From: Marivita lacus
GTDB lineage: Bacteria; Pseudomonadota; Alphaproteobacteria; Rhodobacterales; Rhodobacteraceae
Reading direction: 5' to 3'
Assembly (NCBI RefSeq): GCF_014637725.1
Contig: NZ_BMFC01000002.1
Location: 248,907-312,906, forward strand
Length of the DNA: 64,000 bases
The notes beneath the pieces are model-generated. The model saw only the letters and a list, made by a program, of their open reading frames with translations, ran no database searches and was not told the DNA's origin. The translations under genes were made by a program, and so were the position numbers. Shown piece after piece: positions 1 to 64,000 of this stretch (position 1 is its first letter; each line of letters starts with the position of its first letter).

Positions 1-1049
1 AGAAAGTTGGCCTTGAGGCCCCGGAACGCGTCGATCACCGATTCCGCGGCTTTCTTGGTCTCCGCCAGCACGACGCCTTTGCCTTGTGTCGATTCCAGCA
101 GTTTGACGATCAGCGGTGCAGTGCCCACAAGCCCTATGAGGTTCGACGTGTCCTTGGGCGAATTGGCAAACGCGGTGGGCGGCATGCCGATGCGGTGGCG
201 GGCCAGAAGCTGATGCGCGTGCAGCTTGTCCCGGCTCGAGGTGATGCCTGCGCTGCCATTGACCACGTAGGTGCCGATCGATTCGAACTGTCGCACCACG
301 GCTGTGCCATAGGGCGTGATCGACGTTCCGATCCGGGGGATGACCGCGTCATAGCGGGGCAGGCGCTTGCCATCGTAATAAACGTCGGGGGCCATCGCGT
401 TGATCGCCATGTAGCAGCGGGTGGTGTCGATCACCTCGACCGAGTGACCGCGCTTTTCGCCTTCTTCGACAAGACGGTTGGTGGAATAGTTGTTTTCCCG
501 GCTGAGCACCGCAACACGCAAAGCCCGGTTCGGCGCGATGCTGCGCACCCTGCGGGTGTGGTAGACCTCGAAATCCAGTTCGGGCTGATGGAAGCGTTCG
601 CTGGGCACGATGTTGACGTGATCCTTGAGCGCCTGACGGCCCAGCAGCATGCGATTGCTCATTGTTCCGCGGTCGGTCAGCGTGACCTCGATTTCCCAGG
701 ACTGGCCGCCAACGGTCATCTGGGTTGCGATCACATAGCGGCTTTCGGTCTCGCCATTGGACGAGGTGACATCGCGCCGGTCGATGATCGGGGCCGAGCA
801 GGGGATGATCAGGTCTTCGCGACCGGGAATGGGATGCACGGCAAAACGCACACGGGGTTTGTTGGTCGAGCCGAACACCTCGATATCGGCGGCATGCAGC
901 GCCGAGGTGCGCGCGCCGGTGTCGATCTTGGCGCGGATCGCGGGCAGGCCGAGGTCAGGCAGGCTGACCCACTCCTCCCATCCGAAGGTCAGCAAGGTGT
1001 CCGGACCCGTGCCCTTGGGCGCGGGAGGATCAGATGGTGTGTCGGACAT
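1..1049 (-). CDS. RimB-like protease domain fused to RimK-like ATP-grasp ligase, partial
   Basis: The reading frame starts at ATG 1047-1049 behind an AAGGAGG ribosome site 8 bases upstream and runs off the left edge, giving at least 349 residues. Residues about 20-145 match the retropepsin-like RimB/ATP-dependent zinc protease family: a [13 protein letters not shown] motif with D43-T44-G45, then a downstream [10 protein letters not shown] motif. From about residue 160 the sequence is RimK-like ATP-grasp ([37 protein letters not shown]). RimK adds glutamates to the C-terminus of ribosomal protein S6, and RimB is thought to trim them, so one chain may both write and edit the tail. The gene is divergent from tgt. 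The family call is firm; the substrate is inferred. Confidence 0.85.
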
Positions 1050-1119
1050 GGAATCGCGCCTCCTTGGCAATTCGGGTGATTTGGCGCACAAGGGCGCGCT
1101 CTGCAAGTAAGGCCCGAAT

Positions 1120-2250
1120 ATGACAGTTTCTTCTTCCTTCGCCCTGCACGCCACCGATGGCACGGCCCGGACCGGGGCCATCACCACGCCGCGCGGGACA
1201 ATTCGCACACCCGCCTTCATGCCGGTGGGGACGGCGGCGACCGTCAAGGCCATGATGCCCGAGTCGGTGGCCGCCACGGGGGCGGATATCCTGCTGGGCA
1301 ACACCTACCACCTGATGCTGCGGCCGACGGCGGAGCGCATCGACCGGCTGGGCGGGCTGCACAGGTTCATGAACTGGAACAAGCCGATCCTCACGGATTC
1401 CGGCGGGTTCCAGGTGATGAGCCTCGCTGATCTGCGCAAATTGACAGAAAAGGGTGTGACCTTCAAATCGCACATCGACGGGTCGCGCCACGAGTTGACG
1501 CCGGAACGGTCGATGGAGATCCAGCGCTTGCTGGGGTCGGACATCGTGATGTGCTTTGACGAATGCCCGGCACTTCCCGCTGACCGCGATCGGATCGCGG
1601 ACTCGATGCGCCTGTCGATGCGGTGGGCCGAGCGGTCGAAAGATGCGTTCGGGGACCGGCCCGGCCACATGCTCTTTGGTATCCAACAGGGCGGGCTGGA
1701 GCAGGATTTCCGCGAGGAATCGGCCAAGGCGCTGCGGGCCATCGGCTTCGACGGCTATGCCATTGGGGGTCTGGCGGTGGGCGAGGGGCAGGAGGCGATG
1801 TTCACCTGTCTGGATTTCGCGCCCGGCCAACTTCCCGAGGACAAGCCGCGCTACCTGATGGGGGTGGGCAAGCCCGACGATATCGTGGGCGCGGTCAAGC
1901 GCGGGGTGGACATGATGGACTGCGTGCTGCCATCGCGGTCAGGGCGCACCGGGCAGGCGTGGACGCGCCGCGGTCAGGTCAACATCAAGAACGCGCGCCA
2001 TCAGGATGATCCGCGCCCGCTGGACGAGACCTGCAGCTGTCCGGCCTGCCGCACCTACAGCCGCGCCTATCTGCATCACGTGTTCCGCGCGCAGGAAATG
2101 ATCTCGGGGATGCTGCTGACCTGGCACAACCTTCATTACTACCAGGAACTGATGCAGGGGATGCGCGACGCCATCGCCGCCGGGCAATTTGCAGCGTTCG
2201 AGGCGCGGTTCCACGCGCAGCGCGCCGAGGGGGACATTCCGCCGCTCTAG
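1120..2250 (+). CDS. tgt: Queuine tRNA-guanine transglycosylase
   Basis: 376 residues, full length for bacterial Tgt. The enzyme swaps guanine-34 for the queuine precursor preQ1 in tRNAs with GUN anticodons (Asp, Asn, His, Tyr). The catalytic aspartate is D267 in [15 protein letters not shown]. The zinc site is C305, C307, C310 and H336 (CSCPAC ... TWHN). The substrate-pocket segment [13 protein letters not shown] is intact. It is divergent from the RimB-RimK gene. Two tRNA-Asp(GTC) genes, a natural substrate, and gluQ, which acts on the product, lie in the same window. The start at 1120 follows a weak AAGTAAGG site. Confidence 0.98.
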
Positions 2251-2271
2251 GGTCCGCATTCTGTTGATGCA

Positions 2272-2295
2272 AACATATTCGAATGTGCATATGAT
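2272..2295 (+). promoter_or_regulatory. Dyad with -10-like hexamer upstream of the His/Met-rich gene
   Basis: An 8-base palindrome ATTCGAAT (2277-2284) sits in imperfect flanking symmetry. It is followed by TATGAT (2290-2295), a good -10 match, and preceded by TTGATG (2264-2269), leaving a 20-base spacer. A dyad inside an overlong spacer is typical of MerR-type metal promoters; ATTC/GAAT dyads also occur as ArsR-family operators. The assignment is inference only. Confidence 0.35.
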
Positions 2296-2322
2296 GAGGC
2301 GGACACTGACCGGGAGCCTGTC

Positions 2323-2877
2323 ATGAGATCGTGGATCGCAACCGCAGCATTGATGATCGCGCTGGCAGGTGTCCCTGCTGCGGCGCAGATGATGGGCGGC
2401 GGGCACATGCACGGGCAGGGTGGCATGGGCCATGACATGTCGCGCATGCCGGGTTTGCAGGGCGAAAACGCCACTCCCGAGGAAAGCACCGAGCTGGCGC
2501 TTATGTTTCGCGGTTTCCAGACGATGACCCGCGAAGTTGAAAACCTGCCCAACGGCATCCGCACGGTCACCCGCTCAAGCGACCCGCAGGTGATGGACGC
2601 GCTGATCAGCCATACGGTGGGCATGATCGACCGGGTGGGGCGCAAGGACGATCCGAAGATCCGCATCCAGAGCCCGACGCTCGATCTGTTCTTTCTGCGC
2701 GGGGACCGCATCCTGTCCCAGATCGACGTGACCGAAGACGGTATCGTCGTCATCCAGACCTCGGACGACCCCGAACTGGTGACCGCGCTGCAGGTGCATG
2801 CCGCCGAAGTGACCGCAATGGTCGAGCAGGGGATGCATGCGGTTCACACGATGATGATGCAGCGCGCGGCGAACTGA
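2323..2877 (+). CDS. Secreted His/Met-rich protein of unknown function
   Basis: 184 residues. Residues 1-22 form a signal peptide ending AAAQ. Next comes a Met/His/Gly-rich stretch (residues about 23-45: MMGGGHMHGQGG, MGHDMSRM) that looks suited to binding copper or another soft metal. The C-terminal half is a conserved-looking helical/beta domain with LQVHAAEVTAMVEQGMHAVH near the end. A GGGAG site lies just upstream of the ATG. I do not recognise a named family. The metal-binding look of the N-terminus and the dyad-containing promoter suggest a periplasmic metal-stress role, but this is inference. Confidence 0.7.
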   Translation: MRSWIATAALMIALAGVPAAAQMMGGGHMHGQGGMGHDMSRMPGLQGENATPEESTELALMFRGFQTMTREVENLPNGIRTVTRSSDPQVMDALISHTVGMIDRVGRKDDPKIRIQSPTLDLFFLRGDRILSQIDVTEDGIVVIQTSDDPELVTALQVHAAEVTAMVEQGMHAVHTMMMQRAAN

Positions 2878-2944
2878 ACCTTGCGGCCATGCGCGGCTTG
2901 GGGCAAAGCTGCACAATCGCCCGCGACGGGCGCAGGAGCCTGAC

Positions 2945-3097
2945 ATGGATTACGGAAAGACCGGTGCCTCGAAGCCCAGCAAGGACGCGCCGAAATTCGA
3001 CCGGCACAAGACGACGCCCAAGGGCAAAGCCGATGACGCCAAGGCGGCGCTTGTCGCACGGATGAAGGCGGCGGCCGAGAAGAACAAGGACGACTGA
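2945..3097 (+). CDS. Small lysine-rich hypothetical protein
   Basis: 50 residues beginning MDYGKTGASKPSK and ending AAAEKNKDD, behind a GCAGGAG ribosome site. It is very rich in Lys, Asp and Ala, has no hydrophobic segment, and is probably largely disordered or helical. It lies 67 bases after the His/Met-rich gene and could share its transcript. The good ribosome site and coherent codon use support a real gene. Function is not recognisable. Confidence 0.6.
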   Translation: MDYGKTGASKPSKDAPKFDRHKTTPKGKADDAKAALVARMKAAAEKNKDD

Positions 3098-3224
3098 CCG
3101 TCGCCCCTGAAGATGCGCGCAAGGCCACGGCCTTGGCGCCCACGACCCCGATACGGTTTACTTTGGTTCGAAAAGCGACCTTGCAGGCATGACGCATCGG
3201 GATATGGTGGGAAAGCCGGAGCAA

Positions 3225-3280
3225 GGTTGAAACCTGCGGGGGTCAGACCCACCTTATAGCTCCATGACCGGAGATGGTCA
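3225..3280. other. Three small inverted repeats in the lon leader
   Basis: Three consecutive short inverted repeats sit in the 236-base gap before lon: GGTT-GA-AACC (3225-3234), GGGTC-A-GACCC (3240-3250) and TGACC-N6-GGTCA (3265-3280). They could be operators or part of a folded 5' leader. I could not place a convincing heat-shock promoter here. Confidence 0.3.
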
Positions 3281-3333
3281 GCGCTGCCGCCGAGCGGGGC
3301 CGGTACCATCTTGCCAATGATAAGGATACGAGC

Positions 3334-5739
3334 ATGCAAGAGCCTCTTAACGCCTCCTACCCAGTGTTGCCGCTGCGGGACATCGTTGTCTTCCCGCACA
3401 TGATCGTCCCGCTGTTCGTGGGCCGTGACAAATCGGTGCGCGCACTGGAAGAAGTGATGGCGGACGACAAGCAGATCCTGCTTGCCAGCCAGATGGACCC
3501 CTCCGAGGACGATCCGCAGACCGACGGGATCTACCGAGCCGGGGTGCTGGCCAATGTGCTGCAACTTCTCAAGCTGCCCGACGGCACCGTCAAGGTGCTG
3601 GTCGAAGGCCAGAAGCGTGTGCGCATCACCGAATATCTTGAGAATGACAGCTTTTTCGAGGCGCGTGCAGAATACCTGACCGAGATGCCGGGCGATCCGG
3701 CGGCGATCACGGCGCTGGTGCGCACCGTGGGCGAAGAGTTTGAACGCTACGCCAAGGTCAAGAAGAACATCCCCGAAGAAGCGATGGGCGCTGTGTCGGA
3801 TGCCGATGCACCGGCCAAACTGGCCGACCTTGTCGCGGGTCATCTGGGCATCGAGGTCAACCAGAAGCAGGAGCTTCTGGAGACCCTTTCGGTGAGCGAG
3901 CGTCTGGAAAAGGTCTATGGCCTGATGCAGGGCGAAATGTCCGTGCTGCAAGTCGAGAAAAAGATCAAGACACGTGTCAAGAGCCAGATGGAGCGCACGC
4001 AGCGCGAATATTACCTGAATGAGCAGATGAAAGCCATTCAGCGCGAACTGGGTGATGGCGAGGACGGCCAGAACGAGGTTGCCGAACTGGAAGCCAGGGT
4101 AAGTGCCACCAAGCTGTCCAAGGAAGCGCGCGAAAAGGCCGATGCCGAGATCAAGAAGCTCAAGAACATGAGCCCGATGAGCGCCGAGGCAACGGTTGTG
4201 CGCAACTATCTTGACTGGATGCTGTCGATCCCGTGGGGCGTGAAATCCCGCGTCAAGAAGGATCTTGGCCGGGCCGAGCGCATTCTGGACGAGGATCACT
4301 ACAGCCTTGAAAAGGTCAAGGAACGGATCGTCGAATATCTGGCCGTGCAGCAGCGCAGCAAGAAGCTGAAAGGCCCGATCATGTGCCTTGTCGGCCCTCC
4401 GGGTGTCGGCAAGACGTCGTTGGGCAAGTCGGTCGCCAAGGCCACGGGGCGCGAATTCATCCGCATCTCGCTGGGCGGCGTGCGCGACGAATCCGAGATC
4501 CGTGGCCACCGCCGGACCTATATCGGCTCAATGCCGGGCAAGATCATCCAGGCGCTGAAAAAGGCCAAGACGACGAACCCGCTCATCCTGCTCGACGAGA
4601 TCGACAAGATGGGTCAGGATTTCCGGGGTGACCCGGCGTCGGCTATGCTCGAAGTGCTTGATCCGGAACAGAACAGCACCTTCGTGGACCACTATCTCGA
4701 AGTGGAATACGACCTGTCGAACGTGATGTTCCTGACCACGGCGAACTCCTACAACATGCCGGGACCGCTGCTGGACCGGATGGAGATCATCCCGCTGTCG
4801 GGCTACACCGAGGATGAAAAGGCCGAGATCGCGAAGCGTCACCTGACCTCCAAGCAGGTCAAGAACCACGGCCTCAAGAAGGGCGAGTTCGAGCTGACGG
4901 ACGAGGCGCTGACGAACATGATCCGCTACTACACCCGCGAAGCCGGGGTTCGGAACCTTGAGCGCGAGATTTCCAAGCTGGCGCGCAAGGCGGTGACCAA
5001 GATCGTGAGGAAGCAGGAAGACAAGGTGGTCATCACACCCGACAACCTGTCCGATTTCCTTGGCGTTCGGAAACATCGCTACGGTCTGGTCGAAGAAGAG
5101 AACCAGGTCGGTGTCGTGACCGGGCTGGCCTATACCAGCGTGGGCGGCGATCTGTTGCACATCGAGGCGCTCAAACTGCCGGGCAAGGGTCGGATGAAGA
5201 CCACGGGCAAACTGGGTGACGTGATGAAGGAATCCATCGACGCGGCGGCCAGCTATGTCCGCTCCATCGCGCCTGCGATCGGGGTGAAACCGCCGAAGTT
5301 CGACAAGATGGACATTCACGTCCACGTGCCGGATGGGGCGACGCCCAAGGATGGCCCCTCTGCAGGTCTGGCGATGGTGACCTCCATCGTGTCGGTGCTC
5401 ACGGGTATTCCCGTGCGGCGTGACATCGCGATGACCGGTGAAGTGTCGCTGCGCGGCAATGCGATGCCCATCGGCGGCCTGAAGGAGAAACTGCTCGCGG
5501 CCCTGCGCGGTGGCATCAAGACGGTGTTGATCCCGCAGGAAAACGAAAAGGATCTGGCCGAACTGCCCGACAACGTGAAGAACGGGCTCGAGATCATCCC
5601 GGTTTCACACGTCTCGGAAGTGCTCAGACTGGCGCTGGTGTCGAAACCCGAGCCGATCGAATGGGACGAGGCCGCGGAAGAGGCCGCAGCCCAGACCCTG
5701 AGCAAGGACAGCAGCGGCACCTCGGCCATCGCACACTGA
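3334..5739 (+). CDS. lon: ATP-dependent protease La (Lon)
   Basis: 801 residues, the normal length. Lon degrades misfolded and regulatory proteins in the cytoplasm. Domain order is the N-terminal substrate domain (about 10-205), a coiled linker, the AAA+ module with Walker A GPPGVGKT at 354-361 and Walker [11 protein letters not shown], and the C-terminal protease with a Ser676-Lys719 dyad ([17 protein letters not shown]). The start at 3334 ([16 protein letters not shown]) has AAGGA 8 bases upstream; an in-frame ATG 60 bases earlier lacks a site and extends beyond the family N-terminus. A strong terminator follows. In alphaproteobacteria Lon degrades CcrM and other cell-cycle regulators. Confidence 0.99.
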
Positions 5740-5761
5740 TCCAGCCGATTTCTACAATGCG

Positions 5762-5791
5762 ACGCCGTCCCGGTTCGGGGCGGCGTTTTTT
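5762..5791 (+). terminator. Rho-independent terminator after lon
   Basis: The stem ACGCCG-T-CCCG pairs with CGGG-G-CGGCGT around a GTT loop, followed directly by a run of six T. It begins 23 bases after the lon stop. Confidence 0.85.
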
Positions 5792-5929
5792 GTTGCCCTG
5801 AGTTCAAAACGCCACCCGAACGCCTATCTGGTGGCGATTTCGGATCAAAACACTGGATAAAGTGTCCGTCCTTGCTATGGTGAGCCAAAATTCGCCGGTA
5901 AATGTCAGAGCAGACAAAGGATGAAAACG

Positions 5930-6337
5930 ATGGCGACGACCAAGAAGACACCGACCCAAGCCAAGACTCTCAAGGTGCCTGAAACGGCACCCGCGATGGC
6001 ACCGAAAGGGACGGCAGCGGGCGCCGAACCCGAAGTGGTGGTGACCGAATCCCCGACGATCGTCGGGCCGGAGCTGAAGAAAAAGGAATTGATCGACATC
6101 ATCGTGGCGCGGAGCGGCGTGAAGAAACGCGACGTGAAGCCGGTGGTCGATGCCATGCTGGCCGTGCTTGGGGAAACGATCTCCGACGGGCGCGAAATGA
6201 ACCTCGCCCCGCTGGGCAAGCTCAAGATCACGCGCATGAAAAAGACGACCAAGGCGCATATCATCACGACGCGCCTGCGCCGCACCGACCCGCAGCCCAC
6301 GGATGCGCCGGACCCTCTTGCACAGGCTGCCGAGTGA
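5930..6337 (+). CDS. HU/IHF-family DNA-binding protein with disordered N-terminal extension
   Basis: 135 residues. The C-terminal ~90 residues carry the HU fold (KKKELIDIIVARSGVKKRDVKPVVDAMLAVLGE; MNLAPLGKLKI). The first ~45 residues are a Thr/Pro/Lys/Ala-rich low-complexity tail absent from ordinary HU. It is probably a nucleoid protein. The DNA-intercalating proline arm of classical HU is not obvious, so the binding mode may differ. I prefer ATG 5930 because AAAGG lies 9-10 bases upstream; the ATG at 5921 abuts that site. The tRNA-Val(CAC) gene begins 20 bases after the stop and may share the transcript. Confidence 0.85.
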   Translation: MATTKKTPTQAKTLKVPETAPAMAPKGTAAGAEPEVVVTESPTIVGPELKKKELIDIIVARSGVKKRDVKPVVDAMLAVLGETISDGREMNLAPLGKLKITRMKKTTKAHIITTRLRRTDPQPTDAPDPLAQAAE

Positions 6338-6356
6338 CGCTAAGACCACGCCCAAC

Positions 6357-6431
6357 GGGTGATTAGCTCAGTGGTAGAGCGCTTCGTTCACATCGAAGAT
6401 GTCAGGGGTTCAAATCCCTTATCACCCACCA
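6357..6431 (+). tRNA. tRNA-Val (anticodon CAC)
   Basis: Complete cloverleaf: acceptor GGGTGAT/ATCACCC, D stem GCTC/GAGC, anticodon stem CTTCG/CGAAG with loop TTCACAT (anticodon CAC), T arm AGGGG-TTCAAAT-CCCTT, and encoded CCA end. It sits 19 bases after the HU-like gene with no room for a promoter of its own. Confidence 0.97.
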
Positions 6432-6438
6432 TTCTTCC

Positions 6439-6469
6439 AGACACGCGGCCTTGAACGGGCTGCGTGTCT
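6439..6469 (+). terminator. Hairpin after tRNA-Val(CAC)
   Basis: AGACACGC pairs with GCGTGTCT (8 bp) around a 15-base loop. It begins 8 bases after the tRNA and lacks a clean T run. It is probably a processing or termination hairpin. Confidence 0.5.
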
Positions 6470-6506
6470 TGCGTTTGGGGCGGGGGAAAACGGCAGCAAA
6501 AAGCGC

Positions 6507-6534
6507 TTGCGCCGGTCAGTGGCCTTGTCTAAAC
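6507..6534 (+). promoter_or_regulatory. Candidate promoter of tRNA-Val(TAC)
   Basis: TTGCGC and CTAAAC are separated by 16 bases, and the tRNA starts 11 bases after the -10. The AAGCGCTTG context around the -35 is shared with the tRNA-Asp promoter at 7849. Confidence 0.45.
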
Positions 6535-6545
6535 GACACGCCAGC

Positions 6546-6621
<76 letters not shown>

Positions 6622-6652
6622 TCCAGCCAGATAAATCGTTCTGAATGACGCC

Positions 6653-7567
6653 TCACCGGCCAGGATTGGCATGGTTTTCCAGCCATTCCAGCACGTCTTC
6701 GACGCGTGTCCGGGCGACAGGGACTTCGGTGTCGTCGCGCAGGCGCAGGATCAGGCGGCCATTCCGGCGCTCGGTGCGGATTGCCGGATCGCGGGCGACC
6801 CACCAGGACCGGTGCGGTTGCATCCCGTCCTCCGCGCTGGTTTGCGCGACGATGTCGCCCAGACGGGCGCGGGCGAGCGATTTGGCGTTCTCGAAGGTCA
6901 GGTGCACGTGATGTTCGCGCGCCTCGATATGAAGAAGCTGCGAAAGATCGACCTGCTCACCGCCGATCACGAGGTGACGGCTTGGTTTCTCGGCTTCGAT
7001 CTCAGCGCGGACCCCCGGCAGGATGAACCGGTAGAACACCGTTTCGAGCCCCTGAACCGACAGGAAATAAAAGATCAGCTGGTCGGACACGTCATAGGGA
7101 AATTCCCCGTCGCTCATGTAGATGACCGCGCTTCTGCAAACATAGACCGTGGGCAGCAAAGCCACGAATCCGACAAGGGGCGTCGGCATGCTGAGCCAGC
7201 TGAAACGCCGGGTCAGCGCGGCGAGTGACAGCAATTGTGCGTGGTACACGATGAGGTAGAAGGAAAACGCAACGGGCCAGAGGATGATGGCGAACCACAT
7301 CGGTACGAAATTCCGCGATCCCGACGGGTCAGCCGCAACAAAGGTCAGCAGGGCCAGGAAGACGAACAACAAGGTACGTTGATGCGTCAGCACCCGAAAA
7401 TAATGCGCCGTGTCGATAGATACGCGCCCACCCAGCAGGTCCCACAGAGTCAACTCTGTGTTCAAAAGCCTCTGCATAAACGTGACAACCCCAACTCGTT
7501 TTGCATCGGAGAATATGAACGTTTGCGGACCGAGCAATTGGAACTTGGTCGTGGTCTGAACAATCAC
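6653..7567 (-). CDS. Membrane-anchored LytTR-domain transcription regulator
   Basis: 304 residues. Four hydrophobic segments (roughly residues 63-83, 88-110, 128-150 and 165-185) precede a C-terminal LytTR DNA-binding domain (about 200-300; IGGEQVDLSQLLHIEAREHHVHL, RSWWVARDPAIRTERRNGRLILRLRDDTEVPVARTRVEDVLEWL). It probably binds direct repeats and answers a membrane signal. No kinase or partner gene is adjacent. The GTG start at 7567 has only a weak ribosome site; the ATG at 7477 (MQRLLNTELTLWDLL) is an alternative that keeps every domain. Confidence 0.85.
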   Translation of the reverse strand: MIVQTTTKFQLLGPQTFIFSDAKRVGVVTFMQRLLNTELTLWDLLGGRVSIDTAHYFRVLTHQRTLLFVFLALLTFVAADPSGSRNFVPMWFAIILWPVAFSFYLIVYHAQLLSLAALTRRFSWLSMPTPLVGFVALLPTVYVCRSAVIYMSDGEFPYDVSDQLIFYFLSVQGLETVFYRFILPGVRAEIEAEKPSRHLVIGGEQVDLSQLLHIEAREHHVHLTFENAKSLARARLGDIVAQTSAEDGMQPHRSWWVARDPAIRTERRNGRLILRLRDDTEVPVARTRVEDVLEWLENHANPGR

Positions 7568-7908
7568 CTACCGATTGACGCTATATAGCATCACTTTTGT
7601 ATCAATTTTGCGGATTCTGGCGTAAGGGTAATTTTTTCTTTCTGTCTCCGTGCCGTGGTCGAAACCGCGTGGCCGGTGCGGTCCAGCACTTTCAGAACAT
7701 CCCGAAAGCCATGCAGGGCGGTGCAACTGCGATGCTTGGACCACCTGTCTCATCCTTTGTCGGTGTCTGTGATCAGGCACCGCACGAGGGCATTGCTTGC
7801 ATCGATTCCGGCGCAGAATTTTTGCTTCAGAAAACCGCGCGAAAGCGCTTGACGGGGCAGGGCGCTGACCATAGAACCCGCGTCACGCCCAGATGCGGGC
7901 GGCAGTGA
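7568..7908. other. 341-base intergenic region with a tRNA promoter
   Basis: Upstream of the LytTR gene (which reads leftward) and of the tRNA-Asp pair (reading rightward). Apart from the tRNA promoter at 7849-7877 I see no gene, repeat or strong hairpin. Open frames here lack ribosome sites and family resemblance. Confidence 0.6.
7849..7877 (+). promoter_or_regulatory. Sigma-70-type promoter of the tRNA-Asp pair
   Basis: TTGACG (7849-7854), a 17-base spacer, then TAGAAC (7872-7877). The first tRNA begins 31 bases downstream. Confidence 0.7.
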
Positions 7909-7985
7909 GCGGTTGTAGCTCAGTTGGTTAGAGTACCGGCCTGTCACGCCGGGGGTCGCGGGTTCGAGCCCCGTCAACCGCGCCA
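7909..7985 (+). tRNA. tRNA-Asp (anticodon GTC), copy 1
   Basis: Complete cloverleaf: acceptor GCGGTTG/CAACCGC, anticodon stem CCGGC/GCCGG with loop CTGTCAC (anticodon GTC), T arm GCGGG-TTCGAGC-CCCGT, and encoded CCA. G34 is the site of Tgt-dependent queuosine and of GluQ glutamylation; both enzymes are encoded in this window. Confidence 0.98.
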
Positions 7986-8014
7986 TCACTGCCCTTAGCA
8001 TCTGCGTGAAATGC

Positions 8015-8091
8015 GCGGTTGTAGCTCAGTTGGTTAGAGTACCGGCCTGTCACGCCGGGGGTCGCGGGTTCGAGCCCCGTCAACCGCGCCA
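8015..8091 (+). tRNA. tRNA-Asp (anticodon GTC), copy 2
   Basis: Identical over all 77 bases to the copy at 7909-7985, separated by 29 bases, so the two are surely co-transcribed from the promoter at 7849. The stop of the convergent hydrolase gene is 15 bases away. Confidence 0.98.
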
Positions 8092-8105
8092 TTTCTCCTT
8101 CTTCT

Positions 8106-8966
8106 TCACAAAGAGTTGATGAAGCCCAGCAGCGCGTCTGTTGTGGCTTTTGGCGATTGATCCGGAAAGAAATGCCCGCCCTCGATGGTGGCGTGGCGCA
8201 TGTGCGACAGCCTGTCCCGCCACGTGGCAGGCACATCCAGCAAATGCGCCATCGCCCCGTCTGCACCGTAGAGGACCAGCGCAGGGCAGGTGACGCTGCG
8301 GCTCAGGTCGGCACGGTCATGTTCCCAGTCCACCTCTATGGCGGCGCGGTAGTCGTGGCACATGGCGCGGATGCAGTCGGGGTCGCGCCATGCCGCGCGG
8401 TAGATCCCGAGCAGGTCGGCATCGAAATCGCTCAGGCTGGCTTTGCCGAATCCCAGAAGGCACCGTTCGAAATAGGCATCCGGGTCATGACCGATCATGG
8501 TTTCCGGGAAGGGGTAGGGCTGCGCAAGGAACAGCCAGTGGTAATAGGACTTGGCGATCTCGGTGGTCATGTTGGTCAGCAGGTGCTCTGTGGGCACAAT
8601 GTCCATGACCGTGAGGCTGCGGACCGCCTGCGGGTGATCCAGCGCCAAGCGGTGCGCCGTGCGCGCGCCACGGTCGTGACCAACGGCATGGAAGCTGTCG
8701 AACCCCATTGAGCCCATCAGCGCGCCCATGTCCTGCGCCATCAGGCGAAAGCTCATTTCGGGCATGGTTGCGGGTTTGCTGCTGTCGCCGTAGCCCCTCA
8801 GGTCAGCGGTGACGACGGTGAATTGGTCGGCAAGCGCGGGCACAAGGGGACGCCACATGGCGCGGGTCTGCGGAAAGCCGTGCAACAGCAAAAGAGGCGG
8901 TCCGTTTCCGGCCACCTCGTACGCTATGATCTGGTCATTGTTCGTAAATGTGTCTGCCTGGCTCAT
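8106..8966 (-). CDS. Haloacetate dehalogenase-like alpha/beta hydrolase
   Basis: 286 residues. The alpha/beta-hydrolase fold carries the family's oxyanion LLLLHGFPQ, nucleophile D98 in AVGHDRGARTAHR and late histidine in EGGHFFP. It also has the fluoroacetate-dehalogenase extras: carboxylate-binding R99 and R102, the His-Trp pair of the halide pocket in YYHWLF, and a tyrosine in HDYRAAIEVD. These fit a hydrolytic dehalogenase of short 2-haloacids, although soluble epoxide hydrolases share the Asp nucleophile. The ATG at 8966 overlaps the stop of the upstream membrane-protein gene by four bases (ATGA), so the two are translationally coupled. Confidence 0.85.
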   Translation of the reverse strand: MSQADTFTNNDQIIAYEVAGNGPPLLLLHGFPQTRAMWRPLVPALADQFTVVTADLRGYGDSSKPATMPEMSFRLMAQDMGALMGSMGFDSFHAVGHDRGARTAHRLALDHPQAVRSLTVMDIVPTEHLLTNMTTEIAKSYYHWLFLAQPYPFPETMIGHDPDAYFERCLLGFGKASLSDFDADLLGIYRAAWRDPDCIRAMCHDYRAAIEVDWEHDRADLSRSVTCPALVLYGADGAMAHLLDVPATWRDRLSHMRHATIEGGHFFPDQSPKATTDALLGFINSL

Positions 8967-9529
8967 TTTGGCGAGGATGACACCGCCACCACGCTTGTCC
9001 AGTCGATATTCGCGAAATCCGAGGTCTTGGCCTGTGCAAAGGTCAGAACATCCGCCGGGCTGTCGAAGCCCGCATATTGCAGGCCAGTCTGCAGATGGCG
9101 CTCGTCCATTTGACTGAACGCGATGGCCGCGATCGCACCGGTGACAAGGCCCACCGCATTGCCGCGACCCATCACACCCGGCTTCACGATGCGGATGACA
9201 TTGGCGAGGTAGAACAGGATCACCCCGATGATCAGCGCCGTGACGCCGTGCATGGCATAGCCCACGAATTGCAGCGGCCAGCCGAAGCGGACCAGAAGCG
9301 CCTGAACCGTTTCGGGATTGTTGGCCGAGAACAGGGCCGCGAGGGCAAGCGCGAAGCCCAGACCCGTCATCATGACGGGACTGCTCGACTTGCGCGAAGA
9401 CGCTGCGCCCATTTCCCAAGGCTGTCGCGTGTCGCGGACACTGGCGGGTGTTGCTGCAAACGCCGGGTCCAGCCGCTGGATGCGGGCGTTGAAATCGTTA
9501 CGATCTTGTTTTTTCAGAACTCGTTTCAT
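8963..9529 (-). CDS. Hypothetical membrane protein coupled to the hydrolase
   Basis: 188 residues. The basic N-terminus (MKRVLKKQDRNDFNARIQRLDP) is followed by hydrophobic segments near residues 53-72, 85-107 and 122-140 and a soluble C-terminal tail. I recognise no named family. The four-base overlap with the downstream haloacetate-dehalogenase-like gene points to co-production. A role in substrate entry or membrane placement is possible but only inferred. Confidence 0.7.
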   Translation of the reverse strand: MKRVLKKQDRNDFNARIQRLDPAFAATPASVRDTRQPWEMGAASSRKSSSPVMMTGLGFALALAALFSANNPETVQALLVRFGWPLQFVGYAMHGVTALIIGVILFYLANVIRIVKPGVMGRGNAVGLVTGAIAAIAFSQMDERHLQTGLQYAGFDSPADVLTFAQAKTSDFANIDWTSVVAVSSSPK

Positions 9530-9640
9530 GCGTTAACCATTGGCCAAAAAATGTGTCGAGATTTGGAACCGCGCGTGGCCAACTTGAGAAAGTTCGCTTG
9601 AATTTTAGAAATCCAGCATTCCTCGGTTTTGTCGTCGTTC

Positions 9641-11017
9641 CTATTCCTTGGTCAAGGCCTGCAAGATCCGTGCCCAGCTTCTTGTGCCCTTGTGAAAGCT
9701 TTCGATGTCGTATTTCTCGTTCGGGCTGTGGATCTGGTCGTCATCCTTGCCATAGCCGATCAGCATGGATTCGGTGCCCAGCAGGGTTTGGAAATATCCG
9801 GCCACGGGAATCGACCCGCCGCTGCCGATGAATGCCGCCTCATCCGGCCATTCCTCGCTCAGCGCGACGCGGGCCTGTTCGAAGGCCGGGTTGTCGATCG
9901 ACATGACCGAGGCTTTCGAAGCGCCGTGCCCCTTGAACGACACCTTGCAATCCTTCGGGGTCAGATCGGCGATCATGGTGCGCAGGCTGTCACGGATGGC
10001 GTGGGGGTCTTGCTGGCCGACGAGCCTGAAGCTGATCTTGGCGCTGGCCTTTGACGGCAGCACGGTCTTGAAGCCTTCGCCCTGGTAGCCGCCACCGATG
10101 CCGTTGACCTCGCAGGTGGGACGCGACCAAATCATTTCCAGCGCGCTGCGCCCGGCTTCACCCGCCAGATCGGCGAGGCCGACATCGCCGAGGAACGCCT
10201 TGTGATCGAACTCAAGCGCCTCCCATTGCTGCATGACATCGGCCGGGATGTCGGGCACGCCCTCATAAAAGCCCGGAATGGTGACACGCCCCTGGTCATC
10301 ATGAAGCAACGCGATGATGCGGCTCAGGACGCGGATCGGGTTCATCGCGGCGCCGCCATACATCCCTGAATGCAGGTCGCGGGTCGGGCCGGTGATGGTG
10401 ATTTCCTCCTGCAGCATGCCGCGCAGCATCGTGGTGATTGCAGGAACCCGGCTGTCGAACAGGCCTGTGTCGCAGATCAGCGCGATGTCCGCTTTCAACT
10501 CTTCGGCGTTTTCTTCGAGAAACGGCACAAGCGATGGTGAGCCTGATTCCTCTTCACCCTCGAAGAAGAACGTGACCTTGCAGGGCAGGCTGCCATGTTC
10601 CGCGATCCACGCCCGGCAGGCTTCGACAAAGGTCATCAACTGGCCCTTGTCGTCAGAGGTGCCGCGTCCGCGGATCACCTTGCCCTTTGGCGTGTCCTCG
10701 ATCTGCGGATCGAACGGATCGTTGTCCCACAGGTCCAGCGGATCAACCGGCTGCACATCATAGTGACCGTAGAACAGCAGATGCGGACCGGGGCCGTCAA
10801 TCGTGCCGACCACCATCGGATGACCGGGGGTCGGGCGCTTTTCGGCCTGCACCCCCATCGAGCGCAGATCGGCGACCAGCCAGTCGGCGGCGCGGTCACA
10901 CTCGGATTTGTAGGCGGGGTCTGTGGAGATCGACGGGATGCGCAGGAATTCCTTCAGACGCTCCAGGCTGTCCGACAGGTTGGAATCAATGCGATCGAGT
11001 ACGGGACCTACGGACAT
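9641..11017 (-). CDS. M20-family metallopeptidase (dipeptidase)
   Basis: 458 residues. The di-zinc exopeptidase motifs are all present: LLFYGHYDVQPV (His and Asp ligand region), GRGTSDDKGQ (bridging Asp), and FEGEEESGSPS (catalytic Glu pair). A dimerisation lid lies in the middle third. It probably cleaves dipeptides or acylated amino acids in the cytoplasm. The ATG at 11017 (MSVGPVLDR) follows AGAGGAAG by a proper distance; the ATG at 11035 overlaps that site. It is divergent from hemA. Confidence 0.93.
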   Translation of the reverse strand: MSVGPVLDRIDSNLSDSLERLKEFLRIPSISTDPAYKSECDRAADWLVADLRSMGVQAEKRPTPGHPMVVGTIDGPGPHLLFYGHYDVQPVDPLDLWDNDPFDPQIEDTPKGKVIRGRGTSDDKGQLMTFVEACRAWIAEHGSLPCKVTFFFEGEEESGSPSLVPFLEENAEELKADIALICDTGLFDSRVPAITTMLRGMLQEEITITGPTRDLHSGMYGGAAMNPIRVLSRIIALLHDDQGRVTIPGFYEGVPDIPADVMQQWEALEFDHKAFLGDVGLADLAGEAGRSALEMIWSRPTCEVNGIGGGYQGEGFKTVLPSKASAKISFRLVGQQDPHAIRDSLRTMIADLTPKDCKVSFKGHGASKASVMSIDNPAFEQARVALSEEWPDEAAFIGSGGSIPVAGYFQTLLGTESMLIGYGKDDDQIHSPNEKYDIESFHKGTRSWARILQALTKE

Positions 11018-11158
11018 TTTCAGCTTCCTCTGCATGTTTTACCGAAGCCTACCACCGCGCGACACACTGTCCAGAGCCGCAAATCGGAAGGAAACCCCCG
11101 CCAATGATGTGGGGAAAATACAGATTTTCCGGACAAAGCCGCGGTGGGCCCGGCGAAT

Positions 11159-11172
11159 TTGACCTAGATCAA
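11159..11172 (+). promoter_or_regulatory. FNR/FnrL-type box upstream of hemA
   Basis: TTGACCTAGATCAA matches the FNR consensus TTGAT-N4-ATCAA in 9 of 10 informative positions. It lies 129 bases before the hemA start. FnrL control of hemA at low oxygen is established in Rhodobacter, so this is probably an oxygen-response site. Confidence 0.75.
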
Positions 11173-11300
11173 GGCTGCGACGGTTGGTCGTTCCTTAAGC
11201 ACATTGTCATGGGGATATGCGATCTATATCCATTCTAAAATGTGAATGCGACGCGGGGCGCCGGAACTCCCCCGAAGATCGCAGACTGAAGGAGACGCCG

Positions 11301-12524
11301 GTGCACTACTCAGACAAACTCGACGAAGCCCTGAATCGTTTGCACGAAGAGGGACGCTATCGGACATTTATCGATATCGAGCGTCAGAACGGTCAATTCC
11401 CCCATGCTGTCTGGCGCAAGCCCGATGGGACCGAGCAGGACATCACCGTGTGGTGCGGCAATGATTATCTTGGCATGGGCCAGCACCCCGTCGTTCTGGC
11501 CGCGATGCACGAGGCATTGGACGCCACTGGCGCGGGTTCCGGCGGCACACGCAACATTTCCGGCACAACCGTTTATCACAAGCGCCTTGAGGCGGAACTG
11601 GCTGACCTGCACCAGAAGGAAGCGGCGCTGCTGTTCACCTCGGCCTATATCGCGAATGACGCGACGCTCTCGACGCTGCCCAAGCTCTTTCCCGGCCTGA
11701 TCATCTATTCCGACGCGCTGAACCACGCGTCGATGATCGAAGGCGTGCGCCGCAATGGCGGGGCCAAGCGCATCTTCCGACACAATGACGTGGCGCATCT
11801 GCGCGAATTGCTGGCGGCGGACGATCCCGAGGCACCCAAGCTGATCGCGTTCGAATCGATCTATTCGATGGATGGCGATTTCGGCCCGATCAAGGCGATC
11901 TGCGATCTGGCCGACGAATTCGGCGCGCTGACCTATATTGACGAGGTGCACGCGGTCGGCATGTACGGCCCGCGCGGCGCTGGTGTTGCGGAACGCGATG
12001 GCCTGATGGACCGCATCGACATCATCAATGGCACATTGGCCAAAGCTTACGGCGTGATGGGCGGCTATATCGCGGCATCGGCAAAAATGTGCGACGCGAT
12101 CCGGTCCTATGCGCCGGGCTTCATCTTTACCACGTCGCTGCCGCCTGCGGTGGCGGCGGGGGCGGCGGCATCCGTCGCGCATCTCAAGACCGACCAGACC
12201 TTGCGCGACCAGCATCAGTTGCAAGCCCGTATCCTCAAGATGCGCCTCAAGGGTCTGGGTCTGCCGATCGTCGATCACGGAAGTCATATCATCCCGGTCA
12301 TCGTGGGCGATCCGGTTCACACCAAGCAGATGTCCGACATGATGCTCGACCGGTTCGGAATCTATGTGCAGCCGATCAATTATCCGACCGTGCCGCGTGG
12401 CACGGAACGCCTGCGGTTCACGCCCTCTCCGGTACACGGTCCGCAAGAGATCGACAAACTCGTGCAAGCGATGGATGAACTTTGGGCACATTGTGCGCTG
12501 AATCGCGCCGAGCTCAGCGCGTAA
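11301..12524 (+). CDS. hemA: 5-aminolevulinate synthase
   Basis: 407 residues, exactly the Rhodobacter HemA length. It condenses glycine with succinyl-CoA, the first step of the C4 (Shemin) route to heme and other tetrapyrroles. PLP binds Lys248 ([14 protein letters not shown]). The cofactor aspartate is in [12 protein letters not shown] and the glycine-rich loop in [12 protein letters not shown]. The start is GTG 11301, giving [28 protein letters not shown], behind GAAGGAG. An upstream in-frame ATG would add residues foreign to the family. An FNR-type box upstream implies induction when oxygen falls. Confidence 0.98.
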
Positions 12525-12652
12525 CACTTGGAATCAGTGCATTAAACCTTGTCGTATGGTAATTAACGAGTAATAAAATGCGCGACCCGACTCACCTGGT
12601 ACGCGCGACGCAGGCAGCGTGTAGACGGTTGGTACGGCAAGGGGCAGCGAGT

Positions 12653-14239
12653 ATGATTGGGCGGAAATCCCCAAAGCTTTCGCAGGACATATCCGAACCT
12701 AAACCAAGGAGCTTCGATGATTTCGAACTCCGTCTCGGGGATGTCATGCGCGGGGAACGCGCAACATTGGGCAAGTCCTTGCTGGACGTGCAGCGCGAAT
12801 TGCGCATCAAGGCCAGCTATATCGCCGCAATAGAAAATTGCGACCCGACAGCCTTTGACACACCCGGTTTCATCGCGGGCTACGTGCGATCCTATGCGCG
12901 TTACCTTGGCATGGACCCGGACGACACCTATGCCGTATTCTGCGCCGAAAGCGGCTTCGAGACAGCGCATGGAATGTCTGACGCGGCGTCCTCGCGCAAG
13001 AAATCCGAGATTGCGCCTGTCGCGGCCAAGGTGTCGCCCCGCGATCCGTTCTCGCAGCCGGCCCTGCCGTTTGCACCCGGAGACGATTCGCTCCTGTCCC
13101 GGATCGAACCCGGAGCGATTGGCTCGACGCTTGTGCTGGCACTGTTGCTCGGCGGGCTGGGCTATGGCGGATATGCGGTCCTGCAAGAGGTGCAGCGCGT
13201 GCAGATGGCCCCGGTCGACCAGACGCCGGTTGTCCTGAGCGATCTCGACCCGTTGCAGACCTCGATTGAGACAGCCGACTCTTCCGCGACCAGAGCGGAT
13301 ACCGGCGGCGCTGCTGCGGGTGTGTTCACACCGCCCGCGACCGTCGAGGCGTTTGATCGCCTTTACCGCCCGCAAGCGTTGGACGTGCCGGTCCTGATCG
13401 CACGCGATGCTCCGATTTCATCGCTCGATCCGAACAGCGTCGGGGCTTTTGCGCAGGTGGCCACGCAGAATCTTCCGAACGTCGATCTTGAGCCGGCCGC
13501 ATTCAGCCCCACAGGGCCGTCCACCTTGCCTCAGGATGGGGTGACGGTGATTGCAGCGCGGCCCGCCTGGGTGCGGATTCGCGGTGCCGACCGGTCGGTG
13601 ATTTTCGAACGGGTCATGGCCGCCGGGGAGACTTGGACCGTGCCCGCATCGGAGCCCGACGCATTGCTCAATGTCGGGGAAAGCGGTGCTGTCTATCTTG
13701 CCGTCAATGGGCAGACGATCGGTCCCGTGGGGCCTTCGGGCACCGTGACCTCGGACCTGCCGCTGGACGGCCCGACGCTTGCCGCGGCGCTGGAGCCTGC
13801 GGACCTGCAAAACGATCAGGATTTGTCCCGCGTGCTGGCTGAACTCGGCACCGACCAATCGCAGCCGACCATCGGGCAGCCGAAGATTCTCGAGGACAGC
13901 GCGCCGGGTGTGACACTCGTGGCTGTGCGTCCGGCCTGGATTCGGGTGCGCGCGGCGGATGGCACGGTGATCTACGAGACCATCATGAACGCGGGCGACA
14001 CCTACGAAGTGCCGATCACCGAGGAGCCGCCGACCCTGCGTGTGGGCGAATCCGGTGCGGTCTATTTCGCGATGAACGGCCAGACCTACGGCCCGGCAGG
14101 GGCACGCGGATCAGTCACGTCGAACCTCGCGCTGTCTGTGGACCAGCTGAGCCAGACCTACTCGGTCGCGTCGTTCGAAGCGGACAGCGATCTGGCCCGC
14201 ATCGTTGCCGAACTGGAAATCCAGCAACCCGCGGACTGA
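12653..14239 (+). CDS. RodZ-like HTH membrane protein with duplicated DUF4115 domain
   Basis: 528 residues. An N-terminal HTH_25/XRE domain (about 20-100; LRLGDVMRGERATLGKSLLDVQRELRIK, FIAGYVRSYARYLGMD) is followed by a disordered stretch, one transmembrane segment (about 154-177) and a periplasmic part. That part contains two similar DUF4115 units at about 300-372 and 420-494, starting PAWVRIRGADRSVIFERVM and PAWIRVRAADGTVIYETIM. RodZ links MreB to the cell wall and normally has a single DUF4115. The ATG at 12653 follows AAGGGGCAGCGAGT; an earlier in-frame ATG at 12578 would add 25 atypical residues. Confidence 0.85.
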   Translation: MIGRKSPKLSQDISEPKPRSFDDFELRLGDVMRGERATLGKSLLDVQRELRIKASYIAAIENCDPTAFDTPGFIAGYVRSYARYLGMDPDDTYAVFCAESGFETAHGMSDAASSRKKSEIAPVAAKVSPRDPFSQPALPFAPGDDSLLSRIEPGAIGSTLVLALLLGGLGYGGYAVLQEVQRVQMAPVDQTPVVLSDLDPLQTSIETADSSATRADTGGAAAGVFTPPATVEAFDRLYRPQALDVPVLIARDAPISSLDPNSVGAFAQVATQNLPNVDLEPAAFSPTGPSTLPQDGVTVIAARPAWVRIRGADRSVIFERVMAAGETWTVPASEPDALLNVGESGAVYLAVNGQTIGPVGPSGTVTSDLPLDGPTLAAALEPADLQNDQDLSRVLAELGTDQSQPTIGQPKILEDSAPGVTLVAVRPAWIRVRAADGTVIYETIMNAGDTYEVPITEEPPTLRVGESGAVYFAMNGQTYGPAGARGSVTSNLALSVDQLSQTYSVASFEADSDLARIVAELEIQQPAD

Positions 14240-14346
14240 TCCTCGCACCTCGTGCAGAAGGCTTGCAGACCCGCCTCAGCGGGCCTAGCTATAGGCATGA
14301 ATAATCTGTACCGTTTGGTTGACACTTTCCGCGACAGGAGGGCTGC

Positions 14347-15474
14347 ATGAGCCTCAATCACATACGCCCGTGGCGCAACATCTACCGCCGCAAGTCGCGC
14401 CAGATCATGGTGGGCAATGTGCCGGTCGGGGGGGATGCGCCGATCACAGTGCAGACGATGACCAACACGCTGACGCCGGATGTGAAGGCGACACTGGCAC
14501 AGGTGCAGGCGGCGGCGGATGCCGGGGCCGACATCGTGCGGATCTCGATCCCTGACGAGGACAGTTCCCGCGCGCTCAAGGAGATCGTGCGCGAAAGCCC
14601 GGTACCGATCGTGGCGGACATCCATTTCCACTACAAGCGCGGCATCGAGGCCGCCGAGGCAGGTGCCGCCTGTCTGCGCATCAACCCCGGCAATATCGGG
14701 TCCGAGGCGCGGGTGAAGGAAGTCATCAAGGCGGCCCGCGACCACAATTGTTCGATCCGCATTGGCGTGAACGCCGGATCGCTGGAAAAGCACCTGCTCG
14801 AAAAATATGGCGAGCCGTGCCCCGATGCGATGGTCGAGTCGGGTCTGGATCACATCAAGATCCTGCAGGACAACGATTTCCACGAGTTCAAGATCAGCTG
14901 CAAGGCGTCGGACGTCTTCATGGCCGCCGCCGCCTATCAGCAATTGGCGGATGCGACAGATGCGCCGATCCATCTGGGCATCACCGAGGCGGGCGGCCTG
15001 ATGACGGGCACCATCAAATCCGCAATCGGTCTTGGCAACCTGCTCTGGATGGGGATCGGCGACACGATCCGGGTGTCGCTGTCGGCGGACCCGGTGGAAG
15101 AGGTCAAGGTCGGCTACGAGATCCTGAAATCCCTGGGCCTGCGCCATCGCGGCGTGAACATCATCTCCTGCCCAAGCTGTGCGCGGCAAGGCTTTGATGT
15201 GATCAAGACGGTCGAGGCGCTGGAAAAACGGCTGGAGCACATCAAGACCCCGATGAGCCTGTCGATCATCGGCTGCGTGGTGAACGGGCCGGGCGAGGCG
15301 TTGATGACCGATGTCGGTTTTACCGGCGGCGGCAACGGGGCCGGGATGGTCTATCTTGCGGGCAAGCAGAGCCACAAGATGTCGAACGACCAGATGATCG
15401 AGCACATCGTCGAGGAAGTGGAAAAGAAAGCCGCGGAACTGGACGCCGAAACGGCTCAGGAAGCGGCGGAATAG
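14347..15474 (+). CDS. ispG: 4-hydroxy-3-methylbut-2-en-1-yl diphosphate synthase
   Basis: 375 residues. IspG reductively opens MEcPP to HMBPP in the MEP isoprenoid pathway. The [4Fe-4S] cysteines are C275 and C278 (SCPSC) and C310 (GCVVNGPGE), and the cluster's glutamate follows in NGPGEA. The TIM-barrel half starts with [23 protein letters not shown] ribosome site precedes the ATG. It follows the RodZ-like gene by 107 bases, an arrangement common in this family of bacteria. Confidence 0.98.
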
Positions 15475-15576
15475 CGCAAGATGCTTTGAAACGGTTTGGT
15501 GACAACACGTTACAACGTGCTGTCATTCGGTTTGCAAACCGCATTTTGCAAGTTTGCAAACCGCCTTGTGCCCGGT

Positions 15577-16329
15577 TCAGCGCGCCTCGGCGATGATCTC
15601 CTGCATCGCGTCCAGCGGCACATAGCCCCGGATCAGCTGATCGCCCATCACGAAAGACGGTGTGCCGTTGATCTGGAGCGCCTGCGCCAGGGCGCGGGTC
15701 GAAGCCAGTTGCTCTGACACGCTGTCGCTGTCCATCGCCGCGATCACCGCGTCGGCATCCAGTTCCAGCGTCTCGGCCAACCGCCGCAGCACGGTGTCGT
15801 CAAGATCGCCGTTCAGCACGATCAGCGCCTCTTTCGCGGCCTCGTAAGCCGCATCCCCGCCAACCTCGCGCGCGGCGAGGGCGAAGCGGGACGAGATCAC
15901 CGAGTTTTCACCGAGGATCGGCAGTTCCTTGGCGACGTAGCGGATGTTGCCATCCAGTTCGAGCAGTTGCGCCACCTCGGGATGGGCGCGACGGCAGAAG
16001 CCGCAGCGATAGTCGAAGAACTCCACGATGGTCACGTCCCCGTCGGGGTTGCCGCCGACCCAGCTGTAGCCGTCGTTGAAGATGGCCTCGGCGTTGTTCT
16101 CGATCAGCGCGACATCGCCCTGCGCCTGTTCGGCGGCCTGCCGCTCTTCGAGAACCTGCACGGCCTCCATGATGACCTGCGGGTTTTCCAGCAGGTAGGC
16201 GCGCACCTGCGCCCCGAAGGCAGCGCGGTCGGCGTCGGACATGTTGTCCAGGTCAAGATCGGCAGCCTGCACACCGGTGGCCATCAGAAGGGCAAGAACG
16301 GATGAGGCAAGAAGGCGGGGTTTGGACAT
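15577..16329 (-). CDS. DsbA-family thiol:disulfide oxidoreductase
   Basis: 250 residues. A signal peptide (1-22, ending VQAAD) targets it to the periplasm. An N-terminal helical extension precedes a thioredoxin fold with C109-G-F-C112 (EFFDYRCGFCRRAHPE) and the cis-Pro loop NGTPSFVMGD near the end. The long N-terminal helix resembles the DsbD/ScsC- or BdbD-like branch rather than classical DsbA. Two adjacent ATGs (16332, 16329) follow GGAGA; I favour the second for spacing. It precedes the M48 protease gene's downstream end by 22 bases in the same direction, so the two are probably co-transcribed as protease then DsbA. Confidence 0.9.
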   Translation of the reverse strand: MSKPRLLASSVLALLMATGVQAADLDLDNMSDADRAAFGAQVRAYLLENPQVIMEAVQVLEERQAAEQAQGDVALIENNAEAIFNDGYSWVGGNPDGDVTIVEFFDYRCGFCRRAHPEVAQLLELDGNIRYVAKELPILGENSVISSRFALAAREVGGDAAYEAAKEALIVLNGDLDDTVLRRLAETLELDADAVIAAMDSDSVSEQLASTRALAQALQINGTPSFVMGDQLIRGYVPLDAMQEIIAEAR

Positions 16330-16351
16330 CATGGGTCTCCAGTCATCGATT

Positions 16352-17689
16352 TCATCGCTGCAAGGCGCGTTGCGCTGCACTTAACACATCCTGCGCCCGT
16401 TGCCATGGGCCGGATCCGCGCGGCAATGCGCCTTCGGCTCGCGTGGCGTGGATCGCGGCATCCTTCAACTGGCCCTGAACGGCATAGCGTTCTGCCGTTG
16501 CCAGCGACGCCATCGCGTTCTGGCCGGTCTTGGCATAGGCCGTGGCAAGGTCGCGCAGGATGCGGGTGTCGCTGAAGTCGCGCCCGCGTGCGGCCTCCAG
16601 CGTGCGCAGTGCGTCCTGCGGCTTGCCATCGGCAAGCTGTGCCCGACCCAGCCCGCCAAGGATCAGAGGCTCGCGCGGCGCGAGCCGGGCGGCGGCGGAA
16701 TAGACCTGGACCGCATCCGAGGCACGGCGCGATTCCAGCAGGATCTGGCCCTTGAGGTCGCGCAGGTACGGATCGTTCGGGCGCGCGGTGATCGCGGCGT
16801 CAATATGGCGGATCGCGCGGCCAAGGTCGCTCTGGCGGTGATAGGCCACGGCCCTGCGCATCTCCGCGATATCCGGCGACAGGCTGTCATCGGCACGGCG
16901 CAGCGTCCAGCTCGGTGCGCGGGTGAAGGCGGTCAGCTTGCCCTTGGCGCGGTCGAACCAGTAATCACCAGTGGGGTCGGGCGCCGTTCTTGCCGAGGCA
17001 CCTGCGACGAGCCCCTGGAGCGCGCGCAGACGGTCGCGCGACAGCGGGTGCGACCGCATGTAGGGATCCTGACGGGTTTCGGCCAGGGCTTCCTGCCCCC
17101 GGAACAGTTCCTGCACCTCGATCGCGCCCTGAGGGTCGATCCCGGCACTGACGAGGTAGCGGATCGAACTGATATCGGCCGAGGCTTCCTCGGCGCGGGT
17201 ATGGGCGAGGAAACTGCGCAGGTTCGAGGATTGCAGACCGATCCCGAGGCCCACAGCGGCGCGTCCCGCGCCCGAAGCTGCAGCCGCCACGGCCAGCGCC
17301 ATGCCCAGACCCGCGGTGGTGCGGGCGCTTTGCATGTTGCCCAGGCGGCGCGAGATATGGCCGTTGGCGATGTGCGCCGCCTCATGTGCGATCACGGCCT
17401 GCAACTGTGCGGCCGTTTCCAGTTTGGTCACGAGGCCGGAATGGATGAAGATATGCTGCGTGTCGATGATGAACGCGTTGAGCGTGCTGTCGTCGATCAA
17501 AAGGATGCGCACCTGGTTTGGGCTGAGACCCGCTGCGCGCAGAACCGGCGCGCCAAGCTCTTTGAGCGCGTGCTCGATATCGGCGTCGCGCAACAGCGTT
17601 GCCGCCCGCGCAGGAGCAGCGGCGATGAGCGCGGTCAGGCACAGGACAAGTCCGATGGCCCTGAAAAGGTGCAGCGTCGCGTGATACAT
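16352..17689 (-). CDS. M48 metalloprotease with TPR repeats (BepA/YfgC-like)
   Basis: 445 residues. A signal peptide (1-29) is followed by an M48 domain with zinc motif H102-E-A-A-H106 and the third-ligand segment HTRAEEASAD. A C-terminal TPR array runs from about residue 280 to the end. BepA-type proteases act in the periplasm on misassembled outer-membrane proteins, which fits the DsbA-like gene immediately downstream. The start MYHATLHLFR at 17689 follows GCAAGG and gives the best signal peptide; a longer frame would bury it. It is divergent from the aminotransferase. Confidence 0.92.
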   Translation of the reverse strand: MYHATLHLFRAIGLVLCLTALIAAAPARAATLLRDADIEHALKELGAPVLRAAGLSPNQVRILLIDDSTLNAFIIDTQHIFIHSGLVTKLETAAQLQAVIAHEAAHIANGHISRRLGNMQSARTTAGLGMALAVAAAASGAGRAAVGLGIGLQSSNLRSFLAHTRAEEASADISSIRYLVSAGIDPQGAIEVQELFRGQEALAETRQDPYMRSHPLSRDRLRALQGLVAGASARTAPDPTGDYWFDRAKGKLTAFTRAPSWTLRRADDSLSPDIAEMRRAVAYHRQSDLGRAIRHIDAAITARPNDPYLRDLKGQILLESRRASDAVQVYSAAARLAPREPLILGGLGRAQLADGKPQDALRTLEAARGRDFSDTRILRDLATAYAKTGQNAMASLATAERYAVQGQLKDAAIHATRAEGALPRGSGPWQRAQDVLSAAQRALQR

Positions 17690-17745
17690 TGACCTTGCCC
17701 CGTGTTCGCCCCTAGGTCTGCCCCCAGCAGTGTACGGAGAGAATG

Positions 17746-18900
17746 ATGCGGAACTCAAGCCGTGGGGCGGTTGATCCCTTTATCGTGATGGATGTGATGG
17801 AAGCGGCGCGGCAGGCCGAGGACGCGGGTCGGCACATCATCCATATGGAAGTGGGTCAGCCGGGCACTCCGGCCCCCGTTTTGGCGCGCAATGCACTGGT
17901 CCGCGAGATGGGCGACAATCCGCTGGGCTATACCGTCGCGCTGGGTCTGCCCGCTTTGCGCCAGCGGATCGCGCAGCTTTATGGCGACTGGTACGATGTC
18001 GATCTGGACCCGGCGCGCGTGGTTGTGACGCCCGGATCGTCGGGCGGGTTCATCCTTGCCTTCACCGCGCTGTTCGATGCGGGTGACAGGATCGCGCTCG
18101 GGGCGCCCGGCTACCCGTCCTACCGCCAGATCATGAAGTCGCTCGATCTTGTGCCGGTCGAGGTGCAGACCCGCGCCGAGGCCCGGTACCAGCTGGAGCC
18201 CTCCGATCTGGAGGGGCTCGATTATCAGGGCATGATGGTCGCCTCTCCGGCCAATCCCACGGGCACGATGCTGGGCCGGGACGCGCTTGGTGCGCTGATC
18301 GGCGCGGCGCAGGACAAGGGGGCCGCGTTCCTGTCGGACGAGATTTACCACGGGATCGAGTACGACCACAAAGCCGTGACCGCGCTTCAGATCAGCGACG
18401 ATGTTTGCGTGATCAACTCGTTTTCCAAGTATTTCAGCATGACCGGCTGGCGGGTCGGCTGGCTGGTGTTGCCGCCGGGCAATGTGCGGCAGGTCGAACG
18501 GCTGGCGCAGAACATGTTCATTTGCGCGCCTCATGCGGCACAGATCGCGGCGCTGGCTGCGATGGATGCGCCGGAGGAGCTTGAGGCGAACATGGCCGTC
18601 TACCGCGAAAACCGCCGCCTGATGATCGAAGGTTTGCCCAAGGCCGGGTTCGACAGGATCGCGCCGCCGGACGGGGCGTTCTATGTCTATGCAGACATCT
18701 CTCATCTGACCGAGGACAGCCGCGCCTTTGCCCGTGCCATCCTCGACGAGGCCGGGGTGGCGGTGACGCCGGGGCTGGATTTCGACCCTGAGCGGGGGGG
18801 CGGCACGCTACGCTTTTCCTACGCGCGGGCAACTGCGGACATTCTCGAAGGGCTGGTCCGGCTGGAACGCTTCATGCGGGCGCAGGGCCATATCGCCTGA
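17746..18900 (+). CDS. Class I/II PLP-dependent aminotransferase
   Basis: 384 residues. The fold-type I aminotransferase motifs are clear: substrate loop HMEVGQPGTPAP, GYT, ASPANPTGTM, SDEIYHGIEY, and the PLP lysine in NSFSKYFSMTGWRVGW. The likely substrates are aspartate, alanine or an aromatic amino acid; the sequence does not settle which. Two adjacent ATGs (17743 and 17746) follow GGAG; the second has the better spacing and matches the usual MRNSxRG start. A second, distantly related aminotransferase is encoded at 41644-42825. Confidence 0.92.
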   Translation: MRNSSRGAVDPFIVMDVMEAARQAEDAGRHIIHMEVGQPGTPAPVLARNALVREMGDNPLGYTVALGLPALRQRIAQLYGDWYDVDLDPARVVVTPGSSGGFILAFTALFDAGDRIALGAPGYPSYRQIMKSLDLVPVEVQTRAEARYQLEPSDLEGLDYQGMMVASPANPTGTMLGRDALGALIGAAQDKGAAFLSDEIYHGIEYDHKAVTALQISDDVCVINSFSKYFSMTGWRVGWLVLPPGNVRQVERLAQNMFICAPHAAQIAALAAMDAPEELEANMAVYRENRRLMIEGLPKAGFDRIAPPDGAFYVYADISHLTEDSRAFARAILDEAGVAVTPGLDFDPERGGGTLRFSYARATADILEGLVRLERFMRAQGHIA

Positions 18901-18977
18901 GCGCATCCGGACTGTCCCTGAAGAGCAAAATCCGGTACTGTTGCCGCAAAGGCCCGATCAGAGGCCGGGGTGAGCGA

Positions 18978-20195
18978 ATGAGTGGTGTCCTGAATTCGAT
19001 TTTGGCGGTTCTGCTGTCGGCTGTGCTGGCCGGTCCTGCCTTGGCGCAGGACCTTGGAGCCTTGGCGCGTTTTGAAACCGGCACGGTGCAGGACACGCGG
19101 CGCGGGGCAGAGCTGCGGCTCGAGATCAGCCAGGGCGTGCCGTGGCGGCTGTTCACCCTGACCGAGCCCAACCGGCTGGTCATGGATTTCCGCGAGGTCC
19201 AGTGGGGCGATGCCGCCGCCGGTGCCTTTGCCGGGACTGACCGGATCGCAGGTGTGCGGATGGGGGCCTATCGGCCAGGATGGTCGCGGCTGGTGGCCGA
19301 TCTGGCCGAGCCGATGGTGGTGAAAAGCGCAGAGCTTGTGACTGACACGCTGGACGGCGGCGCGACTATCACCGTGCAGCTTGCCAGCGGGGAGCAGACG
19401 GAGTTTGACTTGGTGTCAGGTGCGCCGCGCGATCCGCGCTGGGATTTGCCAGCCCCTGCACAGGTCGCTGCCGTGCCGCCGCGCGATCCGAACCGGGTGC
19501 GGATCGTGCTTGATCCGGGCCATGGTGGCATTGATCCGGGGGCCGAACGCGACGGCATCACCGAGGCGAACCTGATGCTGACCTTCGGGCGCGAATTGCA
19601 GGACGTGCTGCGACGGGCAGGCGGGTTCGACGTGATCCTGACCCGCGATGGCGATTATTTCGTCTCGCTCGAGGCGCGGGTGGCGCTGGCGCGCGATGCG
19701 GGCGCGGACCTCTTCGTGTCGCTCCATGCCGATGCGCTGGCCGAGGGAGAGGCACGCGGCGCGGCCGTCTATGTACTGTCGGACGACGCGTCCGATGCGG
19801 CCTCTGCGGCGCTGGCAGAGCGCCACAACCGCGACGACCTGCTGGCGGGTCTGGACCTGAGCCAGTCCGATGATCGGGTCGCCAATGTGCTGATGAGCCT
19901 TGCGCGGCTGGACAATGCGCCCCGCAGCGAGGCGCTGGCCAAACATATGGTGGACGGCATCCGCAATGCGGTAGGCCGGGTCCACAAACGCCCGCTGCGC
20001 AGCGCCGGATTTTCGGTGCTCAAGGCGGCGGACATTCCGTCCGTGTTGCTGGAGGTGGGGTTCCTGTCCACCGATGAAGACCTGCGCAACCTGAGCGATC
20101 CGATCTGGCGGCAAGGCATGGCGGCAGGCATCCGCGATGGCATCATCGCGTGGCGCGACGAGGATCGCGCGCTTGCGCCGCTCAGGCGGAACTGA
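18978..20195 (+). CDS. amiC: N-acetylmuramoyl-L-alanine amidase (AmiC type)
   Basis: 405 residues. A signal peptide (1-24, ALAQ) leads an AMIN domain (about 28-135) that localises the enzyme on the wall, then an Amidase_3 catalytic domain (about 170-395). Zinc-site motifs are VLDPGHGGIDPG, the following glutamate (TEANL) and VSLHADA, with a final glutamate in VLLEVGFLS. It cleaves stem peptides from peptidoglycan during daughter-cell separation. The PBP1A gene follows 112 bases downstream in the same direction. Confidence 0.95.
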   Translation: MSGVLNSILAVLLSAVLAGPALAQDLGALARFETGTVQDTRRGAELRLEISQGVPWRLFTLTEPNRLVMDFREVQWGDAAAGAFAGTDRIAGVRMGAYRPGWSRLVADLAEPMVVKSAELVTDTLDGGATITVQLASGEQTEFDLVSGAPRDPRWDLPAPAQVAAVPPRDPNRVRIVLDPGHGGIDPGAERDGITEANLMLTFGRELQDVLRRAGGFDVILTRDGDYFVSLEARVALARDAGADLFVSLHADALAEGEARGAAVYVLSDDASDAASAALAERHNRDDLLAGLDLSQSDDRVANVLMSLARLDNAPRSEALAKHMVDGIRNAVGRVHKRPLRSAGFSVLKAADIPSVLLEVGFLSTDEDLRNLSDPIWRQGMAAGIRDGIIAWRDEDRALAPLRRN

Positions 20196-20307
20196 TCCTC
20201 GCCCGTGACCCTGCGTCATAGGCAACTGACTGCCGGTTCGAACGGCAATGTGTTTTGACGAAGTGCCCCTGATTTTGTAGGGGTATGGAACTGTAAAGGG
20301 ACACGCC

Positions 20308-22860
20308 GTGCTCAGATTCATCCTGTCATTCTTCGGAGGCATCTTCACCCTCATCACCATGGGCATGATGATGGTCGCGCTTGGCGTGGGCGGCGTGCTC
20401 TGGATGTACAGCCGCGATCTGCCCAGCCACGAAAGTCTTGCGCAATACACGCCGCCGACCATCAGCCGGATTTATTCGGGCGAGGGACGGATCATCGACG
20501 AATTCGCGCAGGAACGCCGCCTGTTCACACCCGCCAATGAAATTCCCGATCTGGTCAAGCAGGCGTTCATTTCGGCGGAAGACAAGAACTTCTATACCCA
20601 CAGCGGGTATGATCTGCGCGGCATCGGTGCCGCCGCGTTCGACGCGGTCGCGTCGCGCGGGCAGGATGTGCGCGGTGCGTCCACGATCACCCAGCAGGTG
20701 ATGAAGAATTTCCTTCTGTCCGGTGACCGGCAGGTGGAACGCAAGATCAAGGAAATCATCCTTGCCTCGCGGATCGAGGAAACGCTGTCCAAGGAGAAGA
20801 TCCTCGAACTCTACATGAACGAGATTTTCCTCGGCCAGAATTCCTATGGTGTGACGGCTGCGGCACAGACCTATTTCAACAAATCGCTTGTGGAACTGGC
20901 TCCACACGAGGCCGCAACACTTGCGTCGATGCCCAAGGCACCGTCCGATTTCCATCCCGTCCGTCGCAAGGAGCGTCTGCTCGCACGGCGCGACTTCGTG
21001 TTGGAAGAGATGTACGAAAATGGCTACATTGATCGCCAGACGTACGAGACCGAGGTGGCGATGCCGCTTCGCTCGGTCCAGAACGGCGACTATGATCACT
21101 TCCGCGATGCGCTGCCGCCCCGCAACTATTTCACCGATGAAATCCGACGCCAACTGAGCGAGGATTTCGGCGAGGGCGAATTTTTCTCGGGCGGATTCAG
21201 CGTGCGCGCCACGCTCGATCCCGAATTGCAGGTCGAGGCCGAGGTTGCGCTGCAGCGCGCTCTCGAAACCTATGACCGGTCGCAAGGCGTCTGGCGGGGG
21301 ACCGGTCTGACACTCCCGCCAGAGCAGTTGACCGACACCGCAACCTGGCGCGAGGCGCTCTTGTCAATGGATATCGCGCGCGACGTTCAGCTTGAAAGCC
21401 CGTGGTATCCCGCCGTGGTGCTCGAAGTCGGGCAGAATGACGCGCGCATCGGTATCGAAGGGGTCCCGGAGGACGAGGACGGTCACTGGATACCGGCAAG
21501 TGATGTGCAATGGGCGCGCAAACTCAATGCGGACGGATCGCTGGGCCGCAAAGGCGAGGTGGCCGGAGATCTGCTTGCCGTCGGTGACGTCGTGCATGTG
21601 CGCCGCATGACTTCGGACAGCGATGGCAGCTTTATCCGTTGGACGTTGCGGCAGGCGCCAGAGGTGCAGGGCGCGTTCATGGCGATGGACGTGAACACCG
21701 GCCGCGTCATCGCGATGCAGGGCGGATTCAGCTACCAGCATTCGGTGTTCAACCGCGCAACGCAGGCGCAGCGTCAGCCGGGGTCGAGCTTCAAGCCCTT
21801 CGTCTTTGCCGCCGCTCTGGACAGCGGCTATTCGCCCGCCACGATCGTTGTCGACGCGCCGATCGAGATCGACACGCCGCAGGGCGTCTGGCGGCCGCAG
21901 AACGCGTCGAACAAGTTCTATGGCCCGACACCGCTGCGCACCGGGATCGAACAGTCGCGGAACCTCATGACGATCCGCCTTGCGCAGGAAGTCGGCATGG
22001 ATGTGGTCGCGCGTTACGCCGAGAAGTTCGGCGTCTATGACAACATGGGACGCGTTCTGGCCAACTCGCTCGGGGCGGATGAAACCACACTTTACAAGAT
22101 GGTCGCGGCGTATGCGATGTTCGCCAATGGCGGTGAACGGGTCGAACCCACATTGGTCGACCGCGTTCAGGACCGCTATGGGAACACCGTCTACCGCCAC
22201 GACCAGCGCGTCTGCGAGGATTGCACGCTGCCAAACCTGCAACCCGGGCGCGGCCCCACCGTGACCAGCGACCGCGAGCGCGTGATGAATGCCGTCACAG
22301 CCTATCAGCTGACCTCCATGCTGGAAGGCGTGGTCGAACGCGGCACAGCACGCAGTTCGGTCAACCTGCCGGTGCCGACGGCGGGCAAGACCGGCACCAC
22401 CAACGATGCCAAGGATGTCTGGTTTGTGGGCTTCACCTCGAACATCGTCGCGGGCTGCTATATCGGTCATGACCAGCCCCGCAGCCTTGGTCGTGGTGCG
22501 TCGGGTGGCGGCATGTGCGGGCCGGTGTTTAACTCGTTCATGCAAAAAGCCGTGGCGAAATACGGTGGCACCGCATTCCGTCCGCCCGAAAACTGCCAGT
22601 TCATCAAGATCGACCGAAACACGGGCGCGCGCCTGTCGGATGATGCTAGCGGCGACAACGTCGTGGCCGAGTGTTTCCGCGAAGGCGAAGAGCCGATCTT
22701 CGGCATCCAGTTCGACGGCGGCTTTGCAATGGGTTCGAATTTCGAACTCTACAGCTCAAGCGACCAACCCTCCAAGCAGGTCACCACCTCCAGCGGGGGT
22801 ACCGCTATCGTCGGGCCCAAAGCGTCCTTCGGCACGCTCAGCTCGGGTGGGCTTTACTGA
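20308..22860 (+). CDS. mrcA: Penicillin-binding protein 1A
   Basis: 850 residues. A bifunctional peptidoglycan glycosyltransferase/transpeptidase. It has a membrane anchor (about 5-30), a GT51 domain with E91 (SAEDKNFYTHSGYD) and RGASTITQQVMKNF, an OB-like insert (about 340-450), and a transpeptidase with SxxK at S493 (QPGSSFKPF), SRN (EQSRNLM) and KTG at 694-696 (AGKTGTTNDAKD). The start is GTG 20308 after AAAGGGA. Together with the amidase just upstream this forms a wall synthesis/turnover pair. Confidence 0.97.
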   Translation: MLRFILSFFGGIFTLITMGMMMVALGVGGVLWMYSRDLPSHESLAQYTPPTISRIYSGEGRIIDEFAQERRLFTPANEIPDLVKQAFISAEDKNFYTHSGYDLRGIGAAAFDAVASRGQDVRGASTITQQVMKNFLLSGDRQVERKIKEIILASRIEETLSKEKILELYMNEIFLGQNSYGVTAAAQTYFNKSLVELAPHEAATLASMPKAPSDFHPVRRKERLLARRDFVLEEMYENGYIDRQTYETEVAMPLRSVQNGDYDHFRDALPPRNYFTDEIRRQLSEDFGEGEFFSGGFSVRATLDPELQVEAEVALQRALETYDRSQGVWRGTGLTLPPEQLTDTATWREALLSMDIARDVQLESPWYPAVVLEVGQNDARIGIEGVPEDEDGHWIPASDVQWARKLNADGSLGRKGEVAGDLLAVGDVVHVRRMTSDSDGSFIRWTLRQAPEVQGAFMAMDVNTGRVIAMQGGFSYQHSVFNRATQAQRQPGSSFKPFVFAAALDSGYSPATIVVDAPIEIDTPQGVWRPQNASNKFYGPTPLRTGIEQSRNLMTIRLAQEVGMDVVARYAEKFGVYDNMGRVLANSLGADETTLYKMVAAYAMFANGGERVEPTLVDRVQDRYGNTVYRHDQRVCEDCTLPNLQPGRGPTVTSDRERVMNAVTAYQLTSMLEGVVERGTARSSVNLPVPTAGKTGTTNDAKDVWFVGFTSNIVAGCYIGHDQPRSLGRGASGGGMCGPVFNSFMQKAVAKYGGTAFRPPENCQFIKIDRNTGARLSDDASGDNVVAECFREGEEPIFGIQFDGGFAMGSNFELYSSSDQPSKQVTTSSGGTAIVGPKASFGTLSSGGLY

Positions 22861-22958
22861 CCATCACGCCCGTTTCGCACCGGTTGCGCCGCCTTGAAGG
22901 GGCGGCGTGGCTGGTCTATCACCACGTCTGACCAAGGCCCGAGCATACAGGACCGCCA

Positions 22959-24083
22959 ATGCGCGCAGAAATCCAGAACACCGTTGAGCAGATCGAGAAA
23001 TCCCTCAAGCTGCTGGCCCAGAGATTGAATTGGGACACCGCCCAGCACCGGCTGGAGGAATTCAACGCGCGTGTCGAGGACCCGAACCTGTGGGACGATC
23101 CCGCCGCCGCCCAGAAGCTGATGCGCGACCGGCAATTGCTGGTGGACGCGATCGAAACCTACAGCTCGATCAAGCAGGACCTCAGCGACAATGTCGAGAT
23201 GATCGAACTGGGCGAGATGGAGGGCGACAAGGAAGTCATCACCGACGCCGAAACCGCGATCAAGGCACTGGCCGAGAAGGCCGCCAAGAAAGAACTCGAG
23301 GCGCTGCTGGACGAAGAGGCCGACGGCAACGACACGTTCCTTGAAATCAACTCCGGGGCAGGTGGCACCGAAAGCTGCGACTGGGCCAACATGCTGGCGC
23401 GGATGTATGTCCGCTGGGCTGAACAGCACGGCTACGAGGTCGAGCTGCAATCGGAAACGCCGGGTGAAGAGGCGGGGATCAAGTCCGCCGCCTACAAGAT
23501 CTCCGGCCCCAATGCCTATGGCTGGCTGAAATCGGAATCGGGCGTGCACCGGCTTGTGCGGATCTCGCCCTTCGACAGTGCCGCCAAGCGTCACACCTCG
23601 TTCTGTTCGGTCTGGGTCTACCCGGTGGTCGACGACAATATCGAAATCGAAGTGAACCCGTCCGAAATCCGCATCGACACCTACCGGTCCTCCGGTGCCG
23701 GCGGTCAGCACGTCAACACCACCGACTCGGCGGTGCGGATCACGCACATGCCCACAGGGATCGTCGTGACCAGTTCGGAAAAGTCGCAGCACCAGAACCG
23801 CGACATCGCGATGAAGGCGCTGAAATCGCGGCTCTACCAGATGGAACTGGACCGCCGGAATGCGGCGATCAACGCCGCGCACGAGGCCAAGGGCGATGCG
23901 GGCTGGGGCAATCAGATCCGGTCTTACGTCCTGCAACCCTACCAGATGGTCAAGGATCTGCGCACCGGGCACGAGACCTCGGACACCAAGGGGGTGCTGG
24001 ATGGCGATCTCGATCCGTTCATGGCGGCGACACTGGCGATGAACGTGTCCGGCAAATCCCGCGCCGACGCCCGCGCCGATTAA
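22959..24083 (+). CDS. prfB: Peptide chain release factor 2
   Basis: 374 residues. It terminates translation at UGA and UAA. The SPF stop-codon tripeptide (VRISPFDS) and the catalytic GGQ loop ([18 protein letters not shown]) are present. The frame is continuous from ATG 22959, so there is no programmed +1 frameshift of the enterobacterial kind; its absence is common in alphaproteobacteria. A clear terminator follows the stop. Confidence 0.98.
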
Positions 24084-24089
24084 GGCACG

Positions 24090-24115
24090 CGGCCTGCCAA
24101 AATGCAGGCCGTTTT
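24090..24115 (+). terminator. Rho-independent terminator after prfB
   Basis: CGGCCTGC pairs with GCAGGCCG (8 bp) around CAAAAT, then TTTT. It begins 6 bases after the stop codon. Confidence 0.85.
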
Positions 24116-24152
24116 CCGTTGACGGAAAACCGGCGATGCGTCGACGCATCGC
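24111..24152. repeat. Two adjacent palindromes, one a perfect 20-mer
   Basis: GTTTTCCGT-TG-ACGGAAAAC (24111-24130, 9-bp arms) is followed two bases later by GCGATGCGTCGACGCATCGC (24133-24152), a perfect uninterrupted 20-base palindrome. They lie between the prfB terminator and the DUF2189 gene. An uninterrupted palindrome is poor as an RNA hairpin and better suited to a dimeric protein site. Confidence 0.7.
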
Positions 24153-24242
24153 GGCCTCTGACTCGGCGCAACGAATATGTTGCCAAACCGTCTGTCAGCC
24201 GCTTTCATGCAAAACTGTGAATATCAATCCGCGGAGGATGGC

Positions 24243-25034
24243 ATGCGGGATACCCCTGAACTTGGCGTGCCGGATCTTGAGCCGGTGACGGTGGATACGC
24301 TGCGCACTGCTTTGCGGCGGGGCTGGCGCGACCTGACCCGCGCGCCGGGCTACGCGCTGTTCTTCGCCGGGGTCTACGTGCTGGCCGGGTGGGGGATTTC
24401 GGCGGTCACGCTCTGGACCGGGACAACCTACTGGCTCGTGCTGGCTGCGATCGGGTTTCCGCTGATCGGACCTTTCGCCGCCGTGGGCTTCTACGAAGTC
24501 AGCCGCAGGTTGGAGAGCGGCGATCCGATGGTCGCCTCCGAGATTCTGGGCGTGGTGCTGCACCAGTCGCGCCGCCAGTTGCCGTCGATCTGCGTCATCA
24601 TCATCATGGTGTTCCTGTTCTGGTTCTTTCTGGCGCACATGATCTTTGCCCTGTTCCTCGGCCTCAGTACGATGACCAATGTGTCAAGTTCGCTCGATGT
24701 CTACCTCTCCGCCAATGGGTTGATGATGCTGACCGTGGGCACAATCGTCGGGGCTCTGTTTGCCATCCTGCTGTTCAACATCACGGTGATCGCGCTGCCG
24801 CTGCTCCTGGACCGCGAGGTGGATTTCGTGACCGCGATGATCACCTCGTTCCAATATGTCATGGCCTATCCGGTGCTGATGCTGGGCTGGGGCGCGTTCA
24901 TCGCGCTTGTGACATTTCTGGCGCTTGTGCCGGGATTCCTGGGATTGTTCATCGCCTTGCCGGTCTTGGGACACGCGACATGGCACCTGTATGACCAGTT
25001 GCGGCAACCACCCATGACAGCCGATCCCGCCTGA
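24243..25034 (+). CDS. DUF2189 integral membrane protein
   Basis: 263 residues. A short cytoplasmic N-terminus ([32 protein letters not shown]) precedes six probable transmembrane segments spanning about residues 43-250. The sequence matches the DUF2189 family, whose function is not established. The start at 24243 has GGAGG five bases upstream; an earlier in-frame ATG at 24177 would add a non-conserved stretch. It converges with the small gene of the Rieske cluster, 13 bases away. Confidence 0.85.
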
Positions 25035-25047
25035 TTGCATCGCCGGG

Positions 25048-25281
25048 TCAGAGATCGGGTGGGGCAGGGATGTCGCGCCCCAATCGGACCAGCGCGTCCT
25101 TCAGGAACGACGCGCGATCATCGCCCGCTTCCAGCGCGAAGACATAGGCATGGGTCAGGAAGAACCCGGTCGCCTGTTCGTCCTGCGCGGTCTCTGCCGC
25201 CTCATGATACAGACGGATCAGGGCACTTGTGTCGCCCCGTGCATGTGCATCAAGCAAGGCCTGATCCAGCGGATTGGTCAT
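25048..25281 (-). CDS. Small helical protein coupled to the Rieske oxygenase
   Basis: 77 residues, MTNPLDQALLDAHARGD to RLGRDIPAPPDL, largely alpha-helical, without signal or membrane segment. The pattern of small residues (DTSALIRLYHEAAETA ... FFLTHAYVFALEAGD) suggests a single TPR-like helical hairpin. Its ATG overlaps the oxygenase stop by four bases (ATGA), so its production is tied to that enzyme. A chaperone or accessory role is an inference. I do not recognise a family. Confidence 0.7.
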   Translation of the reverse strand: MTNPLDQALLDAHARGDTSALIRLYHEAAETAQDEQATGFFLTHAYVFALEAGDDRASFLKDALVRLGRDIPAPPDL

Positions 25282-26426
25282 GCTGGCGAACGATGCCGCG
25301 CGATCCGGCCCGCCGCCCATTTGTGAAAGCAATGCGTCGGCCCGTCCATCGCCGGAGAAAACCGCCCGCCATCAAAGCCCGGCGCACGGCGTCCGAGCTG
25401 CATGCCTTCGACGACAAAAATGTCTTCTTCGAAGACCAGTTTCCATTGTTCTGCATTTCGCGCACGCAGGTCTGCGTCGCTGTCCGGCGTGGCATAGTAC
25501 AGATGTACGTATTCTTCGGTCCGGTTCGGACCATCAGGGCGCAAGATGATCGCAAAGGCGTGGTCGCGGTGCACCCCCAGCAGAACGTTGGGGTAGATCG
25601 CAAGATATTCCGCCCCGGCGTCCCATTTCGGATCAAGCCCCGCAAAATCCGGAAACACCGCGCCGGTCTCTCCGGTCAGTTGCCGATAGACCAGCGTGCC
25701 CTGTCCCGAAGTCACGCCGTCCTGTTCGATGTTGTAGTGATCCTCCAGCCGCGAATAGCTGTTCAGGCCGGGATGCACCCAGGGCAAGTGATAGCTTTCG
25801 CAGTAATTCTCGACTGCCAGTTTCCAGTTGCTCTCGACCGTCAGGGTAAAGCGGCTGTCGTCGCCGCCGTGATACATGGGCTGTTCGAAATCCGCCCAGC
25901 GGGCGATCACGTCCGCCATCGCGTCTTCGAAGGGTGGGGCGGTGCCCGACAGGTTGATCCAGACCACGTCGCGCCAGACATGGCTGCGCGTTTCGATCAG
26001 GCCCAGCGATGGTCGGTCGATGTCCTTGTGCGTGTTGAAACCCGGACCCCCGACATGCGGCGTCGCCACAAGTTGGCCCTGCGTGCTGTAGCACCAGGAA
26101 TGATAGGGGCACCGGATCGCGCCTTCGATCCTGCGCGGCGCATCGACAAGGATCATGCCGCGATGACGACAGATGTTCTGGAACACGCGCACCACGTCAT
26201 CGCGCCCCCGGATGAGCAGCAGCGGAATGTCCAGAAAGGTGATCGGCACCGCGTCACCGATCTCGGCCACATCCGAGGCCACGGCAAGCCCGGCCCAGCC
26301 CGACCCGAACAGCGCGTCACGCTCTTCTGCAAAGAACTGCGGGTCGGTGTAATGCGCGTTGGGCAGTCCTCGCGCCTGCGCCGTCGGTTTCTGCACGTCA
26401 GCCAGCCAGGGATCAAGTGCCGTCAT
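25278..26426 (-). CDS. Rieske non-heme iron oxygenase alpha subunit
   Basis: 382 residues. The N-terminal Rieske [2Fe-2S] centre is C86-x-H88 and C106-x2-H109 (CRHRG; CPYHSW). The catalytic domain has mononuclear-iron ligands H213 and H218 in NYCESYHLPWVHP, with an aspartate near the end in EEDIFVVEG. The bridging residue between the centres is glutamate (E210), not the usual aspartate; this is the pattern of the quaternary-ammonium branch such as CntA/YeaW and GbcA. A methylated amine or betaine substrate is therefore plausible but unproven. No ferredoxin or reductase gene is adjacent. An HTH regulator is encoded just upstream. Confidence 0.9.
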   Translation of the reverse strand: MTALDPWLADVQKPTAQARGLPNAHYTDPQFFAEERDALFGSGWAGLAVASDVAEIGDAVPITFLDIPLLLIRGRDDVVRVFQNICRHRGMILVDAPRRIEGAIRCPYHSWCYSTQGQLVATPHVGGPGFNTHKDIDRPSLGLIETRSHVWRDVVWINLSGTAPPFEDAMADVIARWADFEQPMYHGGDDSRFTLTVESNWKLAVENYCESYHLPWVHPGLNSYSRLEDHYNIEQDGVTSGQGTLVYRQLTGETGAVFPDFAGLDPKWDAGAEYLAIYPNVLLGVHRDHAFAIILRPDGPNRTEEYVHLYYATPDSDADLRARNAEQWKLVFEEDIFVVEGMQLGRRAPGFDGGRFSPAMDGPTHCFHKWAAGRIARHRSPA

Positions 26427-26528
26427 CGCAACCTCCAGACCATCGGGGTGTCTGCGATGCTGGGCGTGCGGCTCTGCACGGTCGCGTCAGATTGCGACAT
26501 CCGCTGTCGCCTCCTGCCGATCCGCGGC

Positions 26529-27323
26529 CTAGAAGAACGGCGCGTCGATCCGCAACTGGTTGCGTTCGTAAGGCATAAGGTCGTCGGCCCGACACAGCCC
26601 CGCGCCGCGCGCAACCGCGCGCACGCGTGATCCGTCCTGCCCGAGATACTGGTAGACCAACCGCGTGATGCGCGATCCGGCGATGTTCTCGCGGACCGTG
26701 CGCGCGGTGTAGCCGACCCAGTAATCGTTCCGGAAAGATGGCACCTGCGTGAGAAAGTTGAACGAGGTCGTCAGCGTGTTGCGCCGACTGACCAGCCCGG
26801 CGACACCGCCCTCCTGCGCCAGAAGCACGCCGCGGAATTCCCGGCTGATCGCATCGTCGGGCAGCCCTTGTTGCATCATCACCTGCTTTGTTTCGTAGCC
26901 ACGCAGAAAGGTTGCGCCGTCAACCCGATAGACATACACCAAACCTTGTACGAACATCGTGTCATCGAGGAAACTGCGTCGTACGAACTTGTAGAAGCCG
27001 GCGGGAAAGAAAGTGTCCTGCAATTGTGCCACGCCTCCCGAAAGAAACTCGCTTATTTCGGGATGGCTCAGTAACGATTTCGATCCCAAACCGATGTCAG
27101 ACAGGGGCTCCAGAATGATCCGGGCATCCACTTTGAAATATTGGCAGATCCGAAACAGCACATCCGGTCGTGGGAAGCTTTCGCCCGACAGGTACCTGTT
27201 GAACTGTGTTCGGTTGATCCCGAGATCGCGGCACAGGGCCGAGATCGAGTCGGTCGATTTGGTCAATGCGCGGAGGTTGGCCCCAAGAGTGTTGCGCAAT
27301 TCGGAGGGGCTGGGGCGTGTCAC
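26529..27323 (-). CDS. XRE-type helix-turn-helix regulator
   Basis: 264 residues. The N-terminal HTH (about 12-68; SISALCRDLGINRTQFNRYLSGESFPRPDVLFRI) is followed by a ~190-residue domain I cannot name, with RNTLTTSFNFLTQVPSFRNDYWVGYTARTVREN in the middle, perhaps a ligand-sensing part. It lies 102 bases upstream of the Rieske gene in the same direction and could control that gene and itself. The ATG at 27323 precedes the conserved helices by a normal distance. Confidence 0.85.
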   Translation of the reverse strand: MTRPSPSELRNTLGANLRALTKSTDSISALCRDLGINRTQFNRYLSGESFPRPDVLFRICQYFKVDARIILEPLSDIGLGSKSLLSHPEISEFLSGGVAQLQDTFFPAGFYKFVRRSFLDDTMFVQGLVYVYRVDGATFLRGYETKQVMMQQGLPDDAISREFRGVLLAQEGGVAGLVSRRNTLTTSFNFLTQVPSFRNDYWVGYTARTVRENIAGSRITRLVYQYLGQDGSRVRAVARGAGLCRADDLMPYERNQLRIDAPFF

Positions 27324-27593
27324 GTCGAAATGCTTTCAGATCCAGAAAACGTCTAAATGCCAGTCACCTTGTTAACAAATTCACACGTAACACACAAAGG
27401 CTGGCAACGGGTCCGGGCTGTCTTTCGAAGTGCAATCCGGTCATATGTGATGCTAACCAGTATCAATGGTGACGCGAGACCGCGTCAGGGTCAATCACCG
27501 CTGACACAAATTTTTGATGCCCGACGCAGAGTTCGGGATGTCCTGACGTGAAAAAAATTAACACAGTGGACGCCTAAGATGGGGAACCTTACT

Positions 27594-27959
27594 ATGAAAC
27601 CGCAGAATATGTTTGGTGTTGTGCTGTGGTCAGACGCAGCCGCGCAAAAAGCTGTGATCTGGTGCGAAGACCAAGGCGAACTTGCATTCTACACGCCGGC
27701 AGACGGGAGCATCCATGATGCGCCGGTGCTGGATGCAGGTGATCTCATCCGATTTGATGTGATTGTCGAGGAGAACGTCCGCACAGCGCGCAATCCACAG
27801 GTGCTCATGCCGTCGCATTCGCCTGATCTGCCGGGCAAGCTCCGTGCGGGAACCCGGGAGACTGCCAACAAGGCAGCACCGCGCGAGTCCCAGAAGGTTG
27901 TGCACCTTGCGCAGTATTTCGACATGGACACGCCCGTCAAAATCGCCTGTTCGGGGTAA
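27594..27959 (+). CDS. Conserved-looking small protein with cold-shock-like N-terminus
   Basis: 121 residues. The opening FGVVLWSDAAAQKAVIWCEDQGELAFY recalls the first strands of a cold-shock/OB domain (G-V-V-L-W ... A-V-I-W-C) but lacks the aromatic RNP motifs, so it is not a canonical Csp. The rest is polar and basic. The ATG at 27594 follows GGGGA at a usable distance; an in-frame ATG at 27579 is less well placed. It is divergent from the HTH regulator. Function is unknown. Confidence 0.6.
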   Translation: MKPQNMFGVVLWSDAAAQKAVIWCEDQGELAFYTPADGSIHDAPVLDAGDLIRFDVIVEENVRTARNPQVLMPSHSPDLPGKLRAGTRETANKAAPRESQKVVHLAQYFDMDTPVKIACSG

Positions 27960-27973
27960 GTTCGGACCAATAT

Positions 27974-28003
27974 CCTGTCGGGGAGCAGTCCCTCCCCGAC
28001 AGG
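27974..28003. terminator. Hairpin between convergent genes
   Basis: CCTGTCGGGGA pairs with TCCCCGACAGG (11 bp) around an 8-base loop. It is midway between the stops of the 121-residue gene and ilvN. No T run follows on either strand, so it may act as a bidirectional processing or termination hairpin. Confidence 0.55.
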
Positions 28004-28017
28004 GACGCCATAAGCGC

Positions 28018-28578
28018 TCAGGCGCCGCGTGACAACGCGGCAACGCCTGTGCGGGCCACTTCTACAAGGCCAAGCGGGCGCATGAGATCGACAAAGGCGT
28101 CGACCTTTTCGGGTGTGCCGGTGATCTGGAACACGAAGCTGTGCAGCGTGCTGTCCACGACCTGGGCCCGGAAGATGTCGGCAAGGCGCAGCGCCTCGAC
28201 GCGCTTGTCGCCTGTTCCCTCGACCTTGATCAGCGCAAGCTCTCGTTCGACCGACGCCCCTTCGACAGTAAGATCGTGCACCTCGTGGACCGGCACGATC
28301 CGGCCCAGTTGTGCCTTGATCTGTTCGATCACCTGGGGTGTTCCGGTGGTCACGATGGTGATGCGGCTGGTGTGGCCCTCGTGATCCACTTCGGCGACGG
28401 TCAGGCTGTCGATGTTGTAGCCGCGCCCGGAAAACAGCCCGATCACGCGGGCCAGCACACCGGGTTCGTTCGCCACAAGAACCGCGAGAGTGTGGGTTTC
28501 CTGCACGTCGGAGAAATTCGACCGCAGGTTATACGCGGAATGCTTGGTCGAGCCTTTTTTGATGTTCAGCGGAGACAT
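28018..28578 (-). CDS. ilvN: Acetolactate synthase small (regulatory) subunit
   Basis: 186 residues, the length of the IlvH/IlvN class. An N-terminal ACT domain (about 25-100; THTLAVLVANEPGVLARVIGLFSGRGYNIDSL) gives valine feedback inhibition, and a C-terminal ACT-like domain contacts the catalytic subunit. It follows ilvB in the same direction with a 115-base gap that contains a copy of the dispersed hairpin repeat ending directly at its ribosome-site region (GAAGAAG). Confidence 0.97.
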   Translation of the reverse strand: MSPLNIKKGSTKHSAYNLRSNFSDVQETHTLAVLVANEPGVLARVIGLFSGRGYNIDSLTVAEVDHEGHTSRITIVTTGTPQVIEQIKAQLGRIVPVHEVHDLTVEGASVERELALIKVEGTGDKRVEALRLADIFRAQVVDSTLHSFVFQITGTPEKVDAFVDLMRPLGLVEVARTGVAALSRGA

Positions 28579-28581
28579 GAT

Positions 28582-28630
28582 CTTCTTCTTTTTCCAAATA
28601 TGCCGGGGGGTGTGGGGGGCTGGCCCCCCA
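28582..28630. repeat. Dispersed intergenic repeat, family 1, copy A
   Basis: A 22-base core (28582-28603) is an exact reverse complement of 60729-60750. It is followed by a G run and the hairpin TGGGGGGC-TG-GCCCCCCA (28613-28630). It lies between ilvB and ilvN. A related but diverged copy is at 40681-40729. Confidence 0.7.
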
Positions 28631-28693
28631 CTGAAAGGGCGGTGTGGGCAATAGCCCGGAACGGATCGGACCGGCGTCAGCCGGTCCGAAAGC

Positions 28694-30448
28694 CTAGACC
28701 ATCACCGCGCCCTTGGAGCCGATGGCGTCCTTGGTCTTTGCCTCGCCCAGAAGCATCTTGTTGTGCGGCTCGCCCGACGGGATCATCGGGAAGCAGTTCT
28801 CGTGCTTTTCGACCAGGCAGTCAAAGATCACCGGACCGTCATAGGCCAGCATCTCCATGATCGCATCGTCGAGATCGTCGGGGTCCTTGCACAGGATGCC
28901 CTTGCAGCCGAAGGCTTCGGCCAGCTTGACGAAATCGGGCAGGGCTTCGGACCAGCTGTGCGAATAGCGCTCGCCATGCAGCAATTCCTGCCACTGGCGC
29001 ACCATGCCCAGACGTTCATTGTTCATGATGAACTGCTTGACGGGCAGACGGTACTGCACCGCGGTGCTCATTTCCTGCATGTTCATCAGCCAGGACGCTT
29101 CGCCCGCCACGTTGATCACGAGGGCATCCGGGTGCGCCACCTGCACACCGATCGAGGCCGGTGTGCCGTAGCCCATCGTGCCCAGACCGCCGCTGGTCAT
29201 CCAGCGGTTGGGGTCTTCGAAACCAAGGTATTGCGCGGCCCACATCTGGTGCTGGCCGACTTCGGTGGTGATGTAGCGGTCATAGCCCTTGGTCAGCTGT
29301 TCCAGCCGGTCGATCGCGTATTGCGGGCGGATCGACTTTTCCGACGGCTTGTACTTGAGGCAATCCACGGCGCGCCATTGTTCGATCTGGTGCCACCACT
29401 TCTGCAGGCCTTCCTTGTTGACCTTGCGCCCGCGCGCTTTCCAGACCTTGAGGATATCCTCGAGCACATGACCCACATCGCCGATGATCGGCATGTCGAC
29501 GCGGATCACCTTGTTGATCGACGACGGGTCGATGTCGATATGGGCCTTTTTCGACTTGGGGCTGAACGCATCAAGCCGCCCTGTGATCCGGTCATCAAAG
29601 CGCGCGCCCACATTGATCATCAGGTCACAGCCATGCATGGCAAGGTTGGCCTCGTAGAGACCGTGCATGCCCAACATGCCCAGCCAGTTCTTGCCTGATG
29701 CAGGGTAGCAGCCCAGACCCATCAGGGTCGAGGTGATCGGAAAGCCTGTCGCTTCGACCAGTTCGCGCAGAAGCTGGCTGGCTGCCGGGCCCGAATTTAT
29801 GACGCCGCCGCCGGTGTAGAACACCGGGCGTTCTGCGGTTTCCAGCGCCTCGACCAGTTGGGTGATGGTTTCCATGTCGCCTTTGACCTGCGGCTGGTAA
29901 TGGCTGACCTTGGCCTTGGCTTTTTCGGTATAGGTGCCGGTGGCGAACTGAACGTCCTTGGGGATGTCCACAAGAACCGGGCCGGGGCGGCCCGTTGTGG
30001 CGACGTGGAACGCCTCGTGGAGGACGCCGGACAGCTTGTCGGTGTCCTTGACCAGCCAGTTGTGCTTGGTGCAGGGGCGGGTGATGCCCACGGTGTCGGC
30101 CTCCTGAAAGGCATCCGAACCGATCATGAAGGTCGGGACCTGTCCGGTCAGAACCACAATCGGGATGGAGTCCATCAGCGCATCGGTCAGGCCGGTGACC
30201 GCGTTGGTCGCCCCCGGACCCGATGTCACGAGAACCACACCCGGCTTGCCGGTCGAGCGTGCATAGCCTTCGGCGGCGTGAACCGCGGCCTGTTCGTGGC
30301 GAACAAGGTAGTGGCGGATGCCATTCTGCTGAAAAATCTCGTCGTAAATCGGTAGCACAGCGCCACCGGGATACCCGAATACTGTGTCCACACCCTGATC
30401 CTTCAGGGCCTGAACCACCATTTTCGCTCCGGTCATTTGACGTGTCAT
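28694..30448 (-). CDS. ilvB: Acetolactate synthase large (catalytic) subunit
   Basis: 584 residues. With IlvN it condenses pyruvate with pyruvate or 2-oxobutyrate, the first common step to valine, leucine and isoleucine. The ThDP glutamate is in VRHEQAAVHAAEGYAR, with a GYPGGAVLPIYDE loop. The metal/ThDP segment reads AGEASWLMNMQE where the textbook form is GDGSF, a conservative Asp-to-Glu change. The start at 30448 (MTRQMTGAKM) follows GGAGC; an in-frame ATG at 30481 lies against the attenuator's T run without a ribosome site. Expression is probably set by the attenuator upstream. Confidence 0.97.
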   Translation of the reverse strand: MTRQMTGAKMVVQALKDQGVDTVFGYPGGAVLPIYDEIFQQNGIRHYLVRHEQAAVHAAEGYARSTGKPGVVLVTSGPGATNAVTGLTDALMDSIPIVVLTGQVPTFMIGSDAFQEADTVGITRPCTKHNWLVKDTDKLSGVLHEAFHVATTGRPGPVLVDIPKDVQFATGTYTEKAKAKVSHYQPQVKGDMETITQLVEALETAERPVFYTGGGVINSGPAASQLLRELVEATGFPITSTLMGLGCYPASGKNWLGMLGMHGLYEANLAMHGCDLMINVGARFDDRITGRLDAFSPKSKKAHIDIDPSSINKVIRVDMPIIGDVGHVLEDILKVWKARGRKVNKEGLQKWWHQIEQWRAVDCLKYKPSEKSIRPQYAIDRLEQLTKGYDRYITTEVGQHQMWAAQYLGFEDPNRWMTSGGLGTMGYGTPASIGVQVAHPDALVINVAGEASWLMNMQEMSTAVQYRLPVKQFIMNNERLGMVRQWQELLHGERYSHSWSEALPDFVKLAEAFGCKGILCKDPDDLDDAIMEMLAYDGPVIFDCLVEKHENCFPMIPSGEPHNKMLLGEAKTKDAIGSKGAVMV

Positions 30449-30487
30449 CGCTTTGCTCCGTTTACAGACACTTCTGTTCATTACGCG

Positions 30488-30516
30488 AAAAAAAACCCCC
30501 GATGTTCAGTCGGGGG
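30488..30516 (-). terminator. Attenuator terminator of the ilvBN operon
   Basis: On the minus strand CCCCCGA pairs with TCGGGGG (7 bp) around a 7-base loop, followed by eight T. It sits between the leader peptide and ilvB. The upstream half shares bases with a competing pairing: GCGCATGGG (30516-30524, plus-strand reading) is complementary to CCCATGCGC (30549-30557), which forms a 9-bp antiterminator overlapping the end of the leader peptide. Confidence 0.9.
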
Positions 30517-30541
30517 CGCATGGGGATCTGGTCTGGTTCCG

Positions 30542-30589
30542 TTACCGGCCCATGCGCGCTTTCTCTACAATGACTAGTACTCGTGCCAT
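30542..30589 (-). CDS. ilv leader peptide
   Basis: Fifteen codons encode MARVLVIVEKARMGR, behind a GGAGAG ribosome site. Residues 4-8 are Val-Leu-Val-Ile-Val, the regulated amino acids. If charged tRNA-Val, -Leu or -Ile is scarce, a ribosome stalled there should leave the distal leader free to form the antiterminator, letting transcription run into ilvB. With ample charged tRNA the terminator at 30488-30516 forms. Promoter, leader, alternative pairing and terminator are all present in about 150 bases. Confidence 0.9.
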   Translation of the reverse strand: MARVLVIVEKARMGR

Positions 30590-30613
30590 CTTGGCTCTCC
30601 TTCACGTGGCGGG

Positions 30614-30642
30614 ACATTATGTGCAGCCTTCGGGGGCGTCAA
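30614..30642 (-). promoter_or_regulatory. Promoter of the ilv leader-ilvBN operon
   Basis: Reading the minus strand, TTGACG, a 17-base spacer, then TAATGT. The leader peptide start is 25 bases past the -10. Confidence 0.8.
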
Positions 30643-30881
30643 CATCGAAAGCCAAGAAAAAAGTATCCGGAAGCAAGAAAATTTTGTCATTTATTACCCA
30701 AGAGGGCGGTCGTGGCGAAATTTTGCTAAAATCAGGGTGCTCTTGCTGTGCTTTCGAGCCGAGTCGCGGGGTGCTGGACACATGCCATGTGCACAAACGC
30801 GCGAAGATGTGAGTTGCGCGATGTGCCTCTGCCCGCCTAGGTTGAACCGAACAGTTCACGTGCAGACAAACGGAGGCTCAG
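30643..30881. other. AT-richer intergenic region between divergent genes
   Basis: About 240 bases between the ilv promoter and the small gene at 30882. TTGCTAAAAT (an extended -10 look-alike) near 30725 is the only promoter-like element I see. There is no repeat, RNA gene or convincing open frame. Confidence 0.4.
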
Positions 30882-31163
30882 ATGTTTGGAAAACGTAATC
30901 ATCGCATGCGGGCTTTCTCGACATGCCATGCGGCTGTGCTGGCGGTCTTCATCGTGCTCGCGCATTTGCTTTCGCTCGTGTCGCCAGGCGCGCGGCTGCA
31001 GGCGTCCGATCAGAACGTCAATGTGCCGGTCCATCCGGCAAACGCAGTTCCGTGTGAGCAGACCTCGGAGTCGGTATCGACTGAGGGCTGTGTGGTTCTT
31101 CTGAAGACCACGCAGGACGAGGCTGACCGCCTTGTACCACTCCGCTTCGGTCTGCGTCTCTGA
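30882..31163 (+). CDS. Small exported or membrane-anchored hypothetical protein
   Basis: 93 residues behind a strong CGGAGG site. The basic N-terminus (MFGKRNHRMRAFSTCH) and a hydrophobic stretch (about 17-38) form a signal peptide or anchor. The remaining ~55 residues are polar and contain two cysteines (C58, C70) that could form a disulfide. No family recognised. A terminator-like hairpin lies 127 bases after the stop. Confidence 0.65.
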   Translation: MFGKRNHRMRAFSTCHAAVLAVFIVLAHLLSLVSPGARLQASDQNVNVPVHPANAVPCEQTSESVSTEGCVVLLKTTQDEADRLVPLRFGLRL

Positions 31164-31289
31164 GGCACAGCGACAAGCGCGCAGGTTTGCGAGGGGTATC
31201 GGCGTGTTGCGTACCCTCAAGACCGCTTCGAGATAAACCATTTTCGCTGCGCATCAACCTTTGCTAGCGCTATCATCTCGTCAGGGTGG

Positions 31290-31314
31290 AAACCTCGGAA
31301 ATTCTGAGGTTTTT
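31290..31314 (+). terminator. Terminator-like hairpin upstream of the TRAP operon
   Basis: AAACCTC pairs with GAGGTTT (7 bp) around a 9-base loop, continuing into five T in total. It is the only clear structure in the 290-base gap before the TRAP binding protein and probably ends the transcript of the 93-residue gene. Confidence 0.6.
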
Positions 31315-31453
31315 GCCTAAAATTTATACGTCTGTAAGCGACGTTAATTATTTGCATTCAGTTTTTTTTCTGATTACCGTCCGCTCCACTAAATGATCCG
31401 CGCAAACAGCGGACTGGCTGTTTTTGTGCATCCAATTCCAGGGGAGGAAATAC

Positions 31454-32539
31454 ATGGATCGTCGTTCATTCTTGCGGACGTCTGCTGTAGGTGCAGGCGC
31501 TGCTGCCGCTACAACACTTGCGGCACCGGCATACGCGCAGGGCAATCGTACACTGACCATGGTCACATCGGTGCCGGACGGCTTTGCCGTGTTCGACGAT
31601 GCGGCCCAGCTTGCCATCGACTACATCACCGCCATGACCGATGGCCAGATTTCGTTCAACAAGATGCCCGCAGGTTCGCTTGTTGGCGCGTTCGAAGTGT
31701 TCGACGCCGTGTCCTCGGGACAGGCGGACGTGTATCACTCGGCTGAATACTACTTCCTTAACCAGCACCCCGCGTTTGCCTTCTTCACCGCCGTGCCCTT
31801 CGGCATGACGGCGCAGGAAATGGCGAACTGGTACTACCGTCGCGGCGGTCAGGAACTGCACGACAACCTGTCGAGCCTGTTCAACCTCAAGCCGCTGATG
31901 TGCGGCCAGACGGCGATGCAGCCCGGCGGTTGGTTCAACAAGGAAATCAATTCGGCGGACGACCTTCAGGGTCTGCGCTTCCGTATGCCGGGCCAGGGTG
32001 GTCAGGTTCTGGGTCGTCTCGGCGCCTCCGTGCAGAACATCCCCGGCGGTGAAATCTACCAGGCGCTGGCGTCCGGTCAGATCGACGGCGCAGAATGGAT
32101 CGGGCCGTATGCGGACGAGCGCATGGGCTTCCAGGAAGTCACCAAGACCTACTACGCAGCTGGTTTCCATGAGCCGGGCTCGACCCTGTCCATGGTGTTC
32201 AACCTCGAGATCTGGGAATCCCTGACGCCTCAGCAGCAGACGATCTGCAAGGTCGCCTGCGAAGCTGCGCACGCGCAAAACACTGCGCTGTCGCTGGCCG
32301 AGAACGGCGCGGCTCTGGCCCGTCTTCAGGCTGGCGGCGTTCAGGTCCGTCAGTTCCCCAATGACGTCTGGGATGCCTTTGGGCGTGCCTCGTTGGAAGT
32401 TCGCGAGGAAAGCATGGGCGATCCGATCTATGCCGAGATCGCCAACAGCGTGGCCGCGTCGATGAAGGAATCGTCCGACTGGTACGAGATCGCCGATGGC
32501 GAGTTCATGCGCCAGCGTAACCGCGTGAACGCAGGCTAA
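31454..32539 (+). CDS. TRAP transporter substrate-binding protein (TakP/FcbT1 type)
   Basis: 361 residues. A twin-arginine signal (MDRRSFLRTSAVGAGAAAA ... AYAQ) sends the folded protein to the periplasm. The body matches the DctP family, TakP branch: GLRFRMPGQGGQVLGRLGASV, LASGQIDGAEWIGPYADERMGF and YYAAGFHEPGS resemble the TakP pyruvate/2-oxoacid receptor, so a 2-oxoacid or similar monocarboxylate is a reasonable guess. The ATG at 31454 follows GGGGAGG. It heads a three-gene operon; a terminator between it and the permease genes should give excess binding protein. Confidence 0.92.
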   Translation: MDRRSFLRTSAVGAGAAAATTLAAPAYAQGNRTLTMVTSVPDGFAVFDDAAQLAIDYITAMTDGQISFNKMPAGSLVGAFEVFDAVSSGQADVYHSAEYYFLNQHPAFAFFTAVPFGMTAQEMANWYYRRGGQELHDNLSSLFNLKPLMCGQTAMQPGGWFNKEINSADDLQGLRFRMPGQGGQVLGRLGASVQNIPGGEIYQALASGQIDGAEWIGPYADERMGFQEVTKTYYAAGFHEPGSTLSMVFNLEIWESLTPQQQTICKVACEAAHAQNTALSLAENGAALARLQAGGVQVRQFPNDVWDAFGRASLEVREESMGDPIYAEIANSVAASMKESSDWYEIADGEFMRQRNRVNAG

Positions 32540-32555
32540 GCGTTTAACCTACAGG

Positions 32556-32591
32556 AACCCCGTTCGGATCATTTGTCCGGGCGGGGTTTTT
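32556..32591 (+). terminator. Intra-operon terminator after the TRAP binding protein
   Basis: AACCCCG pairs with CGGGGTT, with an inner TCGGA/TCCGG pairing, followed by TTTTT. It lies 17 bases after the stop and 56 bases before the permease gene. Partial termination here would explain binding protein in excess of permease. Confidence 0.8.
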
Positions 32592-32646
32592 GACTGCTCA
32601 ATAACCAAATATGCCGCCCCGGGAAGGGGCATTCAGGGGGCTTTGC

Positions 32647-33558
32647 ATGATCGACTTCATCCTTTGGGTGCTACAGAACATTGTCTTGGCCCCGTATAAT
32701 TTACTGGTGGCGCTTATCAACCCGGGCGCTTGGCTGAACTGGTCCAACCCCGAAGCCGTGATGCGCTTCATCTACTACGGCGCATCCGTCGAACTGTTCT
32801 TCGTGGCCTTCACGACCTTTCTTGTCATCACGGTGCTCGGCCTTGTCTGGAAGCGGGAAATCCTCTGGGGATCGGTCCTTGGGCTGGAAACCATGGCAAA
32901 CGGGATCGGACGCGTCGCCGCTTGGGCGGGTCTGCTGATGGTGCTGCAGCAGGTCATGATCGTGTTCCTGCAGCGCATCTTTCGCGTGGCTGAAATCCAG
33001 ATGGGACCGATGGGCACCGCGTTTGCGCAAGACCTGAGCTGGTGGGCCGAAGAGCTCAAGCTCTACAACGCCGCCGTGGTCGCGCTCTGCGTCACCTACA
33101 CCTTCGTCCAGGGCGGCCATGTCCGCGTGGACCTGTTCTATTCCAACATGAAATACGGCACCAAGCGCCTTATGGACATGTTCGGATGCATGTTCTTCAT
33201 GCTGCCTGCCGCAACCATCACCTATCTCTATGCGTGGTTCTTCATGTGGCGTCACCTGATGACGCCTTCCGTGACCGCGACCAGCGATCTGGACCGGATG
33301 CTGATGCAGTCGCGCATTTTCCGCTGGAACGTGGAAACCATCGGCTTCAGCCCAAACGGCTTCAACGCGTATTTCCTCTTCAAGATCCTCATCGTTCTGT
33401 TCTGCGTGCTGACCTTCGTGCACGCGATGGCCTTCTTCTGGCGGTCGCTTCTGGAATACATCGAGGGCGAGGAAAGTGACGGCAAGTACCTTGATCGGGA
33501 TGGGTTCTCGAGCGAGGCCGAAGAGATCGAACACGCGATCCACACCGGATCGACCTGA
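32647..33558 (+). CDS. TRAP transporter small permease (DctQ/FcbT2 type)
   Basis: 303 residues, considerably longer than the usual 160-200 for DctQ. Membrane segments lie at about residues 40-62, 85-110, 145-170, 185-208 and 245-268, so there are additional helices compared with the basic four. GGHVRVDLFYSNM is the family's characteristic loop (x-HVRVD). The C-terminus is acidic and cytoplasmic. The start at 32647 follows GGGGGC; an in-frame ATG at 32611 lacks a site. It couples the binding protein to the large permease. Confidence 0.9.
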   Translation: MIDFILWVLQNIVLAPYNLLVALINPGAWLNWSNPEAVMRFIYYGASVELFFVAFTTFLVITVLGLVWKREILWGSVLGLETMANGIGRVAAWAGLLMVLQQVMIVFLQRIFRVAEIQMGPMGTAFAQDLSWWAEELKLYNAAVVALCVTYTFVQGGHVRVDLFYSNMKYGTKRLMDMFGCMFFMLPAATITYLYAWFFMWRHLMTPSVTATSDLDRMLMQSRIFRWNVETIGFSPNGFNAYFLFKILIVLFCVLTFVHAMAFFWRSLLEYIEGEESDGKYLDRDGFSSEAEEIEHAIHTGST

Positions 33559-33638
33559 ACCGATGATGAAGCACAAGACAATGACGCAACAACAGACAAT
33601 GATGCCGGCAACGGCACGTAGCGGGGGGGCCGCATAAC

Positions 33639-35993
33639 ATGCCTTTCGGATTGGACGGAGTCGAGGTTGGTATCCTCATTGTCTTCCTGACGCTTTTTGC
33701 CGGGATCATGACGGGGTTCCCGGTGGCATTCGCCATCGCCGGCGCCGGCGTGATTTCCTTTGCCATCATCGCGGCGCTGGATTCGGCAGGGTTGCTGATC
33801 CATCAGGCGATCGACACGTCGACAGCCGAGTATTCCGCGCTGGTCGCCGAAGGCATCGCCCGCGACGCAATATCCGTGTTCCGATACCCGGACTTGCCGC
33901 GTGTCGAAGAGGCGCTGTTCCCCGGTGGCTGGGAACAGGCGATGGAGCGCAACATCTCCTTCATCGTGAACCGCATCAACGAACGGGTGATCGCGGGTCA
34001 GTCGATCGAAACGCTTCTGGCAGTTCTGATGTTCGTGATGATGGGCATCACGCTGGAGCGTTCGCGGATTGCCGAAGACCTGCTGACCTCGATGGCGCGG
34101 GTGTTCGGCCCGCTGCCGGGTGGTCTGGCCGTGTCCATCGTGATCGTGGGTGCGTTCCTTGCCGCATCGACCGGCATCGTCGGCGCGACCGTGGTGACCA
34201 TGGGTCTGCTGGCCCTGCCGACCATGCTGCGCAACAACTATTCGCCGGAGCTGGCAACCGGGGTCATCGCGGCGTCCGGCACGCTGGGTCAGATCATCCC
34301 GCCTTCGATCGTGATAGTCCTTCTGGGCACGCTGGTGGGCGACCTCTATGCCACCGGTCAGGAAACCCGCGCTCAGCTTGCCGGGTGTGGTGACGCGCTG
34401 ACCTTCCTGGGCGAACCTGCGGTTCTGTCGGTCGGCACGCTGTTCCAGGCGGCCCTGCTGCCGGGTCTCTTCCTTGCGCTGCTTTACGGTATCTATGCGT
34501 TCGGCTTTGCCCTTCTGCGTCCGGCCAGCGCACCGCCGGTGGAAATGGCAGGCTCCACGGGTGAAGTGGTCACGCGCAACGAGGCGCTGACCTGGTACCT
34601 TGCAGCACCTTTGGGGTTCATTGCGGCAATCGTGATCGGTTTCAGCGCGGGTGTCATCGGCTCGCAGACCATCTCCGTGTCGGATTACGCCGAACGGGCT
34701 GACGGGCCGACCCTGCGGACAAACGTTTCCGAACAGTGCCAGGCAGCGATGATCGACCTGCACGGTCAAGAGGCGTGGGACGAATCCGTTGCCCAGCGCG
34801 CCGCGATGACCGCTGCCGGTGATACCGGGGCCGTTGTCGAACTGACCGAGGAAGAACGCGCTGAAGCTCTTGTGCAGGCACGCGAGAACGCGGCACCGAT
34901 CGGCACGGGCGTTGCCACGATCTTCACTCTGCTGGGTCTGGTGCTGATCCTTGCGCGCGGCGTGTCGCCGTCGTCGAACCCGTTGCCGTTGATCATCGGC
35001 GGGATCGGTGTGGTGCTCGCCTTCCTTGCGGATGTGGTCTTCATCTTTCCGCGCACAGGATCGGGAGCGACCTTCCTGATCATGGCAATCCCGATGGTGC
35101 TCACCATGTTCGGCGTCTGGATCGCCATGGGACGATTGTCGCAAAACGAACTTCTGCGCGTGGTGTTCCCGCCGCTCGTTCTGATCGTTGCGGTGCTTGG
35201 CTCCATTCTTGGCGGCATCACCAACCCGACCCCGGCGGCGGCACTTGGGGCGGCGGGCGCGATCATGCTGGCGGCCTATCGCAAGCTGAAAGAAGAGCAG
35301 GGCGCAGCCAAGATCATCATCTGGGCCTCGCTCGCGCTGATCATCATGATCCTGCTGGGCGTGAATTTCGATTTGCGGATCACCCGCGAAAGCATCCCGG
35401 TCGAAGACTGGATCGCCTATGTTCTGGCGCAGATCGCCTACCACTTCGCGTTCTTCGGCCTGCTCTACAGCTGCTGGGTGCTGTTCCGGACCAACATCCT
35501 CGGGCCGGTGGTGCGTGAAACCGCCAAGGTCACGTCGATGGTGTTCACCATCCTCATCGGCTCGCAATTGCTGAACCTCGTGCTGATTTCGTTCGGCGGG
35601 GAACATTACATCCAGCAGTTCCTGCGGTCCTTCGACAATGAAACCATCGTGTTCCTTGTCGTGATGCTGATCCTATTCGTCCTGGGCTTCGTGTTGGACT
35701 TCCTCGAGATCATCTACATCGTCGTGCCCATCGTCGGGCCAGTGATCTATGGCGGAACGCTCGATCCGGCATGGGTGACGATCATGATCGCGATCAACCT
35801 GCAGACGTCGTTCCTGACGCCACCTTTCGGATTTGCGCTGTTCTACTTGCGGGGTGTTGCCCCGAAAGAGGTCACGACGGGGCATATCTATCGCGGTGTC
35901 ATTCCCTTCGTCGGCATCCAGGTTCTGGCGCTTGCGCTGCTCTGGATATTCCCGGGGATCGTGACGATCCTGCCGGACCTGATCCAGAACTGA
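33639..35993 (+). CDS. TRAP transporter large permease (DctM/FcbT3 type), enlarged
   Basis: 784 residues against about 430 for ordinary DctM. The core is recognisable: an N-terminal block (FLTLFAGIMTGFPVAFAIAGAGV), AASTGIVGATVVTMGLLALPTML, LGQIIPPSIVIVLLG, and a C-terminal LQTSFLTPPFGFALFYLRG. Two soluble insertions stand out, about residues 50-115 and about 345-425 (the latter containing SEQCQAAMIDLHGQEAWDESV and LTEEERAEALVQAREN). Extra hydrophobic helices follow between about 425 and 600. It transports substrate with sodium. A strong terminator follows. The insertion roles are unknown. Confidence 0.92.
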   Translation: MPFGLDGVEVGILIVFLTLFAGIMTGFPVAFAIAGAGVISFAIIAALDSAGLLIHQAIDTSTAEYSALVAEGIARDAISVFRYPDLPRVEEALFPGGWEQAMERNISFIVNRINERVIAGQSIETLLAVLMFVMMGITLERSRIAEDLLTSMARVFGPLPGGLAVSIVIVGAFLAASTGIVGATVVTMGLLALPTMLRNNYSPELATGVIAASGTLGQIIPPSIVIVLLGTLVGDLYATGQETRAQLAGCGDALTFLGEPAVLSVGTLFQAALLPGLFLALLYGIYAFGFALLRPASAPPVEMAGSTGEVVTRNEALTWYLAAPLGFIAAIVIGFSAGVIGSQTISVSDYAERADGPTLRTNVSEQCQAAMIDLHGQEAWDESVAQRAAMTAAGDTGAVVELTEEERAEALVQARENAAPIGTGVATIFTLLGLVLILARGVSPSSNPLPLIIGGIGVVLAFLADVVFIFPRTGSGATFLIMAIPMVLTMFGVWIAMGRLSQNELLRVVFPPLVLIVAVLGSILGGITNPTPAAALGAAGAIMLAAYRKLKEEQGAAKIIIWASLALIIMILLGVNFDLRITRESIPVEDWIAYVLAQIAYHFAFFGLLYSCWVLFRTNILGPVVRETAKVTSMVFTILIGSQLLNLVLISFGGEHYIQQFLRSFDNETIVFLVVMLILFVLGFVLDFLEIIYIVVPIVGPVIYGGTLDPAWVTIMIAINLQTSFLTPPFGFALFYLRGVAPKEVTTGHIYRGVIPFVGIQVLALALLWIFPGIVTILPDLIQN

Positions 35994-36015
35994 CCGGATC
36001 TATATCCGAACCAAC

Positions 36016-36044
36016 AAAGGCCGCCCTGTTTCGGGGCGGCCTTT
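36016..36044. terminator. Bidirectional terminator between TRAP operon and cupin gene
   Basis: AAAGGCCGCCC pairs with GGGCGGCCTTT (11 bp) around a 7-base loop. A and T tracts on the two sides let it serve both convergent genes. Confidence 0.85.
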
Positions 36045-36066
36045 CTCGTTGGTTGGGGGCAGGGCG

Positions 36067-36453
36067 TCAGTCTTCGTTGGGGTCGGCTTCGGCCTCTGCC
36101 TTGTCGTCATGTTCCGTCCCCGGAGCGTGCTCGGGTGGGGAATAGGTGGTGTAGAGGCGCATCATGCCGGTGCCGGTGTTCTTGAAATTATGATACTGGC
36201 CCGCGGGCACGATCGCCACGTCGCCCGCCGAGATCTGCATCTCGGCATCGCCGATCCGGCCATGGCCCATGCCGTCGACGAAATACAACAGCTGTTCATG
36301 GCCCTCGTGGACCTCGCCACCGATCTCGCCGCCTTCGGGAATGGCCATCAGCACCAGCTGCGTCTTGTCGCCGGTCCAGACCACGTCGCGGAATTTGTCG
36401 TTGCTGCGCGCCATCTTTGCGATGGGCATGACCAATGTTTCATGTTCCGACAT
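36067..36453 (-). CDS. Cupin-domain protein
   Basis: 128 residues. A single cupin barrel with first motif GGEVHEGHEQLLYFVDGMG (His/Glu metal ligands) and second motif ISAGDVAIVPAGQYHNFKNTG. The tail is acidic (EHDDKAEAEADPNED). The start at 36453 (MSEHETLVMP) follows AAGGAGC. It is probably a small metal-binding enzyme or sensor; cupins are too varied to name a reaction. It sits in a run of minus-strand genes ending at the shared terminator. Confidence 0.88.
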   Translation of the reverse strand: MSEHETLVMPIAKMARSNDKFRDVVWTGDKTQLVLMAIPEGGEIGGEVHEGHEQLLYFVDGMGHGRIGDAEMQISAGDVAIVPAGQYHNFKNTGTGMMRLYTTYSPPEHAPGTEHDDKAEAEADPNED

Positions 36454-36539
36454 GTCGGGGTGCTCCTTTGTCCTTGCGACAAGGGAACGTGTCGAGACGC
36501 GATCCGTTCCAAAGGGCAGAGGTCGGGACCGTCCGGCTG

Positions 36540-37352
36540 TCAGCTGCGCAGATCGGGAAGCGAGATATTGGCGACCTGTTCGGCAATCGGGTCGGTCGAC
36601 ATCGGGTGTGTGTCCGCCGAATAGCTGTCGGGCTTGCGGAATTTCTCCCAAGCGCCGTGACGGTACAGCTCGAGGCCCGAAAAGGCCGATTTGTACCCCA
36701 TCTTGGCGCTGCCCGGCACCCAGTAGCCAAGGTAGACATAGGGCAATCCCGCCTCGCGCGCGATCTCGACATGGTCGAGGACCATGTAGGTGCCAAGGCT
36801 CTGCGCGGGCACGTGGGGACTGTAGAAGGAATAGACCATGCTCAGCCCGTCATCGAGCACATCCGTCAGGCAAACCGCTTTCAGCTTGCGGGTTTCATGA
36901 TCGGTATATTCGATGACGCGCGACCGGATCGGCGTTTCCTCGACCATTGCGGCGAAATCGAACACGTCCATATCCGCCATGCCGCCATCCGCATGCCGCG
37001 CGTCGAGATAGGTGCGGAACAGCTCGTACTGGTCCTCTGTGGCCCAGGCGCTGGTGGCATGCCGCCGCAGAGTCGCGTTGCGCTTGATCGTGCGCTTCTG
37101 GCTTCGGGAGGGGCGAAAATCCTTGATCGAGATTCGCGCCGAGAGGCAGGCCGAACAATCCGAACAGGACGGGCGATAGAGCACGTTCTGCGACCGGCGG
37201 AAGCCCTGTTTCGACAGGCTGTTGTTCAGCTTGTCCGCGGCATCGCCCTGCAACGCCGTGAACAGCTTGCGTTCCATCCGACCAGGAAGGTACGGACAGG
37301 GTTGGGGCGCAGTTACGTAAAACTGCGGCGCAAGTGGCAGCGAGTGGCGCAT
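36540..37352 (-). CDS. bpt: Aspartate/glutamate leucyltransferase or arginyltransferase (Bpt/Ate family)
   Basis: 270 residues. An N-end-rule aminoacyl-tRNA-protein transferase: [14 protein letters not shown] opens the N-terminal ATE domain, C-rich [16 protein letters not shown] follows, and the C-terminal GNAT-like half has [20 protein letters not shown]. It transfers leucine (Bpt) or arginine (Ate) from tRNA to proteins with N-terminal Asp or Glu, marking them for ClpAP/ClpS degradation. Which amino acid is used cannot be read from sequence alone. It is independent of the neighbouring cupin and aspartic protease genes. Confidence 0.93.
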
Positions 37353-37426
37353 CGTGTACTCTTCGTCGATATTCGCAGACCGTAACCCAAGGCTTCACGT
37401 CCGCCAACCCCCCAGAACCGGTGGGG

Positions 37427-38008
37427 TCAGCGTTCGAGGATCAGGCGGCCATTGTTGATCTCGAGCCGGGCAAACCGGCTGAGATAGTCCATCCCCAAAA
37501 GCGATTTCGTCATCTCGCCCTCGTTCACGAAGGCCCGGACATTGCGATCATGGAACGGTCCGAGCGCCACATCGTCCAGACGGACAGGTGCGGTGCGCAC
37601 AACGCCGTTCGCGGTCATCGCCTCGGAATAGAAGATCACGTCTTGCTCACCCAGACCGACACGCGCGGCGTCTGCCTGTGTCAGCACCATGCTGGTGGCA
37701 CCGGTATCGACGACGAACCGCACGGGCGCATCGTTGATGGCCAGCGTGAGGTAATAATGCCCGTCCGGCGCGCGTGGCACCTCGACGCGCCCGGTGTCTG
37801 ACATGACCAGCTGTTGCGGCTGCACCGTCTGGCGGATGTCACCCCAAAGCCCGACGGCGGCGATCACACCCAGAAAGATCAATCCCCACACAGCACCCTG
37901 TTGCATCGTCTTGTTCAGGCTTTGCCGGTTCTGGATGAAGAACCAGAACACGAGCACCACCGCAAGCAGCACCAGGTAGGCCAGGTTGCCATACTCCATC
38001 CCCGACAT
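37427..38008 (-). CDS. Membrane-anchored retropepsin-like aspartic protease (TIGR02281 type)
   Basis: 193 residues. Two hydrophobic segments (about 8-25 and 37-55) anchor the protein, and a periplasmic retropepsin-like domain follows with the catalytic triad FVVDTGATSMVLT and SLLGMDYLSRFARLEI. It resembles the clan AA protease family TIGR02281. The ATG at 38008 lies five bases from AAGGAG; a GTG two codons upstream lies too close to that site. Substrate unknown. Confidence 0.88.
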   Translation of the reverse strand: MSGMEYGNLAYLVLLAVVLVFWFFIQNRQSLNKTMQQGAVWGLIFLGVIAAVGLWGDIRQTVQPQQLVMSDTGRVEVPRAPDGHYYLTLAINDAPVRFVVDTGATSMVLTQADAARVGLGEQDVIFYSEAMTANGVVRTAPVRLDDVALGPFHDRNVRAFVNEGEMTKSLLGMDYLSRFARLEINNGRLILER

Positions 38009-38086
38009 CGTCACTCCTTAAATTCGACATGACGGGTATGTAGGTCGGCGCAGGTGCGTTTTGTAGTGTCGTTTGCCGGTCAGGGA

Positions 38087-38713
38087 TCACCCGCCAAGAA
38101 CCAGGCCGAAGCCGCGAATCCCGTCCAGAACGAATTGCACCGACAGCGCCGCCAGCAACATGCCCAATAGCCGTGTGACCACCACGATCCCGGTCTTCCC
38201 AAGCGCCCGCTCGATTGGTGACGCGCTCAGGAACAGCAGGAAGACGATGGCCAGAACACCCACCATCACACCCAGCACAGAGGCCATGCCGACGGGCCCG
38301 TCTGCCTGACCAACCAGCAGGATGATCGACGCGATGGCACCCGGCCCGGCAATCAGCGGGATGGCGATGGGAAAGACCGACGGGTCGGGCAGGTCGTCTT
38401 CGACATCCGCCTTGTCCTCGCGCCGCTTGGTGCGCCGTTCGAACAGCATGTCCAGCGCCGTCAGGAACAGCAGGATACCCCCGGCGATGCGAAAGGCAGG
38501 CATGGAGATGCCGATGAATCCAAGAACCTGCTCACCCAGAAAGGCGAAGAGAAACAGCAGCCCCGCCGCGATCACCGTGGCACGAATGGCAATGGCGCGC
38601 CGCTGCTGCACCGTCATGCCAAGAGTCAAAGCGATGAACACCGGCGTCAGCCCGATCGGGTCGATGACCACAAACAGCGTGACGAAGGCCGAGATGAGAA
38701 AGGCAGGATCCAT
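38087..38713 (-). CDS. MarC-family integral membrane protein
   Basis: 208 residues, the family's usual size. Six transmembrane segments surround conserved blocks FVVIDPIGLTPVFI near the start and FPIAIPLIAGPGAIASIILL in the middle. An inter-helix loop is charged (FERRTKRREDKADVEDD). Despite its name MarC is not shown to give multidrug resistance and its role is unknown. The start is the ATG at 38713. Confidence 0.93.
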   Translation of the reverse strand: MDPAFLISAFVTLFVVIDPIGLTPVFIALTLGMTVQQRRAIAIRATVIAAGLLFLFAFLGEQVLGFIGISMPAFRIAGGILLFLTALDMLFERRTKRREDKADVEDDLPDPSVFPIAIPLIAGPGAIASIILLVGQADGPVGMASVLGVMVGVLAIVFLLFLSASPIERALGKTGIVVVTRLLGMLLAALSVQFVLDGIRGFGLVLGG

Positions 38714-38751
38714 GACAGATCGCTACACCGACCACGTGCAAGGGACAACCC

Positions 38752-38774
38752 GTAGGCCGGGCATCTGCCCGGCA
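38752..38774. repeat. Dispersed hairpin repeat, family 2, copy A
   Basis: A 23-base unit with hairpin GCCGGGC-ATCT-GCCCGGC, identical to 41283-41305 except for one loop base. It lies 7 bases past the ABC-F stop and has no T run, so it is not a standard terminator here. Confidence 0.6.
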
Positions 38775-38781
38775 CTTCGCG

Positions 38782-40635
38782 TCACGCGGTCTCTGCCACT
38801 TCCAGTTTCTGCAACGCCGCTTCCCACAGCGCCTCTGCGCGGTGCAGCCCGTCCATCACCTCGCCGTATTTCTTGTTCCAGGTCTCAAGCTCACCCTTGC
38901 GCCCGGGTTCATACAGCGCCGGATCGGCCAGCTTTTTCGCCAATGTCTCGCGCATCTGTTCGATCTTCTCGACCCGCGCCTCGCATTTGCGCACTTCGGC
39001 CTTGAGGGCCAGCATCGTGTCACGGTCGGGCCGGGCAGGGCGCGCGGGCTTGGGCTTCTCGGCCTTTGCGGGTTTGTCCGAGGCCAGCAGCATGGCGCGG
39101 TAATCGTCCAGATCGTCCTCGTAAGGCGTGACGTTGCCATCCTTCACAAGCCACAGGCGGTCCGCGACCATCGACAAGAGATGCATGTCGTGGCTCACCA
39201 GGATCACCGCGCCGGAATAGGCGGTCAGCGCCTCGACCAGCGCCTCGCGGCTTTCAATGTCAAGGTGGTTGGTCGGCTCGTCGAGGATCAGCAGATGCGG
39301 CGCGTCGATGGTCGCCAGCAGCAGTGACAGCCGCGCCTTCTGTCCGCCCGACAGCTTGCCCACGACCGTGTCCGCCTGCGCCGCCATCAGGCCAAAACCC
39401 GCCAGCCGCGCCCGGTGACGCGTCGGCATCTCGTTCGGACGCGCGCGCCGCAGGTGTTCCAGCGGTGTCTCGTCGATATGAAGCTCGTCCACCTGGTGCT
39501 GGGCAAAGAACCCGATGCGCAGCTTGGAGGACCGCGTGATCCGACCGGACATCAGCGGGAGCCGGTCCGAGAGCAGCTTGGCCAAAGTGGATTTGCCCTG
39601 ACCGTTCTTGCCCAGCAGCGCGATCCGGTCGTCCTGGTCGATCCGCAGGTCAAGCTTGCGCAACACCTCGGTCTCGCCGTAACCGGTCACGCCGTTCTCG
39701 ACCCGGATGATCGGCGGCGACAGCTCGTCGGGTTGCGGGAAGCTGAACACCCGCTTGGCGATCTCTTCGGGCGCGCTGACCATGTCCATCCGCTCGATCA
39801 TCTTGAGCCGCGATTGCGCCTGCTTGGCCTTGCTGGCCTTGGCGCGGAACCGGTCGACAAAGCTTTGCAGATGCGCGACCCGCGCCTGCTGCTTCTTGGC
39901 CACCGCCGTTGCCTGAGCGCGCCGCTCGGCCCTTTGCCGCGCGAACTGGTCATAGGGACCCTGGTAGAAGGTCAGTTGCCGCTCTTCCAGATGCAGGATC
40001 GCCCCCACCGCACGGTTCAAAAGGCCCCGGTCGTGGCTGATCACGATCACCGTATAGGGGTATTTCGCGAGGTAGCTTTCCAGCCACAGCGCCCCTTCAA
40101 GGTCAAGATAGTTGGTCGGCTCGTCCAGCAGCAACAGGTCAGGCTGCGCAAAAAGCACCCCGGCCAGTGCCACCCGCATCCGCCAGCCACCGGAAAAGGC
40201 ACTGCATGGCATACGCTGGTCGGCATCGTCGAAGCCCAGACCCTTGAGGATCGCAGCCGCCCGCGCCTCTGCCGACCAGGCGTCGATATCGGCCAGACGG
40301 GTCTGCACCTCGGCGATGCGCGCGCCGTCCGTGGCGCTCTCGGCCTCGGCCATCAGCGCCGCGCGCTCGGTATCTGCGGCGAGCACAGTGTCGATCAGCG
40401 ACACCGACGATCCCGGCACTTCCTGGCTCACCCCGCCAACCCGCGCGCCGCGCGGCACCGAAATCACGCCGCCTTCCAGCGCCAGCTCGCCCCGGATCAA
40501 CCGGAACAGGGTTGTCTTGCCCGCGCCATTGGGGCCGACAAGGCCCACCTTGTGCCCATCGGGAATGACCGCACTTGCGCCCTCGAACAAGGGACGCCCG
40601 TCAACCGCGTAGGTGATATCTTCAATCTTCAACAT
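38782..40635 (-). CDS. ABC-F family ATPase (YheS/Uup-like)
   Basis: 617 residues with two ABC ATPase domains and no membrane segments. Walker A motifs are GPNGAGKT and GKNGQGKS; signature and Walker B are FSGGWRMRVALAGVLFAQPDLLLLDEPTNYLD and LSGGQKARLSLLLATIDAPHLLILDEPTNHLD. The arm/linker between them is charged (RAERRAQATAVAKKQQARVAHLQ). The C-terminal extension (about 520-617) is coiled coil. ABC-F proteins act on ribosomes to relieve stalls. It is divergent from ndk. The start MLKIEDITYAVDGRPL at 40635 is standard. Confidence 0.95.
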   Translation of the reverse strand: MLKIEDITYAVDGRPLFEGASAVIPDGHKVGLVGPNGAGKTTLFRLIRGELALEGGVISVPRGARVGGVSQEVPGSSVSLIDTVLAADTERAALMAEAESATDGARIAEVQTRLADIDAWSAEARAAAILKGLGFDDADQRMPCSAFSGGWRMRVALAGVLFAQPDLLLLDEPTNYLDLEGALWLESYLAKYPYTVIVISHDRGLLNRAVGAILHLEERQLTFYQGPYDQFARQRAERRAQATAVAKKQQARVAHLQSFVDRFRAKASKAKQAQSRLKMIERMDMVSAPEEIAKRVFSFPQPDELSPPIIRVENGVTGYGETEVLRKLDLRIDQDDRIALLGKNGQGKSTLAKLLSDRLPLMSGRITRSSKLRIGFFAQHQVDELHIDETPLEHLRRARPNEMPTRHRARLAGFGLMAAQADTVVGKLSGGQKARLSLLLATIDAPHLLILDEPTNHLDIESREALVEALTAYSGAVILVSHDMHLLSMVADRLWLVKDGNVTPYEDDLDDYRAMLLASDKPAKAEKPKPARPARPDRDTMLALKAEVRKCEARVEKIEQMRETLAKKLADPALYEPGRKGELETWNKKYGEVMDGLHRAEALWEAALQKLEVAETA

Positions 40636-40680
40636 GGCACGCCCATATCAACGCCCGAAAGGACAGACCAGCGTCCTTGT

Positions 40681-40729
40681 CTTCTCTGGTTCAAAAATAT
40701 CTCGGGAGTTTGAGGGCAGAGCCCTCAAA
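40681..40729. repeat. Dispersed intergenic repeat, family 1, copy B (diverged)
   Basis: CTTCTCTGGTTCAAAAATAT at 40681-40700 resembles the family-1 core and is likewise followed by a G-rich joint and hairpin TTTGAGGGC-AGA-GCCCTCAAA (40709-40729). It lies in the ndk leader. Confidence 0.55.
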
Positions 40730-40770
40730 TCCCTGCATGGCAGGGATCGAAAGCCCGTCCAAGGGCTTTC
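40730..40770 (+). other. Two further hairpins in the ndk leader
   Basis: TCCCTGC-ATG-GCAGGGA (40730-40746) and GAAAGCCC-N6-GGGCTTTC (40749-40770) follow the repeat hairpin directly, giving three stem-loops in a row before ndk. Confidence 0.6.
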
Positions 40771-40833
40771 CAACGTCAGACCTGCATGCTAACCGGCGCT
40801 CCAAACACACACCCAACTTACGGAGCGACCAAA

Positions 40834-41256
40834 ATGGCCCTCGAACGCACCTTCTCGATCATCAAACCCGACGCCACCCGCCGCAACCTGACTGGCAAGA
40901 TCAACGCCAAGTTCGAAGACGCGGGTCTGCGCATCGTGGCGCAAAAGCGCATCCACCTGACCAAGGCACAGGCCGGCACATTCTACGCCGTGCATTCCGA
41001 ACGCCCGTTCTACGACGAGCTGTGCGAATTCATGGCGTCCGAGCCGGTTGTGGTTCAGGTTCTCGAAGGTGAAAACGCCATCGCCAAGAACCGCGAAGTC
41101 ATGGGGGCCACCAACCCCGCAGACGCGGCCCCCGGCACCATCCGCGCCGAGTTTGCAGAATCCGTGGGTGAAAACTCCGTCCATGGCTCCGACGCGCCGG
41201 AAACAGCGGCCGAAGAAATCGCGTTCTTCTTCTCGGGCCTCGAGCTCGTCGGCTGA
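40834..41256 (+). CDS. ndk: Nucleoside diphosphate kinase
   Basis: 140 residues. It transfers phosphate from ATP to other nucleoside diphosphates through phosphohistidine H117 ([12 protein letters not shown]). [20 protein letters not shown] starts the ferredoxin-like fold. The ATG at 40834 follows CGGAGCGACC; an earlier in-frame ATG at 40786 adds a non-conserved stretch. The 5' region contains three hairpins and a repeat. A strong terminator follows 31 bases after the stop. Confidence 0.98.
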
Positions 41257-41282
41257 GCCACCTCTTCGACGTCACATGACTG

Positions 41283-41315
41283 CGTAGGCCGGGCTTCTGC
41301 CCGGCTTATTTTTTT
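41283..41315 (+). terminator. ndk terminator built on family-2 repeat, copy B
   Basis: The 23-base repeat unit (41283-41305; hairpin GCCGGGC-TTCT-GCCCGGC) is followed by TTATTTTTTT. On the minus strand the A run encodes the last two lysines and stop of the TfoX-C gene, so terminator and coding sequence overlap. Confidence 0.85.
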
Positions 41316-41644
41316 GCAACCACGCCGATCTGGTCCAGAAACCGTTCGATCCCCGTGGGCACAGAATCGCTGCGACCTGCCATTTCTGCCTTGAGTGCAT
41401 CGAACCGCACCCGAAGCGCGGTCTTCTCGGCGCCCTTGCAATCGTTCCAGGGCCGTCCCTGCAATCCCATGACCAGAACGTAGTAGCCGATGAAATGCGG
41501 CCGCATCCCCGAGAGCAACAGTCGCCGGTACGCCTCGTCCGCACCCATTTCGCGCAGCGCTTCGGCCGAACCGATCCCCGCCTTGGCGCAGGCCTCCTCC
41601 ATCGCGGGCCCGAGGTTGCGGATGGAAGAGACCGGCTCGGACAT
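41306..41644 (-). CDS. TfoX C-terminal domain protein
   Basis: 112 residues matching the C-terminal (helix-hairpin-helix-like) half of TfoX/Sxy: SIRNLGPAMEEACAKAGIGSAEALREMGADEAYRRLLLSGMRPHFIGYYVLVMGLQGRPW. No N-terminal TfoX domain is present. In other bacteria stand-alone forms are linked to competence or nucleoid-related control, but the function here is unknown. The gene's stop codon lies inside the ndk terminator. Its ATG shares one base with the aminotransferase stop (TGATG), so translation is coupled. Confidence 0.85.
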   Translation of the reverse strand: MSEPVSSIRNLGPAMEEACAKAGIGSAEALREMGADEAYRRLLLSGMRPHFIGYYVLVMGLQGRPWNDCKGAEKTALRVRFDALKAEMAGRSDSVPTGIERFLDQIGVVAKK

Positions 41645-42825
41645 CACGCGGCTTGTGCCAAACCGGCGGCAAAGGAGCACAGCCTGTGCAGCGCCGCCTC
41701 GAACTGGCTGTCCTCCAGCGTCATCGCCACCCGCACATGCCCCGCCGCCGATGTGCCAAAGCTCTCGCCCGGCATGACCGCGATGTGATGCGCATCCAGC
41801 AGCGCATTGGCGAAACCCTCGCCGCTCAGCCCGGTGGCCCGCACATCCAGCATGACATACATCGCGCCCTGCGCCGGGATCATCCGAACCAGGTCCTGTT
41901 TCGCCAGCACCCGTTCGGCGATGGCGCGCCGACGCTGGAACGGCTCGGCCACCTGCAGCTCCAGCTCGGCACCTGCCCGCAAGGCGAAGAGGGCGGCGTC
42001 CTGGATATAGCCCGGCACGCCGTAGGTGGTGTTGGTCGCCAGATCGACAAGGCAGGTGATGACCTCTTCCGGCCCGACGATCCAGCCGATCCGGCTCCCG
42101 GTCATGGCGTGGCTTTTGGACATTGACCCGATCACCAGAGTGCGCTCGGCCATGTGGGGCAGGGCGCGCGGGCTCAGATGGGCGCCCTCCCAGACCTGGC
42201 TGTCATAGACCTCGTCCGAGATCAGCCACATGTCCCGCACCGTCACCACGTCCGCAATGTCCTGCAAGGTGTGACGCGGATAGACCGCCCCGGTGGGGTT
42301 GTTCGGCGTGTTGATCAGCAGCGATGCAGCCCCTTCGCTGGCTTGCTCCAGCGCGGCGCCTTCGGGCAGGAACCCCTGCGAAGAGCGCGTGGCCACCACG
42401 CGCGGCACGGCCCCCGCCGACCGCACGACGCCGGGATAGGTTGCGTAATAGGGATCGACGATCAGCCCCACATCGCCCGGGCTGCACACCGCCATGTGCG
42501 CCGCGAACAGCCCCGCCTGACCCCCCGGCGTGATCAGCACGTTCTCGCGCGAGGTGGGCACGCCCGATTGCGCCTCGATTCTTGCGGCAACCGCGTCGCG
42601 CAAGGCGCTGACGCCGGGGACGATCGCATAGCCGGTATGGCCGCCCCTTGCACTGTCATACATCGCGCGCAGGATCGACGGATCGGTGCCGATGTCATGC
42701 TCGCCTATGGTCAATTCGGTCACCGGCACACCGGCCGCGATCATGGCGCGGGCGCGGTAGAACACGTCCCACCCGTCCGATCCGTCCCCGTTGAGCGTGG
42801 TGATGCGTTGCGACAATGCTGGCAT
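41644..42825 (-). CDS. Class I/II PLP-dependent aminotransferase
   Basis: 393 residues. Motifs: ITPGGQAGLFAAHMA, NTPNNPTGAVYP, ISDEVYDSQVW, and PLP lysine in IGSMSKSHAMTGSRIGW. An arginine for the substrate carboxylate lies near the end (AAGHVRVAMTLE). It differs clearly from the aminotransferase at 17746. Substrate cannot be assigned from sequence. It is translationally joined to the TfoX-C gene downstream. Confidence 0.93.
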   Translation of the reverse strand: MPALSQRITTLNGDGSDGWDVFYRARAMIAAGVPVTELTIGEHDIGTDPSILRAMYDSARGGHTGYAIVPGVSALRDAVAARIEAQSGVPTSRENVLITPGGQAGLFAAHMAVCSPGDVGLIVDPYYATYPGVVRSAGAVPRVVATRSSQGFLPEGAALEQASEGAASLLINTPNNPTGAVYPRHTLQDIADVVTVRDMWLISDEVYDSQVWEGAHLSPRALPHMAERTLVIGSMSKSHAMTGSRIGWIVGPEEVITCLVDLATNTTYGVPGYIQDAALFALRAGAELELQVAEPFQRRRAIAERVLAKQDLVRMIPAQGAMYVMLDVRATGLSGEGFANALLDAHHIAVMPGESFGTSAAGHVRVAMTLEDSQFEAALHRLCSFAAGLAQAA

Positions 42826-43060
42826 GGAGCCCTCCGACCGGTTCGGTCAACACCTGCCAGAGCCGGTGGCACAAAGTCCAGATCGAAGCGCTGCCATTCT
42901 TGACGGCGCGCGCCAAATCTGGCTATCTCGTCTGCATGACCCGTATCGCAACATGCCTCTGCTGCATCATCCGCTAATCCACCTGGCGGGCCGGTCTTCT
43001 ATTCCAATATCGAAGTGAAGTTGCTACTCCCGCCGCAATCCCGGCCCGCGAGGAGCATCC

Positions 43061-44539
43061 ATGACGATCCACCTGACCAACACCGCCACGCGCCAGAAAG
43101 AGCCGTTTGTCCCGCTCGACCCGGACAACGTGCGGATGTATGTCTGCGGGCCCACCGTCTATGACCGCGCGCATCTTGGAAATGCGCGCCCCGTCATCGT
43201 GTTCGACGTGCTCTACCGTCTGCTGCGCCATGTCTACGGCGTGGATCACGTCACTTACGTGCGCAACTTCACCGATGTGGATGACAAGATCAATGCGCGC
43301 GCGGCGGAGTCCGGGCGCAGCATCGGCGACATCACCGACGAGACGACGCAATGGTATCTGGAGGACATGGCCGCCGTCGGTGCGCTGGAACCCTCCATTC
43401 GCGGGGCGAACCACGACAAGGCCATGCCCCGCGCCACCGCCTATATCGCCGAAATGATTGCGATGATCGAGGACCTGATCGCCAAGGGTTTTGCCTACAC
43501 TGCACCCATTAGCTTCGGGCATAATTCCAAAGCGGTTTATTTCAATGCCGAGAAAGCTCCGGAACATGCATTCTTCGAAGTTGAAAAATACTCCAGATAC
43601 GGAGTGCTATCAGGGCGCACCGTTGATGAAATGATATCGGGTGCTCGATCAGAACGAGGAGAGGGCAAAAGAAGCCCAATGGATTTCGTCCTCTGGAAGC
43701 CATCAACAATCGACCAACCTGATTGGGAAAGTCCCTGGGGACGAGGACGACCCGGCTGGCATATCGAGTGCTCTGCTATGGCTAAGTCGCTCTTGGGTAG
43801 TACCTTCGACATCCACGGCGGCGGCAACGACCTGATGTTCCCGCACCACGAAAACGAGATTGCCCAGAGCTGCTGCGCCAATGGTACCGAAAAGATGGCA
43901 AACTTCTGGCTGCACAACGAGATGTTGCAGGTCGAGGGCAAGAAGATGTCCAAGTCGCTCGGCAATTTCTTTACCGTACGGGATTTGCTGGATCAGGGCG
44001 TGCCGGGCGAGGTGATCCGGTTCGTGTTCCTGTCGACGCATTATCGCAAGCCGATGGATTGGACGGCTGAGAAGGCACGAGAGGCTAAAGACACTTTGCA
44101 AAGCTGGTACAATTTGACTGATGGAGTGCAGTCATCGGGAAAAGCTAGCTTTCAATTGATTGACGCGCTTTCTGATGATCTAAACACACCTCTCGCGCTT
44201 TCTATCCTCCATGAGATCGCAAGGAGTGGTTCCGCGAAAGAGCTTAAGCTGGGTATGCAACTGCTTGGCTTCACCAATCCCGAACAACTTGATTGGTGGC
44301 GGACAGAAACGGTCTTTCTGCCCGGGACATTTTCAAGTGGTTCTACCCCGCTTTACCTGAATGAAATCGTTCCATTTTTGCGAAAGTGGCAGGATCTGCG
44401 ATTGGCAAAGGACTACGTCGCTGCTGATGCACTGAAAGTGAAATTGGAAAAAACAGGTCTCAGGATTTCAAATTCGACTTCTGGTCCAACGGCGGTTGTT
44501 CCGTATGGCTTTGACCCATCGAAACTGGAAGACATCTGA
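43061..44539 (+). CDS. cysS: Cysteinyl-tRNA synthetase, compositionally mosaic
   Basis: 492 residues with all core elements: zinc/ATP motif [49 protein letters not shown] and KMSKSLGN. Base composition changes along the gene: about 43500-43800 (residues ~147-246) and 44085-44539 (residues ~342-492) are markedly AT-richer than the segments before and between. Hand counts give GC 28 of 60 (43561-43620) and 25 of 60 (44101-44160) versus 35 of 60 (43801-43860). The frame is intact, so this looks like homologous exchange with a lower-GC cysS rather than decay. Confidence 0.97.
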
Positions 44540-44562
44540 TGTCCCTCCGTTCTAACCACTGC

Positions 44563-44666
44563 GCCCGGCGGCACGCCGGGCAGCCCCCGACCGCCCCGTT
44601 TTGCCGAAGGCAAACCTTCGGTTTGACGGGCGGGGGCTTCTCCCCCGCCCGCGGTCGGGGACTGCC
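44563..44666. other. Large multi-stem structure between cysS and cimA
   Basis: The first stem is GCCCGGCG-GCA-CGCCGGGC (44563-44581). A long outer stem pairs 44579-44594 with 44651-44666 (15 of 16). It encloses CCCGT/ACGGG (44595-44599 with 44626-44630) with inner CCGAAGG-CAAA-CCTTCGG, and GGGCGGGGG-N5-CCCCCGCCC (44628-44650). Several of these compete, so alternative folds are possible. It lies in the 148-base gap and may be a terminator, processing site or mobile palindromic unit. Confidence 0.7.
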
Positions 44667-44687
44667 CTCTGATCACGAGAACCTGCA

Positions 44688-46307
44688 ATGACCAAAACTC
44701 GCCTCACCCTCTACGATACAACGCTGCGCGACGGGCAGCAGACGCAGGGCGTGCAGTTCTCGACCCCCGAGAAACACCGCATCGTCGCCGCGCTCGATGC
44801 GCTTGGCATCGACTATATCGAGGGCGGCTGGCCCGGTGCGAACCCCACCGACAGCGCCTTTTTCGACGAGGTCGGTCACACCAAAGCCACCGTCACCGCC
44901 TTCGGCATGACCAAGCGCGCGGGTCGGTCGGCAGAGAATGACGACGTTCTGGCAGCGGTCATGAACGCGGGAACCAAATCCGTTTGCCTCGTCGGCAAGA
45001 CGCATGATTTCCACGTCACCACCGCCCTTGGCATCACGCTGGACGAAAATGTCGAGAACATCCGCGCCTCGGTGGCGCATGTCGTGGCGCAGGGGCGCGA
45101 GGCGCTGTTCGATGCGGAACACTTCTTCGACGGCTACACCGCCAACCCGGATTACGCTCTGACCTGCCTGCACGCCGCTTATGAGGCAGGCGCCCGCTGG
45201 GTCGTGCTCTGCGACACCAATGGCGGCACACTGCCTGCCGAGGTGGGCCGGATCACCCAAGCCGTGATCGCCTCCGGCATCTCCGGCGACCGTGTCGGCA
45301 TCCACACCCACAACGACACCGAAATGGCCGTCGCAGCGACGCTCGCTGCCGTCGATGCGGGCGTTCGGCAGATCCAGGGCACGCTGAACGGGCTGGGCGA
45401 ACGCTGCGGCAACGCCAACCTGACGGCGCTGATCCCGACGCTGCTGCTCAAGGAACCTTACGCCAGTACCTACGAGACCGGTGTGACGCTTGAGGCACTG
45501 GAGGGCATGACGCAGATCAGCCGGATGCTGGACGAGATCCTGAACCGCGTGCCGCTCAAGCAATCGGCCTACGTCGGATCGTCCGCCTTTGCCCACAAGG
45601 CGGGGCTGCATGCCAGCGCGATCCTCAAGGACCCGACGACTTACGAACATGTCGAGCCCGGTCTGGTGGGCAACCGCCGCATCATCCCGATGTCGAATCA
45701 GGCGGGGCAGTCGAACCTGCGCCGCCGTCTGGCCGAGGCGGGGATCGAGGTGCCGGACAAGGACCCTGCACTGGCGCGTATTCTGGACCGGATCAAGGCG
45801 CGCGAGGCCGAAGGCTATTCCTACGACACCGCGCAGGCGAGTTTCGAACTTCTGGCCCGCGACGAGCTGGGCCAATTGCCCGAGTTCTTCGAGGTCAAGC
45901 GCTACCGCGTGACGGTGGAGCGGCGGAAGAACAAGTACAACACCATGATCTCGCATTCCGAAGCGGTCGTCGTGGTCAAGGTTGGCGACGAAAAGAAGCT
46001 GTCGGTCAGCGAATCGATGGACGATCTGGGCAATGATCGCGGCCCGGTGAACGCGCTGTCCAAGGCGCTGGCCAAGGATCTTGGGCCGTATCAAGAGGTG
46101 ATCGACGATCTGCGGCTGGTCGACTTCAAGGTGCGCATCACCCAAGGTGGCACCGAGGCCGTGACCCGCGTCATCATCGACAGCGAGGACGGGCAGGGGC
46201 GGCGCTGGTCCACCGTGGGGGTGAGCGCCAACATCATCGACGCGTCCTTCGAGGCGCTTTTGGATGCCGTGCGCTGGAAACTGGTGCGGGATGTGCAGCC
46301 GGAATGA
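44688..46307 (+). CDS. cimA: (R)-citramalate synthase
   Basis: 539 residues. CimA condenses acetyl-CoA and pyruvate to citramalate, bypassing threonine on the way to isoleucine. The HMGL-like barrel holds LYDTTLRDGQQTQGVQFS (metal aspartate), GIHTHNDTEMAVA and GTLNGLGERCGNANL; C-terminal LeuA-type regulatory residues (~390-539) include EVKRYRVTVERRKNK and AVTRVIIDSEDGQGRRWSTVGVSANII. Length and the YIEGGWPGANP segment favour CimA over 2-isopropylmalate synthase. It overlaps the next gene by four bases (ATGA) and complements ilvBN in this window. Confidence 0.93.
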   Translation: MTKTRLTLYDTTLRDGQQTQGVQFSTPEKHRIVAALDALGIDYIEGGWPGANPTDSAFFDEVGHTKATVTAFGMTKRAGRSAENDDVLAAVMNAGTKSVCLVGKTHDFHVTTALGITLDENVENIRASVAHVVAQGREALFDAEHFFDGYTANPDYALTCLHAAYEAGARWVVLCDTNGGTLPAEVGRITQAVIASGISGDRVGIHTHNDTEMAVAATLAAVDAGVRQIQGTLNGLGERCGNANLTALIPTLLLKEPYASTYETGVTLEALEGMTQISRMLDEILNRVPLKQSAYVGSSAFAHKAGLHASAILKDPTTYEHVEPGLVGNRRIIPMSNQAGQSNLRRRLAEAGIEVPDKDPALARILDRIKAREAEGYSYDTAQASFELLARDELGQLPEFFEVKRYRVTVERRKNKYNTMISHSEAVVVVKVGDEKKLSVSESMDDLGNDRGPVNALSKALAKDLGPYQEVIDDLRLVDFKVRITQGGTEAVTRVIIDSEDGQGRRWSTVGVSANIIDASFEALLDAVRWKLVRDVQPE

Positions 46308-47080
46308 GTTTCGATGCCGACCTCATCGCCTGCGCGCAGCTGGTCGAACGGGGTGATCCGGACCGGTTTGCCGCAACGATGGCGGCCTCGGTCGAGGCGC
46401 GCAAGGTGCTGTTCCCGATCTACGCCTTCAACGTCGAGGTGTCGCGCGCGCCGTGGCTGACGCAGGAAGCGATCATCGCCGAGATGCGCTTGCAATGGTG
46501 GACCGACGCGCTGGAAGAGATTGCCTCGGGCGGTCTGGTGCGGCGGCACGAGGTTGTGACCTCGCTTGCGCATGTGCTGGATGCGAACTCCGCGCGGCAG
46601 TTGCAGCGTGTGACGCAGGCGCGGCTCTGGGATGTTTATCGCGATCCGTTTGAAGATCAGGCGGCATTTTCAAGATATATCGAAGACACATCCGCGTCCC
46701 TTCTGCTGGCCGCGTCGCAGGCCCTGGGCAATCAGATGCCTGACGCCTTGACCGATCTTGGCTATGCCACGGGGCTCGCGCAGTTCCTGCGCGCGGTGCC
46801 CGAGCTGGAACGTTTGGGGCGGCGGCCCCTGGTGGATGGTCGGCCCGACGCGGTGCGTGCGCTTGCGGCGGAAGGATTGGAGCGTTTGGCACAATCCCGA
46901 CGCGCCCGGTCACAGATCCCGGCCAAGGCCGGGCCCATCGCGCTGACGGCATGGCAGGCCGGACCGATCCTGAAACAGGCGCGATCCGATCCGCGACGCG
47001 TGGCGGATGGTACGCTTGGTATGCCCGAAGCGCACAAAAAACTGCGCCTTATGTGGCAGGCCGCAACCGGCCGTTGGTAA
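46304..47080 (+). CDS. Squalene/phytoene synthase-fold protein, NDUFAF6-like
   Basis: 258 residues of the trans-isoprenyl-synthase fold. The two Asp-rich DxxxD motifs that bind the diphosphate are missing: the first position reads YAFNVEVSRAPW and the second YIEDTSASLLLAAS. These read like NDUFAF6, the mitochondrial complex I assembly factor (AFNVE; GLAQFLRAVP). It is therefore probably not a carotenoid enzyme but an assembly-factor homologue. The ATGA overlap with cimA implies coupled translation. It converges tail to tail with the lipoprotein gene, one base apart. Confidence 0.8.
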   Translation: MSFDADLIACAQLVERGDPDRFAATMAASVEARKVLFPIYAFNVEVSRAPWLTQEAIIAEMRLQWWTDALEEIASGGLVRRHEVVTSLAHVLDANSARQLQRVTQARLWDVYRDPFEDQAAFSRYIEDTSASLLLAASQALGNQMPDALTDLGYATGLAQFLRAVPELERLGRRPLVDGRPDAVRALAAEGLERLAQSRRARSQIPAKAGPIALTAWQAGPILKQARSDPRRVADGTLGMPEAHKKLRLMWQAATGRW

Positions 47081-47081
47081 C

Positions 47082-47324
47082 TCAGAACGCAAGCGCCACG
47101 CTGCATCCCAACCCGGTGGCGAGGATATCCGCCGGATCGCCGACATCATCGACCAGTTCCTTGAGAACCCCGACACCGATCGCGGCCAGACAGCCCGCCG
47201 CCGGGTTGCCGGTTTCCTTAGTCACGACATGGGACACCGCCGCACCAACCGCGAAATGCGCGGCCTTGTCGTAATGTTGGCATCCGGCAAGCAGGGGCAG
47301 GGTGAAGAGCAGACATCGAAACAT
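47082..47324 (-). CDS. Small YfiM-like lipoprotein
   Basis: 80 residues. Lipobox LLAGC at residues about 12-16 predicts lipidation and outer-membrane targeting. The body (YDKAAHFAVGAAVSHVVTKETG ... GVLKELVDDVGDPADILATGLG) has the DKxxHF and KELxD signature of YfiM/DUF2279-type proteins, whose role is unknown. The start MFRCLLFTLPL gives a proper signal; an upstream in-frame codon would disrupt it. Confidence 0.75.
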   Translation of the reverse strand: MFRCLLFTLPLLAGCQHYDKAAHFAVGAAVSHVVTKETGNPAAGCLAAIGVGVLKELVDDVGDPADILATGLGCSVALAF

Positions 47325-47421
47325 GGCAGGCACCGTTCTGGTGAAAGAGGCCTTCACCATGCGCCGCAGGTCTGAAGGCCGCGTTACCTGCGCCCAAGCA
47401 AACTCCGTTGCATTTTAACGA

Positions 47422-48660
47422 TCAGATCGACCGTTCCCTGGGCTGGAACATCAGCCAGATCAAGGCACCACCGGCCAGCACCAGGAATGGCGCCATCGCC
47501 ATGTTCACGGCACTCCAGCCTTCGACCGGGGTGCCGCCCGAACAGTTCAGCAACCCGCCAGAGGCCAATGACGCGATGGTCACACCGCCGAAGACCAGAA
47601 CGTCGTTCATGCCCTGCACACGGCCTCGCTCGTGCGGTTCATGTGCTGCGGTCAGCATGGCGGTGGCGCCGATGAAGCCGAAGTTCCAGCCAAAGCCCAG
47701 CAGGATGAGCGCGATGTAGAAGTTCGCGATATCAACGCCTTGCAGGGCGACAGCCCCCGCAGCGGCAAGGATCACCAAGCCGGTGGCGACGATCTTTTCC
47801 ACGCCGAAGCGCACGATCAGATGGCCTGTAAAGAAGGATGGCGCGAACATTGCCAGCACATGCGCCGACACGATGTCGGCGGCGTTCCCGGCGGTATAGC
47901 CGCAGCCAACCACGGCCAAGGGTGTCGAGGTCATGACGAGGTTCATCAGCGCATAGGTCACCATCGCGCAGATGATCGCCACGGCGATGCGCGGTGTCTT
48001 GAGCAGCTCGAGCCGGGTGCGTCCCTTGGGGTCGTCGGCATGGGGCGCCTTGGGTTTCGGGATGTCGAGGAAGAGAAACAACGTCGCGCCGATGACGTTC
48101 AGCGCAATCGCCGCAAGGTAGGTGCCGAGGAACGGCACGACATACCAATCCGCCGTTCCCTTGACCAGTTGCGGCCCGATCACCGCAGCGGCGAGCCCCC
48201 CGGCCATGACATAGGAAATCGCCTTGGGGCGAAATTCGTCCGTGGCCGTGTCTGCTGCGGCGAAGCGGTAAAAGCCCTGTGCCGACATGTAGATGCCGGT
48301 CAGGAAGCTGCCCAGCAGGAAGACCGGGAAGGACGCGATATAGAGCCCGTAGGCCCCGATCGCCCCGCCCAGCGCGCCGCCCAGAGCACCCACGGCGAAC
48401 CCGGCGCGGCGGCCGTATTTCTGCATGAAGGCGGAAATCGGCGTGGCCGTGACCATCGACCCCAGCACGATCAGCGAGATCGGCAGCGTGGCGAAACAGA
48501 TGTTCGACGCCAGCGACTGCCCGGCCAGACCGCCCACCGTGAACAGCATCGGCATCTGTGCGCCAAGGATGGCTTGGGCCAGAACCAGGACAAACACGTT
48601 GCGCTTGGCGCGGCGGTTTTCGGTGGCGTCGTCGGGGGAGGCGTGGTCAATTGTGCTCAT
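47422..48660 (-). CDS. Major facilitator superfamily transporter
   Basis: 412 residues with 12 probable transmembrane helices. The loop KYGRRAGFAVGALGGALGGAIGAYGLYIASF after helix 2 is the GxxxD/RxGRR motif region of the MFS. The central cytoplasmic loop carries PKPKAPHADDPKGRTRLELLK. Substrate is not evident. The start at 48660 (MSTIDHASPDDATENRRAKRN) is ATG; an upstream TTG is less likely. It is divergent from cobK. Confidence 0.9.
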   Translation of the reverse strand: MSTIDHASPDDATENRRAKRNVFVLVLAQAILGAQMPMLFTVGGLAGQSLASNICFATLPISLIVLGSMVTATPISAFMQKYGRRAGFAVGALGGALGGAIGAYGLYIASFPVFLLGSFLTGIYMSAQGFYRFAAADTATDEFRPKAISYVMAGGLAAAVIGPQLVKGTADWYVVPFLGTYLAAIALNVIGATLFLFLDIPKPKAPHADDPKGRTRLELLKTPRIAVAIICAMVTYALMNLVMTSTPLAVVGCGYTAGNAADIVSAHVLAMFAPSFFTGHLIVRFGVEKIVATGLVILAAAGAVALQGVDIANFYIALILLGFGWNFGFIGATAMLTAAHEPHERGRVQGMNDVLVFGGVTIASLASGGLLNCSGGTPVEGWSAVNMAMAPFLVLAGGALIWLMFQPRERSI

Positions 48661-48736
48661 GTCGCAAGCCGTATGCCCAAATTCAAATTCCTGCAAGTGT
48701 GCCTGCGCCCGAATGGCGGTTTTGTAAGCGGCTGGA

Positions 48737-49477
48737 ATGACGGTTTTCGACGGCTCAAATTCGGCGAACTATGGCTCTGTGACGATCCTTGGCGGATCGG
48801 CTGAAGCACGTGATCTGGCAGCACATCTGGGTGCGCGGGCGCGGCTCTGGCTGCCTGCGCGGGACCGGATGACCGGGCAGGGTGGATCTGACCTCGCAAC
48901 CTTGTCCGAGCTTGTGCACGCGGCAGAGGCGCTGGTGATCGCGCCACATCCTTGCGATGTGGACAGTCTGACATTGGGTGCGCGTGTGGCCGCACAGAGC
49001 GCCGTGCCGCATGTCACGCTGGCGCGTCCGGAATGGCGGGCCACGCGGCGGGATCGCTGGATCATCCTGCGCTCTGCACGTGACGCGGCGCGGGCGATTC
49101 CCGCAGGGTCTCGCGTGCTGGTCACCCTGGGCCGGCCTGCGCTGCGCGAGATGCGGGCGCTGCGCCACGCGCATCTCTTCGTTCGGCAACTGACGGCCCA
49201 TTCCGATCCGTTCCCGCTGGCGCATGGCCGCTACCTGCACGGGACAGCCCCCTTTACCGTGGCGCAGGAGATCGGACTGATGCGCAGGTTCCGGATCGAC
49301 GCTGTGCTGACCCGCAACGCAGGAGGGCCGGGTGGCTGGCCGAAGATCGCCGCGGCCCGTGCGTTGGGCCTGCCGGTCTATATGGTGGCACGGCCGCGCA
49401 TCACCTCCGGGCCTGTGGTGGCCTCGGTCGACGCGGCACTGGATTGGATGGGAGAGCGCCTGTGGTTGGACGGCTGA
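48737..49477 (+). CDS. cobK: Precorrin-6A/cobalt-precorrin-6A reductase
   Basis: 246 residues. The dinucleotide-binding start VTILGGSAEARDLAAHL and the conserved C-terminal block LTRNAGGPGGWPKIAAARALGLPVYMVARP are those of CobK/CbiJ. It reduces the macrocycle of precorrin-6A with NADPH in cobalamin synthesis. No other cob gene is in the window, so it is separated from the main pathway cluster here. Its 3' end overlaps the DNA glycosylase start by 16 bases. Confidence 0.85.
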   Translation: MTVFDGSNSANYGSVTILGGSAEARDLAAHLGARARLWLPARDRMTGQGGSDLATLSELVHAAEALVIAPHPCDVDSLTLGARVAAQSAVPHVTLARPEWRATRRDRWIILRSARDAARAIPAGSRVLVTLGRPALREMRALRHAHLFVRQLTAHSDPFPLAHGRYLHGTAPFTVAQEIGLMRRFRIDAVLTRNAGGPGGWPKIAAARALGLPVYMVARPRITSGPVVASVDAALDWMGERLWLDG

Positions 49478-50091
49478 TCGAAACGGAGGCTTGCGTGGCC
49501 GAAGGCGCCGACTGGCTGGCGCGCACCGAGCCGCGCTTTGCCCATGCGCTGGAACAGACCGGTCCGCTGCCGCTGCGGCGCAAGCCGGACGGGTTTGCGC
49601 AATTGCTCAGTGCCATCGTCAGCCAGCAGGTCAGCGTCGCCTCGGCCCGCGCGATCTGGGGCAAGCTGGAGGAGGCGGGCGCTGTGACGCCCGACGCGGT
49701 ATGGGCGTGTGGACAGGACGGCTTGCGCGATCTGGGCCTCAGCCGTCAGAAAGCACGCTATGCCTGTGCGCTTGCCGAAGCATCGATCGACTATGACGCG
49801 TTGCGCGATGAACCCGATGACGAGGTCATCAAGACACTGACCGCCGTGACCGGCGTCGGCGTCTGGACCGCCGAGATCTACGCCATGTTCTCGCTTGGCC
49901 GGGCGGATGTGTTCGCGCCGGGAGATCTGGCCCTGCAGGAAAGCGCCCGCATGCTGTTCGATCTGCCCGAACGGCCAAAGGAAAAGCCGCTCCGCCAGAT
50001 GGCCGAGGCATGGAGCCCTTGGAGATCGGTTGCGGCGCGCGCGCTCTGGGCCTACTACCATGTCGCAAAGGATCGAGAGGGGATCGCATGA
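49462..50091 (+). CDS. alkA: DNA-3-methyladenine glycosylase II-like (HhH-GPD)
   Basis: 209 residues. The HhH-GPD fold is clear: GFAQLLSAIVSQQVSVASARAIWGKLE, the helix-hairpin-helix LTAVTGVGVWTAEIYAMFSLGRADVF, and the catalytic aspartate in PGDLALQES. It excises alkylated bases to start base-excision repair. The most likely start is GTG 49462 behind GGGAGAG, overlapping cobK; TTG 49444 is possible. It overlaps the downstream esterase by four bases (ATGA). Confidence 0.9.
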   Translation: MVGRLIETEACVAEGADWLARTEPRFAHALEQTGPLPLRRKPDGFAQLLSAIVSQQVSVASARAIWGKLEEAGAVTPDAVWACGQDGLRDLGLSRQKARYACALAEASIDYDALRDEPDDEVIKTLTAVTGVGVWTAEIYAMFSLGRADVFAPGDLALQESARMLFDLPERPKEKPLRQMAEAWSPWRSVAARALWAYYHVAKDREGIA

Positions 50092-50753
50092 CACGGGTGT
50101 TGAACGCAGGTCGCAAGGAACCGGTTTCCGGTGAAATCCGCTCTGCCGTGGTGTTTCTGCACGGCTACGGGGCCAATGGCGCGGACCTTCTGGGGCTGGC
50201 CGATCCGATGGGCGAACACCTGCCCGACACGCTGTTCGTGGCGCCCGATGCGCCCGAGGCCTGCGCAGGTGCGCCGTTCGGGTTTCAATGGTTCCCGATC
50301 CCGTGGATCGACGGGTCGTCGGAAGAGGAATCCATGTCTGGCATGGCCAGCGCGGTCAACGATCTGAACGCGTTTCTCGATGCGCTGATGGTGGACGAGG
50401 ACCTGTTGCCGGAACAGGTGGTGTTGTTCGGCTTCAGCCAGGGTACGATGATGGGCCTGCATGTCGCGCCGCGCCGCGAAGACCCGATTGCCGGGATGGT
50501 GGCCTTTTCCGGACGGTTGCTGGCACCGGAACTGCTGGCCGACGAGGTGGAGAGCCGCTTTCCGATCCTGCTGGTGCATGGCGATCAGGATGACGTGGTC
50601 CCGCCGCAAGCCCTGCCAGACGCGGCAGAAGCGCTGCAGAACGCGGGTTGGGAAGACGTGTTCGCCCATATCATGAAGGGCACCGCGCATGGAATCGCGC
50701 CCGATGGTCTGTCGGTGGCGCTGGCCTTCATGCGGGACAAGTGCAACCTCTGA
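50088..50753 (+). CDS. Carboxylesterase/phospholipase (alpha/beta hydrolase)
   Basis: 221 residues, the LysoPL/carboxylesterase type. Triad: serine in LFGFSQGTMMGL, aspartate in LVHGDQDDVVPPQ, histidine in GTAHGIAPDG. Oxyanion region VVFLHGYGANGADLL. It probably hydrolyses short acyl esters. The ATG at 50088 overlaps the glycosylase stop and follows GAGAGGGG. It converges with the glycosyltransferase gene. Confidence 0.9.
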   Translation: MTRVLNAGRKEPVSGEIRSAVVFLHGYGANGADLLGLADPMGEHLPDTLFVAPDAPEACAGAPFGFQWFPIPWIDGSSEEESMSGMASAVNDLNAFLDALMVDEDLLPEQVVLFGFSQGTMMGLHVAPRREDPIAGMVAFSGRLLAPELLADEVESRFPILLVHGDQDDVVPPQALPDAAEALQNAGWEDVFAHIMKGTAHGIAPDGLSVALAFMRDKCNL

Positions 50754-50759
50754 CGCGGC

Positions 50760-52550
50760 TCAGGCCAGACCGTCCACCAGTTCGAGGAAATCCGGATACC
50801 GCGTGACGAACTGCGCGTGCTGGTCGGGAAATCGCTCTGCGAACAGATCCAGATGCGCGCGGCATTCCACCGGGCGGCCCAGACGGCGGGCCAGCCAGAT
50901 GCAGCGCACAATCGGGCGCTGGTCGCGGGGGTGCAGCGCGATCTTCTGCTGGAACCCGTGATACATCCCGCCCAGATCGCGGCTCAGGTGACATTGGTGG
51001 ATATAGACATCCAGCAGCCTGTCCCTGTGCTGCGCCGAAGCCTTTTCCAGCGCGCGCAGGGCCTCGGCCTTGAGGTCGCGGGCAGACAGGTCGAAAAAGA
51101 ATCGGTTTGAGATCAGATCGTCGATCAGACGGTGATAGCGGTTGCGGTACCTGTCGAAGGAATAGTGCTCGACCGAGGCGGCACAGCCCGCTGCGTAGCG
51201 GTCACGGGAGTGATGCAGCTCGAGGATGGCCGCCGCGATGGCGTCGATATCGCCGGGCTGCACCAACTCGCCATTTTGCCCCGGCCGGATCAATTCCCGC
51301 GGCCCGTAATCCACGTCATAGCTGATGACCGGGCAGTCGCAGCTCAGCGCTTCGAGCAGCGCGAGGCCGAAGCCTTCGGTCATGGTCGGCGCAAGCGAGA
51401 AGAGGCTTTGGCTGAACACCTGAGCGGCGTTCGCGGTGTGGCCCATCAGGTGCACCCGGTCGCCGCACTCATGATGGTCGATCAATTGCTGCAACCGCGC
51501 CTCGCCCAACCCCGAGCCGTAGATCAGGTAGTTGGTGTCCGGGATCCGGTGCATCACGCGCACGAAGGCCTCGATGCACTGGTGGATCGGCTTGCCCGTC
51601 AACTCGAGCCGCGACACGGTGCAGATATGGGCACGAGGGCCGATGGCGGTAAGGCGCGCGTTGGTGAAATGTGGAATCACGCGGATCGGGGCCTTGTGCG
51701 CAACCTCCGACTCCAATCGCGCCTTGTGCACAGTCGTCGCCGTGATGATCGCATCGCCATCGAACGCTTCGATCAACCCGCGTGACCGGGGCACGATCTT
51801 TCCCGAGGGGTTGCGGTGATCGGCATGCAGGAAGAGCACCTTGCGCGCCGGGATCGGCCGCGACAGGTAGGCCGATGTCACACCGTCGATGAACACGATC
51901 GCGTCTTCCGGGAAATGCCGCAACACCAAGGCGCGGTGATGGGCGACATCCTCCCTGAAGGTGCGGCCCAGCGAGAAATCCTCGATCTCGACCAGCGCCC
52001 CGTGTTCGCGCAATGCCCGGCAGCGGGGCCTTCCACCGACAAAGGCCGTCCGGTCGACGCACCCGTCGCCATGGGCGTCGCGGCTTTCGATCAGATGGTC
52101 GTCAATGTATTTCAGCCGGATGTCGCGGGTCGGGTCCGTCAGGATATGCCGCGTGGTCATCACTCCGGCGGCGGTCTGCTCTAGGCTGTCGCGCATCACG
52201 GGCGCGCCGTCCTTGAGGTAGGTGATGCGCTCCTTCCGGCCTGTCTTGATCTTGCTGTCGTCCCATTCGGGCAGGGCAGGCGCGTCTTGCAGTGGCAGGC
52301 CTTCCGGCGCGCAGATCTCGTAGATCGACTGCTGGGTGATCCGCGGGTCCAATCGCCCCGCCGCGACCAGTTCGGCAAAGGCGATCTTCTGGTTGCAGCC
52401 ATGTTGCAGGTTGAGCAGCGTCACCCGCGTTCCGTCGCGATCCGCCAGCAGGTTCATCCGGGTGAAGACCGCGTTGATCTTGCCGCCACCCACATTGGCG
52501 CCCAACTTGGGCAAGATACAGATGACATGGGCGCTGGCGGGGTCAGGCAT
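50760..52550 (-). CDS. GT4-family glycosyltransferase, TarM/TagE-like
   Basis: 596 residues. The C-terminal GT4 domain has the nucleotide-sugar motif EGFGLALLEALSCDCPVISYDV. A middle segment RKVLFLHADHRNPSG and a long N-terminal half resemble the poly(glycerol- or ribitol-phosphate) glucosyltransferase group (TagE/TarM/GtfA). The acceptor in this Gram-negative host is unknown, perhaps a surface polysaccharide. Starts are uncertain: ATG 52550 (MPDPASAHVICILPKLG) is chosen; TTG 52592 would add 14 residues. No other polysaccharide gene is adjacent. Confidence 0.82.
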   Translation of the reverse strand: MPDPASAHVICILPKLGANVGGGKINAVFTRMNLLADRDGTRVTLLNLQHGCNQKIAFAELVAAGRLDPRITQQSIYEICAPEGLPLQDAPALPEWDDSKIKTGRKERITYLKDGAPVMRDSLEQTAAGVMTTRHILTDPTRDIRLKYIDDHLIESRDAHGDGCVDRTAFVGGRPRCRALREHGALVEIEDFSLGRTFREDVAHHRALVLRHFPEDAIVFIDGVTSAYLSRPIPARKVLFLHADHRNPSGKIVPRSRGLIEAFDGDAIITATTVHKARLESEVAHKAPIRVIPHFTNARLTAIGPRAHICTVSRLELTGKPIHQCIEAFVRVMHRIPDTNYLIYGSGLGEARLQQLIDHHECGDRVHLMGHTANAAQVFSQSLFSLAPTMTEGFGLALLEALSCDCPVISYDVDYGPRELIRPGQNGELVQPGDIDAIAAAILELHHSRDRYAAGCAASVEHYSFDRYRNRYHRLIDDLISNRFFFDLSARDLKAEALRALEKASAQHRDRLLDVYIHQCHLSRDLGGMYHGFQQKIALHPRDQRPIVRCIWLARRLGRPVECRAHLDLFAERFPDQHAQFVTRYPDFLELVDGLA

Positions 52551-52633
52551 CGGGGACGGGTCTTTGTGCTGCTCGCCCTCAGCGTCGATCAAGCGCGGCC
52601 CGGACGCAATGATTTTCGGTCAGCGGCGTCCTG

Positions 52634-53773
52634 TCAGCCGCGCCAGATCCATCCACCGCCCAAAATGCGGCTGCCGTCGGTCTGGTAGAACACGCAGGCC
52701 TGACCCGGCGACACCCCTTCCTCGGGGGTCAGCAGTTCCACCTCGGCTTCGGTCGCAGACAGGGGCCGTATGATCGCCTCGCGCGGCGGGCGGGTCGAGC
52801 GGACCTTGACCGACACATGCCACTCGGGCCGGCTGTCAAAGGGGGTGTCGCCCAGCCAGTTGATCTCGCGCACCGGGATCGTGCGGGTGGACAGCAAGTC
52901 TTTCGGCCCGACGATCACCTGCTTGGCGTCCACATCCAGCCTGACCACGTAAAGCGGCTCGTCCAGCCCGCCGATGCCAAGCCCCCGGCGCTGGCCGATC
53001 GTATAGTGGATCACGCCGTTATGCGTGCCCAGAACGCGACCATCGGCATGTACGATTTCGCCGGGTTCCGCCGCACCGGGGCGAAGTTTCTCGATCACCT
53101 GCGCGTAGTTGCCGTTCGGCACAAAGCAGATGTCCTGGCTGTCGGGCTTGTCGGCCACCTGCAGGCCATATCGCGCCGCCAGTTCGCGGGTCGCGTCCTT
53201 GGAGGGCAGGTGGCCCAGCGGAAAGCGCAGGTAATCAAGCTGTTCCGGCGTGGTCGAGAACAGGAAATAGCTCTGGTCGCGGTTCGCATCCTCGGCGCTG
53301 TGCAGCTCGGGGCCGTGTTCGCCCATCTTGCGCTGGATGTAATGCCCGGTCGCCATGCAGTCTGCTTCAAGGTCCTTGGCGGTCTCCAGCAGGTCCTTGA
53401 ACTTCACGCGCTCGTTGCAGCGGATGCAGGGCACAGGTGTCGCGCCCGCCAGATAGCTGTCGGCGAATTCGTCGATCACCGCATCCTTGAAGATATTCTC
53501 GTAATCCAGCACGTAATGCGGAAAGCCCATATCCTCGGCCACGCGGCGCGCATCGTGGATGTCGAGGCCGGCGCAACACGCGCCCTTCTTGGCCAGCGCC
53601 GCGCCGTGATCGTAAAGCTGCAACGTCACGCCGACGACATCATAGCCTTCCTCGGCCAGTTGCGCTGCGACAACCGAACTGTCCACGCCGCCCGACATGG
53701 CCACGACCACGCGGGTTTCCGCAGGCGGCTTGGCGAATCCAAGCGAATTGAGGGTCGGCACATCGAGGGCCAT
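52634..53773 (-). CDS. mnmA: tRNA-specific 2-thiouridylase
   Basis: 379 residues. MnmA thiolates U34 of tRNA-Lys, -Glu and -Gln. PP-loop SGGVDSS, catalytic cysteine in [11 protein letters not shown] and second cysteine in [11 protein letters not shown] are intact. The start at 53773 ([33 protein letters not shown]) follows GGAGA; the upstream in-frame extension is not conserved. It is divergent from sciP. Confidence 0.97.
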
Positions 53774-53917
53774 TGGGGAGTCTCCGGTCGGTGAGGCTGA
53801 TCGCGCGAAATATAGGCAAATCCGACATACTCTCAACCCTTGGCTTCACGTCACATTAAGGCTGACCCCGCAAAAGTTCCCGAAAGCTGAAATTCAGGGC
53901 TTGGAAAGGGCCGGAAC

Positions 53918-54190
53918 ATGTATCTCAAGAAAGCAAACGGCCCCCGCACGGTCACGCTTGCCGATGGCACGATCCTGTCGCGCGCTGATCTGCCGCCGCC
54001 CAACACCTATCGCTGGGTGGCATCGCGCAAGGCGATTGTCGTCGATGCGGTGGTGCACCAGTTGCTGTCCCGCAAGGAAGCAATGGCGCGCTACGATCTC
54101 AGTGACGAGGAACTCGATGCGTGGATCGCCGCATCGCTCTTGCACGGACGCGATGCGCTCAAGGCGACAGCGGTGCAGAGGTTCAGGTGA
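53918..54190 (+). CDS. sciP: CtrA inhibitor SciP (DUF1153)
   Basis: 90 residues, the length of SciP. The DUF1153 sequence includes YLKKANGPRTVTLADGTILSRADLPPPNTYRWVASRKAIVV and a tetrahelical HTH (RKEAMARYDLSDEELDAWI). In Caulobacter SciP binds CtrA-controlled promoters and blocks RNA polymerase recruitment in late cell cycle. Here it is 117 bases upstream of ctrA in the same direction, a conserved neighbourhood. Confidence 0.95.
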   Translation: MYLKKANGPRTVTLADGTILSRADLPPPNTYRWVASRKAIVVDAVVHQLLSRKEAMARYDLSDEELDAWIAASLLHGRDALKATAVQRFR

Positions 54191-54239
54191 GCGCTGCGTG
54201 TTTAGACAATCTTAAGTTGTTTTTCTTCTGGTGTGCATG

Positions 54240-54254
54240 CTAACCTAAGGTTAA
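54240..54254 (+). promoter_or_regulatory. CtrA-box-like site upstream of ctrA
   Basis: CTAA-CCTAAGG-TTAA fits the CtrA consensus TTAA-N7-TTAA in 7 of 8 positions with the correct 7-base spacing, 54 bases before the ctrA start. It is a likely autoregulatory site. Confidence 0.6.
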
Positions 54255-54307
54255 CCTTTTGCGTCCAGAGTGACTGGTGCCGGACGTTGACATTGCGGAG
54301 AAACTGG

Positions 54308-55018
54308 ATGCGCGTACTCTTGGTCGAAGACGACCCGACGACGTCGAAAAGCATCGAATTGATGCTGGGTAATGCCAATCTGAACGTCTATTCCACCGAT
54401 CTGGGGGAAGAAGGCATCGATCTGGCCAAGCTGTATGACTATGATTTGATCCTGCTTGATCTGAACCTGCCCGACATGAACGGCTTTGATGTGCTGCGAC
54501 AATTGCGCCTTGCACGTATCGAAACGCCGATCCTGATCCTGTCGGGCAACGATGCCAGCGAGGACAAGATCAAGGGATTCGGTTTCGGGGCCGATGACTA
54601 CCTCACCAAACCGTTTCACCGCGAGGAACTGATCGCACGGATTCACGCCATCATCCGCCGGTCCAAGGGGCATTCCCAGTCGATCATCCGCACCGGCAAG
54701 GTCGAGGTCAATCTCGACGCCAAGACGGTGCAGGTCGAGGGCAACACGGTGCACCTGACGGGCAAGGAATACCAGATGCTCGAACTGCTGAGCCTGCGCA
54801 AGGGAACCACCCTGACGAAGGAGATGTTTCTCAACCATCTCTACGGCGGCATGGATGAACCCGAGTTGAAGATCATCGACGTGTTCATCTGCAAACTGCG
54901 CAAGAAACTCTCCGAAGCGACGGGTGATGGCAGCCATATCGAAACCGTCTGGGGCCGTGGCTATGTGCTGCGCGACCCCGAGGTTGAGGAAAACGGGCGC
55001 ATCGCCATAGGGGCGTGA
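54308..55018 (+). CDS. ctrA: Cell-cycle response regulator CtrA
   Basis: 236 residues. An OmpR-type response regulator with phosphoacceptor D51 ([13 protein letters not shown]), signalling lysine in DDYLTKPFH, and a winged-helix DNA-binding domain (about 125-225; [16 protein letters not shown] ... [14 protein letters not shown]). CtrA governs motility, gene-transfer-agent and cell-cycle genes in this group. The start [20 protein letters not shown] at 54308 is the family start with GGAGAAACTGG upstream. An inhibitor gene (sciP) precedes it. Confidence 0.97.
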
Positions 55019-55045
55019 CGCCCGGGTGACGCCGGGTGACACTGA

Positions 55046-59412
<4,367 letters not shown>

Positions 59413-59420
59413 CCCCTTTT

Positions 59421-59445
59421 GTTCTCAAATGTTCTCAAAAAGTTC
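59421..59445 (+). promoter_or_regulatory. LexA (SOS) box with three GTTC half-sites
   Basis: GTTC occurs at 59421, 59431 and 59442. The last two form GTTC-TCAAAAA-GTTC, an exact match to the alphaproteobacterial LexA consensus GTTC-N7-GTTC. A GAAC half-site lies at 59469-59472. It is 54 bases before the microprotein start. Confidence 0.75.
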
Positions 59446-59498
59446 TTTACAGAGCGATCTGGTTATGAGAACAAAAGAGCAACAAGGAGGACATTACC

Positions 59499-59633
59499 AT
59501 GATGCAACGGATCAAAACCTCTCTTCATGCGGCCAAAGCCCAGACCAATACAGCGCTTCTCGAAGACGCGCTGGGGGCTGTGTCGCTGGTTGTCATGCTG
59601 GTTGCGGCGCTGCATCTTCCGGTGCTTGTCTGA
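59499..59633 (+). CDS. Putative SOS-induced small membrane protein
   Basis: 44 residues behind a consensus AAGGAGG site 8 bases upstream. The cationic, amphipathic start (MMQRIKTSLHAAKAQTNTAL) is followed by one hydrophobic segment (about 24-44; ALGAVSLVVMLVAALHLPVL). A LexA box lies 54 bases upstream and a strong terminator 123 bases downstream, giving a stand-alone unit. By size, topology and control it parallels Caulobacter SidA, a SOS-induced single-span inhibitor of cell division; no sequence kinship is claimed. ATG 59502 is an alternative start. Confidence 0.7.
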   Translation: MMQRIKTSLHAAKAQTNTALLEDALGAVSLVVMLVAALHLPVLV

Positions 59634-59755
59634 CTTTGTTTTCTGCCTGCGTGTTTCGCCTGAACGCTCATCCGCATCCTGTCCCAAAAGATGCACCTGT
59701 CCCAGAAGGTAGCCTGCCTTCCGAGCGATGATGGCCCCAAAGAACACGTCACTTC

Positions 59756-59790
59756 ACCGCCGCCTTCTTTCGAAGCGCGGCGGTTTTTTT
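59756..59790 (+). terminator. Rho-independent terminator of the microprotein unit
   Basis: ACCGCCGC pairs with GCGGCGGT (8 bp) with an inner CTTC-TTTC-GAAG hairpin, then a run of seven T. Confidence 0.88.
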
Positions 59791-59840
59791 ATCATCTGGT
59801 AAAATTTTGCGATCGGGTGGGCGGTATCAGGCGGTCGGCA

Positions 59841-60293
59841 TCACGCAGATTGGGTCTGGGCAAGCTGTGTGACAGCATCCGATGCCGCCTCGAGTGTCAG
59901 CAGGATCGATGCGTGGCGGTTCTTGAACGCGACCGCAGGGCGCAAGACCTCAAGCCCGTCAAACGGTGCCGCCGGTGTGGGGCCATCTTCCTTCAGCATG
60001 GTGCGCAATTCGTCCCTGGCATGGGTGATCTGGTCTTGCGTACAGCCAAGGATCGCACTGCCCACAACAGACGCCGCCGCCTGACCCAGCGCGCAGGCTT
60101 TGACGTCCTGCCCGAAGGCCGCGACCTTGCCATTCTCGAGTGTCAAATCCACCGTCACAGTCGATCCGCAGAGCGGCGAGCGTTTCTTGACCGTGGCCCC
60201 GGGCGCGTCGAGCCGTGCGTGATACGGTATGTCCGCCGCCAGTTCGAGGATGCGGCCGGAATAGAGCTTGATCAGGTCGGTGTCGCCGGACAT
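59841..60293 (-). CDS. NifU/IscU-like iron-sulfur scaffold protein
   Basis: 150 residues. The IscU/NifU-N fold is shown by RSPLCGSTVTVDL, VKACALGQAAASVV and DGLEVLRPAVAFKNRHASILLTLEA. Two of the three canonical cysteines are present (in PLCGS and KACALG). At the third position the segment reads NRHASILL, with histidine in place of cysteine. This form looks like a variant scaffold or regulator rather than standard IscU. It is divergent from hisI. Confidence 0.85.
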   Translation of the reverse strand: MSGDTDLIKLYSGRILELAADIPYHARLDAPGATVKKRSPLCGSTVTVDLTLENGKVAAFGQDVKACALGQAAASVVGSAILGCTQDQITHARDELRTMLKEDGPTPAAPFDGLEVLRPAVAFKNRHASILLTLEAASDAVTQLAQTQSA

Positions 60294-60361
60294 GGCTTTC
60301 CCTTTTGCGGTTCACCTCATAAATAGGCGGCGATGCGACAGATGCAAAAAGGTTTTTCTCC

Positions 60362-60724
60362 ATGCGCTTTGATCCTGCGACTTTGGTCTATAACGAGGCA
60401 GGCCTGATCCCGGCGATTGCACAGGATGCGGCGTCCGGCGAAGTGCTGATGATGGCCTGGATGAACGCCGACGCGGTGGCCCGCACGCTTGAGACGGGGC
60501 GCGTGACCTATTGGTCACGGTCGCGTCAGGACTTCTGGATCAAGGGTGAAAGCTCGGGCCATGTGCAGGAACTGGTTGCGATGCGGGTCGATTGTGACCG
60601 CGATTGCCTGTTGGTGAGCGTGAACCAGACCGGACCTGCCTGTCACACCAACCGGCGGTCCTGTTTCTACACCGAAGTGCAGGACGGCGCGGAAGTGGAG
60701 ATCATGGCGCCTGTGGAGGCGTAG
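60362..60724 (+). CDS. hisI: Phosphoribosyl-AMP cyclohydrolase
   Basis: 120 residues, the stand-alone HisI form. It opens the purine ring in histidine synthesis. Zinc-site cysteines lie in [12 protein letters not shown] and [45 protein letters not shown] is the conserved core. The start [22 protein letters not shown] follows a weak AAAAAGG site. A copy of the family-1 repeat abuts the stop. Confidence 0.96.
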
Positions 60725-60728
60725 ATTT

Positions 60729-60750
60729 TGCATATTTGGAAAAAGAAGAA
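60729..60750. repeat. Dispersed intergenic repeat, family 1, copy C
   Basis: 22 bases exactly the reverse complement of 28582-28603, located 4 bases after the hisI stop and followed by a CAGGGGGG run. It lacks the neighbouring hairpin seen at copies A and B. Confidence 0.7.
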
Positions 60751-60765
60751 GCAGGGGGGCATTGC

Positions 60766-61611
60766 CTAGAGCCCGACCATCATCCTGATGTCTTGGGGGG
60801 TTGCCCCTTCGTCGCGGTAGAGCGCGATGGCACGGGCGTCGTCGCGTTTTGCAAGGCGTTTGCCGTCCTCGTCGCGGATCAGCCGGTGGTGGTGGTAGGT
60901 CGGTATGGGCAGGTCCAGCAGCGCTTGCAGAAGCACATGGATCGGTGTGGCGGTGGCAAGGTCCTCGCCCCGGATCACATGGGTGATGGCCTGTGCCGCG
61001 TCATCGACGACGACGCTGAGGTGATAGGCGGCGGTCTTGGTGTCGCGGCGGGCAAGGACGATGTCGCCGACCTCCTCGACCAGATGGGCGCGCGTTAACC
61101 TTAACGCAGGGTGACGGCCGGTCTCGGTATATTGCGGCAGGTCGGTCAGGTGATCGACAGCGCGGGCCATGTCGAGGCGCACGGCGTCTGTGTTCGTGCG
61201 ATCTTCCCATGGTCGGTGGCGACAGGTGCCGGGATAGATCAGCCCGTCCGGGCAAAGCAGCGGCGCGCCTTCCTGCGGGGCAGACGCGGCGCGGCGGATG
61301 TCGCCACGGGTGCAGGAGCACGGGTAGAGCAGCCCCATTTCGCCAAGGCGCGTGAGGGCGGCCTCATAGGCTTTGGTGTTGTCGGATTGCCGCAACACGG
61401 GGGTTTCCCATGTCAGGCCGAGCCAGGCCAGATCGTCATGGACCTGTGCCTCGAACGCCGACGTGCAGCGCGCGGTATCGGTGTCTTCGATCCTGAGCAG
61501 GAACCGCCCGCCTGCTGCCCGTGCCGTGTCATGCGCCAGCAGCGCGGAATAGGCGTGGCCCAGGTGCAACGGCCCTGTCGGGCTGGGTGCGAATCGCGTG
61601 ACGAAGCCCAC
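60766..61611 (-). CDS. gluQ: Glutamyl-Q tRNA(Asp) synthetase
   Basis: 281 residues, a glutamyl-tRNA synthetase catalytic core without anticodon domain. It activates glutamate and attaches it to queuosine-34 of tRNA-Asp. HIGH motif PSPTGPLHLGHAYSALLAH, zinc cluster CSCTRGDIRRAAS ... LLCPDGLIYPGTCRHR, and KMSKS-like KRLAKRDDAR. The start is GTG 61611, overlapping the trmFO stop by one base (TAGTG). Its substrate tRNA and the Tgt that makes the Q precursor are both encoded in this window. Confidence 0.95.
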   Translation of the reverse strand: MGFVTRFAPSPTGPLHLGHAYSALLAHDTARAAGGRFLLRIEDTDTARCTSAFEAQVHDDLAWLGLTWETPVLRQSDNTKAYEAALTRLGEMGLLYPCSCTRGDIRRAASAPQEGAPLLCPDGLIYPGTCRHRPWEDRTNTDAVRLDMARAVDHLTDLPQYTETGRHPALRLTRAHLVEEVGDIVLARRDTKTAAYHLSVVVDDAAQAITHVIRGEDLATATPIHVLLQALLDLPIPTYHHHRLIRDEDGKRLAKRDDARAIALYRDEGATPQDIRMMVGL

Positions 61612-62975
61612 TATTCCGCTGCGGATTGGATGGGCTCCTGTGCGGCGAGCCAGTCGGACCATGCGTCCTTGGCGCGGTCGGTATAGGCCTTGTAGCGGTC
61701 CTTGCGGCCCCGCCTGCCGCCCTTGAGCCCGTCGACGGGGCGGAACAGGCCGAAATTGACGTTCATCGGCTGGAAGGTCTTGGCCTCGGCTCCGCCCGTG
61801 ATGTGATAGATCAGCGCGCCATGGGCGCTGTCCTGCGGCACGGTGGGCAGCGACGCGCCGGTCATTTCGGCTGCGGCCATGCGCCCGGAAAGAAGGCCCA
61901 TCGCAGAGGATTCGACATAGCCTTCGACACCGGTGACCTGACCGGCAAAGCGGATATTGGGTTTCGAGCGCAGGCGCATCTGGTCATCGAGCAGCGTCGG
62001 GCTGTTGAGGAAGGTGTTGCGGTGGATGCCGCCAAGGCGGGCAAAGCTGGCATTCTCCAGTCCGGGAATCGTCCGGAATACATCGGCTTGTGCGCCGTAC
62101 TTCATCTTGGTCTGGAAGCCGACGATGTTGTAGAGAGTGCCAAGCGCGTTGTCACGGCGCAGCTGGACCACCGCCCAGGGTTTGACATCGGGTGCGTGCG
62201 GATTGGTCAGGCCCACGGGCTTCATCGGGCCGTGGCGCAGGGTTTCGCGGCCGCGTTCGGACATCACCTCAATGGGCAGGCAGCCGTCGAAGTAACCCGC
62301 GGTCTCGCCCTCGTGGAATTCGGTCTTGTCGGCGGCCAGCAGCGCGTCGATGAACGCGTCATACTGGGCCTTGTCCATCGGGCAGTTGATATAGGCGCGC
62401 TGTTCTTCCTCGGTCTCGCCCTTGTCGTAGCGCGATTGCAGCCACGCCTTGGACATGTCGATGCTGTCGAAATAGACGATGGGCGCGATGGCGTCGAAAA
62501 AGGCGAGCCTGTCGGTCCCGGTTTCCCTCTGGATCGCCTGACCAAGGGCCGCGCTGGTCAGCGGACCGGTGGCGAAGATCCAGTACCCGTCATCCGGCAA
62601 TTCCGTGACTTCCTCGTGGCTTACACGGACATTTGGATGTGCATGCAGCCGGGCGGTGATCGCCGCGCTGAAGGCGTCACGGTCGACAGCCAGAGCGCCA
62701 CCTGCGGGCAGGCGGTGCTGGTGCGCGGTGGTGATGATCAGTCCGCCCGCTTCGCGCATTTCCCAATGCAGCAGCCCTACGGCGTTCTGTTCATGATCGT
62801 CCGAGCGGAACGAGTTGGAGCACACCATCTCGCCCAGATCGCCGGTCTTGTGCGCGAAGGTTTCGACCTTGGGGCGCATCTCGTGGATCACCACGGAAAT
62901 GCCCCGGTTTGCGGCCTGCCAAGCGGCCTCGGATCCGGCCATGCCGCCGCCGACGATATGAAGTTCCTGTGTCAT
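61611..62975 (-). CDS. trmFO: Methylenetetrahydrofolate-tRNA-(uracil-5-)-methyltransferase
   Basis: 454 residues. A folate- and FAD-dependent enzyme making m5U54 in the T loop of tRNAs. FAD site [28 protein letters not shown] and the C-terminal [12 protein letters not shown] ... [14 protein letters not shown]. The start [11 protein letters not shown] at 62975 matches the family; an ATG three codons earlier (62984) is possible. It is joined to gluQ by stop/start overlap. Confidence 0.96.
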
Positions 62976-63011
62976 GGGAGGCATGTAATCCGTCGCACGG
63001 CGTTTGTCACG

Positions 63012-63629
63012 TCACTGATCCGCCGGAAGCAGGCCAAGTCCGCGCAGGTAGATGCCGATGCCGGTTTCCAAAAGCTGTTCCGGCGGAAAAGGCGATGCGG
63101 TGCCGGGGGAGTTGCGGGCAAAAAGCTCCACCACACCATGGCTCATTGCCCAGATATGGGCCGAGAACATCGAGGCAGGCGGGCGTTTTTCAGGCGGAAT
63201 ATGTTGCGACAGGTCCTCTGCGGCGCGTTCCAGCACGGCGCGGGCGCGGGCAGAGACAGCGGCCAGATCGGGCGTGCGGTTCACCGAGATGCCGCTTTCG
63301 AACATTGCGATGTAGTGGCCGGGATATTTGCGTGCAAAGGCCAGGTAAGCGCGGCCCGTTGCCTCGAACGCGGCGAGCGCCGAGGGTTGGCCGCTGTCAT
63401 AGGCGTATTGCATCACGTCGGCGAACACCTCGTAACCCTGAAGTGCCGCTTCGGCGATCAGGTCTTCGCGGCCTTCGAAATGGCGGTACACGGCGGCAGG
63501 TGTGACACCCGCCTGTTTCGCGGCCTCGGACAGGGTGAACCCTGTCGGGCCCTTTTCGGTGATCAACTCGAGCGCTGCATCGACAAGGGCCTGCCGCAGA
63601 TTGCCGTGATGGTAGCCCCGTTTAGGCAT
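63012..63629 (-). CDS. TetR/AcrR-family regulator
   Basis: 205 residues. N-terminal HTH (about 10-55; [48 protein letters not shown]) and a C-terminal WHG-type ligand domain. It overlaps ppk2 by eight bases in the same direction, so it may be co-transcribed with it. Ligand and targets are unknown. Confidence 0.93.
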
Positions 63630-64000
63630 CCCAGATGTCCGGACCGCCGCACACCTTGGGATCGACCTGTCCCAAGCCCTTGGTATCCTTGCGGGAATAG
63701 TCGAGCTGCGTCAGGACGCTGCGGATGGCGTTGATCCGGGCGCGGCGCTTGTCGTCGGAGCGCACGATGGTCCAGGGGGCGTGATCGCTGTGGGTCTTGG
63801 TCAGGGTTTCCTGAATGGCATCGCTGTAGGTCTCCCATTTCTTGAGGCCCTCAACGTCGATCCAGCTGAGTTTCCATTGCTTTAGCGGGTCTTTTTCACG
63901 GTCCAGAAAGCGGCGCAGCTGTTCGGCGCGCCCCACATTGAGCCAGATCTTGAAGAGGTGGATGCCATCATCGACCAACATTCTTTCAAAATCAGGAGTT
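63622..64000 (-). CDS. ppk2: Polyphosphate kinase 2, partial
   Basis: The last ~126 residues of a PPK2-family kinase enter from the right edge; the frame is open through 64000, starting [23 protein letters not shown], followed by [32 protein letters not shown] and [25 protein letters not shown], all PPK2 motifs. PPK2 transfers phosphate from polyphosphate to nucleotides. The N-terminal Walker A part lies outside the window. The stop overlaps the TetR gene start. Confidence 0.93.

Follow-up and report, generated by a model that had tools for sequence, protein, structure and literature searches.

An operator array, an open reading frame (ORF), a 3' RNA and a terminator make up one conserved unit, almost always located behind recG, in most of the Rhodobacteraceae sampled, a family which includes abundant marine roseobacters, Rhodobacter and Paracoccus. 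The copy described here resides in Marivita lacus, in a window (the whole stretch of DNA analysed) of 64,000 nucleotides, positions 248,907 to 312,906 of contig NZ_BMFC01000002.1. In the reading proposed, which is judged evenly poised between true and false, the four parts form a one-gene SOS unit, repressed by LexA and with a dual output, a membrane protein of 40-44 aa and a structured RNA, and the unit probably works as a brake on growth or division. No SOS division inhibitor is named for this lineage in the available texts of the open-licence literature searched. The view of how the SOS response acts would be broadened by a conserved LexA-controlled transcript giving both protein and RNA, and a candidate found in 346 of 393 genera, provided with a diagnostic promoter, makes the missing SOS division inhibitor testable in one strain.

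A short gene behind recG

The end of recG, read directly from the sequence, falls at 59412, and the parts of the unit follow as reported in Table 1. An earlier note on this DNA had described, just after recG, GTTC-N7-GTTC plus a third half-site, a consensus AAGGAGG, a 44-codon frame with one C-terminal hydrophobic span, and a strong terminator. All are found in place. The half-sites, read at 59421-59445, start at 59421, 59431 and 59442, with spacings of N6 and then N7, and the terminator is a bulged GC-rich hairpin (59756-59784) running into T7 (59784-59790) in the fold. The operator array had been described in part, as the three half-sites on the plus strand stand and the inverted GAAC-N7-CAAC at 59469-59483 was absent from the note. 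The terminator recurs in alignments A3 and A4; a simple terminator scan called none, presumably because the hairpin is bulged. The next gene-like frame (59841-60293, 150 aa) lies on the opposite strand, in convergent orientation. It has no Pfam match at E 0.001, and its product, judged by eye, may be akin to a small iron-sulfur scaffold protein.

Table 1. Features of the unit downstream of recG in Marivita lacus, in window coordinates
Feature	Positions	Strand	Basis or remark
Upstream GTTC half-site	59421-59424	+	N6 before next half-site
LexA-type box B1, GTTC-N7-GTTC	59431-59445	+	83/86 loci; matrix score against controls
TTTACA, candidate -35 element	59446-59451	+	Consensus over 70 loci; putative role
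Inverted LexA-like box B2, GAAC-N7-CAAC on the + strand	59469-59483	-	One letter short of GAAC-N7-GAAC
Shine-Dalgarno AAGGAGG	59484-59490	+	Read from sequence
Microprotein ORF, 44 aa, single-span membrane	59499-59633	+	Profile, pN/pS, predicted helix
Structured 3' RNA element (CUGCC motif, stem P1, hairpins H1 and H3)	59643-59754	+	Covariance model R2, covariation, fold
P1 5' arm, GCGUGUUU	59649-59656	+	Pairs with 59742-59749 in minimum-energy and centroid fold
P1 3' arm, GAACACGU	59742-59749	+	Minimum-energy and centroid fold
Hairpin H1, stem GCAUC/GAUGC, loop CUGUCCCAAAA	59674-59694	+	Fold; covariation (helix 4)
Hairpin H3	59705-59721	+	Window's own fold; pairs outside the covariance model
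Intrinsic terminator, GC hairpin with one bulge into T7	59756-59790	+	Fold

That the 44-codon frame is a real gene is virtually certain. By using a profile of 47 proteins, the ORF has been identified in 347 of 394 Rhodobacteraceae genomes, corresponding to 346 of 393 genera, and in 308 of the 347 family genomes of good quality. A profile of 14 proteins retrieves it in 342 of the 394 family genomes, and a search with the single sequence matched 27 of 61 genomes, including all 17 of its own genus. The gene is near-universal in the Rhodobacteraceae sampled, and not a local feature. A class-wide profile search matched 5 of 337 genomes, all five belonging to the family, and plasmid and phage records yielded no match to one family member. 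Part of the genomes missed by the profile carry divergent copies: the loci of G017 and G419, fetched after the promoter pattern had matched there, host by eye versions of both the ORF and the 3' region. The earlier note had proposed to judge the frame and its boxes by their conservation among relatives, and both are conserved (347/394 genomes and 83/86 loci, respectively). According to one alternative, the RNA is the functional product, and the ORF is fortuitous. The RNA is indeed strongly structured and conserved, but the pN/pS ratio of 0.19 (pN 0.075, pS 0.388; 120 pairs from 16 loci of the own genus), the residues invariant over 144 unique proteins and the lack of internal stops in the ORF matches listed make this exceedingly improbable.

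recG lies upstream of the ORF in all of 86 family loci. A scan of GTDB contigs with the promoter pattern retrieved at least 118 stretches; of the 80 listed, 77 have the ORF within 450 nt. Two of the other three, one record from Muribaculaceae and one from Butyrivibrio, are taken as chance, and the third is a locus cut by its end. recG is found upstream in 74 of the same 80, the other six being the two chance records, two loci which begin too close to the site for a judgement (L191, L226), and L161 and L231. In these last two, from Frigidibacter and Loktanella, promoter and ORF are kept and there is no recG end within 600 bases upstream, hence the unit and recG have parted there.

The operator array

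Counting GTTC-N7-GTTC was dropped as evidence. The motif occurs 4 times in the window versus 1.98 expected, a number reached by 11 of 100 shuffles, and 152 times in the genome versus 129 for the reversed control. As the lone motif is near chance, conservation was used instead. Within 230 bases upstream of the ORF, in the 86 family loci, GTTC-N7-GTTC was found in 83, the triple half-site GTTC-N6-GTTC-N7-GTTC in 74, the inverted GAAC-N7-NAAC in 85, and GAAC-N7-CAAC in 79. The offset from B1 to B2 is 38 bp in 78 of the 83 loci having both. It is this recurrence across loci which places the arrangement far above chance. The 20-mer GTTCTNANAAAGTTCTTTAC, with at most one mismatch, is carried by 255 of 394 family genomes, nearly always as a single copy, versus one genome of the 394 for its reversed control. 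The promoter consensus, drawn from 70 loci (capitals, at least 90%), reads tgTTC.CaaaTGTTCtcAaAAAGTTCTTTACa, 11 variable bases, a.aTGaGAACAAAg.ggcAACaaa. TTGAC replaces TTTACA in some genomes, and a sigma-70 scan called no promoter.

The boxes resemble those of established SOS genes. recA, lexA and uvrA were located in 20 family genomes, lexA in all of them, and an exact GTTC-N7-GTTC lies within 260 bases upstream of recA in 18/20, of lexA in 20/20, and of uvrA in 17/20. The best score obtained with a matrix built on 55 boxes of these three genes has, in the 86 loci, a median of 17.9 in the DNA preceding the ORF, whereas shuffled sequences give -1.1 and coding DNA of recG -4.1; at one locus, L088, which has a run of N in the 3' region, the matrix scan found no boxes. 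LexA-type control of the microprotein, as suggested by the earlier note, receives thereby strong comparative support, and on the evidence of the operator sequences the unit is very probably under LexA control. Intact LexA, bound to B1 next to the promoter and to B2 close to the start region, would keep the unit off, and RecA-triggered cleavage of LexA after DNA damage would turn it on.

B2 deserves comment. A perfect GAAC-N7-GAAC at this place was found in none of the 86 loci; it was found in both divergent loci, those of G017 and G419 (L398, L399), which are outside the 86, and this fits a LexA box. The second half-site CAAC (59480-59483) is a conserved mismatch in the LexA-like box. The recA box of the Marivita lacus genome, GAACAAGAGGCGAAC, differs from B2 at 4 of 15 letters. 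Several lexA promoters, those of L117, L118, L119, L122 and L123, have three consecutive half-sites, GAAC-N7-GAAC-N7-GAAC. The uvrA gene of G025 is split in two matches (L154, contig C3, 1480057-1482850; model positions 1-643 and 643-924), perhaps by a frameshift or an assembly error.

About 97% of the SOS promoters of Caulobacter have a single LexA box, according to the available text of PMC12700426, and compared with these the multi-box array described here is unusual. The same text reports that constitutive expression of SidA in a lexA mutant leads to filamentation. An operator of such complexity fits a product whose untimely synthesis is harmful, as with SidA. In Dinoroseobacter shibae, which shares with the present unit the family and the operator type, the LexA regulon predicted in silico includes lexA, recA, dprA, pde2, and flagellar, GTA and pilus genes (PMC6473078, as far as available); neither recG nor the terms small protein or hypothetical protein appear in the available main text. 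The recG gene of some alpha-Proteobacteria appears to be LexA-regulated, as stated in the accessible part of PMC3323433; the unit described here is downstream of recG. Neither the ORF nor the RNA is described in the available parts of PMC6473078, PMC3323433, PMC4211646, PMC4414408, PMC10907235 and PMC12700426, or in the open-licence literature searched, a body of texts to which subscription journals are largely external.

The RNA downstream of the stop codon

The region between stop codon and terminator (59643-59790) is, on strong comparative evidence, very probably a structured RNA. It had been missed in the earlier note, and the element would represent a new RNA family. The set analysed includes 72 sequences, 13 of the 16 loci of the own genus having been left out as redundant, and L088 being left out as well. 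Two short motifs recur in the 200 bases after the stop. TGTCCC is found in 61 of 71 loci, versus 1/71 for recG coding DNA and 7/71 for shuffled sequences, and CTGCCTG in 55 of 71, versus 17/71 and 4/71, respectively. Stem P1, in which the segment following CUGCC pairs with the segment preceding the terminator, has at least 8 pairs in 61 of 67 single-sequence folds (mean 16.7 pairs; 5 of the 72 sequences were too short), versus 35% of the shuffles (mean 6.1) and 23 of 67 coding controls. Most of the six loci failing this test seem, by eye, to have a misplaced anchor. The stem re-forms with different sequences between genera.

Covariation points in the same direction. On seed A5, 12 sequences aligned blind to structure, the covariation score is 0.203 versus 0.141, and none of 500 shuffles reaches 0.203; further pair types on the same seed are not above shuffles, as 478 of 500 reach the count. 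A covariance model made from these 12 sequences, R1, matched 36 of the 80 listed loci at E 0.01 or better. All 36 matches have the correct orientation; they follow the promoter 20-mer by 176-290 nt and the ORF stop by 1-80 nt, and at least two of them (L217, L194) seem to repeat training genomes. Over 96 matches, changes on both sides were observed at 20 of 20 pairs, in an alignment fitted to the structure and for which shuffles already give 16.5, and in 310 cells, versus 67 in shuffles. The covariation score on the same fitted alignment is 0.465 versus 0.155 for shuffles, and versions slid along the sequence score 0.093 at most. Two matches included in alignment A8 are off the expected place (L237, 2423-2564; L204, 7630-7743).

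Model R2, made from 74 matches, recovers the element as the best match in the window (E 5.2e-5), with E 0.0039 for the whole genome. In the R2 alignment most P1 pairs of the window are non-standard or unformed, and for this reason P1 in the window rests on the fold. R2 matches 9 of 9 genomes which contain the ORF, and none of the 20 listed among the 47 where the profile missed the ORF; one of these 20, G017, has a divergent copy that R2 missed. In the class, R2 matched 4 of 289 genomes, all four Rhodobacteraceae. Rfam 15 gave no match up to E 1 on either strand of positions 59300-59900, and none at the gathering score in five related loci. Folding energies are less telling. The 3' region of the window folds with its terminator at z -3.6, and over the 72 loci the region deprived of the terminator has a mean z of -2.04, versus -1.56 for recG coding DNA. 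Since energy z-scores are weak, covariation and the P1 test were used instead. RNAalifold retrieved only the terminator, both from a structure-blind alignment of 20 divergent sequences and from all 72.

In the consensus, conservation of the unpaired CUGCC and CUGUCCC motifs equals that of the stems, and a loop bearing UGCCU recalls H3. Pairing of the 3' RNA with the ribosome site of its own ORF, considered by eye, was set aside, because the ribosome-site sequence varies between genera. It is a serious possibility, a little short of the proposed reading in probability, that the protein is the sole product of a plain SOS microprotein gene, and the RNA a cis element serving message stability or termination. 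All RNA matches obtained in genome searches with an E of 0.02 or less are located 3' of the ORF (the own genome yields one more, at E 0.77), the RNA ends in the terminator, and the next gene-like frame is on the other strand, all as expected from a cis element. Stable 3' ends normally require only a terminator hairpin, however, and single-stranded motifs conserved as much as the stems are not needed for simple stability. Whether the RNA acts in trans is equally balanced. According to the dual-output reading, the RNA would either stay on the message or be cut out, and its unpaired CUGCC/UGUCCC motifs would act on other mRNAs.

Possible action of the protein and of the RNA

The protein has one C-terminal hydrophobic span, and its length in the family is 40-44 aa. 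The structure model is a single helix (residues 3-43), with a pLDDT of 94 over residues 21-40. Over the 144 unique proteins, in model numbering, D19, G22 and P37 are invariant where present, and L26, L30 and L34 are nearly invariant. The gaps between these six most conserved positions of the span (D, G, L, L, L, P) are all of 3 or 4 residues, a property shared by 144 of 74,613 possible position sets, the count having been made post hoc, after the data had been seen. A seventh position (36), the conservation of which almost equals that of the sixth, is off the helix face, and the periodicity of conservation around the helix is not significant (p 0.06). Among Pfam, NCBIfam and PHROGs, any one model matches at most 2 of 47 members. 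The best match (E 0.0029) is to an unnamed PHROG, the others being single, weak, and to unlike families.

The short, single-span inner-membrane form fits inhibitors of the SidA type, on the assumption that the protein inserts in the membrane as predicted. In the available text of PMC4211646, SidA of Caulobacter crescentus is LexA-controlled. SidA has 29 aa and binds FtsW. The likeness, which extends to DidA, is that of a very short single-span inner-membrane protein in an alpha-Proteobacterium; SidA differs for its size, 29 versus 40-44 aa, and for the structured 3' RNA, which is present here and is not mentioned for SidA in the same available text. By analogy, the protein may act as a division brake, a view to which slightly less than even probability is given. 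It would insert with the N-terminus in the cytoplasm into the inner membrane, and the helix face defined by D, G, L, L, L and P, at steps of +3/+4, would hold a membrane partner, most likely one in the divisome. Binding of the partner would slow division during DNA repair, as SidA does.

Two other roles of the protein have to be weighed. The protein may tune another membrane machine in the SOS response, such as a protease, a transporter or a respiratory complex. The lack of any Pfam, NCBIfam or PHROGs family, apart from weak matches to at most 2 of 47 members, leaves room for this. Known SOS-induced single-span peptides are mostly division inhibitors or toxins, and the possibility is rated as rather low. 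Alternatively, the peptide might depolarise the membrane, thus slowing the damaged cell, rather than bind the divisome. TisB of Escherichia coli is a small membrane peptide controlled by LexA, and so is DinQ of the same species, according to the available part of its source. Short single-span peptides, LexA-type control and an elaborate promoter would all suit such a role. The conserved residues along one helix face suggest instead a specific partner, with the reservation that the periodicity is not significant. TisB and DinQ work with antisense RNAs, and their class has long structured leaders. Here a strong Shine-Dalgarno closely follows the promoter, Rfam has no match on either strand, and no conserved RNA was found other than the sense-strand element that follows the ORF. 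An antisense RNA of an undescribed kind may exist, and a TisB/DinQ-like function is judged unlikely.

For the RNA, the closest parallel is DinR of Klebsiella pneumoniae, an sRNA cut from the 3' end of the LexA-controlled dinI mRNA, which blocks ftsZ translation (PMC10907235, in the part available). In both cases a short mRNA, controlled by LexA there and provided with a LexA-type promoter here, carries a 3' RNA ending in a Rho-independent terminator. In the same available text the pairing stretch of DinR is Klebsiella-specific, whereas the element described here keeps its fold across the family. Given the action of DinR on ftsZ, this gene was picked as a candidate target before its sequence was viewed. 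CAGGCGGA is found in 26 of 28 ftsZ leaders and in 2 of the 1209 other start sites taken from four genomes, and an eight-base pairing, including one wobble, can be drawn by hand between CAGGCGGA and the 5' motif of the RNA, UCUGCCUG. With the 5' motif CUGCCUG, the median percentile of ftsZ against background start sites is 0.019 in 26 genomes, and ftsZ is within the best 5% in 77% of them, whereas other segments give 0.20 (H1 loop, 23 genomes) and 0.12 (linker, 20 genomes). Relative to composition-shuffled segments, the mean z is -1.14 for ftsZ in 26 genomes, in a run with the ftsZ start codon misplaced in three of them (G268, G428, G113) and corrected for the percentiles, versus -0.27 for recA, -0.21 for lexA and 0.00 for uvrA in 12 genomes each.

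Other rankings are less favourable. Summed over segments, ftsZ ranks 60/368, 29/388 and 36/349, ftsZ of G113 not having been recovered for this ranking. In single genomes, start sites of other genes outscore ftsZ with the 5' motif. The RNA motif has changed in some genomes, as in G025 (CTGCCAC), while the ftsZ site is unchanged. The ranking evidence is thus mixed, and ftsZ as target of the 3' RNA is a lead, to be regarded as doubtful. Doubt is greater still for the combined scheme in which a two-armed brake is core to the family, the microprotein stalling the assembled divisome, and the RNA (CUGCCUG, UGUCCC) covering the ftsZ start and thereby stopping the supply of new FtsZ. Such a scheme, if true, would amount to a checkpoint made of both protein and RNA. 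ftsA was considered as a second target of the RNA; GGCAG occurs in 3 of 4 start sites, too little to make a claim. Independently of any pairing, the Shine-Dalgarno region of ftsZ, about 7-18 bases before the start codon (L290-L317), is nearly invariant and non-standard.
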